Assembly (NCBI GenBank): GCA_946567425.1
Contig: CAMNXF010000006.1
Span: 1 to 64,000 of the forward strand
Origin: an uncultured Clostridia bacterium
GTDB lineage: Bacteria; Bacillota; Clostridia; Oscillospirales; Ruminococcaceae
Direction of reading: 5' to 3'
DNA length: 64,000 nt
In this document: positions 1 to 64,000 of the stretch, one piece after another
Layout: each line of letters begins with the position of its first letter
Numbering within the stretch: the first letter of the stretch is position 1
Program-made: the position numbers and the translations under genes
The notes under the pieces: model-generated
Told to the model about the DNA's origin: nothing
Seen by the model: the letters and a program-made list of their open reading frames with translations, nothing else
The model's database searches: none

Positions 1-60
1 TCCTTCGCCTACCGCGACCTTTTTGCCGTTGGATATTACCGTTAGCAGTACCATGATCAT
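1..60 (-). CDS. Start of a gene following the tape-measure-like gene (partial)
   Basis: Only about 20 codons are inside the window. The ATG overlaps the stop codon of the upstream 574-codon frame in an ATGA arrangement, which indicates translational coupling. The visible peptide is short, hydrophobic at first and then carries SNGKKVAVGEG. In tailed-phage genomes the gene after the tape measure usually encodes a distal tail protein, so that is a guess from position. A second in-frame ATG lies two codons downstream. Function is not established. Confidence 0.4.
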   Translation of the reverse strand, partial: MIMVLLTVISNGKKVAVGEG

Positions 61-1781
61 GACCCCTTTAAATTATTGATCCACGGGTCGGGACGGAGCG
101 CCACAGGGCTGTCCGTTTTGACCGTTTCACTCAGTTTGTTGTCGATGTATATCGGGAACTCGAACGTCTGTTGTGTCTGCTGCGGAGTATTGCCGTAGGC
201 ATACGGCGCTTGGGCGGCATAGCTGGCAGCATTTGGAAGTTGCTTGATAAGATCGTCAACCGTTTTTTCGCTAACTATCGGCATTTCAAAGGTGTCACCG
301 GAATTCCTAAGTGCTTCCTCAAAACCCGCATTCCACGCTTTGCCGCTTTCTATTCCGCTATCCTTAAACACCTCATTTGAGGGGATGTTGAGCAAATCTA
401 GATTTGCCGAGCCGTCATTAAAGCCGCTTTGATACGCGCTGCCGATCAAAATGCCTTTTTCCTCGATATCCTCTTTCACCGCTTCCCATTCGATTGCTTT
501 GTACGAATCAGAAAAACGCTGTTGCGCACGATCTTTATCGAATGCAGAGTCAAGAATTTGATTTTCCGCTGCTCTAACATCATTTGTGATCTTATCGACC
601 ATGTTTTTTACAGTGATATCATCATAATTCATAAGCAGCTCGATCGGATTGGCGTAGTCAGTTTTAACATTAGTCAAACCATCTTCGCCAACAATAGATT
701 CTGCCAGTCCTGCCGCAATACGATTGCGTAAATCATTAGATTTTACAACGGCATCGACCCTTACGTCATCGTAAGTTTTGTCAATAAGTTTAAAATTATC
801 TTCAAGAAATTTTTCTATTTCGGCTTGGGAAACGCCGTCAATTTCCTTTAACACGGCTATTTCGTTTATGCTTTCGTATGCCTCACGCCGCTGTGATGCC
901 GCTGCCTCAAGAGCAGCGTCTTGTGCCTCTCCAATTCGCTGCAGCAGCATTTCATACGAAGTTTTGTCGATTTGCAGATTGCCCATATCGGCTTCCAACA
1001 GATCCCATGTTGCTTTTGCGAATGCGTTTGTTTTAATATTGGCATACCGTTCGAGCTCGTCGTACAAATCTCGGATATTTTGTATTTCGCTTTCCAATAA
1101 GCCGCGATTTTCATCTACAGCAGTCTGTGTAATGGAGTGAATTTGCGAACGTATATTTTCAACTTTTCCCTCGAGTGTAACACCAAAGCCGGCGATCTCA
1201 TCTAATGACTTTCGTTCATCTTCATCAATTCCGTCAAGCGAAAAAAATTCCTCAAGAATCGTTGCTGCGCCGAATGTCTGTTCATCAAGCAAATCGCTGA
1301 TCTTGTCAATTGACGCATTTAACCTATCCGAAAAATCGGGAATATCATCAAGCGATATTGTACCTAACGTCTGATACTTTGAGAAAGTTTTATCCATTGC
1401 ATCAGCCATACCTGTAAACTCGTCCTTGAGATCGCTCACTTTCCCTCTGTGTGTTTCAAATTTTTGTGCCAGTTCCTCATAGCCGCTCCCGATGGGCTCA
1501 CACAGCTCCTCGATTTGTTCGAAGCTCAATCTTATATCACCGAATTTTTTAGCGATCTTTTCGTCCATTATGGCTTTACTGAGCTCCATGATCCCGCCCA
1601 TAATCAAACCAAATCCCGCGCCAATACCTGTTGCAAGTGCAAATCCGCCCGCGCCTATGCCCAAAGCTGTTCCTGCGGTTGTTATCACGTTTTTTATTGC
1701 CGAAATCGAGGAAGTGATTTTGTCAATATCACTTGACACATTTTTTTCAAAAAACTCTTGTTTTTTGAATTCTCTGTGCAA
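57..1781 (-). pseudogene. Phage tail tape-measure-like protein, 5' end replaced by IS sequence
   Basis: A long minus-strand frame of about 574 codons. It carries a Gly/Ala-rich hydrophobic stretch near residues 35-70, then acidic helical sequence likely to form coiled coil, and a C-terminus with FEFPIYIDNKL that resembles tail-protein ends. This layout suits a phage tape-measure protein, which sets tail length and helps DNA pass the membrane. The frame opens with a TTG inside the right end of an IS copy (terminus about 1733), so roughly the first 15 codons come from the element and the true N-terminus is lost. The downstream gene overlaps by ATGA. It could also be another large helical secreted protein. 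Coding is likely; the exact family is uncertain. Confidence 0.5.
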
Positions 1782-1813
1782 TATCCACGGAGCGTAGCGG
1801 ATATTGCACAGAG
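1772..1813. repeat. Perfect 15-bp stem hairpin near the IS right end
   Basis: CTCTGTGCAATATCC at 1772-1786 is exactly complementary to GGATATTGCACAGAG at 1799-1813, with a 12-base loop. A decayed form (GATATCC and AAATATTGC around the same loop motif) lies downstream of the second transposase near 3480-3515. It therefore appears to be part of the element, perhaps a terminator-like or read-through-blocking hairpin. Confidence 0.7.
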
Positions 1814-1832
1814 TCGGACACGCACCCGGCGG

Positions 1833-2166
1833 TCATGCGACGGATTTTAATGCCGCATAATAGCGGCGGCGCTTTTCGGCGGGAGGGATTCCACCAATCG
1901 CGGAGCAGATCCGACGATTATTCCAATAGCTCATAAAATAACGCCAAATAAGTGTTTTCAGCTCATCTATCGCATAATTTTCCGGCTTTCGTCCACGCAA
2001 ATAGAACAGTTCTTCCTTCATTCGCGCCCACATACTTTCGCAGCGCGCGTTATCGTGGCACCTTCCTCCCGCGCTGTTCATGCTTTGGATTATTCCAAAA
2101 TCCGCAATTGCACAGCGGTATTTTTCTCTCGTGTACTGACTTCCTCGATCGGAATGAATAATCATG
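1833..2166 (-). pseudogene. IS3-family transposase OrfB, C-terminal fragment
   Basis: About 110 codons encode the end of an rve-type integrase domain. They include HSDRGSQYT, holding the second catalytic Asp, and CESMWARMKEELF, holding the catalytic Glu, followed by SYWNNRRICSAIGGIPP. The first catalytic Asp and the helix-turn-helix OrfA are absent, so it cannot transpose by itself. It is close to the C-terminus of the second copy but not identical, for example KEELF against KNELF. Confidence 0.85.
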
Positions 2167-2243
2167 CCACGTAGATGTTGTATAATAAAACTTGACACTA
2201 AGCCCACAAAGAAATATAATAAAAGAAAAGGAAGGTTTCAAAA

Positions 2244-2582
2244 ATGAGAAAAACAAGAAGATACGACAAAGAGTACAAGGTACAAGCAGTAAAGTTAGCG
2301 AAAGTGAAAGGAACAAAGAGCGTAGCGGAGGAGTTAGAGATACCGGTAAACACGCTGAGCGGGTGGGTTCATAAAGCAAAGAACGGCAGATTAGATCTTT
2401 GAAAGGGCGAACAAACGCCTGAAACCGCGCTGACACTTGTTGCCGAGTGCGAGGAGCTGCGCAAGCAGTTAAAGGAGCGAGATAAGGAGATCAAGCGTCT
2501 CAACGAATTGAACGAGTTCTTGGAGGAGGCGTCAGCTTTTTTCTCGGCGATCCTTCGGAAGTCGGGAAAAACGAACGATTAA
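2244..2582 (+). pseudogene. IS3-family OrfA with an in-frame TGA
   Basis: The frame encodes a helix-turn-helix protein of about 112 codons. It begins MRKTRRYDKEYKVQAVKLA after an AAGGAAGG ribosome binding site, continues with a leucine-zipper-like region, and ends in FLEEASAFF. Codon 53 is TGA (2400-2402), after GRLDL, where related proteins keep reading. A T6C slippery heptamer, T TTT TTC at 2537-2543, is placed for -1 frameshifting into orfB. The downstream frame is intact, so the stop looks like a single base change. Confidence 0.8.
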
Positions 2583-3467
2583 AGTTCATAGCAAAAAAGA
2601 CGGAAGACGGCGAGGTAAAGGGAAAAATCAGCTTGTATTGTGAGGCATTAAAGGTATCAAGACAGGGGTTTTATGACTACCTGAAAAACAGGAATAAGCC
2701 ATGGAAGCACGAACACTTAGCAGAGCTGATAAACAGCATAATAGTTGAGGATGAATGTAACAACGCATATGGAAGAAAGCGAATGCGGGAGGCATTAAAT
2801 CTGAAATATCCGGAGGAAGAAATTCCAAGTGAAAGCACGGTATATTGAGTAATGGGAGTTATCGGCGCAAATCATCCAAGGCGTAGAAAGCCCAACGGAA
2901 TAACCAAGGCGGATCGTGAAGCTCGGAAATCGGATGACCTGTTAAAGCGTGATTTCACGGCTGAAAAGCCCTGCGAAAAATGCGTTACTGACATCACGGA
3001 AATTTCGGGAAAGGACGGAAAATTATACGTTTCGGCGATTTTTGACTGTACTTGCGATGGCGGATAATATGCGCGCCGAGCTGTGTGTTCAGGGCGTTGG
3101 AAACGCATGCAAAAGCTTTGAAGATATGCCAAGCGCAATTATCCATCCGGATCGCGGAAGTCAGTACACAAGCGAAAAATACCGCAGTGCAATCGTTGAT
3201 TTTGGAATAATCCAAAGCATGAACAGCGCGGGAGGAAGGTGCCACGATAACGCGCGCTGCGAAAGTATGTGGGCGCGGATGAAGAACGAGCTGTTCTATT
3301 TGCGCGGGCGTAAATCCGAAAATTTCACGGTTGATGAGCTGAAAACCCTTGTCTGGCGCTATTTTGTGAGCTATTGGAATAACCGCAGGATCTGTTCTGC
3401 AATTGGCAGTATACCGCCTGCCGAAAAGCGCCGCCGCTACTACGCAGCATTAAAATCCATCGCATAA
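2582..3467 (+). pseudogene. IS3-family transposase OrfB with a nonsense codon and a frameshift
   Basis: The frame is -1 relative to orfA and has no ATG of its own, as expected for a protein made by programmed frameshifting. It reads YCEALKVSRQGFYDYL, then an in-frame TGA at 2846-2848 where relatives have Arg (ESTVY-stop-VMGVIG). The catalytic region follows: TDITEI, HPDRGSQYT and a Glu in CESMWARMKNELF. Between TDITEI and LAMADN the frame changes near 3050, probably through a small deletion. The product cannot be made without two corrections. Confidence 0.85.
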
Positions 3468-3619
3468 GCTCCGGCTGAGCGATATCCACTCCGCTTCGCT
3501 CCGTAAATATTGCGTATACCGAAAAAACTCGTTTTTTTTTGAGAAAAATGTGTCAATCGATATTGACAAAATCATTGCCATGTCGATCACGAGGATATTA
3601 AGACAGAGAGGCTATCCAA

Positions 3620-4012
3620 ATGACGGTACTGCTTGATACTAATATTATTATGGATGCGCTGCAGGAGCGACAGTCCCTTGATATTGCGTCTAAGAAAATT
3701 CTGCTGCTTGGTCAGAGCGGAAAGCTCGACTGCTGTTTTACCGCAAACACCGCAACGGATATTTTCTTCTTATACAGTAAGGCTCGAAGCAGGAAAGAAG
3801 CAAATGATGCTCTCGGATCTCTGTTGGATACATATAAGGTCTATCCAATAACTCGCAAGGATTTGTCGAACGAGGATCTTGAGAACGTGTTAGTTGAGGT
3901 ATGAGCTAAGAACGTTCACGCCGACTATATTATTTCCCGCGGCGAGGAATTTACAGGTATTGTTGCAGAGGTGAAAATAATAAAGCCCGATGAGTTTATT
4001 TCAATAGTTTAA
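3620..4012 (+). pseudogene. PIN-domain (VapC-like) toxin gene with an internal TGA
   Basis: The frame starts MTVLLDTNIIMDALQ, a typical PIN-domain N-terminus with the first metal-binding Asp, and reaches ITRKDLSNEDLENVLVEV before a TGA at 3902-3904. Past the stop the same frame continues ADYIISRGEEF and ends at a TAA at 4010. That is how PIN_3-type ribonuclease toxins usually finish. Total length is 130 codons with one interruption. An upstream frame ending at 3636 overlaps the start and could be the stub of an antitoxin cut by the IS. The product would be truncated and lack the last acidic motif unless TGA is read through. Confidence 0.7.
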
Positions 4013-4044
4013 ATTACGCTGTTAATATTTGTTTGTTTTACAAT

Positions 4045-4076
4045 AAAAGCCGTCCAAGCAATCGGACGGCTTTTTA
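4045..4076 (+). terminator. Rho-independent terminator after the PIN gene
   Basis: GCCGTCC and GGACGGC form a 7-bp GC stem around a 7-base loop. A-rich sequence precedes it and five Ts follow, so it could work in both directions. Confidence 0.8.
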
Positions 4077-4294
4077 ATATCTGTGTTCAGTTATATAGGT
4101 TGGCATCCGAATAGCAGCCGCTCAATAACCATATTTTAAGTGATTTTACTTATCAAACAAGCATAATTTAAGCACACACAAGATTGGATTTTCCTATAAC
4201 AGTGTAGTTTGTCGGCGTTCTAAGAAAACTAAAAAACGCTCAATATTTTGGTTAAGCGCCTATATTTCTACATTTTAATTAAGGTTTTCACTTC

Positions 4295-4334
4295 GATTAC
4301 AAATCAGCTGCTCTACCAACTAAGCTACTCCGGC
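4295..4334 (-). tRNA. Truncated tRNA-Thr(UGU), 5' half only
   Basis: On the minus strand the sequence runs through a normal 5' acceptor strand (GCCGGAG), a D arm (GCTTAGTTGGTAGAGC) and the anticodon arm with loop TTTGTAA, giving anticodon TGT. Identity to a tRNA stops at AATC, inside the 3' strand of the anticodon stem; what follows is unrelated AT-rich sequence. The T arm and 3' acceptor strand are absent, so it cannot be functional. It marks the border between the mobile debris and the host genes. No coding sequence is seen from 4077 to 4294. Confidence 0.75.
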
Positions 4335-4544
4335 GTTTTCTCCATATCGCTATCAGCTACTAATACGTTATAGCACGTTTACGAATATTTGTCCAGCGGT
4401 TTTTCAAAAAATTTTATCCGCAGGCGGAAAGGGAAAATAGGAAATGACGCAAAAGCTTTTCTTAAGCCGTTTCGCGGAATTTGCCGAACAGAGAAATCTA
4501 TGAGATCATTGGATTTTATGAAATATCACTCTCCAAACAAAAGC

Positions 4545-4578
4545 GCAAAAACAGCCGCAAGCAAAAACTCACGGCTGC
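4545..4578 (-). terminator. Rho-independent terminator ending the thrS operon
   Basis: Read on the minus strand, CAGCCG and CGGCTG pair across a loop of about 15 bases, followed by TTTTTG. It lies 20 bp beyond the stop of the glycosyltransferase gene. Confidence 0.7.
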
Positions 4579-4597
4579 CGCATATTAAATCGAAAAA

Positions 4598-5539
4598 TCA
4601 GAACTCCTCTTTTACGAGATACTTTGGACGATCCTTGACCTCAAGATAAAGCTTGCTGAGGTACTGCCCCATAATGCCGAGACAGAGGAGCTGTAAGCCG
4701 CCAAGCAGCGTAATAACGCAGATCGTTGACGGCCAGCCCGCCACATTGTCGCCGAACGCCAGAGCTCGTATAAAAATAAATATCAGGAACGCAAACGCGA
4801 TAACGCAGAACAATATTCCCAAAAACGACGCAATAGACAACGGCACGGTCGAAAATGCCATTATGCCGTCCAGCGAGTACAAAAACAGCTTCCAGAACGA
4901 CCACTTTGTCTCGCCCGCCGCGCGTTGGATATTCTCGTATTCGAGCCACTTCGTCTCGAAACCGACCCACCCGAAAATGCCTTTCGAGAAGCGGTTGTAT
5001 TCGCGCATTGAGAGTATCGCGTCCACGACCTGACGCGTCATCATACGGTAATCGCGCGCGCCGTCGACGATGTCCGTTTTGGAGATCTTGCGCATTAACC
5101 CGTAAAACCGCCGCGCGAACCATGAACGTATCGGCGGCTCGCCCTTGCGGTCGACGCGTCTTGTTGCCACGGAGTCGTAACCGTTCTCGATGTTTTCGTA
5201 CATTTCGGGGAGCAGCGCGGGAGGGTCCTGCAAATCCGCGTCCATAAGCACGACAATATCCCCCTTTGCTTTTTCAAAGCCGGCGACTATCGCAGCCTCC
5301 TTGCCGAAATTCCGCGAGAACGAAACAAGGTGAACGCGCTCGTCCTTTTCGTGAAGCAGCTTTACCTGCTCAACGGTTTTGTCGCGCGAGCCGTCGTTCA
5401 CGAAAACGAACTCGAACTCCACGCCCTTTTCGTGAAAGAATGCCTCCTGCTTTATCGTCTCCGCGTAGAACAGCGGCACACTTTCCTCCTCATTGTAACA
5501 GGGTACTATTATACTGAGTAATTTATTAAACGTATTCAA
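4598..5539 (-). CDS. GtrB/DPM-like polyprenyl-phosphate glycosyltransferase (GT2)
   Basis: A 313-residue membrane-anchored family 2 glycosyltransferase. Such enzymes move a hexose from a nucleotide sugar to a lipid carrier on the inner face of the membrane. The N-terminal GT-A fold shows PCYNEEES at 13-20, VNDGSRDKT at 47-55 and DADLQDPP at 100-107 (metal-binding DxD), with YNRFSKG near 181. Two transmembrane helices lie at about 235-260 and 270-292, as in GtrB. It is the last gene of the minus-strand operon headed by thrS and is followed by a terminator. The sugar used cannot be told from the sequence. Confidence 0.9.
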   Translation of the reverse strand: MNTFNKLLSIIVPCYNEEESVPLFYAETIKQEAFFHEKGVEFEFVFVNDGSRDKTVEQVKLLHEKDERVHLVSFSRNFGKEAAIVAGFEKAKGDIVVLMDADLQDPPALLPEMYENIENGYDSVATRRVDRKGEPPIRSWFARRFYGLMRKISKTDIVDGARDYRMMTRQVVDAILSMREYNRFSKGIFGWVGFETKWLEYENIQRAAGETKWSFWKLFLYSLDGIMAFSTVPLSIASFLGILFCVIAFAFLIFIFIRALAFGDNVAGWPSTICVITLLGGLQLLCLGIMGQYLSKLYLEVKDRPKYLVKEEF

Positions 5540-5566
5540 GACTAATCACTCCATTTTATCGGGAAT

Positions 5567-6043
5567 TTAAACGGCTTTTTCGGCAGGCAGCGGCGGGACC
5601 TTATCCTCGTTTTCCGCAGCGAGAACTTTCATTTCAAACGGGTTGAACACACGCGCGTAAGGCGACATGGGGTCGAGCACGCAGGGTCTCCCCTTTATCG
5701 ACTGAAAGAAACGGACTGTGTTTACCTTCATTACCTCAAAATTGTTGTTGTCGGGCTTGACGAGTACGCTCATACGCTCGGGCGAGGTGAAAAACGGCAC
5801 GATAGCGTGACCGTCCTTTTGTATCATCAGAATATTGAGCGTCTTGTCGGTCTGTATGCCTTGGTTGAACTGTCCGACAATAAGCACCTCCGCCGTCATA
5901 AGGTCGGGAAGCAGCTTGTTCCACTTGACCTTGGTCTGATCCTCGTTCGCCGCCAGAATGCGCTCCTCAAGCTCTTTGTTAAGATTTTTCAGATCCTCCG
6001 TCCACTCGTAATCGTCTGCCATTGTATTTTTTTCTTCTGCCAT
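5567..6043 (-). CDS. SseB-like domain protein
   Basis: A 158-residue soluble protein. A charged helical N-terminus (about 1-45) precedes an SseB-type N-terminal domain with LMIQKDGHAIVPFFTSPERM and CVLDPMSPYARVFNPFE. SseB was named for enhanced serine sensitivity; in Clostridia these proteins are common and of unknown role. There is no signal peptide or membrane segment. It sits 27 bp upstream of the GT2 gene and downstream of a lipoprotein gene in the same direction, so co-transcription is likely. Confidence 0.7.
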   Translation of the reverse strand: MAEEKNTMADDYEWTEDLKNLNKELEERILAANEDQTKVKWNKLLPDLMTAEVLIVGQFNQGIQTDKTLNILMIQKDGHAIVPFFTSPERMSVLVKPDNNNFEVMKVNTVRFFQSIKGRPCVLDPMSPYARVFNPFEMKVLAAENEDKVPPLPAEKAV

Positions 6044-6058
6044 ATTTTCCGCCTTTCG

Positions 6059-6436
6059 TTAGTTGTTGTCACATAAAAATCTTTCGCCGTCGGCGACCTT
6101 TACATAAAGGAAATTTGTCGAATTATCCTCAAGAAAAACCAGATCGCCGCCCTCTATCATGAACCGATTTACATAATTTCCGTCGTCGGTCGAAAGAATT
6201 AGCACGCCGTTTTCGATCTTCCAACTTCCGTAACCGACATAGCTGCTTGCCCAACCCTCGTAATAGCTGAACGTTCCATCGGTGTCCAAGCGTATCCCGA
6301 ACTTGCCAATGCCCGCAAAGCCGCCGTTTTCGTAGACATAGCTCTTGCCGCCGAGAACGGTTTCAGCGGTTTGACGGGCGCAGCCCGTACAGAGCAGCGC
6401 CGCCGACGTTGTTAATGCAAGCAACAGTCTTTTCAT
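6059..6436 (-). CDS. Small putative lipoprotein
   Basis: About 125 residues starting MKRLLLALTTSAALLCTGC, a short signal peptide ending in a plausible lipobox (CTGC, with an unusual Cys at -3). The mature part is a small beta-rich domain with GWASSYVGYGSWKIENG. I chose this ATG because AAGGGA lies 9 bases upstream. An earlier in-frame ATG, six codons before, overlaps the stop of the preceding gene. I do not recognise the family. It probably sits on the outer face of the membrane. Confidence 0.65.
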   Translation of the reverse strand: MKRLLLALTTSAALLCTGCARQTAETVLGGKSYVYENGGFAGIGKFGIRLDTDGTFSYYEGWASSYVGYGSWKIENGVLILSTDDGNYVNRFMIEGGDLVFLEDNSTNFLYVKVADGERFLCDNN

Positions 6437-6453
6437 AACAGTTGTTCCCTTCA

Positions 6454-7215
6454 TTAAAATCCATTATCCGCAAGAATTTTTTCAAATTTCTTTTCGGATA
6501 AAATTTCGTGAGTTATAAATTCACCGTTGCAGAACAACGTAAAAATTGTAAACGGCGAGGGAGCGCTTTGAGCCTGTTCCGCGCTCTCAAAACGGATAGT
6601 ATGAAACTCCGCTCCCCTTGCCTTTGCCATTTCTTCAAGAATTGGCACATACTTTGCAGTAAACGGACACTGATTTGAATAGTACAGCGCAAATCCGCCC
6701 GGCATATCCGTATGCACGGTATCTTTAACGCTCTGTTTAAAACGGGGTTTCTCCGCTTTCTTGCCGAACGGAAGATACATCAGTTCAAAATACGGGGAAG
6801 CCGTATCGACGGTTTCAAAGCCTTTGTATTTCAGATATTTCGGATCGGACAGAAATCCCAGTTTCTTTTTAGACGAAAGAACGACAAGCCCCTTTTTACC
6901 TTTAGCTTCGCTGTCGCGTATACATTCCTCCAGCAGGAGGCTTGAATTTCCCTGCCCCTTAAACTGCCCCGAGACCCACAAACAATCAATATACATATAA
7001 CCGTCCGCGTCAACGGGTGCCCAAGCGTGTTCGGCGGGAATATACTCAATAAAGCACTTCCCCCGAACGTCGCCCTTCAAAAACACCAGACCCTCGTCAA
7101 GCCGTTCTTTCAGCCAAGCCTTTTTTGACATTACCTGACAATCCTTATTATTAGAGATCGCGCAGCAGATATGCTCTTTGTCAAGATTCTCCGGAGTTAT
7201 TCGAACAAGTTCCAT
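6454..7215 (-). CDS. YoaP-like GNAT acetyltransferase with thioredoxin-like C-terminal domain
   Basis: A 253-residue two-domain protein. Residues 1-150 form a GNAT fold with the acetyl-CoA loop at GQFKGQGNSS (83-92). Residues 175-253 hold a thioredoxin-like segment with YYSNQCPFT (single Cys183), matching the YoaP family of Bacillus and Clostridia. The substrate is unknown. It begins 9 bp after the thrS stop, so it is in the thrS operon. It ends in a TAATG-type overlap with an alternative start of the next gene. Confidence 0.75.
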   Translation of the reverse strand: MELVRITPENLDKEHICCAISNNKDCQVMSKKAWLKERLDEGLVFLKGDVRGKCFIEYIPAEHAWAPVDADGYMYIDCLWVSGQFKGQGNSSLLLEECIRDSEAKGKKGLVVLSSKKKLGFLSDPKYLKYKGFETVDTASPYFELMYLPFGKKAEKPRFKQSVKDTVHTDMPGGFALYYSNQCPFTAKYVPILEEMAKARGAEFHTIRFESAEQAQSAPSPFTIFTLFCNGEFITHEILSEKKFEKILADNGF

Positions 7216-7224
7216 TGCGTTACC

Positions 7225-9162
7225 TCATCTTATCTTTTCCGCATTTTCCTTAACGATCTTCGCAATTATCTCGTCGAGCGGAGAAGCGCCGAGGTCGCCG
7301 TCCTTGCGCGAACGCAGCGAAACGGTGTTTTCCTCGACCTCCTTATCGCCGACGATGAAGAAATACGGTATCTTCTCAAGCTGCGCCTGACGTATCTTGT
7401 AGCCTATCTTCTCGTTGCGGTTGTCGACCGTTACGCGTATGCCGAGGTCGTCAAGCCGCTTCGCAATACCCTCGCCGTACTCTTTCGCGCGGTCGGTTAC
7501 GGGAAGAATGCGCACCTGCTCGGGCGACATCCAGAGCGGCAGCGCACCCGCATACTTCTCAATGAGGTACGCCAACGTTCTCTCGTAGCAACCGAGCGAC
7601 GTGCGGTGAATGATATACGGATTTTTCTTTGTGCCGTCAACGTCGACGTATTCCATGCCGAATTTCTCCGCGAGCAGCATATCTATCTGAATGGTTACAA
7701 GCGTGTCCTCCTTACCAAATACGTTGTGGTACTGTATATCAAGCTTCGGACCATAGAACGCCGCCTCGTCTATGCCGACGGTGTATTCTACGCCCAAGTC
7801 GTTGAGTATCTTCTCCATTGCCGTCTGCGCCTGCTCCCACTGCTCCGCCGTGCCCTCGTACTTGTTGTTGGGGTTTGCGGGATCCCACTGTGAGAAGCGG
7901 AACGTGCAGTCCTCGAGCATACCTACCGTATTGAGCATATATTTCGCGAGGTCGAGACACTCCTTGAATTCGTCCTCGAGCTGCTCGGGACGGAGGATAT
8001 AGTGACCCTCGGATATCGTGAACTGGCGCACGCGGATAAGTCCGTGCATTTCGCCGCTGTCCTCGTTGCGGAACAGCGTACTCGTCTCCGTTAAACGCAT
8101 GGGCAGATCACGGTAGGAGCGCTGGCGGTTCAGAAATACCTGATATTGGAACGGACAGGTCATCGGACGCAGCGCAAAGCATTCTTTGGTCTCGTCGTGC
8201 GGATCGCCGAGAACAAACATTCCGTCGAGATAGTGATCCCAGTGCCCCGAAATTTTGTACAGCTCGCGTTTCGCCATATACGGCGTTTTAGTGAGCTGAC
8301 AGCCGCGTTTGGCTTCAACGTCCTCGACCCAGCGCTGGAGTATCTGAACAACCTTTGCGCCCTTCGGTAACAGTATCGGCAGACCTTGCCCGATATAATC
8401 AACGGTGGTAAAATATTCCAGCTCGCGTCCGAGCTTGTTGTGGTCGCGCTTTTTCGCTTCCTCAACGCGCTCCAGATAAGCATTCAGCTCGTCCTTTGAC
8501 GGGAATGCGCAGCCGTAGATACGTGTGAGCATCTTGTTCTTCTCCGAACCGCGCCAATACGCGCCCGTTACCGAAGTGAGCTTGTACGCCTTAATGGATG
8601 ACGTGCTCATCATGTGCGGACCCGCGCACAGATCGGTGAAATCGCCCTGCTTGTAGAACGAAATCGGCTCGCCCTTGTCAGCGTGCTCCTTGCACAATTC
8701 GACCTTGTACGGCTCGTCCTGTTTCTCAAGGTACTTTATTGCTTCGTCGGGAGACATCGTAAATGCTTCGAGTTTTATGCTCTCCTTGACGATCTTCTTC
8801 ATTTCGGCTTCTATCTTGGTAAGAGTTTCGGAGGTGAACGGCTCGTCCGTGTCGAAATCGTAGTAAAATCCGTTCTCGATCGCGGGACCTATCGCCAGCT
8901 TCGTCTTGGGGAACAGGCGTTTTACCGCTTGCGCCAGAACGTGCGACGCAGTGTGGTTGAACGCGCGTTTGCCTTGCTCGTCCTCAAACGTGAGCAAATT
9001 CAGCGTGCAGTCCTTGTCAGGGGTAGTTCGCATATCGCAGACCTTGCCGTCGATCTCCGCCGCGCAGGCGGTCTTGGCAAGCCCCAACTCCCGCGCGATG
9101 TCAAACGCCGACATACCCGCGTCAAATTCCCTGACTTCTCCGTTTTTCAGTGTAATTTTCAT
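7225..9162 (-). CDS. thrS: Threonyl-tRNA synthetase
   Basis: A 645-residue class II synthetase that charges tRNA-Thr. Domains in order are TGS (1-60), the editing domain with the HTASH motif near 71, the catalytic core with the zinc-site Cys in MTCPFQYQ, and the anticodon-binding C-terminus from about 535. The usual QDDAH stretch is replaced by FTISEGHYILRPEQ, a variant I associate with clostridial ThrS. The ATG has GAAAGGAA upstream. It heads an operon of thrS, a YoaP-like gene, a lipoprotein, an SseB-like gene and a GT2 gene. The leader is only about 70 nt, too short for a T-box. Confidence 0.97.
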   Translation of the reverse strand: MKITLKNGEVREFDAGMSAFDIARELGLAKTACAAEIDGKVCDMRTTPDKDCTLNLLTFEDEQGKRAFNHTASHVLAQAVKRLFPKTKLAIGPAIENGFYYDFDTDEPFTSETLTKIEAEMKKIVKESIKLEAFTMSPDEAIKYLEKQDEPYKVELCKEHADKGEPISFYKQGDFTDLCAGPHMMSTSSIKAYKLTSVTGAYWRGSEKNKMLTRIYGCAFPSKDELNAYLERVEEAKKRDHNKLGRELEYFTTVDYIGQGLPILLPKGAKVVQILQRWVEDVEAKRGCQLTKTPYMAKRELYKISGHWDHYLDGMFVLGDPHDETKECFALRPMTCPFQYQVFLNRQRSYRDLPMRLTETSTLFRNEDSGEMHGLIRVRQFTISEGHYILRPEQLEDEFKECLDLAKYMLNTVGMLEDCTFRFSQWDPANPNNKYEGTAEQWEQAQTAMEKILNDLGVEYTVGIDEAAFYGPKLDIQYHNVFGKEDTLVTIQIDMLLAEKFGMEYVDVDGTKKNPYIIHRTSLGCYERTLAYLIEKYAGALPLWMSPEQVRILPVTDRAKEYGEGIAKRLDDLGIRVTVDNRNEKIGYKIRQAQLEKIPYFFIVGDKEVEENTVSLRSRKDGDLGASPLDEIIAKIVKENAEKIR

Positions 9163-9242
9163 AGTAAATTCCTTTCCGATAGGCTATACGAATGCCTAAC
9201 CGTTTTTAATCCGCGTATTGTTGGATACAGATACGCAATTAT

Positions 9243-9271
9243 ATTCTACATCTTTTTAAACGAAAAGTCAA
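9243..9271 (-). promoter_or_regulatory. thrS promoter
   Basis: TTGACT and TAGAAT on the minus strand are 17 bp apart. The short leader contains two small hairpins, GCGTAT/ATACGC and TAGGC/GCCTA, before the ribosome binding site. Confidence 0.7.
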
Positions 9272-9321
9272 GCGTATTATATACAAATTCGCTCTTTTTT
9301 GGTGAAATTACGAAAAAACTC

Positions 9322-9350
9322 TTGACATTTTGAAGAAAATAAAGTAAAAT
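9322..9350 (+). promoter_or_regulatory. Strong promoter of the non-coding transcript
   Basis: A consensus TTGACA (9322-9327) lies 17 bp before TAAAAT (9345-9350). It is divergent from the thrS promoter and no protein gene follows on the plus strand for almost 800 bp. Confidence 0.85.
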
Positions 9351-9356
9351 ATAGGT

Positions 9357-9720
9357 GGACGAAGAAAATCGTCCGCCTTGCCCGACCGAAACGGCGGAGG
9401 TTTAAGGAATTTCAGCTTTGAAGCGCCGAAAATCGAATAGGTTTTCAGCTGTCACAACCTTGCGGAAAAGTCCCTTTGCAAGGAAAGGCGCGGGGCGGCT
9501 GTGTTTCGCAAAACAATGTCAGGAGGAACGGCAAATTTCAATTAACGCAGAGATCGGTTTCGAGCGCGATACGGAGAGGTAAACCGAGCGGGGACGTTCA
9601 GGCTCACCGCGCCGATCGAGTAAACCTGCTGATTAGGCGTTATTTTAAGTAAACCGTTAAGTAAATACAGAGGGGTTGTATCACGAAAGCGACGAACGAT
9701 CGCGATACAGCCCCTTTTTT
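9357..9720 (+). ncRNA. Candidate structured non-coding RNA, about 360 nt
   Basis: The unit has a near-consensus promoter, no plausible open frame, and a terminator at its end. A 9-bp stem opens the RNA (GGTGGACGA with TCGTCCGCC). Later pairs include CCTTGC/GCAAGG enclosed by CACA/TGTG, GATCGG/CCGATC enclosing GCGCG/CGCGC, and the competing CGGTTT/AAACCG. The motif GTAAACC occurs three times (near 9580, 9620 and 9650). I looked for hallmarks of RNase P RNA, tmRNA, SRP RNA and the cobalamin riboswitch and saw none. raiA-type RNA is possible but I cannot confirm it. The 3' end converges on the ferredoxin gene. Confidence 0.65.
9672..9720 (+). terminator. Terminator of the non-coding transcript
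   Basis: GGGGTTGTATC pairs with GATACAGCCCC across a loop of about 20 bases, followed by a run of six Ts. Confidence 0.85.
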
Positions 9721-9726
9721 GCGTAA

Positions 9727-9757
9727 AAAAGCGCCCAAGCAAAACGCTCGGGCGCTT
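9727..9757 (-). terminator. Terminator of the ferredoxin gene
   Basis: On the minus strand GCGCCCGAGC and GCTTGGGCGC form a stem around TTTT, followed by six Ts. It lies back to back with the terminator of the plus-strand RNA. Confidence 0.85.
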
Positions 9758-9771
9758 CTTATGTAGCCGAA

Positions 9772-9942
9772 TTAGTTAGCTTGGGGAGCGCCAACGGGGC
9801 AGGTGTCTGCGCAAGCGCCGCAGTCGATACAGGTGTTAGCGTCGATAACGTACTTGCCGTCACCCTCGGAAATTGCGCTTACGGGGCAACCGTCTGCGCA
9901 AGCGCCGCAAGCGATGCACTCATCGGAAATCTGATATGCCAT
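9772..9942 (-). CDS. 2[4Fe-4S] ferredoxin
   Basis: A 56-residue clostridial-type ferredoxin, an electron carrier for anaerobic metabolism. Two cluster motifs are visible: [12 protein letters not shown] near residues 9-20 and [12 protein letters not shown] near 38-49, giving eight Cys ligands for two 4Fe-4S clusters. The ATG is preceded by a perfect AGGAGGT. It is transcribed alone, with its own promoter and terminator. Such ferredoxins accept electrons from pyruvate:ferredoxin oxidoreductase and serve hydrogenases; the partner is not in this window. Confidence 0.97.
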
Positions 9943-9991
9943 AGTTAATTACCTCCTGATTTGGTCTTACACGCTAGGTGTATCACTTTAT

Positions 9992-10019
9992 ATTTTATCA
10001 TATTTTCAGAAAAAATCAA
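9992..10019 (-). promoter_or_regulatory. Ferredoxin gene promoter
   Basis: TTGATT and TAAAAT on the minus strand with 16 bp spacing, about 50 bp upstream of the start codon. Confidence 0.65.
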
Positions 10020-10125
10020 GTATATTTTCGGAGAAAATTGCCGCATGTTTTTGTACAATTTTGCTTAGCAAAGACTAACTTCGCACAGCGCCGCGCGTTT
10101 TTTTAAACCTAGGAACAACAGATGG

Positions 10126-10154
10126 TTGCAATCAGGCAAAAAATGGTGTATAAT
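10126..10154 (+). promoter_or_regulatory. Promoter of the zinc-ribbon/darA/holB operon
   Basis: TTGCAA (10126-10131) and TATAAT (10149-10154) are 17 bp apart, 38 bp before the first start codon. Confidence 0.8.
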
Positions 10155-10191
10155 ATAATAGAAGAGTTTTACGTCGCGGGGAGGTGAAGTC

Positions 10192-10980
10192 ATGCTTAAA
10201 CAAGGAAGACGAATATGCCCTTGCTGCGGAAAGCCGTTGTATCTTATGGGTAAAGTTCTCGGCGATAAATATCACGAATTTTATCTTGGCGAGAAAGTCA
10301 CGACAGCAAGCCGATACAAGGAAACCTTTGAAAGGAACAAAATATGGAACAGCGCGGTAAATATGTACTGCTCCGAGTGCGGCGTCAGAATAAAGCTCTT
10401 GAATGAACCGTTTTTGATGCCGGGTATTGTTTCGATTTTTATAGTGCTTGCGGTATTTATATCTTCCGTTATCGCGGCGCTGCTTGGAACAAACATCATT
10501 CCGAAAGTTCTGCCGCCAGCGGCTGCCGTCGAGACCGTGTTGATTATTTATGCGGCGGCACGGCGCAATAATATAATGAAGTACGAAAGCAATTTCACAT
10601 TTGTTGATGAGACCATACCGATATTTGACGGGGAATTTAACTTTAAACCGAATGTGCGCGCGGCGATAGAACCCACTAAAAAGCAAAGAAAATACCTCCG
10701 CACGGGGAACATATTTGAAACGGAGCTTTCGTCCTCGCGGGTCTATCTGTACCTGATAAGTCTGCGTAAAAGCAGCTCTGTCTGCGAGCTTGAGCTGCGG
10801 TTCTGCGGCACGGCGGACGACGCGGAAAAATATTCACGTTCCCTTAAAAAAGCGGAAAACCCTGTAACGATTCTCTTGACGTTCGAGGGCAAGTCCGTCG
10901 GTACAGCAGCGGTCACGGAGATATACGAAATAAAGACTGAGGTCTTTAATATAAATTATTACTATTGGAGGACAATATGA
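10192..10980 (+). CDS. Zinc-ribbon membrane protein of unknown function
   Basis: 262 residues. An N-terminal pair of CxxC motifs (CPCCGKP near 9 and CSECG near 62) could bind zinc. Two transmembrane helices follow at about 75-100 and 104-122. The remaining cytoplasmic part, roughly 125-262, has no motif I recognise. A strong GGGGAGGTG precedes the ATG. The TGA stop overlaps the ATG of darA, so it is translationally coupled to darA and holB. Function is unknown. Confidence 0.75.
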   Translation: MLKQGRRICPCCGKPLYLMGKVLGDKYHEFYLGEKVTTASRYKETFERNKIWNSAVNMYCSECGVRIKLLNEPFLMPGIVSIFIVLAVFISSVIAALLGTNIIPKVLPPAAAVETVLIIYAAARRNNIMKYESNFTFVDETIPIFDGEFNFKPNVRAAIEPTKKQRKYLRTGNIFETELSSSRVYLYLISLRKSSSVCELELRFCGTADDAEKYSRSLKKAENPVTILLTFEGKSVGTAAVTEIYEIKTEVFNINYYYWRTI

Positions 10981-11300
10981 AACTGATATTTGCGATCATC
11001 AACAACGACGACAGCCACGCGGTGCAGTCAGCGCTCACGAAGAGCGGCTTTCAGGCGACGAAGCTCGCGTCGTCGGGCGGATTTCTCATGGCGGGCAACA
11101 CCACGTTTATGATATGCTCCGAGGACGACAAGCTTGACGAGATAATCGACGTTATCAAGGAACACTCTCATAAACGCCAGCAGTTCGTGCCCAATTCCTC
11201 GGCGTTCGGACAGGGAACGTACACCAGCTTCCCCGTTGAGGTAACGGTCGGCGGCGCGACGGTATTTGTGACTAACATAGAAAGATTTGAAAAGGTATGA
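10977..11300 (+). CDS. darA: Cyclic-di-AMP receptor DarA (PstA/YaaQ family)
   Basis: About 107 residues of a PII-like signal protein that binds cyclic-di-AMP as a trimer. The sequence begins MKLIFAIINNDDSHAVQSAL and carries the SSGGFLMAGNTTFM segment of the ligand site. I chose this ATG over one four codons upstream because GGAGGACA lies just before it and it forms an ATGA overlap with the preceding stop. It overlaps holB by four bases. In Bacillota this gene often sits next to holB and ricT, as here. Confidence 0.93.
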   Translation: MKLIFAIINNDDSHAVQSALTKSGFQATKLASSGGFLMAGNTTFMICSEDDKLDEIIDVIKEHSHKRQQFVPNSSAFGQGTYTSFPVEVTVGGATVFVTNIERFEKV

Positions 11301-12241
11301 TATTATACGGAAAAGACGGACTGAAACAGCGGCTTGACGACATCGCCGAAAAGGGCAGGCTCTCCCACGCGATACTGCTTTCGGGACGCTCGGGCTGCGG
11401 AAAAAAGGCGCTCGCGAGGTATATCGCGCAATTGTTCCTCTGCGGCGATCGGGCGTGCGGACAGTGCACGGCGTGCCGCAACATCGAGCACGACGGTCAC
11501 CCCGATGTTATCTTCGTTAAGGCGGCGTGCGGCGGGAAATACGCAATGGAGCCGTTCCGCGCGGTTCTGCGCGATACGGTGGTCAAGCCCAACAACGGCG
11601 ACCTTAAAATTTACGTTCTCGAGGACGCGGACACCATGCTCCCTCAGCACCAGAACGCGCTCCTGAAGCTGATCGAGGAGCCGCCCGTGCATCTGCGGTT
11701 TATCTTCACGTGTGAAAACACGAGCGTTATCCCGGAAACAGTGCTGTCGCGCGTGACAGAGTTCGAGGTTCCCGACACGGGCATTAAGGAATGCGAACGC
11801 TGTCTCGTTGACAGCGGCGTCGACCCGAACCGCGCAAGGGAGCTTTCGGAGACATTCGCGGGGAATATCGGGAAATGCCGCGCGGTGCTTGACGGCGGCA
11901 GCGAACTCGAGCTTATCGAGACGGCACGGAAAGCCGCGGCGGCGATAGGCAGACGTGACAAATACGGCGCGGCGGCGGCGCTTTCCGAGCAGTCGGGCAG
12001 AGCCGAATTCGCGCAGGTCATGGAGTATCTGTCGAGAATTATCCGCGACGCGCTGGCACTGAAATGCGGCGGCGAGTCAGAGTTTTTCGGGCGCGGCGAG
12101 TCAAAAAAGATAGCCTCGGGTTTCTCAGAGGGGGAAATTCTGGCGATGCTGGATGCGGCGTTCGAGGTCGCCGAAAACGAGATATACAACCTGAATATCG
12201 CGCTTACGGCGGCGTATTTCACGTCAAAGCTGTTTGCGTAA
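11297..12241 (+). CDS. holB: DNA polymerase III delta' subunit
   Basis: A 314-residue clamp-loader ATPase that helps place the sliding clamp on DNA. The Walker A loop is GRSGCGKK at 30-37. A zinc module is formed by Cys49, Cys54, Cys57 and Cys60. LEDADTM is the Walker B region and QNALLKLIEEPP follows. The start overlaps the darA stop (ATGA), so the pair is coupled. A terminator follows, and nhaC faces it from the other side. Confidence 0.93.
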   Translation: MILYGKDGLKQRLDDIAEKGRLSHAILLSGRSGCGKKALARYIAQLFLCGDRACGQCTACRNIEHDGHPDVIFVKAACGGKYAMEPFRAVLRDTVVKPNNGDLKIYVLEDADTMLPQHQNALLKLIEEPPVHLRFIFTCENTSVIPETVLSRVTEFEVPDTGIKECERCLVDSGVDPNRARELSETFAGNIGKCRAVLDGGSELELIETARKAAAAIGRRDKYGAAAALSEQSGRAEFAQVMEYLSRIIRDALALKCGGESEFFGRGESKKIASGFSEGEILAMLDAAFEVAENEIYNLNIALTAAYFTSKLFA

Positions 12242-12261
12242 GTTTATTGCGCTGAAATGAA

Positions 12262-12297
12262 AGCCGCCCGTTGCTTTGACAAGGGCGGCTTAATATT
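12262..12297. terminator. Bidirectional terminator between holB and nhaC
   Basis: GCCGCCC and GGGCGGC form a 7-bp stem with a 13-base loop and AT-rich sequence on both sides. It separates the convergent holB and nhaC genes. Confidence 0.75.
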
Positions 12298-13947
12298 TTA
12301 ATTATTTAATTTTTTATTCCTCATTCTCATAAACCACAGGAACAGTACGATCATTGCCGCGCCGATAAGCAGGCAGACAACCGCGTTCTGGATGAATCCC
12401 GCAATGAGGAAGCAGATGAAGCTGATGACAGCGACCGCGATGGCATACGGTATCTGGGTGGAAACGTGCAGAACATGAACGCACTGCGCGCCGGCCGAGG
12501 ACATTATCGTCGTGTCGCTGATAGGGGAGCAGTGGTCGCCGCAGACCGCACCCGCGAGGCACGCGGAAATTCCCACGAAAAGCAGCGGATTGGTCGGCTC
12601 GAACATATTGCATACTATCGGGATAAGTATGCCGAAGGTTCCCCACGACGTTCCCGTCGCGAACGCAAGCAGACACGCGACGATGAAAATTACCGCAGGC
12701 AGGAAGTTCGCAAGTTCGGGAGCTGCGTTTTTCATCATCGCCTCGACGAATTTCGCCGAACCCAAAAGATCGTTGGAAACGTTCTTCAGCGAGGTCGCGA
12801 ACGTCAGTATCGTTATCGCGGGAACCATGGCGATAAATCCCTGCGGAATGGATTCCATTGCGCTCTTGAACGTGATGAGCTTACGGCAGATAAGGTACGC
12901 AATAATAACAACCAGCGCGATCAAAGCGCCCCACGGAAGTCCGACAGTGGCGTCGGTGGCGGCGAACGCGGAAATGAAGTTTCCATAATTCGCGTTTTCG
13001 GGGTCGAGCATTCCTCCGATATAAACCAGTGCGAAAACCGATATTGCGATCAGCACGATTATCGGCAGAATAAGGTCGATAACTCTGCCATTTTCGTTGG
13101 ATTGGCAGGTTTCGCCGCTGACACGTTCGTCGGTGGAGAACAGGTCGTTTTTATCGACCGCGTTGCGCTCGTGCTTAGCCATAGGGCCGTAGTCCGCCTT
13201 GAACGCGACTATAAAGATAATGAACAAAAACGTCAGCAGCGAGTAAAAGTTGAACGGTATCGAGCGGACGAACAGGTCAAGCCCCGACATTCCCGTTCCC
13301 TCGGAGTAGCTTGCGACTGCCGCCGCCCATGAGCTTACGGGAGCGATCATACATACCGGAGCTGCCGTCGCATCGATAAGGTACGCGAGCTTAGCTCTGG
13401 ATATTTTGTGGCTGTCGGTTATCGGGAGCATTACCGAACCGACGGTCAGGCAGTTGAAATAATCGTCGATAAAGATCAGTATACCGAGAATGAACGTCGC
13501 AAGCTGCGCGCCTATTCTCGATTTGATGTGAACTGCCGCCCAGCGTCCGAACGCCGCGCTGCCGCCCGCCTTGTTTATAAGCGAGACGATAATGCCAAGA
13601 ATTACCAGAAACAGGAAAATGCCCGCCGTTCCCGAGACAGCCGCAATAAGACCGTTTGATACGACGTGATCTATGGTGTTTGTGACGCGGCTGCCCGCGT
13701 AAGCCTCAACCTCGCCCGCGTCGTTGAACGTAAGCGGACTTCCGAGGATTGCACCGACAAGCAGTCCGACAAACAGCGAGGAATAGACCTCCTTGGTGAT
13801 AAGCGCCAGTCCTATCGCGACTATCGGCGGAACGAGCGCCCAGAACGTGGCGTAGGTCTCGGTTCCCGACGCGACGACTACGATCGACATTACGATCACT
13901 GCGAGGGCGACAACGAGCGCGATCAGATTTACACGGTTCTTTTTCAT
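12298..13947 (-). CDS. Na+/H+ antiporter, NhaC family
   Basis: About 549 residues with 11 or more predicted transmembrane helices. Members exchange sodium for protons, some with organic acids (malate/lactate type). FIDDYFNCLTVGSVMLP and the CLAGAVCGDHCSPISDTT segment are typical of the family. I chose MKKNRVNLIAL as the start because AAGGAG precedes it. An upstream in-frame extension of 22 codons contains the promoter, so it is not translated. It is transcribed alone, against holB and ricT. Confidence 0.9.
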   Translation of the reverse strand: MKKNRVNLIALVVALAVIVMSIVVVASGTETYATFWALVPPIVAIGLALITKEVYSSLFVGLLVGAILGSPLTFNDAGEVEAYAGSRVTNTIDHVVSNGLIAAVSGTAGIFLFLVILGIIVSLINKAGGSAAFGRWAAVHIKSRIGAQLATFILGILIFIDDYFNCLTVGSVMLPITDSHKISRAKLAYLIDATAAPVCMIAPVSSWAAAVASYSEGTGMSGLDLFVRSIPFNFYSLLTFLFIIFIVAFKADYGPMAKHERNAVDKNDLFSTDERVSGETCQSNENGRVIDLILPIIVLIAISVFALVYIGGMLDPENANYGNFISAFAATDATVGLPWGALIALVVIIAYLICRKLITFKSAMESIPQGFIAMVPAITILTFATSLKNVSNDLLGSAKFVEAMMKNAAPELANFLPAVIFIVACLLAFATGTSWGTFGILIPIVCNMFEPTNPLLFVGISACLAGAVCGDHCSPISDTTIMSSAGAQCVHVLHVSTQIPYAIAVAVISFICFLIAGFIQNAVVCLLIGAAMIVLFLWFMRMRNKKLNN

Positions 13948-13984
13948 GGAAAACTCCTTTTTATTTATTTGACTTCTGTTTATT

Positions 13985-14013
13985 ATTTTACCGTAATCTA
14001 TTGGCGCTGTCAA
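13985..14013 (-). promoter_or_regulatory. nhaC promoter
   Basis: TTGACA and TAAAAT on the minus strand with 17 bp spacing, just upstream of the chosen ATG. Confidence 0.85.
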
Positions 14014-14110
14014 TAACTTGGGGAGAATTTTGGCGTTTTTGATACAATCGCCGTGTTATTTTTATGAAAAATAACGTAAACAATAATTTTATAATATATT
14101 TTTAAAGAGG

Positions 14111-14139
14111 TTTACAAATCCGAGAAAATGTGTTATAAT
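14111..14139 (+). promoter_or_regulatory. Promoter of the ricT operon
   Basis: TTTACA (14111-14116) and TATAAT (14134-14139) are 17 bp apart and drive the unknown gene at 14181, ricT and the VanZ-like gene. Confidence 0.8.
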
Positions 14140-14180
14140 ATAAAAATACGGATACGGCTCTGTATATACGGGAGAATAAT

Positions 14181-14669
14181 ATGGACATCATAAATAAAGG
14201 CAAGAAAAAAAGTTTCGGCTTTGTGCTGGAGGACAGCGATAAGCGCAGGCTTATATTCAGGTTTTATCCGGAGGAGTCGCATATACACGGATTTCACGAT
14301 TTCTGCCCAACCGAGTGGGAACAGGTCTACAAGACCTATTACAGCTGGAAGATATGCATTGACGAAGACGGCGAAAAAACCTCGTTCGGCTCGTACAGCG
14401 ATGAGGACTGCTGCTTTACGAATTACTCCTGTATTATCAACGAGCTTATTAAAAACGCAGAAGAGGACAGGCGCGAGGTGCTTTCGTTCAGGGGAATAAG
14501 CTGGAATATCTCCTATCGGAAACGTGCAAAGGATTATATAGAATTTGAGCTGTGGACGCACAATAATATCGGCTACCGTTTCAGACTTGACATTGAAACG
14601 GCAAAGCGGTTTGCGGCGTTCCTTGAAAAAGCAGACGCGTATATGATGAAGCACAGCGAGCCGATTTAA
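14181..14669 (+). CDS. Hypothetical protein upstream of ricT
   Basis: A 162-residue soluble protein rich in aromatic and acidic residues, for example RRLIFRFYPEESHIHGFHDF and SYSDEDCCFTNYS. There is no signal peptide or membrane segment, and I do not recognise the family. It is the first gene after a good promoter and lies 14 bp before ricT, so it is co-transcribed with it. Confidence 0.65.
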   Translation: MDIINKGKKKSFGFVLEDSDKRRLIFRFYPEESHIHGFHDFCPTEWEQVYKTYYSWKICIDEDGEKTSFGSYSDEDCCFTNYSCIINELIKNAEEDRREVLSFRGISWNISYRKRAKDYIEFELWTHNNIGYRFRLDIETAKRFAAFLEKADAYMMKHSEPI

Positions 14670-14683
14670 AGAATAGGAGAAGT

Positions 14684-15718
14684 ATGGAAAACAACGAATA
14701 TTTTACGGAAAAGATAGCTCCGAAGAAAAAGGATAACCAAGGCGAACAGCGCTCTGACAACCGCCGCAAGGGGAATTATCCGCGCAGACCCAAACCCGCT
14801 GCGGACGCTTCCGCGGTTAAGCCCATGCAGACGGTTTTGGACGAAAATTCGCCGAAGGTCGAGATAATCGGCGTGCGTTTCAAGGACGTGGGAAAGGTAT
14901 ACTATTTCTCGCCGAACGGCGAGCAGTTCAAACACGGCGACAAGGCTATTGTCGAAACATCGCGCGGCGTAGAGTGCGGCGAGATCGTTCTTACAAACCG
15001 CGAGTTCCCCGAAAGCGGACTGGTATCGCCGCTGAAAAAGATAATCCGCAAAGCCGACGAAAATGACGTCAAGCAGCTCGAACAGAACCGCGTAAAGGAA
15101 AAAGAGATAATGCGCACGTTCGCGGAGAAGATACGATTCCACAAATTGGAAATGAAGCCTATTGACGTGGACTGCACGTTCGACGGCAGCAAGATATTGT
15201 TCTACTTCACCTCGGACGGCAGGGTGGATTTCCGCGACCTTGTAAAAGACTTGGCGGCTATCTACCGCACACGCATCGAGCTGCGGCAGATTGGCGTGCG
15301 CGATGAGGCGAAAATGCTCGGCGGACTGGGAATATGCGGCAGACCGTTCTGCTGCTCGTCGTTCCTCGGCGAGTTTCAGCCCGTTTCCATAAAAATGGCA
15401 AAGGAACAGTCGCTCTCACTCAATCCGACAAAAATCTCGGGAACGTGCGGGAGACTTATGTGCTGCCTTAAATATGAGCAGAACTGCTACGAGGAGTTCT
15501 TGCGCACAACGCCCAAGGTCGGCGCTTACGTTGAGACCCCCGACGGGCGCGGCTCGGTCGAAGAGGCTAATCTGCTCACGGGAATACTCAAGGTCAAGCT
15601 CGACAAAAAGCCTGACGTTCCGATAGTAATAAACAAGGAGGAGGTTCGCGTCATCAAGGACGGCAGAATACGCGTCAACAGCGATGAGATAAAGGCTCTC
15701 AAAAAGCTGGAGGAGTAA
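14684..15718 (+). CDS. ricT: RicT/YaaT regulator (PSP1 domain)
   Basis: 344 residues. The PSP1 domain covers about 50-250, with GVRFKDVGKVYYFSPNG and GDKAIVETSRGVECGEI. Conserved cysteines in LGGLGICGRPFCCSSF and SGTCGRLMCCLKYE match those that bind iron-sulfur clusters in the RicAFT complex of Bacillus. That complex controls RNase Y-dependent mRNA processing, sporulation and competence. The N-terminal 45 residues are charged and disordered. A GAATAGGAGAAGT site precedes the ATG. It is usually directly behind holB; here nhaC and one unknown gene lie between. Confidence 0.93.
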   Translation: MENNEYFTEKIAPKKKDNQGEQRSDNRRKGNYPRRPKPAADASAVKPMQTVLDENSPKVEIIGVRFKDVGKVYYFSPNGEQFKHGDKAIVETSRGVECGEIVLTNREFPESGLVSPLKKIIRKADENDVKQLEQNRVKEKEIMRTFAEKIRFHKLEMKPIDVDCTFDGSKILFYFTSDGRVDFRDLVKDLAAIYRTRIELRQIGVRDEAKMLGGLGICGRPFCCSSFLGEFQPVSIKMAKEQSLSLNPTKISGTCGRLMCCLKYEQNCYEEFLRTTPKVGAYVETPDGRGSVEEANLLTGILKVKLDKKPDVPIVINKEEVRVIKDGRIRVNSDEIKALKKLEE

Positions 15719-15719
15719 A

Positions 15720-16409
15720 ATGCTCGACTATATCGTCTTTCATTATTTGCCGTTTCTTCACCGATTTCCGTCGGGGGTGGGCGAAATTCTGGTCGGGCTG
15801 CCGATCGTTTTCGCGGTATGCGCGGTTTATTGGTTCGCGCGGCGGGCTTGGCATAAAAAGCGTCTCGGCGCGGATTTTGCCAAAACGCGCCGAAAATGCC
15901 GCCTTAACGAGACAGTGCGGCTGCTGTTTGTCGCGTGGATGACTATGCTGTTCCTGTTGTGCCTTACCACGGATATCGGTTCGCTTATCCGCAATTTTTC
16001 CGACCCGCGTATCCTTATACCGCCTTTTCGGGCTTGGCGCAGCTTCACACGCTTCGATTTCGTGTTCTCGCAGCTTAAAGGCTTTGACCGCTCCGCTATT
16101 CGCGACTTGTTCTTGAACACGGTTTTATTCGTGCCGCTCGGCGCTGCTCTGCCGATAATTTGGAGAAAAGCTAACTTCCGCCGAACGGTGCTTGTCGGCT
16201 TTATGCTCACATACTTTATCGAATTGAGAGCGCAGCCGTTCCTCGACCGCTATTCAAGTATCGACGACATCGTCGCCAACACTACGGGTACGGTCATCGG
16301 ATATCTGCTGTTTTGGCTGCTGAGGAAAATTTTACCGAAATTCATTGAAAGCTGTCAACGAACCGTCAAAACGAAAAAACGGGTACATGAAAAATCGCCC
16401 TCCGCGTAA
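15720..16409 (+). CDS. VanZ-like family membrane protein
   Basis: 229 residues with about five transmembrane helices. The VanZ-type signature is LFLNTVLFVPLGAALPII followed by RYSSIDDIVANTTGTVIGYLLFWLL. VanZ proteins can lower sensitivity to teicoplanin, but most members have no known role. It starts 1 bp after the ricT stop. Its last codons overlap the stem of a terminator used mainly by the opposing gene. Confidence 0.85.
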   Translation: MLDYIVFHYLPFLHRFPSGVGEILVGLPIVFAVCAVYWFARRAWHKKRLGADFAKTRRKCRLNETVRLLFVAWMTMLFLLCLTTDIGSLIRNFSDPRILIPPFRAWRSFTRFDFVFSQLKGFDRSAIRDLFLNTVLFVPLGAALPIIWRKANFRRTVLVGFMLTYFIELRAQPFLDRYSSIDDIVANTTGTVIGYLLFWLLRKILPKFIESCQRTVKTKKRVHEKSPSA

Positions 16410-16421
16410 ACGGAGGGCGAA
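16386..16421 (-). terminator. Terminator between the VanZ-like and TM2 genes
   Basis: CGCCCTCCG and CGGAGGGCG form a 9-bp stem around a 6-base loop. The T run (GCGATTTTT) follows on the minus strand, so it mainly ends the TM2 gene. Confidence 0.8.
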
Positions 16422-16423
16422 AG

Positions 16424-16993
16424 TTATACATAATACGGGTTCGGCTTCGTGAGCAGAATGATAAAGTCAACAAGCCAGCCGATGCCGAAAAGACCGAACG
16501 TAAAGAACCACAGCAGCCCCGTGCCTACCTTGCCCTCATAGAAACGGTGAACGCCGAATTCTCCGAGGAAAAAGCACAGCAGCACCGCCAGCACCTTGTT
16601 CTTTTCTCTGCCGCCGACGATAACGGGCTGAACCGCTTGATTTAAGTTGTTGTTATTGTTGATGACGATAGGCTGCTGCACGGTCTGTGCGGCTTGAAGC
16701 TGCTCGACCTGCCGTCCGCAGTGGGTGCAGACCACCGCCTCCATAAGTATTTTCTGTCCGCAGAATTTGCAGAACTTCATGCCGTCGTTGAGCACCGTCA
16801 CCTGCGGCGCGGACTGAACGGGCGTATCGTTTACGGGAACGGGTATTCCGTCGGGTCGATAAGTGTTTTGTGACATTATCGGCTCGGAAACCTCGCCGGG
16901 TCTGCCGCCGGGGTATATTTCGCCCGTTGCGGGGTCTGTCCACGGCTGAACGTTCTTCTTTTTCAGGCTTACCGAGGGATTTTTATTGTCCAT
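16424..16993 (-). CDS. TM2-domain protein with zinc ribbon
   Basis: 189 residues. A Pro-rich N-terminus (1-70) leads to a zinc ribbon, CKFCGQKILMEAVVCTHCG, near 74-92. A low-complexity linker with five Asn follows, then a TM2 domain of two helices from about 128 with GEFGVHRFYEGKVGTGLLWFF and a short DFIILL end. TM2 proteins are small membrane proteins of unclear role. It is single, with its own promoter and terminator. Confidence 0.85.
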   Translation of the reverse strand: MDNKNPSVSLKKKNVQPWTDPATGEIYPGGRPGEVSEPIMSQNTYRPDGIPVPVNDTPVQSAPQVTVLNDGMKFCKFCGQKILMEAVVCTHCGRQVEQLQAAQTVQQPIVINNNNNLNQAVQPVIVGGREKNKVLAVLLCFFLGEFGVHRFYEGKVGTGLLWFFTFGLFGIGWLVDFIILLTKPNPYYV

Positions 16994-17027
16994 ATTTTTG
17001 CCTCCGTATAACTATGACTACAGGTTA

Positions 17028-17056
17028 ATTATATCACAAATATACTTAAATGTAAA
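17028..17056 (-). promoter_or_regulatory. TM2 gene promoter
   Basis: TTTACA and TATAAT on the minus strand with 17 bp spacing. Confidence 0.8.
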
Positions 17057-17078
17057 GCGGTTCAAACAAAAATTTCAT

Positions 17079-18197
17079 TTAAAAATTTTCCCATTTGCCC
17101 GTCACAAGACAGACGAAGAACCTTGGCACCATTTGCAGCGAAAAAGTGTCCGCCGCGAGCAGTATCATTACGATAACGCTTGCGCGCGAAAGGAATATCC
17201 CCCAGCGCCTGCCTGTCGACATTTCGGTCTGCACCTTGGGAACGCGGTATTTTTTAATCTTAATGAACTTGTAAATTGCCATAATAACGCCGACCGCCAA
17301 CAGGAGCATCACAAGTCCCATCCACACCATATACAGCACGACTGTCGGAGTGACCTCCGTTTCGGCGCCGTTCTGCGCCGCAAGCAGATAATTCCCGACC
17401 GATTCGTCCGCCGCGAGCAGTATTATCATACCCGAAATGCTGTTGAACATCGCGTGCATTATCGTCGTCGTGACAAGGCTTCGAGTGGATACGGCGATGT
17501 AGCCGAGGAAGATGCCGAGCGCTGTCGCGTAGAAGAACTGCGCGAAATTCGCGTGGATAGTGCCGAAAAGCAGCGCCGAAACGAATATCGCGAAGCCGTT
17601 TCCATAGGGGCGCAGGCTCTCCATGATAAGCCCTCTGCACCAAAATTCCTCAAAGATCGGCGCGAGCACGGTAAGCTGAATGAACATCACGACCGCGCTG
17701 CCCATATCGGGAGCGGCGAGCGTGTCCTGCACCACCGTAAACGAATCGCCGACCGCCGTGCCCGCCAGCAGCGAGCCGAGCAGCTGCGTCAGCAGATTAC
17801 AGGTTATAGCCACGCCGTACCCCGCGGGGAACATAGCCAGCGCGCGCCCGAAATACTTTGGCTTTCCGTAAACCGTGCCCATTCGGTCTTTCATCGGTCT
17901 CTTCAGCAGAAAAACCGCCGAAATAATGGGGATAAGATACAAAAACACTACCGACAGCACCGCGTTTATCAGATACGCGATCGTCGGGGTAAGCGGCAGC
18001 GTGCTCAGATATGGCGATACAAGCACCGCCAAAACGTCGACGGCGGATCTTGACGCAAACACTATTATCATCATAATTCCGATACGAGTGCATATACTCT
18101 TGAAGCCCGGCACAAGCGAGGACCTTTCCCCGCCCTCCACGCCGTTTGACATATTTAAATCGCCCGCAGCGTTTATTTCAATCATTTCCTCGGACAT
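17079..18197 (-). CDS. CPBP-family intramembrane protease
   Basis: About 372 residues with eight or so transmembrane helices. The catalytic motifs of the CAAX/bacteriocin-processing family are visible: EEFWCR (EExxxR, near 183-188), GTIHANF with a His near 215, and MHAMFN with a His near 248. These proteases cut membrane substrates and are linked to CAAX-like processing or bacteriocin self-immunity; the substrate here is unknown. I placed the start at MSEEMIE, 8 bases after AAAGGG. No bacteriocin genes are nearby. Confidence 0.88.
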   Translation of the reverse strand: MSEEMIEINAAGDLNMSNGVEGGERSSLVPGFKSICTRIGIMMIIVFASRSAVDVLAVLVSPYLSTLPLTPTIAYLINAVLSVVFLYLIPIISAVFLLKRPMKDRMGTVYGKPKYFGRALAMFPAGYGVAITCNLLTQLLGSLLAGTAVGDSFTVVQDTLAAPDMGSAVVMFIQLTVLAPIFEEFWCRGLIMESLRPYGNGFAIFVSALLFGTIHANFAQFFYATALGIFLGYIAVSTRSLVTTTIMHAMFNSISGMIILLAADESVGNYLLAAQNGAETEVTPTVVLYMVWMGLVMLLLAVGVIMAIYKFIKIKKYRVPKVQTEMSTGRRWGIFLSRASVIVMILLAADTFSLQMVPRFFVCLVTGKWENF

Positions 18198-18250
18198 AAA
18201 TTTCACCCTTTCCCGTTCGACAGTTTATATTGTATATAAACTCTATACAC

Positions 18251-18279
18251 AATATAACATAATTCTGTCTGTTTGTCAA
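18251..18279 (-). promoter_or_regulatory. CPBP gene promoter
   Basis: TTGACA and TATATT on the minus strand with 17 bp spacing. Confidence 0.8.
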
Positions 18280-18296
18280 TAGGATTTTGAAAAAAA

Positions 18297-18806
18297 TTAT
18301 TTCCCCGCAAGCTCGTGACAGCCGCAAATTTCGGCGACCGTATCCTCGGCGGTCTTTCCGTGACAGTCAACGGTTATGTCCGCGTATTCCTCATAAAGCG
18401 TCATACGCCGCGCGAACACGTCCTCGATAGTATCCTCAGGGCGTTTGGCTATTCCGCGCGTTTTTATATTTTTGAGCCGCGCCGTAAGCTCCTCCGTCGG
18501 TATCGACAAATAGTAGACTATGCCGTTCTTTTTAAGGTGCAGCATAGCCTCGCGGCTGTACACGGCGCTGCCACCCGTCGCGATGACCGCGTTTCCCGCA
18601 GCGGAAACTGAACAGATCGCGCGCTCCTCCGCGATACAGAAAGCGTCAAGACCGTTCTTGTCGATTATTTCCTGTAACAGTCTGCCCGTATCCTGTTGGA
18701 TTATCAGATCGGTGTCGATAAACGCGAACCCCAGCGTTTTCGCGAGCAGCACCCCGATAGTTGACTTCCCGACGGCGGGCATTCCGATAAGCACAATATT
18801 CTTCAT
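18297..18806 (-). CDS. Shikimate-kinase-like protein lacking a substrate arginine
   Basis: A 169-residue P-loop kinase of the AroK fold. Walker A is GMPAVGKST (8-16) and DTD is at 31-33. Lid Arg122 and the R-x-x-x-Y pattern RMTLYEEYAD are present. The usual FR motif that binds the shikimate carboxylate reads FC (Phe56-Cys57), and the GGG loop is GGS at 78-80. It may use a different substrate or bind shikimate differently. It overlaps the stop of tsaD by one base and is last in that operon. No other shikimate-pathway gene is in the window. Confidence 0.8.
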   Translation of the reverse strand: MKNIVLIGMPAVGKSTIGVLLAKTLGFAFIDTDLIIQQDTGRLLQEIIDKNGLDAFCIAEERAICSVSAAGNAVIATGGSAVYSREAMLHLKKNGIVYYLSIPTEELTARLKNIKTRGIAKRPEDTIEDVFARRMTLYEEYADITVDCHGKTAEDTVAEICGCHELAGK

Positions 18807-19819
18807 TAAAACGTCACCCTATCCAAGCTCATGGTAGCGACTGCATTCAAATTTTCTCCGCCGATATTCCCCGCGAGGAACTCGTAATACCCTTGACAGC
18901 CTATCATAGCCGCGTTGTCGCCGCACAGCGGGAGCGGAGGAATATACAGCTCCATTTCGTGCTTTCCCGCCGCCGCGGAGAGCGTTTCGCGCAGTCCGCT
19001 GTTTGCGGCAACTCCGCCCGCGAGCGCGATCTTTTTATATCCGTATTCCTCGGCGGCGGCGATGAATTTCTCTGTCAATATTTCGCTCACTGTATTCTGA
19101 AAGCACGCCGCGAGACCATTTACGTCTATTTCCCCACCCTTTTGATTTGCGTTGTGAATAAGATTGATAACAGCGGTTTTCAAGCCCGAAAAGCTGAAAT
19201 CGTAAGGGTTCTGAGTTTTCGGCTTGGGCAGCCGATATTTTGTCGGGTCGCCGAGCTTTGCCGCCTTGTCGATAAACACGCCCCCGGGGTACGGAAATCC
19301 CATAGCGCGCGCCGCCTTGTCAAACGCCTCGCCCGCTGCGTCGTCGACTGTTCTGCCGACCGTCTCAAACTCGGTATAGCTGTTCACGCAGACGATATGC
19401 GAATGTCCGCCGCTTGCCACAAGGCACATATACGGAGGTTCAAGCTCCTTGTGGGCGAGGTAATTCGCCGCAATATGACCGCGTATATGGTGTACGGGAA
19501 CAAGCGGCTTGCCGAGCGAATACGCCAGCCCTTTTGCGAAATTCACGCCCACCAACAGCGCCCCGATAAGTCCCGGCGCGAACGTCACGGCTATCGCGTC
19601 GACGGCCTTTGCCGCCAGACCCGCTTTTTCCAGAGCCTCGTTCACCACGCCGACAATGCTCTCGCAGTGTCGCCGCGAGGCGATCTCAGGAACTACTCCC
19701 CCGTATAATCTGTGCTCCTCTATCTGCGTCGCGACCACGGAGGAAACTATCTCCCGACCGTCGCGGATAACGGCGGCGGCGGTCTCGTCACAGGAGCTTT
19801 CTATTGATAAAATGTTCAT
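18806..19819 (-). CDS. tsaD: tRNA N6-threonylcarbamoyladenosine transferase
   Basis: About 337 residues. TsaD, with TsaB and TsaE, transfers threonylcarbamoyl to A37 of tRNAs that read ANN codons. The metal-binding HxxxH is HIRGH (His111 and His115), and ASGGHSHI and GVAANSGLR are family motifs. I chose MNILSIESSCDET because AAAGGAGAGC precedes it; the longer frame adds eight non-conserved residues. It overlaps the upstream unknown gene and the kinase gene, so the operon is tightly coupled. Confidence 0.96.
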   Translation of the reverse strand: MNILSIESSCDETAAAVIRDGREIVSSVVATQIEEHRLYGGVVPEIASRRHCESIVGVVNEALEKAGLAAKAVDAIAVTFAPGLIGALLVGVNFAKGLAYSLGKPLVPVHHIRGHIAANYLAHKELEPPYMCLVASGGHSHIVCVNSYTEFETVGRTVDDAAGEAFDKAARAMGFPYPGGVFIDKAAKLGDPTKYRLPKPKTQNPYDFSFSGLKTAVINLIHNANQKGGEIDVNGLAACFQNTVSEILTEKFIAAAEEYGYKKIALAGGVAANSGLRETLSAAAGKHEMELYIPPLPLCGDNAAMIGCQGYYEFLAGNIGGENLNAVATMSLDRVTF

Positions 19820-20211
19820 TTGCTCTCCTTTATGTATGCACATAATTCATCGGAAATATAATATTCTCTCTCGTGAGTGACAGACCCGAATATTTCTCTG
19901 TTTTCCCTGTAAAGACATAAATCCCACAGAAATTCGTCATCTCCGAAATCACCGAAATCAAAAACGCTCTTCTTGCTCATCAGCCAATTGTACACGGCAT
20001 AGTCCGTTTTTAGCAGCAGCTCAAGCCCGCCGTATTCGTCATACCCGTGACCGATAACACTTTCTCCAAGCTCGTCCTGCCATTCGGATTCCTTGAAAGC
20101 GGAAAAATCGGAGGTGTAACAAACGCCGACGCTGTCCGCATACCTTAACGCGGCGCGTATAAACCTGCGATAGCCGTCCGTACTTTCAAGATCAGGTATA
20201 TCCGCTGTCAT
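19816..20211 (-). CDS. Hypothetical acidic protein in the tsaD operon
   Basis: 131 residues, soluble, rich in Asp, Glu, Tyr and Trp (for example SVFDFGDFGDDEFLWDL). It overlaps the DUF6062 gene before it in an ATGA arrangement and the tsaD start after it by four bases, so it is clearly a translated member of the operon. I do not recognise the family. It could be an immunity-type or SMI1-like small protein, but no motif proves this. Confidence 0.6.
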   Translation of the reverse strand: MTADIPDLESTDGYRRFIRAALRYADSVGVCYTSDFSAFKESEWQDELGESVIGHGYDEYGGLELLLKTDYAVYNWLMSKKSVFDFGDFGDDEFLWDLCLYRENREIFGSVTHEREYYISDELCAYIKESK

Positions 20212-20912
20212 TTTACATCCGGCTTTCTGGACGTGATGAACTCGATAGCGCGCTCGATAGAGCTGCGGACGTGCTCCATTTCTTCGCTGTGAAGATTTTT
20301 CGCGTTGCGGTAGTCAAAGCTGTCGCAGAACTGCTGAACGTCCGCGTTAAGCGACTTGATGTAATTCTCGAGAAGCGCGTCCGTCGCCTCGATGAAATCC
20401 TTGTGCTCGCTTTTCGGCAGCATTGTCTGGACGTTGGACATCAGCAGATTATAGTGCGGAATGCAGATATACTCCTGCTTGGAATACAGCTTTCTGAAGC
20501 CCTCGTCCTTTTTGAACATCTCGAACACCGTTTCCAGCATATGCTGTACTCCCCAATCGACCTTGCTGCACACGAAACAGGTCTCCTCTATCTCGCTTGC
20601 CTTTTTCGCCTTTGCGCCCTTGGTGAAGAAGATACCCCTGCGCTCGAATATCTCCCCGCGCAGCGTCGCGAGATAGGTATTCAACATAAGCCCGAGCGAC
20701 AGACGGTTGTTCTGCTTTAACAAGCTGTTGAAGTGGTCGTGGCAGAAGCCGAGCTTGTTGGTCTCCTCGCGCACGTCGGGCTCCATCATTGCCGCGCCCA
20801 TAATGTACTCGCAGATGTGCTCCTCGACGGTGTTGCGCATCGCGCAGATAGGGCAGCCGCACCTCGGCTCGAACACCTCGTTTATCGGGATAGTAAGTAT
20901 GCTCTCTCTCAT
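20208..20912 (-). CDS. DUF6062 family protein
   Basis: 234 residues. The N-terminus has CGCPICAMRN near 18-27 and GFCHDHFNSLL near 55, which with later Cys and His (CFVCSK, CIPHYN) suggest metal binding. The stretch MGAAMMEPDVREETNKLGFC is what I associate with DUF6062, a clostridial family without known function. It heads the operon DUF6062, unknown, tsaD, AroK-like. Confidence 0.75.
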   Translation of the reverse strand: MRESILTIPINEVFEPRCGCPICAMRNTVEEHICEYIMGAAMMEPDVREETNKLGFCHDHFNSLLKQNNRLSLGLMLNTYLATLRGEIFERRGIFFTKGAKAKKASEIEETCFVCSKVDWGVQHMLETVFEMFKKDEGFRKLYSKQEYICIPHYNLLMSNVQTMLPKSEHKDFIEATDALLENYIKSLNADVQQFCDSFDYRNAKNLHSEEMEHVRSSIERAIEFITSRKPDVK

Positions 20913-20998
20913 TGGTCTTTATTCCTTTCGGTATTGGTTTCTCCGAGAACGCTCGGTTATGATTTTGTGTTGCTTTGCTGAAAAAATTTTTAAAACAC

Positions 20999-21027
20999 TT
21001 GAAATCTTATTTATATTGTATTATAAT
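20999..21027 (+). promoter_or_regulatory. ogg promoter
   Basis: TTGAAA (20999-21004) and TATAAT (21022-21027) are 17 bp apart. Confidence 0.8.
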
Positions 21028-21059
21028 TAAAGTAAATAATCAAGAGGTTTTTGAAAAAA

Positions 21060-21866
21060 ATGAATATAAAAGTAAATAATTCCAATTTTGATCTGAAACA
21101 GACCTTCCTCTGCGGACAGTGCTTCCGCTGGAAAGAAAACGGCAGCGGCGCGTTTTCGGGGGTCGCCATGGGCAGTAAGCTGACACTTTGGGAGGAGAAC
21201 GGTGAAATTATTATCGAGGGCGTTCAAAAGGAAAATATTCCCAAATGGCGCAGATATTTCGACCTTGACACCGACTACTCCGAATTTATCCGCCGCTTTT
21301 CCGCCGACAAGACGCTGAAAGCCGCGTGCGAAAGCTCGCCGGGGATACGCATACTGCGGCAGGAGCCGTTTGAGACGCTCATCAGCTTCATCATATCGCA
21401 GAACAACAATATCCCCCGAATTTCGGGGATAATCGGCAGACTCTGCGAGAGTTTTGGCGAGAGTATCGGCGGCGGAGATTTTGCGTTTCCGACAGCCGAA
21501 AAGCTGCGCGGCATCGAGCCTGAGGATTTAGCGCCGCTGAGGGCGGGTTTCCGCGCGAAGTACATAGCCGACGCGGTGAACCGCGTAAACTCGGGCGAGA
21601 TAAACTTTGATGAGATTAACGAGCTGCCGTTGGACAGCGCCCGCGAAACGCTCAAGAGGATAGTCGGCGTAGGCGATAAGGTCGCGGACTGTGTTCTGCT
21701 GTTCGCGTTCCATAAGCTTGACGCGTTCCCGAAGGATGTGTGGGTTAAGCGCCTTATGGCGGAATTCTACCCCGACGGATTTCCCGAATGTACAAAGGGC
21801 GCGGAGGGTGTAGCCCAACAATATCTGTTCGACTACGTAAGAAACAACGACGGATTAAAGGTGTAA
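21060..21866 (+). CDS. ogg: 8-oxoguanine DNA glycosylase/AP lyase
   Basis: About 268 residues. The enzyme removes 8-oxoguanine and nicks the strand. The N-terminal OGG domain has FDLKQTFLCGQCFRW. The HhH-GPD core has FISFIISQNNNI-type sequence, then the hairpin KRIVGVGDKVADCVLLF with its catalytic Lys, and the catalytic Asp in FPKDVWVKR. The start could be this ATG or a TTG three codons earlier; AAGAGGT lies upstream. An acetyltransferase gene follows at 10 bp. Confidence 0.9.
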   Translation: MNIKVNNSNFDLKQTFLCGQCFRWKENGSGAFSGVAMGSKLTLWEENGEIIIEGVQKENIPKWRRYFDLDTDYSEFIRRFSADKTLKAACESSPGIRILRQEPFETLISFIISQNNNIPRISGIIGRLCESFGESIGGGDFAFPTAEKLRGIEPEDLAPLRAGFRAKYIADAVNRVNSGEINFDEINELPLDSARETLKRIVGVGDKVADCVLLFAFHKLDAFPKDVWVKRLMAEFYPDGFPECTKGAEGVAQQYLFDYVRNNDGLKV

Positions 21867-21876
21867 GGAGGAGCGG

Positions 21877-22305
21877 ATGAATATCGTATCTATGAATGTT
21901 TCCGATACGCAGGTTTTGGAGCTTTTCTCCGAGCACGACGACTATATGATAAATTTTCTCGGCAATGACAAGGACTGCTATACCCGATACAGCGCCGCCG
22001 AAAATATAGAAAAGGTGTGGGTCGCGTATGAGGAGAATATGCCGATAGGCTGTGTCGCTTACCGTACCAAAACCGACGATACGGGCGAGGTCAAGCGGCT
22101 GTTTATCCGCGGCGGCTACCGCGGAAAGGGAATATCCAAAGCCCTGCTCGCCGTTGTGAAAAGCTACGCTAAAACCAAGGGCTGTACCAAGCTCTTTCTT
22201 GACACACGTATCACTCTCGAGCCCGCCGTTTCACTATATCGGAGCTTCGGATTTGAGATAATCTTTCAACAAGGGCTTTACATACAAATGGAAATGAATA
22301 TATAA
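21877..22305 (+). CDS. GNAT family N-acetyltransferase
   Basis: 142 residues of a single GNAT domain. The acetyl-CoA loop is FIRGGYRGKGISKALL near 70-85, and the C-terminal LDTRITLEPAVSLYRSFGFE is typical. The substrate is not predictable. AAGGAGGAGC lies just before the ATG. It is co-transcribed with ogg. Confidence 0.88.
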   Translation: MNIVSMNVSDTQVLELFSEHDDYMINFLGNDKDCYTRYSAAENIEKVWVAYEENMPIGCVAYRTKTDDTGEVKRLFIRGGYRGKGISKALLAVVKSYAKTKGCTKLFLDTRITLEPAVSLYRSFGFEIIFQQGLYIQMEMNI

Positions 22306-22352
22306 GACGTTTTCGTCTTTTTAGATCAACAGCTATTGAAAGGAAATAAATT

Positions 22353-22865
22353 ATGTTTTGTACTAATTGCGGCAAGGAAATAATTGACACGGCGAAATTC
22401 TGTAACTTCTGTGGAGCGCATATTGCGACAAGCGTTCCCGTGCAGCCCGTCCAAACAGTTCGGCAAGAGCAGCCCGTTTCGCAGACGGTTCAGCCCACTC
22501 CCGAATATGCGGAAATCGAAAGTATTCCCGTGGAGGAAAATATATCCGAAAACATTTCCGACGGAACTTCGGAAAATACCGAAAGCGTTATTGAGACGGC
22601 GGCAGAGGAAAATACGGTTGAAAGCGCGGAAGAAGTAACCTCTGACGTGCCCACTCCAAACGTTATCCCGACATACGGCTCAGGCACGACCGCTTTCTCC
22701 GCGCCGCCCGCAAACGTTATTCCCGTGCAGTCTGCCGAGTTGAATAAGGAAAGCAAGCCCGAACGTCGGTATACTTTGGGACATATTATGATGTGTCTGG
22801 CGGCGGTCGCGATAATGGCAATCGTTGCGGGGGTATTCGCGGGACTGTATTTCTCGGTCGTTTAG
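22353..22865 (+). CDS. Zinc-ribbon membrane protein
   Basis: 170 residues. A zinc ribbon, CTNCGKEIIDTAKFCNFCG, is at 3-21. A long Pro/Glu/Ser-rich linker runs from 25 to 140, and one C-terminal transmembrane helix (about 146-168) ends the protein. The layout matches zinc_ribbon_2 proteins that are common and uncharacterised in Clostridia. The next gene shares the same plan, so they may be paralogues. GAAAGGAAA precedes the ATG. Confidence 0.8.
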   Translation: MFCTNCGKEIIDTAKFCNFCGAHIATSVPVQPVQTVRQEQPVSQTVQPTPEYAEIESIPVEENISENISDGTSENTESVIETAAEENTVESAEEVTSDVPTPNVIPTYGSGTTAFSAPPANVIPVQSAELNKESKPERRYTLGHIMMCLAAVAIMAIVAGVFAGLYFSVV

Positions 22866-22917
22866 CACAAAACAGATGTGCGGCTTTGAGCTATTTATAC
22901 AATTTTAATAAAAAGAA

Positions 22918-22946
22918 TTGACATTTCCCTCATGTTATTGTATAAT
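22918..22946 (+). promoter_or_regulatory. Promoter of the three-ribbon protein gene
   Basis: TTGACA (22918-22923) and TATAAT (22941-22946) are 17 bp apart. Confidence 0.88.
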
Positions 22947-23011
22947 ATAAGAATAGGTGATCGTGTTATTTTCATAATAATACACACAATAATCGGCGAG
23001 AGGGAAATATA

Positions 23012-24619
23012 ATGGTTTGCGTTAATTGCGGAAAAAATCTGATAAGGGGCTATGCGTTTTGCATGGAGTGCGGTTCTCCCGTGCCCCATGAGGTTCTCGA
23101 GGAGGGCGGAATGCCGGGAAGAACGGACGACGAGGGCAGACCCAAGCCCGAAGCGGACAGCGTTCCCGCGTCCGAAAAGAAGGACGGCGGCGAAAAAAAG
23201 GAGAATACCGTTTCGGAGGTGCGGTCGTCGATGCCCGGTATCGAACCGCTCGGCGGCAACGAAAGTTCAGAAACGCTGGTGTTCTGCCCCAACTGCGGAA
23301 TGCATATGCAAAGCGATCCCTACCGCTGTAACAAATGCGGAATGAAGCTTGGCGAAAAGCCGAAAAACGTTCCGATGTCGGCAGGCGGCGTTCCGCTTAT
23401 GAATATCGACCCCATAGGCGGTTCAATCGGTATCGGGGGCGGTCTTGACGGGATCTCCGAAAGCGATATCGAGCAGATAACGGGCTTTATGAGCGGCACG
23501 GGGAATATCCCGATCTTCGCCGTGGAGGATAATTCCACACCCGACCTGTTCGGCAGCGACATTTCCGCAAATGATTTCGCGGCGCTTTCCGAGCAGCTCG
23601 CTAATTTCAGCGCGGCAAACGAAATGCCGGGCATAGAAGCAATCGACGCTCCAAAGCATGAGCCGATAACCGAACTCGAAAAGCGTCCCGTAGAGCGCCG
23701 CGTCGACGATTTCAATATGGGTGGCGACTCCGCTGCCGTTTCCGTATCGGACGACACCGTTCCCGTTATCGGGAATTACTCGATGGACGAAAAGCCAGAT
23801 GAGAACGTTAATCTTGACCCGTACAAGTTCCTCAACGCGTCCATGGAGGACGCTCCCGAACCGCTGTTCTCAAAGCCGCAGACGACCGCTCCCGTCAAAG
23901 AACCCGAGCCCGCGCAGACCGTTCAAGCTGTGCAGCCGCTGACCTTCACGGAGACCGCTCCCGTTATCGAGGAGACAGAGCCCGTAATAGGGGAGTTTGT
24001 TTCCGAACAGCCCGCGGTGCAAGCGCCGACTGCTCCGAAAGCTCCTGAAACGCCCGCTCCTTTCAGCGCGGACGACTTTTTCAGTCAGCCCGTTCCGCCG
24101 CCCATGCCGCGTCAGAACACCGCTCCCGTGCAGAGTGAACCGCCGCGCGGCAACCTTTTCCGTTGCCAATTCTGCGGACAGTCCATGTACGATACGGACA
24201 AGTTCTGCCCAAGCTGCGGAGCGTCCTACAAAAACGGCTCGGCTTCACCGAAAAACAAATCGAAAGCGCCGTTTTTTATTGGACTTGCCGCGGCTGTGAT
24301 AGTTCTCGGAGCGGCGGGGTATTTCGCAATGAATATCCTTAATAACGGCAACGGCGGAGAAAGCGCCCCGCCGACGTCGAGCAGCTCCGTAATCGCGGAT
24401 ACGTCCGAGGTTGAGGAAAGCTCGCAGCCCGATGAAAGCAGCGTTCCTGAAGCGTCGGCCGACGATTCTGCCTCAACGAGTTCGCCGTCTAATTCAATGG
24501 GAACGCCCGGCGGTTCAAGCCGACCATCGTCAACAGGTGGCGCGCCAAGTTCAACAGGAGCATCCAACGGTTCAAGCCGACACTCTTCAACGGGCGGTGC
24601 GCCGAGTTTCTCAAGATAA
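23012..24619 (+). CDS. Large membrane protein with three zinc ribbons and a Ser-rich tail
   Basis: 535 residues. Zinc ribbons lie near residues 3-21 (CVNCGKN ... CMECG), 92-112 (CPNCGMH ... CNKCG) and 386-406 (CQFCGQS ... CPSCG). Between them is acidic, Pro-rich, probably disordered sequence. One transmembrane helix is at about 421-445. The C-terminal 90 residues are Ser/Gly/Thr-rich and contain a repeated GSSR-x-SSTGGAPS unit, probably outside the cell. Its role is unknown; a sensor or scaffold is conceivable. It has its own promoter and a strong terminator. Confidence 0.8.
   Translation: MVCVNCGKNLIRGYAFCMECGSPVPHEVLEEGGMPGRTDDEGRPKPEADSVPASEKKDGGEKKENTVSEVRSSMPGIEPLGGNESSETLVFCPNCGMHMQSDPYRCNKCGMKLGEKPKNVPMSAGGVPLMNIDPIGGSIGIGGGLDGISESDIEQITGFMSGTGNIPIFAVEDNSTPDLFGSDISANDFAALSEQLANFSAANEMPGIEAIDAPKHEPITELEKRPVERRVDDFNMGGDSAAVSVSDDTVPVIGNYSMDEKPDENVNLDPYKFLNASMEDAPEPLFSKPQTTAPVKEPEPAQTVQAVQPLTFTETAPVIEETEPVIGEFVSEQPAVQAPTAPKAPETPAPFSADDFFSQPVPPPMPRQNTAPVQSEPPRGNLFRCQFCGQSMYDTDKFCPSCGASYKNGSASPKNKSKAPFFIGLAAAVIVLGAAGYFAMNILNNGNGGESAPPTSSSSVIADTSEVEESSQPDESSVPEASADDSASTSSPSNSMGTPGGSSRPSSTGGAPSSTGASNGSSRHSSTGGAPSFSR
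24520..24612 (+). repeat. Short tandem repeat in the Ser-rich tail
   Basis: Two copies of a 19-codon unit encode GSSRPSSTGGAPS and GSSRHSSTGGAPS with a short spacer. The DNA of the copies is also similar. Confidence 0.65.
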
Positions 24620-24623
24620 AAAT

Positions 24624-24661
24624 AACCGCTCCAAGACAGCAGTCAAGGAGCGGTTATTTTT
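24624..24661. terminator. Bidirectional terminator
   Basis: AACCGCTCC pairs with GGAGCGGTT across a 13-base loop, with an A-rich left side and T-rich right side. It ends the three-ribbon gene and partly overlaps the end of the opposing metalloprotease gene. Confidence 0.85.
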
Positions 24662-25358
24662 CTTTTAGCAGATCGTTCCAGCGGTAATAATCGGGATAGC
24701 ACCGCAGTAGAAAATCGTAAAAATTCTTTGAGTGGTCGTGGTGCCAGTAGTGTGCATACTCGTGCCAGAAAACCGACAGAACGGTCTCTCGCGGATAGGC
24801 GGCGAGCCGCACATTTATTGAAATATGCCCTATATTGTAGGAGCAGCTCCCCCAACGCGTTTTCATGTCTTTTATCGTGATCCGAGTTATCGGCGGCGTA
24901 AACCCGTTTCGTTGAAGCTCCGCGCGGACTTCCTCGTTAAGCTCGCGGCAAAGCGCCGCAAATCTGTCCGCAACCGCGCGCCGTATCAATGTGAGCACAT
25001 ACTCCGCGTCGTTGCCGAGCCTTGTGAATACCCTGCATTCGATTTCGTCCAGAACGGCGCATTCACGAGCATTGAGAATGATACGCACGGGATATTTCCG
25101 ACCCAGCCAATTCACCGTCTCGGTGTTGAGCTCGCTGCGTTTTTCGCGCGCCTGCAATTTCTCGAACGCGCTGAAAAAGAAGTCGGCGCGCTCCGCGAGA
25201 AAGCGCTCGACCTCTTTTACGGTTACTCTTGTGTTTGCGGATACGTAGACTATCCCGTCGTTCTTGGCGCGGAAATTTACGTTTTTCACGCATTTTCGGG
25301 TAAGCTCGTAGGAGAGCTGTCTCCCGTCGGGGAGGGTTATGATTTTCAGTAAGATCAC
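24654..25358 (-). CDS. YgjP-like M48-type metallopeptidase
   Basis: 234 residues. The zinc site is HEYAH at 199-203 with a third His in HDHSKNF near 209, the arrangement of YgjP/WLM-type peptidases. TRWGSCS at 168-174 is the family signature. The N-terminal domain (about 20-70) is the YgjP beta/helical region. No substrate is known. Its ATG overlaps the stop of the upstream regulator gene in an ATGA arrangement, so the two are coupled. Confidence 0.88.
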   Translation of the reverse strand: MILLKIITLPDGRQLSYELTRKCVKNVNFRAKNDGIVYVSANTRVTVKEVERFLAERADFFFSAFEKLQAREKRSELNTETVNWLGRKYPVRIILNARECAVLDEIECRVFTRLGNDAEYVLTLIRRAVADRFAALCRELNEEVRAELQRNGFTPPITRITIKDMKTRWGSCSYNIGHISINVRLAAYPRETVLSVFWHEYAHYWHHDHSKNFYDFLLRCYPDYYRWNDLLKEK

Positions 25359-26020
25359 TCCGTTTGCTTTTTTTCGCGGAATTTACGCGTTACAGTGCCT
25401 ATGCCTATACCGACAACCGAAATCGCAGCGCCTATGACAAATAACGGAAAATGGAACGTCGAGAAAAACGCCGCAGCGGTCACTCCCTCGTTCTCATGCG
25501 CGGACAGCCACGAAATACCGAAAGTCTCCATGTCCGTAAGCATCCACGCCAGTCCGAAAAAGAGCGTCATCAGCCACTTCAGATTATTCCAACCCTTATC
25601 CATTCCGATAAATAGCGAAACCGTAAGCGTACTCACGGGCATTATGATATAGAAGATCAGTATTGAATAAATCAACGCGTCCGAGCCCTTGCCCGCGCCC
25701 GCCCAGAACGCTATCGTTGATACCGCCCATATCACCAGAAAGCTCCCCACCTCAATAAGCTTTGAAAGGCGCTTTCGGCTCTTTACCTCGTTTGTCGTTT
25801 CGTCCAGATGTTCGATCATTTTCTTGTCCTCCTTTAATAATTCGTCAAGGCTAATCAAATACAGGTCAGACATTTTTATTACGCTTACTATATCGGGGTA
25901 GGAACGGTTGTTCTCCCAGTTCGAGACGCTCTGCCGCGATACGCCCAGCTCCTCGGCGACCTTTTCCTGCGTCAAGCCGATCTTGGCGCGCGCCGCTTTC
26001 AGCTTGCTGCCGATCTCCAT
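25355..26020 (-). CDS. XRE-family regulator with transmembrane C-terminus
   Basis: About 221 residues. A helix-turn-helix of the XRE type covers 1-60 (KIGLTQEKVAEELGVSRQSV). It is followed by a charged linker and four or so transmembrane helices (about 90-210). Such membrane-bound regulators are frequent in Clostridia. I chose MEIGSKLKAAR because AAGGAG lies 8 bases before it; the longer frame starts inside that site. It is coupled to the YgjP-like gene. Confidence 0.85.
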   Translation of the reverse strand: MEIGSKLKAARAKIGLTQEKVAEELGVSRQSVSNWENNRSYPDIVSVIKMSDLYLISLDELLKEDKKMIEHLDETTNEVKSRKRLSKLIEVGSFLVIWAVSTIAFWAGAGKGSDALIYSILIFYIIMPVSTLTVSLFIGMDKGWNNLKWLMTLFFGLAWMLTDMETFGISWLSAHENEGVTAAAFFSTFHFPLFVIGAAISVVGIGIGTVTRKFREKKQTE

Positions 26021-26042
26021 TTCGATCACTCCTTGTGCCATC

Positions 26043-26071
26043 ATTATAGAGGTTTTGGGGGGAAATGTCTA
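26043..26071 (-). promoter_or_regulatory. XRE gene promoter
   Basis: TAGACA and TATAAT on the minus strand with 17 bp spacing. An AATGT/ACATT pair spans the -35 side and could be an operator for self-control. Confidence 0.6.
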
Positions 26072-26128
26072 CAAAACCGCTTTTACATTGTCGGATATTT
26101 GATGTCAAAATCGTTTTACACCGCACGA

Positions 26129-27583
26129 TTATGCGCTTGGCGGGAGCACGAGCATCTGACTCGGGCAATCAAATTCGGTAACAAGCTTGCCCTCAACAAA
26201 GCCGAATTTCTTGTAGAGTGCTCTCGGCGCTGCGCCCCTCGGGTCGTCCTCGCGGAACGTCGTCACGGTGATATCACGCGAATGGTCGAGCCATTCGAGC
26301 GCCTCGGTTATCAGCGCGGAGGCTATGCCATTTCGCCTGTATTCGGGAGAAACCGCCAGACAGCATATCATATTGTGCGTTACCGAATACAGCAGTACAC
26401 CGACGATTCTCCCGCTGTCCTTGGCGCAGAGGGCGCGGTTTTCTTTCATAAATTCAAGCACCGTGTTTCGGTAGTCGTCCATGCCCGCGTCGGTCTCCAG
26501 CCCCGGGAAATTATCGCGCATACTGCGCACAAGCTCCGTCCACGGCTCGATATCGCGCTCCGTTCCCCTAAGTATATCAAACATTTTTTCATCCATAAGG
26601 TCGCGGTATTGATCTATTATATCAAGCGCATGACTACCGAAATATTCCCTACTCCAACAGTCCGGAGCGTCGCAAAGCATTTTAACCGCAAGTTGGAAAA
26701 ATTTCTCAAGCATATCGTACTCCTCGTCCTCAAACAGACGCTTTGAGAGATTGCTCACGAGCTCATATGCGATATGCCAGTATTGATCTTCAGCAGCACA
26801 GTTTTTGTAATCGGATAGCTTATCAAACAATTTTTGCAGATTTTTCCTGCTGTATATTCCGTAATTTCGCGCTCCAAGCTCGATAACACTTACACACTGC
26901 ATATTCTCCTTTGAGAAAAAATACTCCTTGCCGGTCCATTCGTCAAAGTACTCCTGTTTCCATTTAAGCATATTTTCGGGTGTTGCGAAACGCCTGAAAT
27001 TCTGCTCGGCGGCGTTTGTCTGAAAGTCGTCCGAAATGCTGTCGGGATCATACGAGAAACGGTTAAGCATATATTGGTGCTTTGCCTCCGCCTCGGAAAC
27101 GGGACCTGTTATTTTCAGCCGCAGCTGATCGCGCTCCTCACCGTTGACATATGGCTCGCAAAGCTCCATAAGCCGCATCAGAAGCTTTTCTTCTTCCTCG
27201 TCGGATTTGTTGATATCTGTCTCCAGCGCTGCGGATATAACGCATTTGAGTAGTGTTTTATCCGGCTTTCCGTTACAATCATTCATCATAGTTTCAAGCT
27301 TTTCCGCCACCGTCCGTATCGGTGTACATTCGTTATGCCATTCCCATGCGGATTTAAGCAGCTTATGATTGCCGGGATTTTTCGATGTGATCTGCGAAAA
27401 ATACTTTTCAAATTCCTCAAAACACCATTGCAGTTCAAGCTCGTCTGACGAATGCTCCTCATAGGCTTTCAGCGTTTCGGGAGTAAACGCCTCGTACAAA
27501 TCGCAGCCGCGCGGACAGCCGTGAACGTACCTTTTATAAAAATCCCGCGCCTGCTTCGTGTTTGTGATTTTCGGCTGTTCCAT
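26129..27583 (-). CDS. Large protein with C-terminal GNAT domain
   Basis: 484 residues. The last 150 (about 330-475) form a GNAT acetyltransferase with LAVSPEYRRNGIASALI and ALYKKFGFVEGKL. The first 330 residues are helical and acidic with many Trp, Tyr and Cys, and match nothing I know. There is no signal peptide. It is the last gene of a minus-strand run; the next upstream gene ends 2 bp away. The N-terminal part may select the substrate. Confidence 0.7.
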   Translation of the reverse strand: MEQPKITNTKQARDFYKRYVHGCPRGCDLYEAFTPETLKAYEEHSSDELELQWCFEEFEKYFSQITSKNPGNHKLLKSAWEWHNECTPIRTVAEKLETMMNDCNGKPDKTLLKCVISAALETDINKSDEEEEKLLMRLMELCEPYVNGEERDQLRLKITGPVSEAEAKHQYMLNRFSYDPDSISDDFQTNAAEQNFRRFATPENMLKWKQEYFDEWTGKEYFFSKENMQCVSVIELGARNYGIYSRKNLQKLFDKLSDYKNCAAEDQYWHIAYELVSNLSKRLFEDEEYDMLEKFFQLAVKMLCDAPDCWSREYFGSHALDIIDQYRDLMDEKMFDILRGTERDIEPWTELVRSMRDNFPGLETDAGMDDYRNTVLEFMKENRALCAKDSGRIVGVLLYSVTHNMICCLAVSPEYRRNGIASALITEALEWLDHSRDITVTTFREDDPRGAAPRALYKKFGFVEGKLVTEFDCPSQMLVLPPSA

Positions 27584-27585
27584 AA

Positions 27586-28044
27586 TTATTCCTCTTCAAG
27601 CCGCGCGATAGTGCGGCGTTCCGTGTCGGCGCAATATGCCTTGATCTCAATGCTGTTCACGTAATTATCGAAAACGTGTTCTCCGTGGTCGTCAAAAATT
27701 TTCTGGACGGGACAATTCAATCGTACAACATTTGTCTGATTGAAGAACATAAGCTGCACCGGACACTCCATAGTGCTGCTTATGCCCGCGACGGCAATAG
27801 CCGCGCACTCATCGTCGAGCGCCTTACAGTCTCTGAGCCTGCCGCCGCACGCCTTGACTTCTTCGACTATCTCAGTGGGTTTTTCGTTCAATATCTCAAA
27901 TTTCGCGAACCTTTGAAGCCCGTCCTTGAGATCGTCAAGCATGATCTGTGCCGCGTCTAGCATAAAATCGTAGCCGTACCGCCATGTAGCCGCGTAAGCA
28001 ACGACGACCCAACTATCCTCGTTATTCAGCCCTTTAAAAAGCAT
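27586..28044 (-). CDS. Hypothetical protein
   Basis: 152 residues, soluble, with scattered Cys (KACGGRLRDCKALDDECAA and SSTMECPVQLMFF). I do not recognise a family. GAGGAGGCAG precedes the ATG. It lies between a small membrane protein gene and the GNAT gene and is transcribed with them. Confidence 0.6.
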   Translation of the reverse strand: MLFKGLNNEDSWVVVAYAATWRYGYDFMLDAAQIMLDDLKDGLQRFAKFEILNEKPTEIVEEVKACGGRLRDCKALDDECAAIAVAGISSTMECPVQLMFFNQTNVVRLNCPVQKIFDDHGEHVFDNYVNSIEIKAYCADTERRTIARLEEE

Positions 28045-28071
28045 AACTGCCTCCTCGCATGAAATTATTCG

Positions 28072-28245
28072 TCAGTGCCAACCGCACTCGTCATAGTCTT
28101 TCCATTTTTCGTTGTAGCGCATTTCGTCCGCGAGCTTCAAACAGATATACGCAACAGCCGCCGCGACTACTATCACTGCCGTAATTATCGGAATCACCGT
28201 CTTGCCTACAGGTCCAACTTTTTTGTTGAGTTTTTCAATTTTCAT
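28072..28245 (-). CDS. Small single-pass membrane protein
   Basis: About 57 residues starting MKIEKLNKKVGPVGK. One transmembrane helix follows (about 15-38, VIPIITAVIVVAAAVAYICL), then a charged tail ending in CGWH. GGAGGA seven bases upstream supports this start over an ATG five codons earlier. Function is unknown. It begins 18 bp after rsmI. Confidence 0.6.
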   Translation of the reverse strand: MKIEKLNKKVGPVGKTVIPIITAVIVVAAAVAYICLKLADEMRYNEKWKDYDECGWH

Positions 28246-28263
28246 AATGCTGTCCTCCAAAAT

Positions 28264-29100
28264 TTATTCGTTTGAAAGCGCCGAGTAAATATCCCGTCTG
28301 GAAATACCCGTCGCCTTTGCCGCTTGTCTGCAAGCCTCCGAGAGCTTTTCGCCGCCGTTTATAAGCTGCCGCGCAAGCTCCGCCGCCTGATCCAATGTAA
28401 ATTCGCCCTTTGTCCGCTCCGCGCCTTTGACTACGATAACGTACTCTCCGCGCGGCTCAATATCGTCATAAAAACGCGCAAGCTCTCCAAGCGTTCCGCG
28501 TATCACTTCCTCGTGGAGCTTGGTAAGCTCGCGGCAGAGTGCCGCGCGGCGTTCCCCGCCGAGAGCACTCTCAAGGTCGATCAGCGTCTGCTTTATTTTG
28601 TGCGGAGCTTCGTAGTACACCAGCGCGTGGGGGAGCGCTTTCACCTCGTCCAGCCGCTCCGCGCGCTCCTTTTTCAACACGGGGAGAAACCCCTCGAACG
28701 CCCAGCGGTCGACCTCCAGACCGCTTGCCGCGACCGCCGCGACCGCCGCATTGCACCCGGGAATTATTTCCACGGGAATACCGCGCTCATAGCATTTGGC
28801 GACCAGAACCGCGCCCGGGTCGGAAATGCACGGCATACCTGCGTCCGAGACCATGGCGATATTGTTTCCCTTGAGCAGCAGGGTAATTATCTTCTCGCTT
28901 CTCTCCTGCTCCTTGGGCTTGTAGCAGGAGAGAAGCGGCTTTTTTATGCCAAAATGCGTCAGCAGCCGCAGCGTTACGCGTGTGTCCTCTGCGGCAATGT
29001 AATCGGCGTTTTCGAGCGTTTCAATTCCGCGCGGACTGAAGTCGCCGAGGTTGCCTATCGGAGTGCCGACTATTGAAAGTCTGCCTGTATCGTTACTCAT
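28264..29100 (-). CDS. rsmI: 16S rRNA 2'-O-ribose C1402 methyltransferase
   Basis: About 278 residues of a tetrapyrrole-methylase fold. RsmI methylates the ribose of C1402 in the ribosomal decoding centre. Motifs are GTPIGNLGD, EDTRVT and SDAGMPCISDPG. I chose MSNDTGRLSIVG because GAGGAA precedes it; the longer frame overlaps the upstream gene for no reason. It overlaps the TrmN6-like gene by eight bases, the usual clostridial arrangement. Confidence 0.94.
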   Translation of the reverse strand: MSNDTGRLSIVGTPIGNLGDFSPRGIETLENADYIAAEDTRVTLRLLTHFGIKKPLLSCYKPKEQERSEKIITLLLKGNNIAMVSDAGMPCISDPGAVLVAKCYERGIPVEIIPGCNAAVAAVAASGLEVDRWAFEGFLPVLKKERAERLDEVKALPHALVYYEAPHKIKQTLIDLESALGGERRAALCRELTKLHEEVIRGTLGELARFYDDIEPRGEYVIVVKGAERTKGEFTLDQAAELARQLINGGEKLSEACRQAAKATGISRRDIYSALSNE

Positions 29101-29803
29101 ATATTCTTGAATATTCCTCCGTATACGATTTATCGTCATTGCGGAGTATCATGGGTTTTTCAACTATCATTCCGGGATTTGCGCCCTTTTTGCCGCTGAT
29201 AAGGAACAGCCACGGCTTTTCGTTTATGTTGTTGTGAACAAACGTTACGGACTTCGGCTCGATCTTGTTGTGACGCATCGCGCAGATAACGTCGCCCAGA
29301 CGTTCGGGACGGTGACACATTTTAAGCAGACCGCCGTATTTCAGGAGCTTTCCCGCCGCCGCGCAAACGTCGTCCACCGTGCACATAAGCTCGTGCCGCG
29401 CGATAGCCTGCGCCTGTGACGCCTTTTCAAAGCCCGAATTGCTCGGCATATACGGAGGATTTGCCGTGACGATGTCCACCGTTTCATACATGAGAACGCT
29501 CTGCGGAATATGCCGCAGGTCGCATTCTATGGGCTGAATGATGTTCCGCAGATCGTTCTCGTCGACCGTCCTTTGCAGCAGCGAGATTGCCTCGCTCTGA
29601 ATATCAATAGCGTAGATAAGCTGAGGCTGCGCATTCTTGCAGAATATCAGCGGAACTATGCCGCAGCCCGTACACAGATCGCATATAACGCTGTCGCGGC
29701 GGATACCCGCGTAATACGCCAGCAAAAAAGCGTCCGTGCCGAAGCGGTGATCCTCCGATACGTACATCTTGATCTTTCCAAGCTGAAATACCTCTGTTTC
29801 CAT
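29093..29803 (-). CDS. TrmN6-like tRNA (adenine-N6) methyltransferase
   Basis: About 236 residues of a Rossmann-fold methyltransferase. The SAM loop is CDLCTGCGIVPLI and the catalytic NPPY of amino-methylases is in TANPPYMPSNS. The family methylates A37 of tRNA1(Val) in Escherichia coli and is often next to rsmI, as here. I took METEVFQLG as the start, 8 codons inside the longest frame, because AAGGTG is upstream. Confidence 0.85.
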   Translation of the reverse strand: METEVFQLGKIKMYVSEDHRFGTDAFLLAYYAGIRRDSVICDLCTGCGIVPLIFCKNAQPQLIYAIDIQSEAISLLQRTVDENDLRNIIQPIECDLRHIPQSVLMYETVDIVTANPPYMPSNSGFEKASQAQAIARHELMCTVDDVCAAAGKLLKYGGLLKMCHRPERLGDVICAMRHNKIEPKSVTFVHNNINEKPWLFLISGKKGANPGMIVEKPMILRNDDKSYTEEYSRIYE

Positions 29804-29857
29804 TTTTTCCACACCTTTCCGTTTCAAACGCCGACAGGTCTGCCGTTTGACCTGCCG

Positions 29858-30280
29858 TCAAAGCTTTTTTATTTTATCAAAGTCCGCCGTCAACTCAAAT
29901 CCGACGGCGAAAATATCAAACACAACGTCATAAGTAAATACCCGAAAATGCTTGTAAACCGATCTGTTGAGATCGCCGCGTATCGGCAGAGCCGCAAGCT
30001 GTTCGCTGTTTTCGATAACAAAAAAACAGCTGTGGCGTCCTTCATGACCGCGGTTCAAAAACGTGTCAAGTTCACACGCCGAATAAAATATCACTCGGTT
30101 AAAAACCAACTTGAACGGTATCGGTTTCTCCTCACATATCCTTGACGCGAGCAAACCGTTTATCTCACCCTCGAATGACAGCATATCGGCATTATTGAGC
30201 GCTACCGTATCAATATAAATACAGTCGCGCCCTTCAAGAATCCCAAGTTTTTCATCATCAATATCAATGTATTTTTCCAT
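29858..30280 (-). CDS. Hypothetical protein between ktrB and the methyltransferase gene
   Basis: 140 residues, soluble, with many Ile, Asp and Phe (MEKYIDIDDEKLGILEGRDC). No family recognised. It starts 3 bp after the ktrB stop, so it is in that operon. Confidence 0.6.
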   Translation of the reverse strand: MEKYIDIDDEKLGILEGRDCIYIDTVALNNADMLSFEGEINGLLASRICEEKPIPFKLVFNRVIFYSACELDTFLNRGHEGRHSCFFVIENSEQLAALPIRGDLNRSVYKHFRVFTYDVVFDIFAVGFELTADFDKIKKL

Positions 30281-30283
30281 AAA

Positions 30284-31648
30284 TCAACCTATCAATATCT
30301 GCCCGTCGGGAACTACCAGATTTTTGCGTTCGCGGCTGTTCATAACGAGCGACATTATCAGCGACACAGGACCCACTCTGCCGATAAACATCGTCACAAT
30401 AAGCAGACATTTCCCCACGGGACCCGTAAGCGCCGTCGCGCCCGCCGACAATCCCGTCGTGGAGAACGCGCTCACTGCGTCGAACAGGCACTGCACCGCG
30501 CCCGCTCCCGTATCCTCGGGCATCGAGAAGTACAGCGCGACAAAGCACACCGCCACCGCGAACATCGACAAAACGGAGATGACCAGCGTGCGGTAGATCG
30601 TCAGCTTGTCGATCTTATGGCGGAATAGCTCGACGTCGTTTTTGTTGCGGATATAGGAGACCACGGTCATAATCAGCACCATAAGCGTAGTTACCTTAAT
30701 TCCGCCGCCCGTAGAGCCGGGAGCCGCTCCGACGAACATCAGCATTATCGTGCCGAGCTGCGAAAACTCGGACATCCCGCTCATTCCTATGTTGTCATAG
30801 CCCGCCGTTCTTGCTGAGACAGAGGTGAAGAACGAATTAAGCAGCTTTTCGCCGAAGGACATATCCTTCATGGTCGCGGGATTTCTGCTCTCCGCAAGCA
30901 TATAGAAAAGCGTTCCTCCGACAAGCAGAATGCACGTCATAACAAGCACCGTGCGCGTGTGCAGACTGAGCTTTTTCCGCGAACGGATATTCAGAAAGTT
31001 CTCCCAGACGATAAATCCCAGACCGCCTACGATTATCAGTATCGAAATAGTTATAAGCACTGCGGGGTCGTTCTGACAGGTGATAAGGCTTGTGCCCTCA
31101 CCCTCCATGCCCATAAGGTCGAAGCCCGCGTTGCAGAACGCCGTAATGCTCATAAACAATCCCATCCACACGCCGTAGCCGCCGTACCTCGGCACAAATA
31201 CTGCCGAAAGCACCGCCGCCCCGCAAAGCTCGAAGATGAACGAATATTTGATGATGCTGACGAAAATTCTGCGGCCGCCCTCAAAGCTGCTTTCGGTGAG
31301 GTCTCCCGCGGCGTTTTTCAACGTGCGGTAGCCGAGCTTTTTTCCCGCCGCAACGTTGAAGAACGTGATTATCGTGACAAATCCCAGACCTCCCACCTGT
31401 ATCAGCAGAGCGATAACTATCTGCCCGAAGATCGACCAGTGCATATAGGTGTCGTAGATCGTAAGCCCCGTTACGCAGCTCGCCGAGGTCGCCGTAAACA
31501 GGCAGTCGAACAGCGGCGTGAACTCTCCCGATCTCGAGGAGATCGGCAGCCACAGCAGCAGCGTTCCGACCGCGATTATCACCGCGAACCCTATTACCAG
31601 CGTCCGCGCGGGGTTAAAGCGCTTTGCCGCCTTTTTGAATATCGGCAT
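30284..31648 (-). CDS. KtrB/TrkH-type potassium transporter subunit
   Basis: 454 residues with four M-P-M repeats. The selectivity-filter loops are ATSASCVTGLT, FCNAGFDLM, SARTAGYDNIG and FSTTGLSAGA. KtrB needs a cytoplasmic KtrA/TrkA RCK partner, which is not in the window. A stop codon and 21 bp separate it from the GT-C-like gene upstream. Coupling of potassium uptake with cyclic-di-AMP is known in Bacillota, and a cyclic-di-AMP receptor is at 10977. Confidence 0.92.
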   Translation of the reverse strand: MPIFKKAAKRFNPARTLVIGFAVIIAVGTLLLWLPISSRSGEFTPLFDCLFTATSASCVTGLTIYDTYMHWSIFGQIVIALLIQVGGLGFVTIITFFNVAAGKKLGYRTLKNAAGDLTESSFEGGRRIFVSIIKYSFIFELCGAAVLSAVFVPRYGGYGVWMGLFMSITAFCNAGFDLMGMEGEGTSLITCQNDPAVLITISILIIVGGLGFIVWENFLNIRSRKKLSLHTRTVLVMTCILLVGGTLFYMLAESRNPATMKDMSFGEKLLNSFFTSVSARTAGYDNIGMSGMSEFSQLGTIMLMFVGAAPGSTGGGIKVTTLMVLIMTVVSYIRNKNDVELFRHKIDKLTIYRTLVISVLSMFAVAVCFVALYFSMPEDTGAGAVQCLFDAVSAFSTTGLSAGATALTGPVGKCLLIVTMFIGRVGPVSLIMSLVMNSRERKNLVVPDGQILIG

Positions 31649-31669
31649 AATATCCCCCTTTGTAATGCA

Positions 31670-33967
31670 TTATTGCCTTATTCGCCGAATGACTATTTTG
31701 TCGACCGCGATAGGCGTTTCGGAATAGTTGGTGAACGTAAAGCGGACGTTCTCGGTTTTTTCGCCGACCGTAACCGCCGCGCAAAGCTCGCCATCACTAT
31801 CCGAAATTATCTCGGATGGCAGCTTCGTTTTGCCCTTGTCGGCAGTGAATTTAACTTCGTTTCCGCCGACGCTCGTGCCGTAAACCGTAAAGCTGTACGA
31901 GCCTTTTTGCAGAGTCATATAACCCGTATAAACCGCGCCGCCGTTCAGCAGCGATATGATTACATTGTCTTCGGCGCTGTCCGCGAGGTCCAAGTCCGCG
32001 TATTCGTCGTGACCCAATTTTTTGCATTTTGAGTTGACGTAAAGCTCCGCCGCCGTATATGTTATGCAGCCGCTCACGGCTAATCTGTAGCCGTGATTTT
32101 CCGCCCATTCGCAAGCCTTGTACGAAGCGGCATAAATATGCACGGCGTTCCCGAGAGAGCCTATGAGCCGCAGATCGTCTATCCACAGCTCGGGTGTTTC
32201 CTCGTTATTCGCTAAAACTATGTCCGTTTTGCTTTCGAGCTTTCGATACGCCGAGACCGAGGACGCGACCTCTATACCGGTCTCGGGATAGAGAAACTGC
32301 GTCTTGACGTAACGGTCGCGCGGCATTGCGTAAAGCGTCACCCCGTCAAATTCGCCGCCGAGCTTATCCATTACCTCGGTCATTACGTCTGCGGAGCGCT
32401 GCGCGTTTTTCGCTTGGGGAATTATGTATGTCAAGTAACCGTAGCTCCCCGACCAAATCATAAGCCACGCGAGCGGCACGCAGAACGCCGCCCAGCGGGC
32501 TTTCCCGAGCTGTTTTATCAAGGCGATGACCACCCATAGAACCGATATTCCCAGCACGGTAGCGTATATCTTGACAAAGGTCTCCTGCGTATACAGCGCT
32601 TTAAGCGGCTCGCCATACCTCATGTGGGATATCCCGAGCACCATGGCGCTAACGAACGTCTCCGAATTGACGACCACGGGCACGGTGAATATCTGCGTAA
32701 GCCCCATGACCGCCGCGTTTAATCCGAGCGCGGCAAGTCCGTGCATCCGCGCGAGCCTGCCCTTGTATATCAGTATCAGCGTACACAATATCGCCACGGG
32801 ATAGAACCCCTCGGTATACCGACCGTAGATCGTTGTGTCCATTCGCTTGTCGTAGATCGAGGATGTACATTTGAACAGCACGCTCACCGCAAAAGCCGCT
32901 CCCATTGCCAACAGTGTAAACCAGCAGAAAACCGCCGTCTTGTCGTCGATATATGGCAAAGTTTTCGGATCGGTCTCCCCGTTTTCAGCGGTTTCGGGAA
33001 TGCGGTTTCTCCGTCGGTAGTACAGGGCTATCGCCGCGATGACCGCGACAACGCACACCGCGCCGAAACCCCACGTCGACGAGAAAAAGTAAAAGAAATG
33101 CCCGATAAGCGTCTCGAAAAACCGTCCCGCCGTGAGCTTCCCGTTCTCGCCGAAAAGCTGTCCGAGCATTTTCTCGATAGTGTTTGCGGGTGAAGTCCTT
33201 CCGCTGCCTACGTTCCACAGCGCGCTCTGAAAATATCCCTTCAACAGCTTGTCAACGGCCAACCCGACCGCCGCTCCGCCGAGAAATCCGACAAACGAGA
33301 ACACGCGTTTGCGCTTCATCGAAAAGAACACGACAAGCTCCAGTACTATCCCCGCCGCAACAAGCGATAACATTCGACCGTGAGCGGCATAGGCGGCGGC
33401 TAAAGCAAGTCCGCCCAGACTGGAGAATATCTGCTTTTTCGCCGTGCTTTCGCAGCCGAGCGACTTGTACATCAGCAGTGCGAATATCCACGGCAGAACG
33501 ACGCACATGGTCTCGTTCCACGTGAATTTCGTCAGCAGCATATAGCTCGGGTACATTCCGCAGAGCAGCGCGAAAACCGTCGCCGCGGGTTTCTTCACCC
33601 CGAACGCCCTGCGCGAGAGCCAATAGACGATAACGGGAATAAGGCTCACAAATACGCCGTTCACCGTGAGCATAAGCCGATACCGCAGATAAGGGTCGTC
33701 CGTTGCCCAAAATACGGGGACGTAAAACAGGCTCTGAAAGTACCCGTAATAGCCGCCTGTTGAGACTGTCGGCGACCAGTCCAGTCCGTTCAGGTACGCG
33801 GCAATCGCCGTGACCGAATACTCGTCGGGGGTGAGATTGAAGATAGTCGCTGCGCGCGTCATCAGCAGATGCAAGGCGAGCGCAGCAGCGTAAAGCAGCG
33901 TCATAATAAGCCCGTCGCGCATTTGCGGCGTTTTTTTGACGGCAGCCGTTTCGGGAATTACGTCCAT
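31670..33967 (-). CDS. GT-C-like multi-pass membrane protein A
   Basis: 765 residues. About 12 transmembrane helices fill 15-520, followed by a soluble domain of about 240 residues. The first loop has NLTPDEYSVTAIAAYLNG, with an acidic pair as in GT-C enzymes of the PMT/ArnT type, which take a sugar from a polyprenyl phosphate outside the membrane. Its neighbour upstream shares the plan (TPDEYSV against YPDEISV, and LLTKFTWNE against LTSSKFIWNE). It probably glycosylates an envelope polymer or protein. Confidence 0.75.
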   Translation of the reverse strand: MDVIPETAAVKKTPQMRDGLIMTLLYAAALALHLLMTRAATIFNLTPDEYSVTAIAAYLNGLDWSPTVSTGGYYGYFQSLFYVPVFWATDDPYLRYRLMLTVNGVFVSLIPVIVYWLSRRAFGVKKPAATVFALLCGMYPSYMLLTKFTWNETMCVVLPWIFALLMYKSLGCESTAKKQIFSSLGGLALAAAYAAHGRMLSLVAAGIVLELVVFFSMKRKRVFSFVGFLGGAAVGLAVDKLLKGYFQSALWNVGSGRTSPANTIEKMLGQLFGENGKLTAGRFFETLIGHFFYFFSSTWGFGAVCVVAVIAAIALYYRRRNRIPETAENGETDPKTLPYIDDKTAVFCWFTLLAMGAAFAVSVLFKCTSSIYDKRMDTTIYGRYTEGFYPVAILCTLILIYKGRLARMHGLAALGLNAAVMGLTQIFTVPVVVNSETFVSAMVLGISHMRYGEPLKALYTQETFVKIYATVLGISVLWVVIALIKQLGKARWAAFCVPLAWLMIWSGSYGYLTYIIPQAKNAQRSADVMTEVMDKLGGEFDGVTLYAMPRDRYVKTQFLYPETGIEVASSVSAYRKLESKTDIVLANNEETPELWIDDLRLIGSLGNAVHIYAASYKACEWAENHGYRLAVSGCITYTAAELYVNSKCKKLGHDEYADLDLADSAEDNVIISLLNGGAVYTGYMTLQKGSYSFTVYGTSVGGNEVKFTADKGKTKLPSEIISDSDGELCAAVTVGEKTENVRFTFTNYSETPIAVDKIVIRRIRQ

Positions 33968-33969
33968 GT

Positions 33970-35796
33970 CTAACCCTCGTTTGCAGAGCTGTAGCGCATA
34001 AAGTCGCGCGCGCTTTCGCCGTAGGCGTAAACGGAGTAGCTGCCCGTTCTCCCGACCATATCGTACGAGCCGCCCGCAAACGGAGCCTCAACGCCGTTTT
34101 CCGCGATAAGCAAGCACGATTCGGGAACGCGTCCGCCGCGCTTAAGCATTGTGACCTTAGTGTCGGGCGCGAGAAACTGAAGTGTTGCGGCAAGGTCGGG
34201 TTCTGTCTCGTAAACGATTATTGGCGGAGACTGCGGGGTATTGTACAGCAGCCGTGAGACCTCCACATAAGGCTCGGCTTTTTCGGCGTTTTCCGCGCCG
34301 ACATCGGGCAGATACAACAGCCCCGAATACGCCGAAGTGTATACTATCATAAACAGTATCGACAGCAGAACAAGCACCGTGCGGTGCTTTCTCGAGCACG
34401 ACGCGAACACGATCATAAGCGCCAGCACCGAGAACACGCACGAGGACATTATAACATAGCTTATTCCCGTAGGCGCGTCGGTCGCGCTTCCGTTCAGATT
34501 AAGCGGCAGCAGCCCAGTTATCGAGGCGTTCATGTAATCATTTACGCCAACGCACGGATAGCCCGATATCGCAAAGCACAGGCAAGCATAGGCGTATATT
34601 GCGACGCTGAAAAACAGCTTTTTCAGATCAATGCCATACAGCACGACAAACACCATTACAAGGAACATCGCAAACGGCGCTATGTTGTCCGTGTAGCGAC
34701 CGAAAACCGACGAGCCGTATGCCCCGCCTGTTCCGAAACTGAACAGCGCCGACACTATGGACGTGCAGCCGATTGCCAGAAACTGAAACATCGCGAATAT
34801 CGTGATACGCAGACTGTATTTGTGCTTTATCGGCTCGTAGACCTTCGCGTCGTCCTCGGGAGCTTTCGCGCGGTTTTTTATCACCTCGGTCACCCACGTT
34901 ATAATCAGTATCGTGAATATCGCCCCCGCGACCGCGCCCATGCCGAACGTTGAGGTCATAAACGCGTAGACGTGCGAGAAAAACACCCCGAAGAAATTGC
35001 CGCTCGGTCCGAGCCGCCCGGGTATCAACGACGCATCGCCTGTTACCGCTCCATTGCGGACGTTCTGGATTATCATGGAACGCGCCAGAAATTCCGCGAA
35101 AAACGAAATAATCAGCGACACAAAGAAGATTGGCATATTGACGATCTTCTCCTTGAATACCAGCCTTGAAAGAAGCACGGTCAGCACAAGCGCCAGCACC
35201 ACCGCCAGCATACGGTTGTCGGCGGCATACGCGGCGGCGCAGAGAAATCCTGTCAGCAGCGACATTGTAAAGCGTGTATAACGGTTTTTCCTGTCCCACG
35301 CGCCGAACATACACAACACCAGCAGCCACCCGAAAAGGCTTGTCACAGCCTCGTTCCAGATGAATTTGGAGCTTGTGAGATACGAAAAGTACATTCCGCA
35401 GCACAGCGCGATAAGCAGCTTGAAACGCACGCGCAGCACGCCGAATTTCGATGCGAGATGATAGGCGATCATCGGGATAAAGCTCACAAGAATACCGTTT
35501 ATAATGAGCATTGCCTTGTACAGCGCATACGGGTTTTTAAAAACGAGGAAAAGCGGCGCGTACAGCAGCGCCTGAATATATCCGCAATCTCCGCCGATCT
35601 GCTCGAGCAGCCCCGACCAGCTTGTTCCCGAATAAAACGCGGCGATCCCTGCCACGCTTATTTCGTCGGGATATACCGATGGCAGCTCCATGCTTACGGT
35701 AAGCAGAGAGTTCGTCACCAGAGAAAACGCGTACAATATGAACATAACGCCCTTGTCGCCGAACGCGGTATAGAATTGTTCCAGTCTTTGTCTCAT
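33970..35796 (-). CDS. GT-C-like multi-pass membrane protein B
   Basis: 608 residues with 12 or so transmembrane helices. The first extracellular loop has SVYPDEISVAGIAAFYSG, aligned with the equivalent in its paralogue. The C-terminal soluble part is shorter, about 110 residues. It starts in an overlap with the GT2 gene and ends 2 bp before the paralogue, so the three are coupled. Tandem duplication followed by divergence is likely. The substrate is unknown. Confidence 0.75.
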   Translation of the reverse strand: MRQRLEQFYTAFGDKGVMFILYAFSLVTNSLLTVSMELPSVYPDEISVAGIAAFYSGTSWSGLLEQIGGDCGYIQALLYAPLFLVFKNPYALYKAMLIINGILVSFIPMIAYHLASKFGVLRVRFKLLIALCCGMYFSYLTSSKFIWNEAVTSLFGWLLVLCMFGAWDRKNRYTRFTMSLLTGFLCAAAYAADNRMLAVVLALVLTVLLSRLVFKEKIVNMPIFFVSLIISFFAEFLARSMIIQNVRNGAVTGDASLIPGRLGPSGNFFGVFFSHVYAFMTSTFGMGAVAGAIFTILIITWVTEVIKNRAKAPEDDAKVYEPIKHKYSLRITIFAMFQFLAIGCTSIVSALFSFGTGGAYGSSVFGRYTDNIAPFAMFLVMVFVVLYGIDLKKLFFSVAIYAYACLCFAISGYPCVGVNDYMNASITGLLPLNLNGSATDAPTGISYVIMSSCVFSVLALMIVFASCSRKHRTVLVLLSILFMIVYTSAYSGLLYLPDVGAENAEKAEPYVEVSRLLYNTPQSPPIIVYETEPDLAATLQFLAPDTKVTMLKRGGRVPESCLLIAENGVEAPFAGGSYDMVGRTGSYSVYAYGESARDFMRYSSANEG

Positions 35797-36806
35797 TACT
35801 TCTCTATATCCTCTTTAGTGTAGCTGCAAACGTTGTAGTTCACGTTTTTCCGATAATTCGGATTGGTGTTGTCGTATTCTATCCGTTTAACGTGAAAAAG
35901 CGTTTCGTCCATTACGCGGCGGCAGTCCGAGACCGCGTCCGCAAGCAGCCCGAATATCCCAATCTGTATGCCGACGATCATCAATATTGCCATAAGCACC
36001 AGCGACTGTATATGCCCCGCGCCGTCGCCCATACACGCCAGCACGATAAACCGTATTCCCAGAGCCAAAGCCGCCAGCACAAAAACCGACGCCATTATCA
36101 GAAAGGTTTTGAGCGGCTTCCGCATAACGTAGTTGCGGATTATCGTCGCGGCAGAGCGCTTTATGTAGCCCCACATCGTCTTGAAAAGGCGGCTCTCGCG
36201 CAGCTCGGGATTTGTCTCCACATCGACTGAGATTATCTTGTTTTTGTCCGCGCCTGCCGTGATTATCGTTTCGAGCGTATAGGTGTAGCCCGAAAGCACG
36301 TTCAGCCGCATTGCTGCCTCGCGCGAGTAGCTTCGGAAACCGCTTGTGGTATCGGCAACGTCCGTGCCGCTCGCCTTTCTCACGACGCTGCTGCCCAGCT
36401 TTTGCAAACGCCTTTTCATCGGCGAAAAATGACGTATGCCGTCCGTCCTGCGGTTGCCGATCACCATTGTCGCCCTGCCCTCGAGCACGGGGCGAACCAG
36501 CTTCTCGATATCCGCGCCCGAGTACTGATTGTCCGCGTCGGTGTTGACAATAATGTCCGCGCCCAATCTCAGACACGCGTCTATCCCCGCCATAAATCCC
36601 TTTGCGAGACCTCGGTTGTGCGTAAAGCTCACAATATGGTGGACACCGAGCTCCTTTGCGCGGAGAACCGTGCCGTCAGTGCTGCCGTCGTCGATCACAA
36701 GATACTCGATCTCGTCGATGCCGTCAATATGGTGCGGCAAATCGGCTACGGTCACGCCGAGCGTTTCCGCCTCGTTGTAGCACGGTATCTGGATCAGTAG
36801 CTTCAT
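35796..36806 (-). CDS. Family 2 glycosyltransferase with membrane anchor
   Basis: 336 residues. The GT-A domain has IQIPCYNEAETLG at 4-16, VIDDGSTDGT near 47 and NTDADNQYSG near 98 (DxD). The C-terminal third holds two transmembrane helices. It resembles dolichol-phosphate-mannose synthase and probably loads a sugar on a polyprenyl carrier for the GT-C partners downstream. The start is the ATG that overlaps the stop of the RING gene (ATGA); a longer frame has no good ribosome binding site. Confidence 0.87.
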   Translation of the reverse strand: MKLLIQIPCYNEAETLGVTVADLPHHIDGIDEIEYLVIDDGSTDGTVLRAKELGVHHIVSFTHNRGLAKGFMAGIDACLRLGADIIVNTDADNQYSGADIEKLVRPVLEGRATMVIGNRRTDGIRHFSPMKRRLQKLGSSVVRKASGTDVADTTSGFRSYSREAAMRLNVLSGYTYTLETIITAGADKNKIISVDVETNPELRESRLFKTMWGYIKRSAATIIRNYVMRKPLKTFLIMASVFVLAALALGIRFIVLACMGDGAGHIQSLVLMAILMIVGIQIGIFGLLADAVSDCRRVMDETLFHVKRIEYDNTNPNYRKNVNYNVCSYTKEDIEK

Positions 36807-37702
36807 GATATCCCAAGCAAATTCGGCAGTGCGATAATGCACGCTTCCATAAACGCCGTTCCGAGCAGACCCAGTGCCGCTCTCGCGAACGAGGGCTTTC
36901 CTTTTTCGTAAAGCGCCATATAATATTCGTCGGAGGTCGCTCTGTCCTTAAATTCCTCGCGTATCTTGAGAATACGCTTTACGGCGTGGCGGTAGTAGAT
37001 ATAGTCGCCGAAAATGCAAAGCAGTATCATCACCACCGTAGAAACGGAGTTCAGCAGAGTATACGCCAGTCCGTTTACCTTGCCGCCCTCGCTGTTCAAA
37101 GCCAGAAGAACCATAAGCATATACGGCACAGTCAGCAGCAGAAGCACAAGCACTCCGAACAGATCCATTTTGCGGTAGAACTGGAACGCGGGCGCAAACA
37201 GTCCGCTGCACATATTAAAGGACACCTTATGACGCTTGCCGTCCGTCATTCCGCGGAACGAGCGGAACGCTCTGCCGTAATGGAAAATAGACGTCGCGGA
37301 ATACGCCGAAAGCTCATGCATACTCACGCCGTCCGCGCCGATAGTCTTGTCGGCTATGCCGGACATAAAATCGCGCATCGGGTTATCAATGCCCATTTCG
37401 TCGAAGATCGAGTTTTCGTCGACGATCGGAGTACCCTGCGGATATTCCGCGTGATGCTCGTCCGTGTTCTCGGAGGTTTCGGCGATTTCGGCAGCCGTTT
37501 CAATAACGGGCCCGGGTTCGTCGGGAAGTCTGCCGTTCCAGACAAAGCCCTTTTCGTGAAGCTCCTCCAGCGCGCATTGGTTCTTCACCATATAGCATAT
37601 CCTGTGGTGGGGAGTTCCGCATATCGGGCACACCACGATATCCGCGTCACGGTTGAACGGCGCTTTGCAAACGGGACAAATTTTATTTTCAAATCTTGTC
37701 AT
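36803..37702 (-). CDS. Prokaryotic RING-finger membrane protein
   Basis: About 299 residues. The N-terminus is a Prok-RING_1-type double zinc site: Cys9, Cys12, Cys25, Cys28, His32/33, Cys36 and Cys43. Acidic linker sequence follows, then two or three transmembrane helices in the second half (about 170-215 and near the C-terminus). No ubiquitin-like pathway is expected here, so it is more likely a zinc-dependent adaptor. AGGAAAAG supports the start MTRFENK. It heads the glycosylation operon and is coupled to the GT2 gene. Confidence 0.78.
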   Translation of the reverse strand: MTRFENKICPVCKAPFNRDADIVVCPICGTPHHRICYMVKNQCALEELHEKGFVWNGRLPDEPGPVIETAAEIAETSENTDEHHAEYPQGTPIVDENSIFDEMGIDNPMRDFMSGIADKTIGADGVSMHELSAYSATSIFHYGRAFRSFRGMTDGKRHKVSFNMCSGLFAPAFQFYRKMDLFGVLVLLLLTVPYMLMVLLALNSEGGKVNGLAYTLLNSVSTVVMILLCIFGDYIYYRHAVKRILKIREEFKDRATSDEYYMALYEKGKPSFARAALGLLGTAFMEACIIALPNLLGIS

Positions 37703-37743
37703 TGTCTTTTCCTTTCGCAAAAATGCATACACATACACATTTT

Positions 37744-37772
37744 ATTATACCACATATCAAGCGATAATTCAA
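37744..37772 (-). promoter_or_regulatory. Promoter of the RING/GT operon
   Basis: TTGAAT and TATAAT on the minus strand with 17 bp spacing. I see no other clear promoter down to ktrB, so the operon may continue through it. Confidence 0.78.
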
Positions 37773-37843
37773 CCGAAATATCCATGGCAAATGTGAAAAA
37801 TAACGAAAATTTTTCCAACGCTCCTCTTTCTGAGCGCAAAAAA

Positions 37844-37875
37844 CTCCCTCCGTAAAACGGAGGGAGCGTAATATC
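37844..37875 (-). terminator. Terminator of the solute-binding protein gene
   Basis: CTCCCTCCG and CGGAGGGAG form a 9-bp stem around TAAAA, followed on the minus strand by six Ts. Confidence 0.88.
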
Positions 37876-37895
37876 CGATTTAAGCCGAAGTCTTA

Positions 37896-39449
37896 TCAGC
37901 CTTGGATCTTTGCGTTGATCTCGTCGAGCGCCGAATTGATGATAGGCTCGTTTGTCTCACGAAGAGTTACAAACGACTCTGCGCCTGTCAGGTACGGATA
38001 ACCAACAAGGCAGTTTACGGGGCTCTCACCGCTCTGGCTGTCGTAAACGGACGGGCCAAGACCTGTCTTGAACTCTACGATAGGAGTTATGGGGCTGGAG
38101 CCGTCGAGTTTGTACAGCGGGTACAGGAAGTCGAGAAGCTCGCGCGTCCAATTCTGCGAGGGATTATTGATAGCGCGCTCCTTAGAGGCCTCTGTGGTAG
38201 CGGGATCCATTGCCGCAGTCGCGGAGCAGTCGATCCAAGCCTTAACGCCGTTTCTGTTGGTAGAACCCTTTACCCACATGAAAGAATCCTGCTTGAGCTG
38301 TACATAGTGCTTGTCAGCCTTCGGGTCTTTCGGGAAAGGAACGACCTTGATCTCGTCATCAGACCACTTGTAAGCGGTCTTGAACTTCTGGAAGTTGGTC
38401 TCATAATCCCAGACACCATTGCAGAAGAACAGGGTGTTTCCGCTGGTCCAAGCTCTGTAGTTGGGGTTCCAGCTGTTTATTTCGTGTCTCGGGTAAACCA
38501 TGTGCTCCTCGCGCATGGTGTTGAGGAATTCAATACCTCTCTCATAGTTTGCGTCATGCAAGTTGGTCTGCAGCTTGCCGTCTTTAATGCTTACCATGGG
38601 AACGCCGGTGGACAGCATAAAGTTATCCTCCGCGCCGAAGCCGTCGGAAATATACTTGGGCTCTTCGGTCGTACCTGTCGCCTGGAACGCTCTCGCCATG
38701 TCGAGATACGCATCCCAATCCCACTTGCCCTCGTTGAAGAGGGTCTGAGGATCATCAAGACCCGCAGTATCAATAACGCTCTTGCGGTACCACATCAGCT
38801 GACCGATAGTGATCTCCCAGAATGCGCAGTAGTACTGACCGTTGAGCTTGAACTGCTCCATAAGATCCTTGGACGCTTCCCACTTCTTAGAGGAGAAGTC
38901 AAACAGATCCGTAACAGCCTGATATCTGTTCATCAGAATGCCGTACGGGAAGTCTGTGCCCTCGAACGGGAAGAAGTCGGGAGACTCGTCGCCCTGGATA
39001 AGCGTAGAAAGTCTGTCATAGCGGTTCTCGTAAGAAACGTTCATCCACTCGAAGATTTTGCCCGCGCGCTCGGGATCGTCACCGTTTGCGGGTGTGCCGT
39101 AAACCGACTTGAACAACTCGCCTGCTGCAGCGGTCTCGTCGATATCGTACCATGCCAGCCACTTCAGGCGGGTGTCAACCTTCATATCCGGCTCTTCAAG
39201 CTGATCCTTCAGCGCCCCTACGGCGTCAACGACATTTTGATCCACAAATGTTGAACTTGTAGTAGCAACGGAACCTGTTGAAGAGCTGCCGCTGCTTGAA
39301 CCCGAATTCTGTGCGGGAGCGCCGCCCGATTGGGTCGGAGTGCTGCCGCTGTTGCCGCCGGGACCCGGAGTTTCCTCGTCACACGCGGTCATCGTCAGCA
39401 CCATTGTAACAGCCAATGCGGCTGCTATAACTGACTTAAACTTTTTCAT
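37896..39449 (-). CDS. Extracellular solute-binding lipoprotein (ABC type, orphan)
   Basis: About 517 residues. The signal peptide MKKFKSVIAAALAVTM leads to a lipobox ending at Cys23 (TMTAC). A Gly/Ser/Thr-rich spacer of about 45 residues follows, then a family 1-type solute-binding fold with GKWDWDAYLDMARAFQATG. Such proteins bring sugars or oligosaccharides to an ABC importer, but no permease or ATPase is near. GGAGGTG precedes this ATG; the longer frame has no support. Transcription is from a clear promoter with a leader of about 130 nt. Confidence 0.85.
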   Translation of the reverse strand: MKKFKSVIAAALAVTMVLTMTACDEETPGPGGNSGSTPTQSGGAPAQNSGSSSGSSSTGSVATTSSTFVDQNVVDAVGALKDQLEEPDMKVDTRLKWLAWYDIDETAAAGELFKSVYGTPANGDDPERAGKIFEWMNVSYENRYDRLSTLIQGDESPDFFPFEGTDFPYGILMNRYQAVTDLFDFSSKKWEASKDLMEQFKLNGQYYCAFWEITIGQLMWYRKSVIDTAGLDDPQTLFNEGKWDWDAYLDMARAFQATGTTEEPKYISDGFGAEDNFMLSTGVPMVSIKDGKLQTNLHDANYERGIEFLNTMREEHMVYPRHEINSWNPNYRAWTSGNTLFFCNGVWDYETNFQKFKTAYKWSDDEIKVVPFPKDPKADKHYVQLKQDSFMWVKGSTNRNGVKAWIDCSATAAMDPATTEASKERAINNPSQNWTRELLDFLYPLYKLDGSSPITPIVEFKTGLGPSVYDSQSGESPVNCLVGYPYLTGAESFVTLRETNEPIINSALDEINAKIQG

Positions 39450-39488
39450 TGATGCACCTCCATAATAATTAAGCGTTGCACGCTTTAT

Positions 39489-39518
39489 GACGCATATAAG
39501 ATAAATTTTATATGCGTC
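39489..39518 (-). promoter_or_regulatory. 11-bp perfect inverted repeat in the solute-binding protein leader
   Basis: GACGCATATAA pairs with TTATATGCGTC around an 8-base centre, about 40 bp before the start codon and downstream of the promoter. It could be an operator or an RNA stem. Confidence 0.65.
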
Positions 39519-39589
39519 GGACGGCTGCCCCGAAACTCGTTCGCACGGAACGAAAAACAAAGGCGGCTCGTATTACCTTATCATATTTT

Positions 39590-39618
39590 ATTATAACCTA
39601 ATCACGGATTTATTTCAA
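39590..39618 (-). promoter_or_regulatory. Promoter of the solute-binding protein gene
   Basis: TTGAAA and TATAAT on the minus strand with 17 bp spacing. Upstream, from 39660 to 39830, the DNA is AT-rich. It has a GTTACAATT direct repeat near 39800 and no gene. Confidence 0.8.
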
Positions 39619-39830
39619 TATCAAAATCAGCTAATTTCCGACGGTAAATTTCTGTAATATTGCACAATGACAAGGTAATTTTATGTAGCGCTTCGGCTTT
39701 ATCAACTTAACGGTAAACTTAACAGAGCTTTTTTGATAAAGAAACGTTCCGCTTAATTATATTGTAGCATATTATTAAAAAAAATGCGATTACAAAAAGG
39801 TTACAATTTGGTTACAATTCTGTAATAATT

Positions 39831-39859
39831 TATCCCTCCCGAACCCGGGAGGGATAAGA
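39831..39859 (-). terminator. Terminator of the small membrane protein gene
   Basis: CCCTCCCG and CGGGAGGG form an 8-bp stem with a 3-base loop. Nearly the same hairpin ends rplQ at 41246. Confidence 0.75.
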
Positions 39860-39861
39860 AT

Positions 39862-40341
39862 TTATGCTTGCTTTTTTTGACGGAAAATCAGCGTTCCCAG
39901 AGCCATAACCATCCCGAACGCAATAAGGAACGTCGGAACATGGTACAGAGCCACACGGAAAACCACCTGCCAAATGTCCGTCATTTGGGTAGGATCAAAA
40001 CCCGAAATCACTCTCCAAACAGAAGATGCCGCCCAGAGCAGCACGGTTACAACGGACGCGTCCTCTATAAACCTCCGTTTATTGAACGCGCCTATGTTAG
40101 CCGTAAAATACGCCGCGCCCAATATCATTACCGCAAAAACGACCGTTTCCATTATATCGTCGAACAGCCTGCCCGTTACTTGGTTAGAGCGGATTGTTTC
40201 GGCAATGTACGCACAAAGCAATACCACTGCGCCGCATACCGTCAATTTTACGGCTTTCCTCTGCCACAGCTTTGCGAGAGCAGTTTTTATAAGAGCGCTT
40301 TCCGGATAAGCGTTCAGTTCTTTGTAGTTGCTATTTCTCAT
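39862..40341 (-). CDS. Small membrane protein of unknown function
   Basis: 159 residues with four predicted transmembrane helices (about 35-55, 65-85, 95-115 and 130-152) and no recognised domain. AGGGTGATC lies before the chosen ATG (MRNSNYKEL). It follows the duplicated secreted-protein gene at 48 bp and may share its promoter. Confidence 0.6.
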   Translation of the reverse strand: MRNSNYKELNAYPESALIKTALAKLWQRKAVKLTVCGAVVLLCAYIAETIRSNQVTGRLFDDIMETVVFAVMILGAAYFTANIGAFNKRRFIEDASVVTVLLWAASSVWRVISGFDPTQMTDIWQVVFRVALYHVPTFLIAFGMVMALGTLIFRQKKQA

Positions 40342-40389
40342 TGTGATCACCCTCTTGTATGGTCAGAACAGCACGTGCGTTACGCGTAG

Positions 40390-41088
40390 TTAAATCGGAT
40401 ACTTATTTGGCTCTCCCTCAACATTTGCCTGAAGCACAACACCGTAGAGCAACCTTTCTCCTTTTGCAATCTCAAGCTCTATTGAATACTCGACTTGTGC
40501 ATATTTTTTTCCAAAAAACAAACCGCCAAGATTGTTCTCTACTTTATATGATTTCTCATGAACCTTGGGGTACTCCTGACTTATAACCGAATATGCGCGG
40601 CAGTCATGCTCTGCTACGACGACGTCATTTTCCTCCGTATTATAGCCAAATACAGCATAAGCAAATATCTCAGCTATTTTTATTCCTTCCGGATTGTCAT
40701 TAACATAAATCTCACGTCGATATTGTACGCGACACGGTTCATAGTATATTCTGCTTTTATTTTGTGTGTCTGAAACCCAAAAGCTGTCGATATAATACAG
40801 CTCCCCGTCATCAATGCGTTCGCAGCTTACCAAAGTCATATCATTGTCATAAAGTGATTGTTCGCTTTCAGTGGGCGCCCCCTTTTCATCAATAGTAAAC
40901 GGCTCACCGTCATATGAGACCCAAAAGCTGTCAATAGAATACAGCCCTCCGTTGTCAATACGTTCCCGGCTTACCAAAGTCATATTATCATCAGGGAAAA
41001 AAGCGTTATCTGCCGATACCGATATTGCGCCTGTTGTAAGCGCCATGACCGTTCCTAAAGCTGCTGCTAAAAATTTCTTAATTCTCAT
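40390..41088 (-). CDS. Secreted protein with a 25-residue internal duplication
   Basis: About 232 residues. A signal peptide ends near AISVSA at 26. Residues 34-58 and 82-106 are two copies of one segment (MTLVS-x-ERID ... IDSFWVS), 19 of 25 identical. The remaining part has no recognised fold. AGAAAGGA precedes MRIKKFLAAAL, which I prefer to a start nine codons upstream. It is probably exported to the envelope or medium. Confidence 0.65.
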   Translation of the reverse strand: MRIKKFLAAALGTVMALTTGAISVSADNAFFPDDNMTLVSRERIDNGGLYSIDSFWVSYDGEPFTIDEKGAPTESEQSLYDNDMTLVSCERIDDGELYYIDSFWVSDTQNKSRIYYEPCRVQYRREIYVNDNPEGIKIAEIFAYAVFGYNTEENDVVVAEHDCRAYSVISQEYPKVHEKSYKVENNLGGLFFGKKYAQVEYSIELEIAKGERLLYGVVLQANVEGEPNKYPI

Positions 41089-41153
41089 AATAGTTATCCT
41101 TTCTACAAAGTTCATATTTTTTATGTGTTTTGTACATTTCCCTTTACACTATC

Positions 41154-41182
41154 ATTATACATAATTTATAATATTTTGTCAA
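41154..41182 (-). promoter_or_regulatory. Promoter of the secreted-protein gene
   Basis: TTGACA and TATAAT on the minus strand with 17 bp spacing. Confidence 0.85.
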
Positions 41183-41245
41183 TACTATTGCATTAGTGCT
41201 TTTATACAGACTTTAACAGCGGGATTTGACTATTTTAACAAAAAA

Positions 41246-41274
41246 TCCCTCCCGAGCCCGGGAGGGATAAGCGT
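41246..41274 (-). terminator. Terminator at the end of the ribosomal cluster
   Basis: CCCTCCCG and CGGGAGGG form a stem followed on the minus strand by ATTTTTTG. It ends the S10-spc-alpha transcript after rplQ. Confidence 0.88.
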
Positions 41275-41278
41275 TATA

Positions 41279-41629
41279 TCAATCGCGGATAAGCTCAATG
41301 ATAGCCATTTCCGCAGCGTCGCCGCGGCGCGGACCGAGCTTGTAAATTCTCGTGTAACCGCTGTTGCGGCTTGCGTACTTGCCCTCCGCCGTATCGTCAA
41401 ACAGCTTCTTAGCAACGTCCTCCTTGGTGATGTACGAGAACACCTGACGCTTTGTGTGGAGCGTGTTCGCCTTGCTTAATGTGATCATCTTCTCCGCCTC
41501 CGCGCGAACTTCCTTTGCGCGGGTCACGGTAGTTTCGATCTTTCCGTTTTCAAACAGAAATGTAACCATGCCTCTGAGCATTGCCTTTCTGTGGTCGCTG
41601 GCTCTTCCCAGCTTTCTTGAACCTGGCAT
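41279..41629 (-). CDS. rplQ: 50S ribosomal protein L17
   Basis: 116 residues of a full-length L17, near the peptide exit tunnel. The start [21 protein letters not shown] is the classic L17 N-terminus. It is the last gene of the supercluster, 54 bp after rpoA, and a strong terminator follows 5 bp downstream. Confidence 0.97.
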
Positions 41630-41683
41630 TTTATTTTCTCCTTTCGGTAGAATTTATCGTATGCGCCCTGTTTCAGCGCCGTA

Positions 41684-42643
41684 TCAGTTGTTTTCCTCCG
41701 AGCTCATAAGGTCGCACCCCAAGGACTGGAGCTTCGCCTTGACCTCGTCAAAGGACTTCTTGCCGAGGTTTCTCACCTTCATCATATCCTCGGGCGATTT
41801 GTTTACGAGATCCTCAACGGTATTTATACCCGCTCTCTTTAAGCAATTGAAGGAGCGCACAGACAATTCCAGTTCCTCGATAGTCATTTCGAGAACCTTG
41901 TCCTTGCGGCTTTCCTCCTTTGTCTCCATAAGCTCCTGCGGGTTGGTCTCGTCGGACAGCTCCGCAAAAAGCTGAAGTCTCTCGATAAGAATTTTCGCCG
42001 CATAGGAAACGGCTTCCTTTGCGGAGATCGTGCCGTCCGTCCATATTTCGATAATGAGCTTTTCATAGTCCGTTCTTTGTCCCACACGCGTATTTTCAAC
42101 GGTGTAGTTGCATTTCAGTACGGGGGTATAAATGCTGTCAATCGGAATAACGCCTATCACGGGCTGGAGCTGTTCCTTGTTCTGCTCTGCCGCAACATAG
42201 CCTCTGCCTCTGTCGAGCGTGATGTCCATATACAGCTTTGAGCCTGCGCTCAATGTCGCGATGTGCATACCCGGATCGAGTATCTCCACCTCGGAATCGG
42301 TCTTGATATCACCCGCGGTGACCTCGCATTCGCCCTCAGCCTCAATGTAGATCGTCTTGGGGGCTTCGCCGTACATCTTCGCTCTCAGTCCCTTGATATT
42401 GAGAATTATTTCCGTAACGTCTTCTTTAACACCGGGAATGGTGGAAAACTCGTGCTGAACGCCGTCAATCTTTACCGACGTCGCTGCAACTCCCGGCAAT
42501 GAGGAGAGTAAAACCCTTCTTAGGCTATTGCCCAAAGTGTTTCCATATCCGCTCTGGAGAGGCTCCAGAACAAACATTCCATAAGTTCCGTCCGACCTTA
42601 ACTTGAAGGTCTCTATGTTGAGCTTTTCGATTTTTTCAAGCAT
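41684..42643 (-). CDS. rpoA: RNA polymerase alpha subunit
   Basis: 319 residues. The N-terminal domain, about 1-235, dimerises and starts polymerase assembly ([19 protein letters not shown]). The C-terminal domain, about 250-310, contacts UP elements and activators ([20 protein letters not shown]). A GGGAGGG site precedes the ATG. The 312-bp gap upstream is unusual and carries hairpins. Confidence 0.97.
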
Positions 42644-42955
42644 TTGGTAACCCTCCCACCAGCTTTTACGAGGGCAGTGTTAACTGCCTTTAGTTAATTA
42701 TCCTGTGCATCGGCTTGCGCCGCAAGCCCGCCGTATTCACTGTTAATTTTAAATCACACTCTGCGCCTTATACAATAAAGTATTGACGCATTTTACGCGG
42801 CGCAAACACCGCGCCGGGCGTGAATTAAAAATAACTGCACTAAATATCTGTATGCATTACAGCCATTTTTTATTTTACCAAAACACGGCTCATTCCGGCG
42901 AAAGCGGAAGACTGCCGTCGGTTTTGCACGCGTCTTGATGAAACGGCTGCCGCTA
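42644..42955 (-). other. rpsD-rpoA spacer with two hairpins, no gene seen
   Basis: I see no gene in these 312 bp. Two perfect hairpins lie close to rpoA: GGCAGT/ACTGCC at 42673-42688 and GGCTTGC/GCAAGCC at 42712-42728. They could be part of a leader, an attenuator or a processing site. No promoter with good spacing could be placed with confidence. Confidence 0.5.
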
Positions 42956-43561
42956 TTATTTAGAATACAGCTCGATAATTAAGTGCTCTGCGATCTCAAA
43001 GTCGAGATCGTCGCGCTGGAACGGACGTGTTACCTTTGCTGTCTGCTTTTCTTTATCCACGTCGAGCCACATGGGAGTAAGTCTGGCGCCCGCAACTTCT
43101 GCGATCTGCTCAAACTTCTTGCTCTTCTTGCTTTGCTCGCGGAGGGTGATGGTGTCGCCTACCTTAACTCTGTAAGAGGGGATATCCACTCTCTTGCCGT
43201 TCACACAGAAATGACCGTGAGTTACAAGTTGGCGCGCCTCGCGGCGTGTTGTAGCCATACCCATTCTGAAAACGATATTGTCGAGTCTGCTCTCGAGCAG
43301 CCTGATAAGGTTCTCACCGGCGATACCCTCTTCCTTGGTCGCCAGCTCGTAGTAGTGGTAGAACTGCTTTTCGAGAACGCCGTAGATAAACTTCAGCTTC
43401 TGCTTTTCCTTAAGCTGCTGACCGTACTCGGAAACCTTCTTTCTGCGGCTTGCCTCGGGGTGCTTTCTCTTAGAAATCTTCTTCTCGGAATATCCCAGTA
43501 CAGCGGGGCTGATGTCAAGAGTTCTGCACTTATTTGCGATAGGATCGCGATTTACTGCCAT
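42956..43561 (-). CDS. rpsD: 30S ribosomal protein S4
   Basis: 201 residues of S4, a primary binder of 16S rRNA that also represses its own operon in many bacteria. The S4 RNA-binding domain is near 90-150, with RLDNIVFRMGMATTRREARQLV. It has no N-terminal zinc cysteines, so it is the zinc-free type. Gaps on both sides (112 bp to rpsK and 312 bp to rpoA) are long for this cluster. Confidence 0.97.
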   Translation of the reverse strand: MAVNRDPIANKCRTLDISPAVLGYSEKKISKRKHPEASRRKKVSEYGQQLKEKQKLKFIYGVLEKQFYHYYELATKEEGIAGENLIRLLESRLDNIVFRMGMATTRREARQLVTHGHFCVNGKRVDIPSYRVKVGDTITLREQSKKSKKFEQIAEVAGARLTPMWLDVDKEKQTAKVTRPFQRDDLDFEIAEHLIIELYSK

Positions 43562-43673
43562 AATAAATATCCTCCGTTAATCTAAAACATATCGGTTCAC
43601 GAACCGACGCTGAGCAAACGTTGCGCTCAGCTCCATTATTTTACCGTTATCTGCATTGTTGACCTCAGCGTGA

Positions 43674-44069
43674 TCAGACACGTCTTCTCTTGGGGGGGCG
43701 GCATCCGTTGTGGGGAATCGGGGTAACGTCCTTGATGAGCTTTACCTCAAGACCCGCAGCCTGAAGCGCGCGGATAGCTGCCTCGCGTCCCTGACCGGGA
43801 CCCTTTACAAATACCTCAACGGTCTTAAGTCCGTGCTCCATAGCAGCCTTAGCCGCAACGTCGGCAGCGGTTTGCGCTGCGTAAGGAGTGGACTTTCTCG
43901 AGCCGCGGAAGCCCAAGCCGCCTGCGGAAGCCCATGAAAGGGCGTTTCCCTGAAGGTCGGTGATGGTTACGATAGTGTTATTAAAAGACGACTGAATGTG
44001 AGCCGCGCCGTTCTCGACGTTCTTGCGCTCACGGCGTCTGCGGATAACCTGTTTTTTTGCCTGTGCCAT
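43674..44069 (-). CDS. rpsK: 30S ribosomal protein S11
   Basis: 131 residues of S11, on the platform of the small subunit. [16 protein letters not shown] and the C-terminal [15 protein letters not shown] are diagnostic. It lies 19 bp after rpsM. The spacer to rpsD holds a CGGTTC/GAACCG hairpin and a CTGAGC/GCTCAG pair. Confidence 0.97.
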
Positions 44070-44088
44070 TTATTTACCGCCTTTCCTA

Positions 44089-44460
44089 TTATTTCTTCTT
44101 GTTTGCAATGGTCTTCTTCGGACCCTTGCGGGTTCTGGCGTTGGTCTTTGTGCGCTGACCGCGAACGGGCAGACCCTTGCGGTGACGCATGCCGCGGTAG
44201 CAGTTTATCTCGACCAGACGCTTGATATTGAGCGCCACCATTCTTCTCAGGTCGCCCTCTACAACGTAACCGTCCTTGTCGATGACCTCGCGGATCTTCG
44301 CCTCTTCCTCATCGGTAAGATCCTTAACGCGCGTGTCGGGATTAACTCCCGCTTTTGCCAGAATATCGTTCGCGGACTTTCTGCCTATTCCGTAAACATA
44401 GGTCAAGCCGATCTCTACTCGCTTTTCCTTGGGCAGGTCCACACCGGCAATTCTTGCCAT
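44089..44460 (-). CDS. rpsM: 30S ribosomal protein S13
   Basis: 123 residues of S13, at the head of the small subunit, contacting L5 and the P-site t[24 protein letters not shown] and the basic tail [11 protein letters not shown] are typical. It follows a 136-bp palindromic spacer. Confidence 0.97.
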
Positions 44461-44485
44461 AGCATTTCCTCCTTAATTCTATAGC

Positions 44486-44583
44486 GCGCAACAACGCTGC
44501 GCTCACTTCGTTCGCTAAAAAATGTCCGCAACCGTAGGTGCGACGAAGTCGCTTCGCTATGCTTAACATTTTTTCTGTTGCGC
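44486..44583. repeat. Nested palindrome between rpmJ and rpsM
   Basis: The outer arms GCGCAACA and TGTTGCGC enclose AAAAAATGT and ACATTTTTT, which enclose a CGAAG-TCGC-TTCG core. Read on the minus strand it can fold into one long hairpin with T-rich flanks. It looks like an inserted repeat or an attenuator inside the alpha operon. Confidence 0.65.
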
Positions 44584-44596
44584 TTTTGGCTCTTAA

Positions 44597-44710
44597 TCAG
44601 CCCTGTCTCTGTTTGTGCTTGGGTTCAACACAAATTACCATAACTTTGCCCTTGCGCTTGATAACCTTGCATTTATCGCAAATGGGCTTTACCGAAGGTC
44701 TAACTTTCAT
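44597..44710 (-). CDS. rpmJ: 50S ribosomal protein L36
   Basis: 37 residues with the zinc-binding pattern CDKCKVI and later Cys and His ([11 protein letters not shown]), so it is the zinc-type L36. It lies between infA and rpsM as usual. AAGGAGGG precedes the ATG. Confidence 0.97.
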
Positions 44711-44766
44711 CGTAATACCCTCCTTAAAGGTTCACTGTTTGCGGCAGCATCAGATGTGTGATGCAA

Positions 44767-44985
44767 TTACTTGGCACGCCATGTGATTCTGCCTTTGGTA
44801 AGGTCGTAGGGAGACATCTCGACAGTCACCTTATCTCCGGGCAGTATGCGAATGTAATTCATACGCAGCTTGCCGCTGATGTGCGCTAAAATCTGGTGTC
44901 CGTTAGACAGCTCAACCTTGAACTGTGCGTTCGGGAGCGCCTCGAGAATTGTTCCTTCTACTTCCAATACATCTTCTTTAGACAA
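44767..44985 (-). CDS. infA: Translation initiation factor IF-1
   Basis: 72 residues of an OB-fold factor that binds the A site during initiation. I chose a TTG start giving (M)[10 protein letters not shown] because AGGAGA lies 9 bases before it and the result has the standard IF-1 length. A GTG three codons upstream is directly against the ribosome binding site and would be poor. It lies 1 bp after the KOW-protein gene. Confidence 0.93.
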
Positions 44986-44986
44986 G

Positions 44987-45244
44987 CTATTCACTCTCCT
45001 GTAACGTGTCCCGGCTTAACGCGCGAAGCGTCTGCCGCAGCCTTTTGTCCGTCATTCCCTCAAGCTCTACCGAGTCCGAGGTCGTTCGGACGTGCTTAAT
45101 GTTCTTTTTTTTCGGGGAATCGAGCCTGCGCTCTTTTCCGTCGGCGACGAAAACAAATCCGCCGTCAGCCCCCGTCACGACCATGCGTCGACCGCTGTCG
45201 TGCCCCGCGGAGCTTATAACCACTCTTCCGACTATTATATCCAT
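44987..45244 (-). CDS. KOW-domain L14e-like RNA-binding protein
   Basis: 85 residues starting [22 protein letters not shown], a KOW-type beta barrel as in archaeal and eukaryotic L14e. In Clostridia and related groups such a gene lies between map and infA, as here; it may bind ribosomal RNA. The start overlaps the map stop (TGATG), so the longer upstream frame is not used. No ribosomal role is proven. Confidence 0.85.
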
Positions 45245-45999
45245 CAGTGGCTCTCCAGTGTCAGAATTACAGGTTCGCCGTTCGTGACGGCGACCGTGTG
45301 CTCGAAGTGGCAGGAAAGACTTCCGTCGGTGGTGACCACCGTCCACTTATCACTCAATATCCTTACCCGGCGCGAGTGGGAATTAACCATCGGCTCGATA
45401 GCGATCGTCATACCGGGCATAAGTCTCGGACCGTGACCCGCCTTGCCTTCGTTCGGCACCTCGGGATCCTCGTGCATATCGCGTCCTATCCCGTGACCGA
45501 TGAATTTTTCGGCGCAGACGTACCCTCCGCTCTCCACGTGAGCTTGTATAGCGTGGGAGATGTCGCCTATGCGGTTGCCCGCGACAGCCTTTTCAATGCC
45601 CTTGTACAGCGCCTCTTCGGTGTATTTCATCAACCGTGCCGCCTCATCGGACACCTTGCCGACCATAAATGTCTTGGTATTGTCGCCCATAAAGCCGTTA
45701 AGCTCCGCTACGATGTCGCAGGAGAGGATATCGCCCTCCTTAAGAATTTTCTTCTTGGAAGGGATACCGTGAATAAGCTCCTCGTTTATCGAGTAGCAGT
45801 TATGCCCCGGAAAACCCTCAAAGCCCTTGCAGGGAGAGTGTCCGCCCTTGGAACGAACGTATTCATCGACTATCTTGTCGAGTTCCCACGTCGAAATTCC
45901 GGGAACGGCGTGCTTTCCCGCAAGCGCCAGAGCCTGCGCTGCAAGCTCGCCCGCTTTCATCATAGCTTTAAGCTCGGTTGGATTTTTAATCTGGATCAT
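45244..45999 (-). CDS. map: Methionine aminopeptidase, type I
   Basis: 251 residues. It removes the initiator Met. The metal ligands are in the expected order: Asp in SCDIVAELNGF, Asp in GDNTKTF, His in GHGIGRDMHE, Glu in IAIEPMVN and a late Glu in CHFEHTV. It is in the usual adk-map-infA order. It overlaps the KOW-protein gene by one base. Confidence 0.96.
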   Translation of the reverse strand: MIQIKNPTELKAMMKAGELAAQALALAGKHAVPGISTWELDKIVDEYVRSKGGHSPCKGFEGFPGHNCYSINEELIHGIPSKKKILKEGDILSCDIVAELNGFMGDNTKTFMVGKVSDEAARLMKYTEEALYKGIEKAVAGNRIGDISHAIQAHVESGGYVCAEKFIGHGIGRDMHEDPEVPNEGKAGHGPRLMPGMTIAIEPMVNSHSRRVRILSDKWTVVTTDGSLSCHFEHTVAVTNGEPVILTLESH

Positions 46000-46023
46000 T
46001 TGCCTGTACGCTTTCTATCCGGT

Positions 46024-46656
46024 TCAGCCCTTGATCGCAGCGAGAACCAGCTTGGATGTGTCCGCGATGTCGTTCTGACCCTGTACCGTAACGAGCTTTC
46101 CTCTTGACTGATAGTAGTCCTTGAGAGGAGCTGTTTTTTCGTGATAGGTCTTTAAGCGCGCCTGAACGGTCTCGGGCTTGTCGTCAATTCTCTGAACGAC
46201 CTTTGCGCCGCAAGCGTCGCAGATACCCTCGACCTTTGTGGGCTTGAACTCGATGTGGTAGGAATTTCCGCAGCCCTCGCAAACGCGTCTGCCGCTCATT
46301 CTTGCCGTGATCGCCTCATCGGAAACGTCGATCTCGATCACCTTATCGATCTGTACGCCCATACTCTCAAGCGCTTCCGCCTGTGCGACGGTTCTGGGGA
46401 ATCCGTCGAGAATAAAACCGTTCTTTGCGTCGTCCTGAGCAATTCTGTCCTTCAAGATGCCGATAACGACCTCATCGGGAACAAGCTCGCCCGCGTCCAT
46501 AAACTTCTTGGCGTTGAGACCCGCCTCCGTGCCGTTCTTAACGGCCTCACGGAGCATATTGCCCGTAGAAACCGCGGGAATATTCAGCTCCTTGCAGACG
46601 ACCTCCGCCTGTGTGCCCTTACCGGCGCCGGGAGCGCCCAAAAAAATCATATTCAT
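46024..46656 (-). CDS. adk: Adenylate kinase, zinc type
   Basis: 210 residues that interconvert ATP, AMP and ADP. The P-loop is GAPGAGKGTQ at 7-16. The lid has four cysteines, CEGCG and CDACG, which bind structural zinc as in Gram-positive Adk. DGFPRT and ETVQARL are present. It lies 24 bp before map and 42 bp after secY. Confidence 0.97.
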   Translation of the reverse strand: MNMIFLGAPGAGKGTQAEVVCKELNIPAVSTGNMLREAVKNGTEAGLNAKKFMDAGELVPDEVVIGILKDRIAQDDAKNGFILDGFPRTVAQAEALESMGVQIDKVIEIDVSDEAITARMSGRRVCEGCGNSYHIEFKPTKVEGICDACGAKVVQRIDDKPETVQARLKTYHEKTAPLKDYYQSRGKLVTVQGQNDIADTSKLVLAAIKG

Positions 46657-46698
46657 AATTAAGCTCCTATCGCATCTTGTTTATTCAACGTGATTGTC

Positions 46699-48060
46699 TT
46701 AGTCCAAAAAGCCCGGGTGATGACGCATCATTATCTGGCTCTCGAGTGTACGAACCGTTTCGAGCGCTACGCCGACGATGATCAGCATCGTAGTACCGCC
46801 AAGCGATACAGCGGAGAAGCTCGGGTTGATCCACGAGAGGATTATCGGGAATATCGCGATTATTCCGAGGAACATCGCGCCGATAAGCGTTATCTTGTTG
46901 AGCGAGTTGTAAATGAAATCGGACGTCGGCTTGCCGGGGCGGTAGCCCGGGATAGCGCCGTTGTTCTTTTTCAGATTGTTCGCGATCTCAACGGGATTGT
47001 ACGTTATCGCCACATAGAAGTAGTTGAACGCGATTATCAGCACGAAGTAGATGACCGCGTACACGGGAGAGGTCTGCGCGAAAAATCTCACGAAACCGTC
47101 CCAGAACCCGTCTCCCTCTCCGGTAACTCCAAAGAAGAAACAAATCGTCTGCGGCAGCGACATCAGCGACATCGCGAAGATGATCGGCATTACGCCGCTC
47201 ATAGCTACCTTTATCGGAATGTGCGTCGACTGACCGCCGTACATTTTGCGTCCGACAACGCGCTTTGCGTACTGCACCGGAATTCGTCTTTCCGCGTTCG
47301 TCATAAAGATAACGAACCAGATCATCGCTACAAAGATGATCACCGTAATAATGATGAACACCAGATTTACGCCGATGTTGTCGGGGTTTGCAGAGATAAT
47401 TCCAATAAAGTTGGAGATCGTCTCGGGAAGTCTTGCGACGATACCTGCGAACAGTATCATCGAGATACCGTTTCCGATGCCCTTTTCGTTGATGCGGTCG
47501 CCGAGCCAGATGATGATCGACGAGCCAGCAACAAAGCACGCAACAATAGTTATCGCTGTCAGAATGACCGAGAACGTGTCGCTCGACTTATCCAGAACGT
47601 CGCCGTATCTCAATATCGCTCTGTGCGTGCCGTTTTCGTTGGTTATGCCGTTTCTCAGCGTGAAATAGAACGCCGTCGCCTGGAATATCGCAATTCCGAG
47701 CGTGGTGAACTTGGTGATCATATTGATCTTCTTTCTGCCCGCGTCGCCCTCTTTGGATAACCTTTCGAGCGGCGGTATCGCGACCGTCAGAAGCTGGATA
47801 ATGATCGAGGCGTTGATGTACGGAGTAATGGACATCGCAAGCAGCGTGCCCTTTCCGAGAGCGCCGCCCGTCATTACGTCGAGGTAATTGAGCAGGGAAG
47901 CGCCGGAGATCATCTCCGTGATCGCGGCGTTGTCAAGAAACGGAACGAAAATGCTGGATCCCAAACGGAACAAGACGAGGATAAACAGCGTGTACAAGAT
48001 CTTCTTACGCAGTTGAGTGTCGACCCACGCGTTACGAAAGACTGTAAGCATTCCGTTCAA
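46699..48060 (-). CDS. secY: Protein translocase subunit SecY
   Basis: 453 residues with ten transmembrane helices forming the export channel. The plug region, GSSIFVPFLDN near 30, and KKNNGAIPGYRPGKPT in the C-terminal half are typical. A GAGGTGG site is well placed for the TTG at 48060 (MNGMLTVF); the first ATG, three codons later, is less well spaced. It follows rplO directly. Confidence 0.96.
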   Translation of the reverse strand: MNGMLTVFRNAWVDTQLRKKILYTLFILVLFRLGSSIFVPFLDNAAITEMISGASLLNYLDVMTGGALGKGTLLAMSITPYINASIIIQLLTVAIPPLERLSKEGDAGRKKINMITKFTTLGIAIFQATAFYFTLRNGITNENGTHRAILRYGDVLDKSSDTFSVILTAITIVACFVAGSSIIIWLGDRINEKGIGNGISMILFAGIVARLPETISNFIGIISANPDNIGVNLVFIIITVIIFVAMIWFVIFMTNAERRIPVQYAKRVVGRKMYGGQSTHIPIKVAMSGVMPIIFAMSLMSLPQTICFFFGVTGEGDGFWDGFVRFFAQTSPVYAVIYFVLIIAFNYFYVAITYNPVEIANNLKKNNGAIPGYRPGKPTSDFIYNSLNKITLIGAMFLGIIAIFPIILSWINPSFSAVSLGGTTMLIIVGVALETVRTLESQIMMRHHPGFLD

Positions 48061-48504
48061 TTACACCACCTCAGCCTTTCCGCCTGCCTTTTCAATTTTT
48101 TCCTGAGCGGCAGCGGTGAACTTTACCGCCTTTACGGTCAGGCTCTTGGTGAGTTCGCCGTTGCCGAGAATTTTCACGCCGTCCTTAGCGTCCTTGATAG
48201 CGCCGCACTCAATAAGAGCAGCCGCGTCAACGACAGCGCCGCTCTCAAATCTCTTTTCGAGCTCGGAGACGTTGATAGCCGCAAATTCCTTTGCGAAAAT
48301 GTTGTTAAAGCCTCTCTTCGGCATTCTTCTCTGAAGCGGCATCTGACCGCCCTCAAAGCCCGGTCTGATAGAACCGCCCGAACGCGCCTTCTGACCCTTA
48401 TGACCTTTGCCCGCAGTCTTGCCCTGTCCGGAGCCGTGACCGCGGCCGATGCGCTTTACTTCCTTGACCGAACCTGCCGCCGGCTGTAATTCGTGAAGCT
48501 TCAT
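48061..48504 (-). CDS. rplO: 50S ribosomal protein L15
   Basis: 147 residues. [22 protein letters not shown] and the Gly-rich [20 protein letters not shown] are typical of L15, which helps late 50S assembly. The ATG is 8 bases from GGGGGTG; a GTG four codons earlier is less likely. It ends directly at the secY start. Confidence 0.96.
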
Positions 48505-48547
48505 ATTGCTTTGCACCCCCTAGTAAAAATTCGATGTTCTTGTATAA

Positions 48548-48724
48548 TCAAACCTCTTCAACCTTTACCAGGTGAGCGATAGTCTTGATTTTACCTTTTG
48601 TAGCCTCATTGTCGGGCTGTGTTGTTACAGAATTCACCTTGCGCAGTCCCAAAGAATACGCAGTGGCGATCTGGTTTTTCTTGCAGCTGTTCAAAGAGCG
48701 TACAAGCGTAATTTTTAAAGCCAT
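48548..48724 (-). CDS. rpmD: 50S ribosomal protein L30
   Basis: 58 residues, MALKITLVRSLNSCKKNQIA followed by TAYSLGLRKVNSV, the standard L30 fold. It lies in the expected place between rpsE and rplO. GGGAGGTTA precedes the ATG. Confidence 0.96.
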   Translation of the reverse strand: MALKITLVRSLNSCKKNQIATAYSLGLRKVNSVTTQPDNEATKGKIKTIAHLVKVEEV

Positions 48725-48747
48725 TTCATTAACCTCCCGCGTATAGA

Positions 48748-49242
48748 TTAGAGATCCTTAACGCTCTTGCCTCTGAGCGCCGCAACCTCTTCCGCAGTTC
48801 TCAGGCTCGTAAGACCCTGCATTGTAGCTCTTACAACGTTGCAGGGATTGTTGGAACGCAGAGACTTTGTACGGATATTTTTAATGCCCGCCATCTCGAT
48901 AACGGCACGAACGGGACCGCCCGCGATAACGCCGGTACCCTCGGGAGCGGGACGCATAAGAACCGCTCCTGCGCCGAATTTACCCGTGATCTCGTGGGGG
49001 ATAGTCGTGCCCTTGAGCGCGATCTTGTGAAGATTTTTCTTCGCGTCGTCAATTCCCTTGCGGATAGCGTCGGGAACCTCGTTGGATTTGCCCATACCGA
49101 AACCTACTGTGCCGTTGCCGTCGCCTACTACTACAAGCGCGGAGAACTTCATGATACGTCCGCCCTTTACCGTCTTGGAAACGCGGTTTATAGCAACAAC
49201 CTTCTCGGAGAGCTCGTTTTCTGTATTTTCAAAATTAGCCAA
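48748..49242 (-). CDS. rpsE: 30S ribosomal protein S5
   Basis: 164 residues of S5, linked to translational accuracy and start-site selection. The N-terminal dsRBD-like part has [21 protein letters not shown] and the C-terminal part has [18 protein letters not shown]. It lies 23 bp before rpmD. Confidence 0.97.
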
Positions 49243-49259
49243 GTCTGTTTCCCTCCTTA

Positions 49260-49619
49260 TCAGAAATTAAGTCCGCCTTCTCTTGCGCCCTCTGCGAGAG
49301 CCGCAACTCTGCCGTGGTATACGTAGCCGCCTCTGTCGAATACGACGTCGGTGATACCCGCAGCCTTTGCCGCCTCTGCAACAGCGAGACCGACTTTCTT
49401 TGCCGCCTCAATATTTCCGCCGTACTGTCCGAAGCCCTTTACTGCCGACGACGCGGAAGCTAAGGTCTTGCCGTTTACGTCATCAATAATCTGAGCGTAA
49501 ATGTGCATGGAAGAACGGAAAACATTGAGTCTGGGGCACTCGGGAGTGCCTGTGATCTTAGAGCGAACGCGCTTATGACGGCGAAGTCTGCTCTTATTTT
49601 TATCAATAGCTTTAACCAT
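49260..49619 (-). CDS. rplR: 50S ribosomal protein L18
   Basis: 119 residues of L18, a 5S rRNA binder. [18 protein letters not shown] and the end [20 protein letters not shown] are diagnostic. It lies 17 bp before rpsE. Confidence 0.97.
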
Positions 49620-49637
49620 TTTTCTTCAGTCCTTTCC

Positions 49638-50183
49638 TTACTTCTTGCCCTTGCCGGCTTTACCTTCCTTGCGGCGGATAACCTCATCGGCGTACTTAAT
49701 GCCCTTGCCCTTGTAAGGCTCGGGGGGACGCTTGCCTCTTATCTCGGATGCCATCTGTCCGACCTTCTGCTTGTCGATACCCGTTACGATAATTTTATTG
49801 GGTGCAGGTACCTCGAGCTTGATATCGTCGGTATCCTCAACCTCTACCTTATGGGAAAAGCCAAGGTTCATGATTACCTTTTTGCCCTGCTTCTCGCATC
49901 TAAAGCCGACGCCGTTTATCTCCAGCTCTTTCTTGAAGCCCTCGGTAACGCCTACTACCATATTGTGGATAAGCGTTCTCGTAAGTCCGTGGAGAGACTT
50001 GGAAAGGTTCTCGTCGTCGGGACGGGAAACGATTATCTCCGCGCCCTCGTGAGATATTTTCATAAGGTGATTGAACTCCTTGGAGAGAGTTCCCTTAGGA
50101 CCCTTTACTGTTACGACCGGTCCGTCGATCTTTACATCGACGCCTGCGGGAACAGTAACAGGCATTCTACCAATTCTTGACAT
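49638..50183 (-). CDS. rplF: 50S ribosomal protein L6
   Basis: 181 residues with two L6 repeats, [17 protein letters not shown] at the start and the conserved [16 protein letters not shown] at the end. AGGAGGAAT precedes the chosen ATG; the longer frame reads into rpsH. L6 sits near the GTPase centre of the 50S subunit. Confidence 0.97.
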
Positions 50184-50199
50184 ATTACTATTCCTCCTA

Positions 50200-50598
50200 T
50201 TACCATACGAACGCAAGAACTTCTCCGCCGACGTTCATTTCGCGTGCCTTCTTATCGGTCATGATCCCCTTGGAAGTGGATACGATCGCAATTCCGAGAC
50301 CCTTCATTACCTTAGGCATATCCTTGCAGTTTGAGTAAATTCTAAGACCAGGTTTAGATACGCGGCGCAGACCGGTAATTACCTGTGCTCTGCTGTCGGT
50401 ATACTTGAGTGTTACTCTGATAACGCCCTGCTTGCTGTCATCAATGACCTTGAAAGCCTTGATGTAGCCCTCATCGAGCAGGATCTGCGCGATCTGCTTT
50501 TTGAGGTTGGAAGCGGGAATGTCAACAGTGGGGTGCTTTGCGGAGTTCGCGTTGCGAATTCTTGTCAGCATATCCGCAATAGTATCAGTGATCTGCAT
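50200..50598 (-). CDS. rpsH: 30S ribosomal protein S8
   Basis: 132 residues of S8, a primary 16S rRNA binder and, in Escherichia coli, the repressor of the spc operon. [18 protein letters not shown] and [20 protein letters not shown] are typical. The 132 bp upstream carry GGAC/GTCC hairpins near 50630 and 50690. Confidence 0.97.
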
Positions 50599-50730
50599 TC
50601 ATTTACCTCCTAAACGTAAGCCGTTACGGACGCTATTTTGTCCGTCGTACCTACTTGATTTTCCTCTTGCTCGGACTTAAATGCAAACTTTCGTCCGATG
50701 AGGTAAAAATTCTGATTTTGCTTTTGGGTA

Positions 50731-50916
50731 TTACCAACTTGCTTTCTTCACACCGGGGATCTGACCCTTGTAAGCAAGCTCTCTGAAGCAAATTCTGCAA
50801 ATGCCGAACTTACGCAGATAAGCGTGAGGTCTGCCGCAGATCTTGCATCTGTTGTAAGCGCGAGTGGAGAACTTAGGCGTTCTCTGCTGCTTCTGCTTTA
50901 AAGACGTTTTTGCCAT
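50731..50916 (-). CDS. rpsZ: 30S ribosomal protein S14, zinc type
   Basis: 61 residues with [20 protein letters not shown], four Cys that bind one zinc. This is the short zinc form of S14 found in Gram-positive bacteria. It lies 14 bp after rplE. Confidence 0.96.
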
Positions 50917-50930
50917 CTTGTTCCTCCAAA

Positions 50931-51470
50931 TTACTTCTCGAAGGGAGCGCCCATAAGCGTGAGCAGCTCTCTTGCTTCTTCATCGGTCTTTGCGGTGGTG
51001 ATGAAGTTGATATCCATACCGCGCGTAGCGTCGATCTTGTCGTATTCGATCTCGGGGAAGATCAGCTGTTCTTTCAGACCAAACGAGTAGTTGCCGCGTC
51101 CGTCAAACGAGTTGGGGTTGATACCTCTGAAGTCGCGTACACGGGGGAGCGCTACATTGAACAGTCTGTCGAGGAACTCGTACATGACCTCGCCGCGAAG
51201 AGTTACCTTAACGCCGATGATCTGACCCTCTCTGAGCTTAAAGTTCGCAACGGACTTCTTGGAGCGGCACGCTACGGGCTTCTGACCCGTGATCGCTGCA
51301 AGCTCCGCCATTACGTTTTCGATGATCTTTGCGTTTTCCTTAGCCTCGCCGCAGCCGACGTTGACTACGATCTTGTCAAGCTTCGGCGTCTGCATTACGG
51401 ACTTGTAGCCGAACTTCTTGAAAAGGGCGGGAGCTACGGTTTCCTTGTAGAAATCCTTCATTCTTGCCAT
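50931..51470 (-). CDS. rplE: 50S ribosomal protein L5
   Basis: 179 residues of L5, which binds 5S rRNA and touches the P-site t[23 protein letters not shown] and [20 protein letters not shown] are typical. A 101-bp spacer separates it from rplX. Confidence 0.97.
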
Positions 51471-51571
51471 TGTTACTTCTCCTATCTGCCGGATTTTAGC
51501 AACGGAAGAACCTGCGGAATTATCCGCCGTTATCGTTCCGTGCTGCTTATACCCGACACGTCTTCCGGTTA

Positions 51572-51901
51572 TTAGTATTTAAGCTCTGCACCGCAGTGCT
51601 TGCAAACTCTGATCTTCTTACCGTCCTCGATCTTGTGACCGATTCTGGTGGGCTTATTGCACTTGGGGCAAACGGGCATTACCTTGCAGGCATAAATCGG
51701 GCTTTCCGCTTGAACTCTGCCGCCAAGCTGACCCTGCTGACGGGGCTTAACGTGCTTGGTAACCATGTTGATACCCTCAACGATCACCTTGCCCTCCTTG
51801 GGGGAAACGGTGAGCACCTTGCCGGTCTTGCCCTTGTCGCCCTTTTTATCGCCGACCATAAGCATTACGGTATCGCCTGTCTTAACGTGTATCTTATTCA
51901 T
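51572..51901 (-). CDS. rplX: 50S ribosomal protein L24
   Basis: 109 residues with an N-terminal KOW motif ([20 protein letters not shown]) and a C-terminal segment with [13 protein letters not shown] and [10 protein letters not shown], a zinc-ribbon-like end. L24 starts assembly of the 50S subunit. It lies 15 bp after rplN. Confidence 0.97.
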
Positions 51902-51916
51902 AATCGCGATGCCTCC

Positions 51917-52285
51917 TTACAGTACTTCCGGAGCGAGGGAGAGGATCTTCATATAGTCCTTGTCTCTCAGCTCTCTGGCAACCGGCCCAAAAATACGAGT
52001 TCCTCTCGGATTTTTGTCCTCCTTGATAATTACCGCCGCGTTTTCGTCAAAGCGAATATATGTGCCGTCGTCACGTCTCAGACCCTTAGCCGAGCGAACC
52101 ACAACGCACTTTACAACGTCGCCCTTTTTAACAACGCCGCCGGGTGTAGCTTTTTTAACCGAAGCAACGATAACGTCGCCGATATTTGCGTATCTTCTGC
52201 GGGTACCGCCCAACACTCTGATACACATAAGCTCCTTGGCGCCAGTGTTGTCGGCAACCTTAAGCAATGTCTGCATCTGTATCAT
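51917..52285 (-). CDS. rplN: 50S ribosomal protein L14
   Basis: 122 residues, [20 protein letters not shown] and [21 protein letters not shown]14 contacts 16S rRNA and binds the silencing factor RsfS. It is full length and 15 bp before rplX. Confidence 0.97.
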
Positions 52286-52327
52286 GGCATTACTTCTCCT
52301 TTCATAGAATAACTGAATTAAAACCGC

Positions 52328-52582
52328 TTACTTAGCGCGCTCAATTACGTTTACAAGACGCCATCTCTTGTCCTTGGAAAGCGGACGGGTCTCCATGATC
52401 TCAACTCTGTCGCCGATATTGCAGGTGTTCTGCTCGTCGTGAGCCTTGAGCTTAATGGTGCGCTTTACGATCTTCTTGTAAAGAGGATGACGAACATTGT
52501 CCTCGATGGCAACGACGATCGTCTTGTCCATCTTGTTGCTGACTACCTTGCCGACTCTTGTCTTTCTTAAAGCTCTTTCCAT
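52328..52582 (-). CDS. rpsQ: 30S ribosomal protein S17
   Basis: 84 residues of an OB-fold protein that binds 16S rRNA early in assembly. [20 protein letters not shown] and the end [20 protein letters not shown] are typical. Confidence 0.97.
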
Positions 52583-52604
52583 GTTTAGTTCTTATCCTCC
52601 TTCC

Positions 52605-52805
52605 TTAATTCTGTGCCGTAAGCTCGCGCTCGCGCTGAATGGTCTTAATGCGGGCGATATCTTTCTTGACAGCCTTTATTCTTGTGGGATTGTCAAGCTG
52701 ATTTACGGCAAGCTGGAAGCGAAGATTAAAGAGCTCTGCTTTGAGTTCGGCGAGCTTAGTTTCAAGCTCTGTTTCCGAGAGATATTTGATTTCCGAAGCC
52801 TTCAT
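52605..52805 (-). CDS. rpmC: 50S ribosomal protein L29
   Basis: 66 residues of a helical hairpin near the exit tunnel, where it helps dock trigger factor and [23 protein letters not shown] is a normal N-terminus. Its ATG overlaps the rplP stop by one base (TAATG). Confidence 0.97.
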
Positions 52806-53227
52806 TAAAGCTCACCTCCGTCTTCCTTCTTAACAAATTTGCACTTGATGGGCAATTTGTGCATCGCGAGACGCATTGCCTCTCTTGCGGTCTCTTCGGA
52901 AACGCCTGCTATTTCAAACATAACGCGTCCGGGCTTTACTACAGCTACCCAATATTCGGGAGAACCTTTTCCCGAACCCATACGAGTGCCGAGCGGCTTT
53001 GTCGTAACGGGCTTATCCGGGAAGATCTTGATCCAAACCTGACCGCCGCGCTTGATGTAACGCGTCATGGCAATACGAGCCGCCTCGATCTGGTTGGACT
53101 TTATCCATGCAGCCTCGAGTGCCTGTAAGCCGTACTGTCCGTTGGAAACGGTGTTGCCTCTTGTAGCAACGCCCTTGCGGCGGCCTCTCTGCACTCTTCT
53201 GTACTTTACTCTCTTAGGAAGCAGCAT
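52805..53227 (-). CDS. rplP: 50S ribosomal protein L16
   Basis: 140 residues, [20 protein letters not shown] and [20 protein letters not shown], next to the peptidyl-transferase centre. It overlaps rpsC and rpmC by one base each, so the three are coupled. Confidence 0.97.
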
Positions 53228-54048
53228 TATTCGTTACCTCCTTCTGTTTTTCTAGCTTCTCTCGGTCTGCGGGGGCGGCGGTCGTCGCGGCCTCTGCTGC
53301 CGTTATTTCTGTCGTTGCGGCGGCGGTCTGTTCTGTCGCTACGCTCGTTTCTCTGCGTGGGAATTTCGCCCTTGAGAACCTCGCCGTTGTAGATCCAAAC
53401 CTTAACGCCGATAACGCCGTAAGTGGTGTTCGCTCTTGCTACGCCGTAGTCGATATCCGCGCGCAGCGTCTGAAGCGGAATGGTACCCTCGTGGTAGCTC
53501 TCGGAGCGCGCGATTTCCGCGCCGCCCAGTCTTCCGCTTACCATGGTCTTTATACCCTTTGCGCCGCTCTTCATCGTTCTGCCGATTACCTGCTTCATAG
53601 CGCGTCTGAACGATACGCGTCCCTCAAGCTGCATTGCGATGTTGTCCGCAACAAGCTGTGCGTTTGTATCAGGATTCTTGATCTCAACGATATCGAGCGA
53701 AATGCTCTTGCCGCCCGCGATCTTCTCAAGCTCGCCGCGAATTTTGTCGATCTCCACGCCCTTCGGTCCGATAAGCATACCGGGCTTTGCGGTGTGAACG
53801 TAGATCTTGATCTTATCCGCACCCGTGCGCTCGATCTCAACCTTTGCAATGCCAACCGCTCTGGAGAGCAGTTGGGGGGTCTTTTCGCCCTTGACATTGA
53901 CAAACTGTCTTTTATTCATGAGATAATCACGAATGTTGTAGTCCTCAACAAGTGTATCACCGAAGGTTGCTTTGCCCGCGAACCAGCGAGAATCCCAATC
54001 CTTGATTACACCCACTCTGAGACCGTGTGGATTAACCTTCTGTCCCAT
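53227..54048 (-). CDS. rpsC: 30S ribosomal protein S3 with charged tail
   Basis: 273 residues. The KH domain (about 40-110, with [20 protein letters not shown]) and the S3 C-terminal domain end near 212. After that comes a 55-residue Arg/Asp/Asn-rich tail ([20 protein letters not shown] and following), longer than the Escherichia coli protein. Similar basic tails occur in other Clostridia. Confidence 0.97.
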
Positions 54049-54062
54049 TGTAATTCTCCTCC

Positions 54063-54398
54063 TTATTCAGCTTCTTTAACAACCAGCGTGATGTTGGACG
54101 TTCTCTTTAAAATTCTGTGAGCACGGCCGTGATCCTTTGCTCTTATACGCTTGAGCGTAATGCCGGGTCCTACATGAGCCTCGGAAACGTACAATCTGGA
54201 GGTATCCATATTGTGGTTGTTTTCCGCGTTTGCAACAGCGCTCTTAAGCAGCTTTGCAAGCGGCTCGCTCGCGGACTTGGGCGTATTGTTGAGTATCGCC
54301 ATAGCGACCTCCACAGGCTTGTTTCTGATGAGATCGAGCACGATGCCGACCTTTCTCGGAGAAATACGAACCTGCGTCAGAATGGCTTTAGCTTCCAT
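54063..54398 (-). CDS. rplV: 50S ribosomal protein L22
   Basis: 111 residues, [20 protein letters not shown] and [20 protein letters not shown]. Its loop lines the exit tunnel. It lies 12 bp after rpsS and 14 bp before rpsC. Confidence 0.97.
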
Positions 54399-54410
54399 AT
54401 TTCCTCCTCC

Positions 54411-54689
54411 TTACTTCTTGCCTGTGGTCTTGCTGCCCGCATGACCCTTATAGGTTCTCGTGGGAGCAAACTCGCCGAGCTTGTGTCCTACCATATCCTC
54501 GGTAACGTATACCGGAACGTGCTTTCTGCCGTCATGTACGGCAAACGTGTGACCTACGAAATCGGGGAAAATCGTCGAAGCGCGGCTCCAAGTCTTGAGA
54601 ACCTTCTTCTCGCCCTTTTCGTTCATGTCAAGAACTCTCTTCATAAGAGCTTCTTGCACGAAAGGTCCCTTCTTAATGCTTCTTCCCAT
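54411..54689 (-). CDS. rpsS: 30S ribosomal protein S19
   Basis: 92 residues starting [20 protein letters not shown], the standard start, with AAAGGAAAA upstream. A longer frame extends into the spacer and is rejected. S19 works with S13 in the head of the small subunit. The 152-bp spacer to rplB contains a GC-rich stretch and no gene. Confidence 0.97.
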
Positions 54690-54841
54690 TGTAATTTTCC
54701 TTTCAGTTAAGCTGCAAGTTAATGAGCAGCGGAAAGCGGTTTTACGCGCTCGGCGGAGCATCTGCGGGAACTGCTGCTCCCGCGCCCCAAATGCGCAACG
54801 CCGTTCTTATTAACAGCAACTTTCGGGTTATTGTTATTGGA

Positions 54842-55675
54842 TTATTTACCGTTTCTTCTCTTAACGATGAACTTGTCGGACGCTTTCTTCTTGGAACGCG
54901 TTTTGTAGCCCAGAGCGGGTTTGCCCCACGGGGTAACGGGTCCGGGACGTCCTACGGGTGACTTACCCTCACCGCCGCCGTGCGGGTGGTCGTTCGGGTT
55001 CATTACGGAACCGCGGACGGTAGGTCTGATACCGAGGTGACGGGTCTTACCCGCTTTACCGCGGTTTACGTTCTCGTGGTCGAGGTTGGAAACCGTACCG
55101 ATAGATGCATAGCAGTTTACGGATACGTTTCTAAGCTCGCCGCTTGGCAGACGGAGCAGCGCGTAGCCGTTCTCCTTAGCCATAAGCTGAGCCATATTAC
55201 CCGCGGAACGAACAAGCTGTCCGCCCTTGCCGGGGTAAAGCTCGATATTGTGAATGATCGTACCAACAGGAATATCCGCCAACGGGAGAGCGTTTCCGGG
55301 CTTGATATCCGCGTCCGAACCCGCGCGAACGGTATCGCCGACTTTCAGTCCGTCGGGAGCGATGATGTATCTCTTCTCGCCGTCCTCGTACTGAACCAGA
55401 GCGATAAACGCGCTTCTGTTGGGATCGTACTCAAGAGTATTAACGGTTGCGTTCATGCCTCTCTTGTTTCTCTTGAAGTCGATAATACGGTACTTCTTTC
55501 TGTTGCCGCCGCCAATGTGTCTTACGGTTATACGACCGTAGCTGTTTCTGCCGGCAGTCTTTTTAACGGGCTCCAGAAGACTTTTTTCGGGAGCTACCTT
55601 TGATAACCCGCTGTAATCCGTAACGGTCATGCCGCGGCGGCTGTTATTGACGGGCTTGTATGCCTTAATAGCCAT
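54842..55675 (-). CDS. rplB: 50S ribosomal protein L2
   Basis: 277 residues. L2 is one of the largest 23S binders and is needed for subunit joining and peptidyl transfer. [20 protein letters not shown] and the invariant [20 protein letters not shown] are present. It lies 17 bp after rplW. Confidence 0.98.
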
Positions 55676-55692
55676 AAAGTTTCACTCCTTAT

Positions 55693-55992
55693 TTATATCA
55701 TTCCATCAAAGAACTCAATTGTCTTAGAGCCTTCTTTAAGCGTAACGATAGCCTTCTTCCAATCGGAAGTGTAGCCCTCGTTTCTGCCCATTCTCTTCTT
55801 TCTTCCGCGAACGCTTACGGTGTTTACCTTTGCGACCTGAACGCCCTTGAACAGCTTTTCTACCGCCTTGGCGATCTCGATCTTATTTGCGGACTTCGCA
55901 ACCTTAAAGGTGTACTTTCCCTGCGCGAGACAATCCATGGAATGTTCGGTGATAATGGGCTTGATGATAATGTCCTGTGCAACCTTTTCCAT
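55693..55992 (-). CDS. rplW: 50S ribosomal protein L23
   Basis: 99 residues. L23 is the docking site for trigger factor at the tunnel exit. DIIIKPIITEHSMDCLAQGK and RKKRMGRNEGYTSDWKKAIV are typical. It overlaps rplD by one base. Confidence 0.97.
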   Translation of the reverse strand: MEKVAQDIIIKPIITEHSMDCLAQGKYTFKVAKSANKIEIAKAVEKLFKGVQVAKVNTVSVRGRKKRMGRNEGYTSDWKKAIVTLKEGSKTIEFFDGMI

Positions 55993-56615
55993 TATGCGTA
56001 CACCTCCTCAAGCTTTTCAACAGCGCCCTTTACGATAACGAACTTCTCGCAGTTGAGTATATCGTAAACGTTGAGCGTGTTTACCTGCGTGGTCTTTACT
56101 TTCTCGATATTGTTCGCGGACTTGATTACTTTCTTGTCTGCGGAATCAAGAACAATGAGCGTCTTTGTGTCCGCGCCGATCGCCTTGAGCATGTTTACCA
56201 TATTCTTGGTCTTGAACTCTTCGGTCGTGATAGCGTCAACAACGATCATCTCATTCTCGAGAACCTTGCTCGACAGCGCCGACTTGATAGCGAGCTGTCT
56301 TACTTTCTTATTCAGAGTAAATCTGTAAGAACGGGGCTTCGGACCAAGCGCAATACCACCGTGTCTCCACTGCGGAGCTCTTGTCGAACCCTGTCTTGCG
56401 TGACCTGTGCCTTTCTGACGCCACGGCTTCTTGCCGCCGCCTCTTACCTCTGTTCTGGTAAGAGTGGACTGCGTGCCCTGACGCTGATTTGCGAGATAGT
56501 TTACTACTGCGGAATGCATTGCGGTCTTGTTCGGCTCAATGCCGAAAACCGCGTCGTTAAGCTCAAGCTCGGAAACGACTTTACCCGCCATATCAACTAC
56601 GTTTATCTTTGACAT
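55992..56615 (-). CDS. rplD: 50S ribosomal protein L4
   Basis: 207 residues. TRTEVRGGGKKPWRQKGTGH is the extended loop that reaches into the exit tunnel. In Escherichia coli L4 controls the S10 operon by binding its leader; the long leader here invites the same question. It lies 17 bp after rplC. Confidence 0.97.
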   Translation of the reverse strand: MSKINVVDMAGKVVSELELNDAVFGIEPNKTAMHSAVVNYLANQRQGTQSTLTRTEVRGGGKKPWRQKGTGHARQGSTRAPQWRHGGIALGPKPRSYRFTLNKKVRQLAIKSALSSKVLENEMIVVDAITTEEFKTKNMVNMLKAIGADTKTLIVLDSADKKVIKSANNIEKVKTTQVNTLNVYDILNCEKFVIVKGAVEKLEEVYA

Positions 56616-56632
56616 AGTATCGTCCTCCCCTC

Positions 56633-57265
56633 TTATGCCTTAACCGCGTCGCAGATAGTTACAACGCCGCCCTTAGGTCCGGGAACCGCGCCCTTTACCG
56701 CGATAAGGTTGTTTTCAGCGTCAACCTTAATTACGACAAGGTTCTGAACGGTCACGTTCTCCGCGCCCAAATGACCTGCCATCTTCTTGCCCTTGAAAAT
56801 TCTCGACGGGCTGGAGCAAGCGCCCATAGAGCCCGCTTCACGTGCAACGGGACCCGTACCGTGAGATTCTCTCAGTCTGTGCTGATTGTGACGCTTGATA
56901 GCGCCCGCGTAGCCCTTGCCCTTGGATACGCCCGCAACGTCAATAACGTCGCCCTCTGCGAATACGTCTGCCTTGATAACATCGCCGGTGTTGAAGCCGC
57001 TGATGTCGTCAAAACGGAACTCCTTAAGGGTTTTCTTGAAAGCAACGTCATTCTTTTTGAAATGACCCTGCTCGGGTTTGTTCACGTGCTTGGCGGATAC
57101 GTCGCCGAAGCCCATCTGAACTGCCTCATAGCCGTCGTTTTCAGCCGTTTTCTTCTGAACGACCACGCAGGGACCCGCCTCGATAACGGTTACGGGAACG
57201 ACCTTGCCTGCCTCGTCGAAGATCTGCGTCATACCGATCTTCTTGCCGATGATTGCCTTTTTCAT
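56633..57265 (-). CDS. rplC: 50S ribosomal protein L3
   Basis: 210 residues, [20 protein letters not shown] and [20 protein letters not shown], near the peptidyl-transferase centre. It is separated from rpsJ by 131 bp with no gene and a GCGC-TTAA-GCGC hairpin-like stretch. Confidence 0.97.
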
Positions 57266-57396
57266 TTCGGCTTTTCCTCCTTTGGTTATTGGTTGAGTTT
57301 CCTCAACGTGACCTCGCGCTTAACGCGCTTGGTTAGTGGTTGGCTTGTACATTCGTGAGCGAAAGTCCGCCAACATAACTCCAATCGAATCTATAA

Positions 57397-57708
57397 TCAG
57401 ATATCCATTGAAATTTCCACGCCTGCGGGCAGCTCCAGCGACTGGAGAGCCTCAACGGTCTTCTGGGACGGACGGATAACGTCGATAAGGCGCTTGTGAG
57501 TTCTCATCTCGAACTGCTCGCGGGAATCCTTATACTTGTGAACCGCTCTCAGAATGGTTACTACCTGCTTGTCTGTAGGGAGCGGAATAGGACCCGCAAC
57601 TCTCGCGCCGCTGCGCTTTGCAGCGTCAACGATCTTCGCCGCAGCCGCGTCTACTACGCTGTGCTCGTAACCCTTGACCTTAATTCTTACTTTCTCGTTA
57701 GATGCCAT
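57397..57708 (-). CDS. rpsJ: 30S ribosomal protein S10
   Basis: 103 residues. S10 is both a ribosomal protein and a partner of NusB in antitermination. [20 protein letters not shown] and [20 protein letters not shown] are typical. It is the first gene of the supercluster and follows a leader of about 340 nt. Confidence 0.97.
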
Positions 57709-58046
57709 TGATTTTTCAACCTTTCTTCGTTAGTTATTCAGCGGACGAGTAACTTTCCGCTTTTTCTTTCTGCCCCTCTTTTGCGCAAGTGAGGAGACAA
57801 ATTGCCGGCGAAGGCTTAATTTGAAAAATCCACCGAGCCGTGTGTTTCGTTTTCTTGAACGCACCTGTTAGTTACCCGAGTTCTCTCGGACACTTTAACG
57901 GAGCTTTTCAAAACGAACGCCCGTTCCGTAAAACTTTTCGCCCGAATTTAATTCGGACATACTCCGTCGAAATTACCGCGACCGCGTTTCACGCCGCGCA
58001 ACCTCCGACTTCATCGCCATGGCGGCATTGTTTTCACAAACCACCG
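57709..58046 (-). promoter_or_regulatory. Long 5' leader of the S10 operon
   Basis: About 335 nt lie between the predicted start of transcription and the rpsJ ATG. No gene is present. Several stems are possible, for example CCGAG/CTCGG near 57890 and AACGGAGC with its partner GCTCCGTT nearby. Its length suggests a regulatory leader bound by a ribosomal protein such as L4, but I cannot show that. Confidence 0.5.
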
Positions 58047-58052
58047 CTATTT

Positions 58053-58081
58053 ATTTTACCACAAACAGCCGCCATTTTCAA
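58053..58081 (-). promoter_or_regulatory. Promoter of the S10-spc-alpha supercluster
   Basis: TTGAAA and TAAAAT on the minus strand with 17 bp spacing. The stretch from 58082 to 58245, up to the gpr stop, is AT-rich and holds no gene. Confidence 0.8.
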
Positions 58082-58245
58082 CCACTAAAGTAAAATATTA
58101 TTCCAATGACGCAGAGAATTTTTGCCGTTTTTTCAATATATTTTTGTGAACTTTGCACAATACAGTGTCATTTTGATTTGTTAAAGAAAATGAAATACAT
58201 CATATAGGGTTATCTGCTTGACCGTATTATACATTATAAATATAG

Positions 58246-58977
58246 CTAATCGGCAAGCGAACTTATCCCTCCGCCCAGAACCTCTGCCCACATCTTAACC
58301 ACCGCGTCGATATCAGCAGTTGTAACGAGAAGATCGGAGTCCGATTTATTCCCCGTTATCGAAGACAGCGCCGCAACCGTCGGTATCCCCACTGCTGCTG
58401 TCGGTATGCCGAGATGCCCGCGCGAAAGCTCTCCGCGTTCGGAACCCGCTCCACTGCCTGGAACGATCCCCGCATCGCTGATCTGTACGGTCATGCCGAT
58501 ATAGCGCGGATCACGGCATGCGAGCGCGTCAATGGCGATAATGCAGTCGGCTTTAAGCTCACGCGCAGCCGCCTTGACCAGACGGGCCGTATCCAGACCC
58601 GTTTTTGCGGCGACGTCCGTCTCGATCGCCGAAAGAGAGTAGCGCGCTCCGCGGCGGGCGGTCATTAAACGCACGGCAGCCGCCCCGAGGCTGTCCTGTG
58701 TGATATCGGGATTGCCCAGTCCCGCCGCGAAAAGCCGTCCGCGCGGCGGCAGCACCTGCAAGAGCGCACGGCGAAATAACGCGGTCATACCGTGCGCATA
58801 CGGCTCGCCCTCCAGCGTTATATAGCGTCCCGGAGGCTTGCTGACGCGCGCGGCAGCAGCCCCGCTGATCTTAACGTCCGTTATTTTTATGCCGTTTATT
58901 GTTCGTGTAATCGCGGAGATCCCGTCCTTTCGGGAAAGAATCTCCGCCGCCTCAAAGGCAAGACCGGTATTGTCCAT
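58246..58977 (-). CDS. gpr: Germination protease GPR
   Basis: 243 residues of the A25 family aspartyl-type protease that degrades small acid-soluble spore proteins during germination. LFAAGLGNPDITQDSLGA, the ETD motif, and IDALACRDPRYIGMTVQISD with PGSGAGSERGELSRGHLGIP are conserved. It is shorter than the Bacillus enzyme (about 370), mainly at the N-terminus and in loops. It indicates an endospore-forming lineage. It is usually next to rpsT and divergent from it, as here. Confidence 0.94.
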   Translation of the reverse strand: MDNTGLAFEAAEILSRKDGISAITRTINGIKITDVKISGAAAARVSKPPGRYITLEGEPYAHGMTALFRRALLQVLPPRGRLFAAGLGNPDITQDSLGAAAVRLMTARRGARYSLSAIETDVAAKTGLDTARLVKAAARELKADCIIAIDALACRDPRYIGMTVQISDAGIVPGSGAGSERGELSRGHLGIPTAAVGIPTVAALSSITGNKSDSDLLVTTADIDAVVKMWAEVLGGGISSLAD

Positions 58978-59001
58978 TTTTGTTCTCCTTATAATACTTG
59001 C

Positions 59002-59268
59002 GTTGTCTCACGGGTACGAAAGGCCAACGTGTGCCCATGACTTATTTTTTTGTGTTGCCGTACGGTTGCGAGAGGAAACCCGTAGGGGGAGGTCGAATCA
59101 ACTTTGTTGACCCTGAAATCCACATTTTTGTCGGATTTTGTCTTTCCCTCTCCCCAAAAGGTGTCCTCTCGCAACTGTGAGACGACACAAAAAAGAAACA
59201 AAACCACAAGTGACAACCGAGGAAAAAAGTCAAGAGCACACGGTGTTCCCTAACACCCGTGCGGCAAC
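59002..59268. repeat. 267-bp imperfect palindrome between gpr and rpsT
   Basis: The ends GTTGTCTCACGGGT (59002) and ACCCGTGCGGCAAC (59255) are inverted copies with 11 of 14 matches. Inside, CGTGTGC (59028) pairs with GCACACG (59236) and GTTGCGAGAGGA (59065) with TCCTCTCGCAAC (59164). The arms are separated by a centre of about 90 bp, and the right arm has an extra stretch of about 28 bp. No gene or clear target-site duplication is seen. It could be a non-autonomous (MITE-like) element. Confidence 0.65.
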
Positions 59269-59360
59269 ACATCAAATTAAAACAAACGAACTAACAGAGA
59301 GCAACAAAAAACAAAACGTCCGGCAAAGCGCTCCCTTTAATAAAAAATTTGAAAAACCCC

Positions 59361-59389
59361 TTGCATTTTACCGTCTTATGTGTTATAAT
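59361..59389 (+). promoter_or_regulatory. rpsT promoter
   Basis: TTGCAT (59361-59366) and TATAAT (59384-59389) are 17 bp apart. The leader to the rpsT start is about 140 nt. Confidence 0.8.
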
Positions 59390-59536
59390 TAAATGTATTA
59401 TGAGAAAAAATAAATCGAAATCACAATAAAAAGTAATTTTGCGCGGAATTTTTTGGTGAATATAAATAAATCATACCCGAAAAAGCGCGCAAAATACGGT
59501 CCTTTCGATTGAATAACAGCACGGAGGTGAAAAATA

Positions 59537-59776
59537 ATGCCGAATATTAAATCTGCCAAGAAGAGAGTTCTCATCTCTGAGGCGAGAACCGAAGCTAATA
59601 AGAGCGCAAAGTCAGCATTGAGAACTTCGATCAAGAAGGCTCGTGCAGAGGGCGCCGACGCTGCGACTATCAAGGCTGCAAGCATTAGCGTTGACAAGGC
59701 TGCCGGCAAGGGTCTTATTCACAAGAATAAGGCAGCTCGTCTGAAGTCTCAGCTTGCTAAGAAAGCAAACGCATAA
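59537..59776 (+). CDS. rpsT: 30S ribosomal protein S20
   Basis: 79 residues of three helices that bind 16S rRNA early in assembly. MPNIKSAKKRVLISEARTEA and LIHKNKAARLKSQLAKKANA are typical. GGAGGTG precedes the ATG and a terminator follows. Confidence 0.97.
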   Translation: MPNIKSAKKRVLISEARTEANKSAKSALRTSIKKARAEGADAATIKAASISVDKAAGKGLIHKNKAARLKSQLAKKANA

Positions 59777-59786
59777 TCGCAAGGTT

Positions 59787-59822
59787 TCGCCCGCAGACAC
59801 ATGGTTTGCGGGTGATTTTTTA
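59787..59822 (+). terminator. rpsT terminator
   Basis: CCCGCA and TGCGGG pair across an 11-base loop, followed by GATTTTTTA. Confidence 0.75.
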
Positions 59823-59836
59823 GGAAGGGGAATCGT

Positions 59837-60322
59837 ATGATGACAGGCGTAGAAAGAGAAATTACGGACATCAATGAAATTGAAGATATACTGCGTTCGG
59901 CAAGGGTGTGCCGTATTGCGCTGATAGACGGAGCGCATCCGTACATAATCCCGATGTGCTTTGGCTATAACCTCAAGGGAGGAAAGTTGGAGATATACTT
60001 CCGCTGCGAGGAAAAGGGCAAGAAGATCGACCTTATTAAGGCGAACAACAACGCCGCGTTCGAGATCGACAAGCTGCACGATATAGTCAAGACCGACTCC
60101 GAGTGCGGATTTGCCGCGAATTACCACAGCATTACCGGCACAGGAACAATAGAGAACATCACGGGTGTCGACAAGATAACGGGGCTTAATCTGCTTATGA
60201 AGAAGTACTTTGGCGGAACTCCCGAAAGCAAATACTCCGAGCAGTCCCTCAATAGTTACGCTATTCTGAAATTCACTGCGGGCGAGTTCTGCTGTAAGGA
60301 GCATAACCCCGTTGCGGGTTAA
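59837..60322 (+). CDS. NimA-like pyridoxamine 5'-phosphate oxidase family protein
   Basis: 161 residues of a split-barrel flavin-binding protein. RVCRIALIDGAHPYIIPMCF and IYFRCEEKGKKIDLIKANNN are family motifs, and a late GEFCCKEHNP ends the protein. Nim proteins can reduce nitroimidazoles; chromosomal members in anaerobes mostly have unknown roles. GAAGGGGAA precedes the ATG. It has no clear promoter of its own and may depend on read-through from rpsT. Confidence 0.85.
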   Translation: MMTGVEREITDINEIEDILRSARVCRIALIDGAHPYIIPMCFGYNLKGGKLEIYFRCEEKGKKIDLIKANNNAAFEIDKLHDIVKTDSECGFAANYHSITGTGTIENITGVDKITGLNLLMKKYFGGTPESKYSEQSLNSYAILKFTAGEFCCKEHNPVAG

Positions 60323-60375
60323 GACAGAATAAAATCAGCGGATCTATGAAATAGAATTTTTTTACAGGAGCAATA

Positions 60376-62436
60376 ATGAATAAACACCAACTTATTGAAT
60401 TATTTCGGGAGTGGCGCGAGGACGACGAGAATGAAAAAATCGTTGAGGCGGTTCTTGCTCTTCCCGACAGCGCTCTCGACGACGACATCCTCGATTGGCT
60501 TGTTGAGGCGTACATAGATATCGGCGAGTACAAGAAAGCTATTGCAGTTCTGGAAAGCCAGCGTCCGCGTCTTGAGGACGATTACAAATGGCATTTCCGC
60601 ATGGGGCTTGCGCTGTACCGCGCTACCGGGGACGAGGAGTGCGAGGACGACGACAGTCTGCGCCGCAATATTCTTGAACGCGCCAAGGTAGCTCTGGCGC
60701 GCGGAATGAATATGAACCCTCCCGAGTCCGCGCTTGAAACCGCCGACAGGTATATGGAGCGTATCGAGGACGAACTTGACGATCTGCGCGGTGACGACGA
60801 GGACGAGATCGACGAGGACGGCGACGACGTTGAACTGTACGAGGAAGAGGAGCTCGATGCTATCGAGGAGCATATAAAGGAGTACTACGGCGATTTTCCG
60901 ACGGTTTTCCACGAGATAGTCTCGCCCGATATCCATTGCGATATCTGCATAGTTCCGCCGAGCAAGGAGCGGAATTATTATACGCTGCTTACAATGGGCA
61001 TGGGCGCGCATATCATGAATATCCCGAAAGAGCTAGCCGAAGAGGAGTATGGCAGAGCCGAGCTGCTCATCTGTCTGCCGCCCGACTGGAAGGTCGGCGA
61101 GAACAGCGAGGAGTGGTTCTGGCCTATTTCGCTGCTCAAAAATCTCGCCCGCCTGCCTATAAACTGCGATACATGGCTCGGCTGGGGGCACTCCGTCGAT
61201 CATCAGCAGCCGTTTGCGGAAACGACCGAGCTTTGCGGCTCGCTGCTTATATATCCTGAGAACGTCGAAGACGGCGCGGATGTTTGCGTTCTTCCGAATG
61301 GCGATAACGTCAACTTCTTCGAGGTGATACCTATCTACCGCGAGGAAATGGATCTCAAGATCGATAATGACACCAAGGCTCTGCTGGAGAGAATGCAGAA
61401 TATAAGTCACGTTGTCAACATTGAACGCGAGAACACCTGCGCGGATTATCAGCCGCCAAAGCACACACCCGTCGACTGCATAAGCGACCACGCCGACAAA
61501 ATAACCGAGAAGAAGCTCCCGCTTCCGCTTATCAATGGCGCAAACCATATCGCGATATTTATGCGTTGGTGTATCGAACACAATCTTGTCGCACCTGAGT
61601 TCTACCGCGAATGTCCCGATATCGTCGAGGGCGTAAAGAGCGGCAAGGATACGGACATACGCGAGTTTATACTTCGCTTTTTTGACGGAGACCTTGAGAT
61701 ATATCAGCTCAACTTTCTCGGCGCGGGCTTTGTTCATAATTATTACAATTGGGAGCGCAATGACGCGGAGTACTTCTACCCCGCCGACGTTGACGACTAC
61801 GCTGAGAAATATTTCGGCACGGAAAAATACAACAGCGAGGAGTTTCAGGACGAGGCGTATTTGTTTGTGCCGTTTAACGAGGAATATTATCAGGGCATGA
61901 GTATGTATATAGAACGCGCGTTTTTAGCATTCTACCCCGGGTTTGCAGACTACCAGCACGGCTGCTCCGAATTTGCATTTAAAAAGGTTGAGAAAGCGCT
62001 GGGACTGAAAGTCCATGTTCCGCGTCATTTTGACGAGATCGCACAGGAATACAGGATCGCCGCGAACGAGGCAAAGGGCAAGAAATATACTCCGATGCTT
62101 GTGATACTTGAAGACGACGCTTTAATTACCGATCCGCAGGACTTTGCGGATATACTTGAGGACAGTCTCAACCCGTTTTTAGAGCATATCGCGATTGTGA
62201 ACATACCCTCACGCAGCACATTTAAATGGGTCGAGGAGAATTTCAACCGCGTTTCTCCCGTAATGCTCCCGACGGACGAGCGTATCACGGAGCTGCAAAG
62301 CGCCGCGGCGGAAAAGTTCGGGGCTGCACCTGCCGTGCTTACGTTCACAAATGAAAAATCTACTTTATTTATGCCGATTGGTCGTGGACAGTACACGCGC
62401 TTTACCGGCGCAGGGATAATCACCGAAGAAGAATAA
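60376..62436 (+). CDS. SUFU-domain protein with helical-repeat N-terminus
   Basis: 686 residues. Residues 1-135 are helical and TPR-like (VEAYIDIGEYKKAIAVLE). Residues 136-165 are almost all Asp and Glu. A suppressor-of-fused-type domain follows at about 165-335, with GDFPTVFHEIVSPDIHCDIC, LLICLPPDWKVGE and GHSVDHQQPFAETTE. The last 340 residues contain LPLPLINGANHIAIFMRWCI and a Tyr/Glu-rich region I do not recognise. Bacterial SUFU proteins include immunity proteins of polymorphic toxins; no toxin is seen here. It begins 53 bp after the NimA-like gene. Confidence 0.75.
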   Translation: MNKHQLIELFREWREDDENEKIVEAVLALPDSALDDDILDWLVEAYIDIGEYKKAIAVLESQRPRLEDDYKWHFRMGLALYRATGDEECEDDDSLRRNILERAKVALARGMNMNPPESALETADRYMERIEDELDDLRGDDEDEIDEDGDDVELYEEEELDAIEEHIKEYYGDFPTVFHEIVSPDIHCDICIVPPSKERNYYTLLTMGMGAHIMNIPKELAEEEYGRAELLICLPPDWKVGENSEEWFWPISLLKNLARLPINCDTWLGWGHSVDHQQPFAETTELCGSLLIYPENVEDGADVCVLPNGDNVNFFEVIPIYREEMDLKIDNDTKALLERMQNISHVVNIERENTCADYQPPKHTPVDCISDHADKITEKKLPLPLINGANHIAIFMRWCIEHNLVAPEFYRECPDIVEGVKSGKDTDIREFILRFFDGDLEIYQLNFLGAGFVHNYYNWERNDAEYFYPADVDDYAEKYFGTEKYNSEEFQDEAYLFVPFNEEYYQGMSMYIERAFLAFYPGFADYQHGCSEFAFKKVEKALGLKVHVPRHFDEIAQEYRIAANEAKGKKYTPMLVILEDDALITDPQDFADILEDSLNPFLEHIAIVNIPSRSTFKWVEENFNRVSPVMLPTDERITELQSAAAEKFGAAPAVLTFTNEKSTLFMPIGRGQYTRFTGAGIITEEE

Positions 62437-62491
62437 TTCGCTTCGTTTTCCCATAATAAGACATACCTCGCAGTTAAATTTGTAATTCGTA

Positions 62492-62520
62492 TTGATTTTT
62501 GGAAAATATTGGATTATAAT
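62492..62520 (+). promoter_or_regulatory. Promoter of the lipoprotein gene
   Basis: TTGATT (62492-62497) and TATAAT (62515-62520) are 17 bp apart. Confidence 0.78.
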
Positions 62521-62551
62521 TACAGTACCATAATTGCGGAGGTGTGTATTT

Positions 62552-63385
62552 ATGAAAAGAATTATTGTCGGACTTTTTTCGGCGGCAATGCTGCTTGCGG
62601 GGATTATCCATTTGTGCGGTTGCAGCGAGGTGGAGGAGAACTACCTCCCCGAAAACTGCACAGAGACCGCCGAGGACGAATTCGGCACATACGAGGCGTT
62701 TTCCGTTGAAAACCAACGCCCTACAGCAGAGGGAAATTCCACAAAAAGCGACGGCAGCAAACCCGAAGCGGTACAAACCGCCAACGTCATACCCGAACCT
62801 AAAGCCGCTTCCGCAATAAACGGCAGCACTTATACCTTTACGCTGGACAACGTTTACTCTCAGGGCGAATACTACACGGTGAGCGTTACGGGCGAGAAAA
62901 GCGGTGATACGTTCGGGGATTTCGGGGTCGTTCTTTCAAATGACGGAACTGAGCTGAGCAGGCTTGAGATCAACGTTCCCGAGGGCGAAAGGTTTATAAT
63001 ACTGGACAGCGTTGCCGAGGGAATATCATACGGCTGCGGAATAATTTCCAATATGCGTGATTTTGCGGCGGAGGACTATCCCGATATTATTCAACTGGAT
63101 TTCTATAAGGCAAACGAACTTGAGATCCCGCAGTACGGACGATATTTCGCCGTGTTCGACGGCGAGCTTACCGAGCTTGACATATACGAAAACGGCACAA
63201 AAACCGAGCCGCGCGGAACTCACCCGGAACTTCGCGGCAAAGGGAGAATGGTGCAGCACCTGTGCGTATACACGCCCTCCGGCAAGTCGCTTATGGTCGA
63301 GAAGTACGAGTATATTTTTGACCTTGAAAACCGGCGGCTTAATAAACGAAAAGTGGAGTTTCTCGGGTGGGGGATTGATAATTAA
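62552..63385 (+). CDS. Putative lipoprotein
   Basis: 277 residues. The signal peptide MKRIIVGLFSAAMLLAGIIH leads to Cys near 24 (HLCGC). A Ser/Thr/Pro-rich linker to about 85 is followed by a beta-rich domain with YTFTLDNVYSQGEYYTVSVT. GCGGAGGTG precedes this ATG, which I prefer to one six codons earlier. I do not recognise the family. Confidence 0.65.
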   Translation: MKRIIVGLFSAAMLLAGIIHLCGCSEVEENYLPENCTETAEDEFGTYEAFSVENQRPTAEGNSTKSDGSKPEAVQTANVIPEPKAASAINGSTYTFTLDNVYSQGEYYTVSVTGEKSGDTFGDFGVVLSNDGTELSRLEINVPEGERFIILDSVAEGISYGCGIISNMRDFAAEDYPDIIQLDFYKANELEIPQYGRYFAVFDGELTELDIYENGTKTEPRGTHPELRGKGRMVQHLCVYTPSGKSLMVEKYEYIFDLENRRLNKRKVEFLGWGIDN

Positions 63386-63405
63386 ATTTCTGTGGGGGTA
63401 AAATA

Positions 63406-63849
63406 TTGGACATAAAATTGATAACATCGGAAAGTGCGGAATGGAACAGGGTTATCGAATTTGCTGAGGGCTGTTCGTGGGGCGCGGGAAAAACTCTCGC
63501 GGATAAAATGCGCCAAAATGATTTTCAAGATTGGGAACGCGTGATCATCGCAAAAAATCATGGGGAAATTTCGGGCTATTGTACCGCTGCAAAAACAGAC
63601 TGTATTCCCGATCTTCTATATACGCCTTATATAGGATTTATGTTTGTGAGCGAGGAATTCCGAGGAAACAGGCTGAGTCAGAAGCTGATTCTTTTTGCAA
63701 TGTCTTACCTGAAAAAATTGGGTTTTGATAAGGTTTATATAGTCAGCGATCATATAAACCTGTATGAAAAATACGGGTTTGAGGTGATAGATGAACGGTT
63801 AGCGCCGTGGGGAGAAATTGAAAAAATTTATATGCGGGAATTAAGGTAA
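63406..63849 (+). CDS. GNAT family N-acetyltransferase
   Basis: 147 residues of one GNAT domain. The acetyl-CoA loop is FVSEEFRGNRLSQKLI near 76-91 and the end has NLYEKYGFEVIDE. It starts at TTG (63406), after GGGGGT; no closer ATG fits. It follows the lipoprotein gene at 20 bp. The substrate is unknown. Confidence 0.83.
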   Translation: MDIKLITSESAEWNRVIEFAEGCSWGAGKTLADKMRQNDFQDWERVIIAKNHGEISGYCTAAKTDCIPDLLYTPYIGFMFVSEEFRGNRLSQKLILFAMSYLKKLGFDKVYIVSDHINLYEKYGFEVIDERLAPWGEIEKIYMRELR

Positions 63850-63878
63850 ATTCAAGTTTACTCGTCAAAGGAGATATT

Positions 63879-64000
63879 ATGACCGACAAGGAACTTTTTC
63901 TGGACATTTACAGGAAAAACATAACCCGCGAGGGCTCGGACAGACTGCTTGATTTTTTGGAGAATAAAAGCGATTTTTTCACCGCGCCTGCGTCCACGCG
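63879..64000 (+). CDS. HD-domain hydrolase, N-terminus (partial)
   Basis: About 40 codons up to the window edge, MTDKELFLDIYRKNITREGS followed by DRLLDFLENKSDFFTAPAST. This matches the start of clostridial HD-domain hydrolases in which a metal-binding His follows within a few residues. AAAGGAGAT precedes the ATG. The catalytic part is outside the window. Confidence 0.7.
   Translation, partial: MTDKELFLDIYRKNITREGSDRLLDFLENKSDFFTAPAST

Follow-up and report, generated by a model that had tools for sequence, protein, structure and literature searches.

A standalone structured RNA gene found in one genus of Clostridia

The 64,000-nt window analysed here, from an uncultured Clostridia bacterium, contains a standalone non-coding RNA gene on its plus strand (9322–9720), with a sigma-70 promoter, a predicted transcript of about 364 nt and a hairpin terminator. 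The gene joins these signals to a covarying structure and shows no apparent conserved reading frame. On comparative sequence evidence, this standalone structured RNA forms a new class at the level of a genus and is comparable in general kind to raiA, OLE or 6S. An original prediction, made from the window alone, had proposed a structured RNA with its own promoter and terminator, and this is borne out by homologues, covariation and the promoter pattern. The new class that it had considered as a possibility fits, while its suggestions of a raiA-type RNA and of switching are not supported. Few large structured bacterial RNAs of unknown function have been described, and the best known of them are widespread. 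The present RNA is elaborate yet found in a single genus, so it can be used to ask how RNAs of this type originate and what they take the place of. It has been detected in held-out genomes and shows compensatory changes and a constant promoter, which makes it ready for submission to Rfam and for probing of its structure.

Table 1. Features of the RNA gene and its neighbours, in window coordinates
Feature	Position	Strand	Details
thrS	7225–9162	−	divergent from the RNA gene
Sigma-70 promoter	9322–9350	+	TTGACA - 17 nt - TAAAAT; 11/12 consensus matches
Predicted transcript, ~364 nt	9357–9720	+	start from promoter, end from T run; conserved block, unconserved flanks
5' hairpin	9354–9377	+	GGTGGACGA (9354–9362) with TCGTCCGCC (9369–9377), one G-U pair; inner six pairs 9357–9362 with 9369–9374
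Domain D1	9421–9499	+	closing helix, hairpin, second hairpin, pseudoknot; model R1, covariation
D1 closing helix	9423–9427 with 9487–9491	+	GCGCC/GGCGC
D1 first hairpin	9428–9434 with 9440–9446	+	GAAAAUC/GGUUUUC (general form GAUUUUC)
D1 unpaired strand	9447–9456	+	AGCUGUCACA; AGCURUCACA in 33/33 D1 rows (24 chosen by the motif, 9 found by model)
D1 pseudoknot	9470–9496	+	GUCCC (9470–9474) with GGGGC (9492–9496); covariation
Domain D2	9543–9647	+	rod of stacked helices, e.g. 9552–9558 with 9628–9634; model R2, covariation
3' hairpin and terminator	9672–9720	+	GGGGUUGUAUCACGA...UCGCGAUACAGCCCC-UUUUUU, stem sequence conserved; alignment, covariation
Ferredoxin gene, small	9772–9942	−	convergent with the RNA gene

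Gene limits and coding potential

The promoter predicted for the RNA is present in the window and recurs throughout its relatives. All 37 homologous loci carry a promoter of the TTGAC[A/T]-17-TANAAT type, which appears in 5 of 740 sequences when the upstream regions are resampled at first order. The −35 element is TTGACA in 33 loci and TTGACT in 4, the spacer is always 17 nt, and the −10 element is TAAAAT in 27, TACAAT in 9 and TAGAAT in 1. The reverse strand of the upstream stretch also shows the promoter pattern in 26 of the 37 loci. Each of these loci has a single reverse-strand site, except L121 with two that overlap; the sites are found 47 to 128 bases ahead of the forward −35, at positions that fit promoters of divergent genes.

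Sequence conservation among the four closest relatives begins at the promoter and ends at the terminator. Four-way identity per 30 bases is 13–33% at 9172–9321 and 77% over the promoter, then 43% at 9352–9381, 70–93% from 9382 to 9651, 40% at 9652–9681 and 80% at 9682–9711, after which it falls to 0–27%. The predicted fold of 9355–9720 has an energy of −131.1 kcal/mol versus a shuffle mean of −108.0 kcal/mol (z −4.4), and beats 100 of 100 dinucleotide shuffles. The longest start-to-stop frame is 58 amino acids in the window RNA and ranges from 27 to 143 over the 37 loci, and within the RNA the four closest relatives differ by gaps of 1, 2, 4, 12, 13 and 14 bases. Since gap lengths that are not multiples of three occur and the longest frames are variable, the RNA is read as non-coding, and no conserved frame is apparent over the 37 loci.

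Covarying domains and terminal hairpins

The search for homologues and covarying pairs proposed with the original prediction yielded 37 related loci, in which D1, D2 and the terminator hairpin covary strongly. D2 is present in all homologues found: model R2, built from 26 sequences, matches 37 of 37 loci, 26 of them the model-building ones. Of the D2 cells, 93.4% are paired, and 43 are two-sided versus 15.0 in shuffles. Alignments A3 and A4 carry a bias towards the model structures, to which they were fitted, and A2, A5 and A6 were made with MAFFT; on a MAFFT alignment not fitted to the model, D2 has 29 two-sided cells versus 9.5. The covarying D2 pairs are AAUYGGU with GCYGAUU and GCGAU with AUYGGGU.

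D1 is a three-helix fold, and its pseudoknot joins the loop of the second hairpin, GUCCC, to a GGGGC strand directly 3' of the closing helix. Over 32 distinct rows, 93.3% of the cells in the 23 D1 pairs are paired; in the closing helix pairing reaches 100%, and all five of its pairs show a two-sided change. D1 has 86 two-sided cells; shuffles give 18.7 (sd 4.3), and sliding the partners gives no more than 28. The outer pair of the pseudoknot is GC in 27 of the 32 rows and AU in 4, the second is mostly U-G, the third is nearly invariant, and the innermost is formed in 13 of 32. Judged from these rows, support for the pseudoknot comes mainly from its outer pair. Model R1, built from the D1 of 24 sequences, finds D1 in 33 of the 37 loci, with no D1 match in G009, G016, G024 and G031, all of which keep D2. 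One sequence (L021) was left out of the D1 alignment A1, where its closing helix aligned poorly, and was later matched by the model as L107. The linker between D1 and D2 measures 323 nt in L121 and 252 nt in L096, versus 37–129 nt in the other 31 D1 loci; that of L121 holds repeated CCGCA...TGCGG-like units.

G-U cells exceed A-C cells in D2 (234 versus 10), D1 (39 versus 0) and the terminator (29 versus 5), which indicates that the plus strand is the functional strand. With D2 everywhere, D1 in 33 of 37 loci, an AUCGGG motif in 21 and one type of 3' hairpin in 30, the RNA is therefore modular. Switching between alternative pairings, which the original prediction had raised, is not borne out by the two pairings counted. 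On the 37-row alignment, the covariation score of GATCGG/CCGATC was reached by 88 of 500 shuffles and that of CGGTTT/AAACCG by 305 of 500. A third proposed pairing, CCGCC/GGCGG against the first stem, involves a 5' part of the RNA that does not align over the 37 loci. Alternative pairings can be drawn, but the covarying structure is built from other pairs, in D1 GCGCC/GGCGC and the GUCCC-GGGGC pseudoknot.

The predicted 9-bp opening stem can be drawn in full, whereas the minimum-energy fold takes only its inner six pairs; its outermost bases fall on or just ahead of the probable transcription start (~9357). The sequence of this 5' hairpin is different in each close relative, and the stem can still be drawn by eye. 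A 5' AUCGGGA motif occurs in 21 of the 37 loci, and 16 of these place it in a simple hairpin loop; among the loci compared, those of the window's own clade showed no AUCGGG. Counted over these 16 rows, with five loci carrying an inserted hairpin left out, the AUCGGG hairpin has 13 two-sided cells versus 4.2 in shuffles. The number of its pairs with two-sided changes was reached by 119 of 500 shuffles, and its further pair types are not above shuffles (372 of 500 reach the value).

At the other end, the strong terminator that had been claimed is a real and conserved hairpin with a T run. A hairpin-T terminator of one type closes 30 of the 37 loci, and its hairpin has 60 two-sided compensatory cells versus 13.3 in shuffles, with further pair types not above shuffles (219 of 500 reach the value). 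The pattern GTATCRCGA-N-TCGYGATAC has one site only in the window's own genome. A simple terminator scanner did not list the 9672–9720 hairpin. Five loci without the usual terminator hairpin (L095, L099, L103, L109 and L122) have AAAUUAUCG-type hairpins 3' of D2, which resemble, by eye, the 5' AUCGGG hairpin of other clades. Three GTAAACC copies had been pointed out, and all are present in the window, at 9579, 9620 and 9649. The copies at 9579 and 9620 occupy aligned positions of D2 that show variants in relatives. The third lies within a segment 12–14 bases shorter in the three closest relatives, so the triple set is not a conserved feature.

Distribution, genomic setting and known families

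BLASTN matched 29 of 100 genomes including the window's own, all from its genus. R2 matched 35 of 41 genomes of the genus, with one copy each, and these together with two BLASTN matches outside the R2 sample (G041 and G042) make up the 37 loci. Eight genomes matched by R2 had no BLASTN match and belonged to neither the R1 nor the R2 building set (G003, G004, G008, G012, G015, G022, G033 and G037). In all eight, R1 finds D1 on the strand of D2 and upstream of it, with E values of 1.1e-14 to 2.8e-5. Among the 41 genus genomes, R2 gave no match in G002, G005, G007 and G010, which are 96–99% complete, nor in G019 and G030, which are 73–77% complete. Because four near-complete genomes have no match, the RNA is not essential genus-wide.

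Beyond the genus, searches under stricter filters, in which weak matches may be lost, found only the window's own genome (R2 over 295 genomes of the order, R1 over 197 of the family, R3 over 391 of the class). The family sample for R1 held two other genus members, both missed: G010, which has no R2 match, and G031, which has D2 without D1. A pattern scan of GTDB 220 genomes returned 15 contigs, all from Clostridia or Oscillospiraceae MAGs, and added no new species. By blastn the window sequence matched no plasmid or phage, and no viral contig carried either of two exact degenerate patterns. A literature search whose scope excluded subscription papers, preprints and supplementary tables found no report of this RNA. 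Fremin and Bhatt describe 3,161 intergenic candidates (PMC8040213), a set that could include it.

The predicted setting, between a divergent thrS and a convergent ferredoxin gene, is that found in the window. Directly upstream and divergent, thrS occurs in 17 of the 37 loci, and in two more it lies farther off in the other orientation. Other upstream neighbours are dCTP deaminase (5 loci), PurD (2), GH130 (2) and SecA (1), and D-alanyl-D-alanine carboxypeptidase lies upstream on the same strand in 4; the remaining 6 have another neighbour or a contig end. Neighbour families were annotated on representatives, ten proteins in all. The transcription unit is constant while its neighbours change between clades, which argues for action in trans. 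A fixed same-strand downstream gene, the mark of a cis-acting leader or riboswitch, was not found over the 37 loci, where neighbours vary. In the window, thrS has a promoter-like site at 9271–9243 on the minus strand. The thrS genes of many Clostridia carry a T-box; no Rfam T-box match was found for thrS in the window.

The Rfam search proposed with the original prediction returned only chance-level matches at 9322–9720. With Rfam 15, the region 8500–10500 gave four matches up to E 10, the best at 24.1 bits (SpF39, E 3.9) against a cut-off of 60. Two touch the RNA on its strand, SpF39 (9305–9383, E 3.9) and BSnc120 (9680–9778, E 4.8), and both, far below cut-off, look like chance. Searches of 20 homologous loci gave 14 matches with E values of 0.08–8; several fell outside the RNA, at which none of the families recurred.

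Of the families that the original prediction had set aside, RNase P RNA, tmRNA and SRP RNA likewise gave no match at the RNA. RNase P (RF00010/RF00011) has a separate class A copy on contig C14 of the window's own genome (263 bits), and a large SRP RNA (RF01854) lies at C14:44899–45138 (76.5 bits, over cut-off). The 6S family (RF00013), also without a match at the RNA, matches separately at C14:56966–57161 (38.6 bits, below the cut-off of 46.4); a separate 6S match occurs in 27 of 31 genus genomes, over cut-off in 6. ARAGORN found no tmRNA in the window, and RF00023 has no match at the RNA. tmRNA is over cut-off in 19 of the 31 genus genomes, and in G003, G009 and G014 it scores above 160 bits, with the present RNA on another contig. 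The window's assembly and 11 others of the 31 have no tmRNA over cut-off, which may reflect gaps in the assemblies, or an ssrA that has diverged or been lost.

6S RNA has its own promoter, is single-copy and acts in trans; the present RNA shares the first two properties, and trans action is proposed for it here. 6S folds as one long hairpin with a bubble at its centre, which the present RNA does not. A start AGCGCC followed by a hairpin and a later GGCG is reminiscent of the glmS ribozyme (RF00234), a family that the searches of the window region and the 20 loci did not list up to E 10.

Up to E 10, the window region and the 20 homologous loci gave no match to raiA (RF03072) either, and the suggestion of a raiA-type RNA was dropped. 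Genome searches with RF03072 found it in 0 of 31 genus and 0 of 119 family genomes, but no control genome gave a match either, so absence of raiA from the genus is not proved. As described in PMC11706538, raiA/ModT is a standalone pseudoknotted Bacillota RNA at a single locus, with neighbours uninformative on function and a published model of eight helices and two pseudoknots. The present RNA is likewise standalone, pseudoknotted and at a single locus, with neighbours that do not reveal its function. It differs from raiA in length (a 209-position Rfam model versus ~364 nt), in range (more than 2,500 species versus one genus) and in that comFC and raiA genes are not among its ten annotated neighbour proteins. 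OLE, ROOL and GOLLD are treated as large orphan structured RNAs in PMC12286853. They too gave no match up to E 10 in the window region or the 20 loci, and the present RNA is shorter, with no phage link or fixed protein gene found for it.

Proposed mode of action and alternatives

We consider it probable that this is a trans-acting structured RNA, single-copy and found in one genus, which is probably strongly and constitutively transcribed and would serve as an RNP component or a global regulator. The constant strong promoter, the terminator, the single copy, the structure and the changing neighbours together suggest action in trans, probably with a protein partner. What the sequences show is the gene with its strand, structure, promoter and terminator sequences, copy number and distribution, whereas its expression, partner and function are inferred. 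The rod D2 would form the core platform, and the D1 pseudoknot with the nearly invariant AGCURUCACA strand would form a module that recognises a protein or target. Stability would come from the hairpins at the two ends of the RNA, of which the 3' hairpin would also end transcription and may bind protein. The RNA would then act as 6S or raiA/ModT RNA does, and not as a switch for a neighbouring gene.

A rather unlikely alternative is a base-pairing regulatory RNA, in which the unpaired AGCUGUCACA of D1, and in 21 of the 37 loci also the 5' AUCGGG loop, pairs with mRNAs of the genus, and the domains serve mainly for stability. Its unpaired stretches are conserved, and its confinement to one genus in the samples searched agrees with a statement in PMC11706538 that most base-pairing sRNAs are seldom found beyond genus or family. 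The covarying, pseudoknotted structure is, however, more than such RNAs need, and AUCGGG, not found in the window's own clade, offers no common seed. Distinctly improbable is a trans-encoded aptamer or catalytic RNA in which D1 forms a ligand pocket or an active site. A compact, pseudoknotted shape with an invariant unpaired strand, as seen in D1, is shared by many riboswitch and ribozyme cores, but the RNA has no fixed downstream gene to control, four loci keep D2 without D1, and the Rfam matches up to E 10 in the window region include no ribozyme or riboswitch.

The size of the RNA, near that of tmRNA or RNase P, together with the window's own assembly lacking a full tmRNA match and no raiA match in 31 genus genomes, could point to a highly diverged housekeeping RNA (tmRNA, 6S, SRP, RNase P or raiA). 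This is nearly refuted: the genome has RNase P, SRP and a 6S match below cut-off at other places, three genomes (G003, G009 and G014) have tmRNA and this RNA on separate contigs, and none of these families is found at the RNA up to E 10 (window and 20 loci). We regard as scarcely credible, too, that it belongs to a neighbouring gene as a cis-acting leader or 3' UTR. Its start adjoins thrS in 17 of the 37 loci, but thrS is on the opposite strand with a promoter-like site of its own, neighbours vary by clade, and 30 of the 37 loci end in a terminator hairpin of one type. Returning to the trans-acting RNA that we favour, a bolder version, quite unlikely in our view, would make D1 the machine of the new class, either a metabolite-sensing aptamer in trans or a catalytic or RNP core, arisen in one gut-Clostridia genus and having a raiA-like role in growth control.

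Outside the RNA gene, the window's sole Rfam match over cut-off is an S10-Clostridia ribosomal protein leader (57938–58022, minus strand). A second hairpin (AGCGCCCAAG...CTCGGGCGCTT) at 9730–9757, just past the RNA terminator, probably ends the convergent ferredoxin gene.
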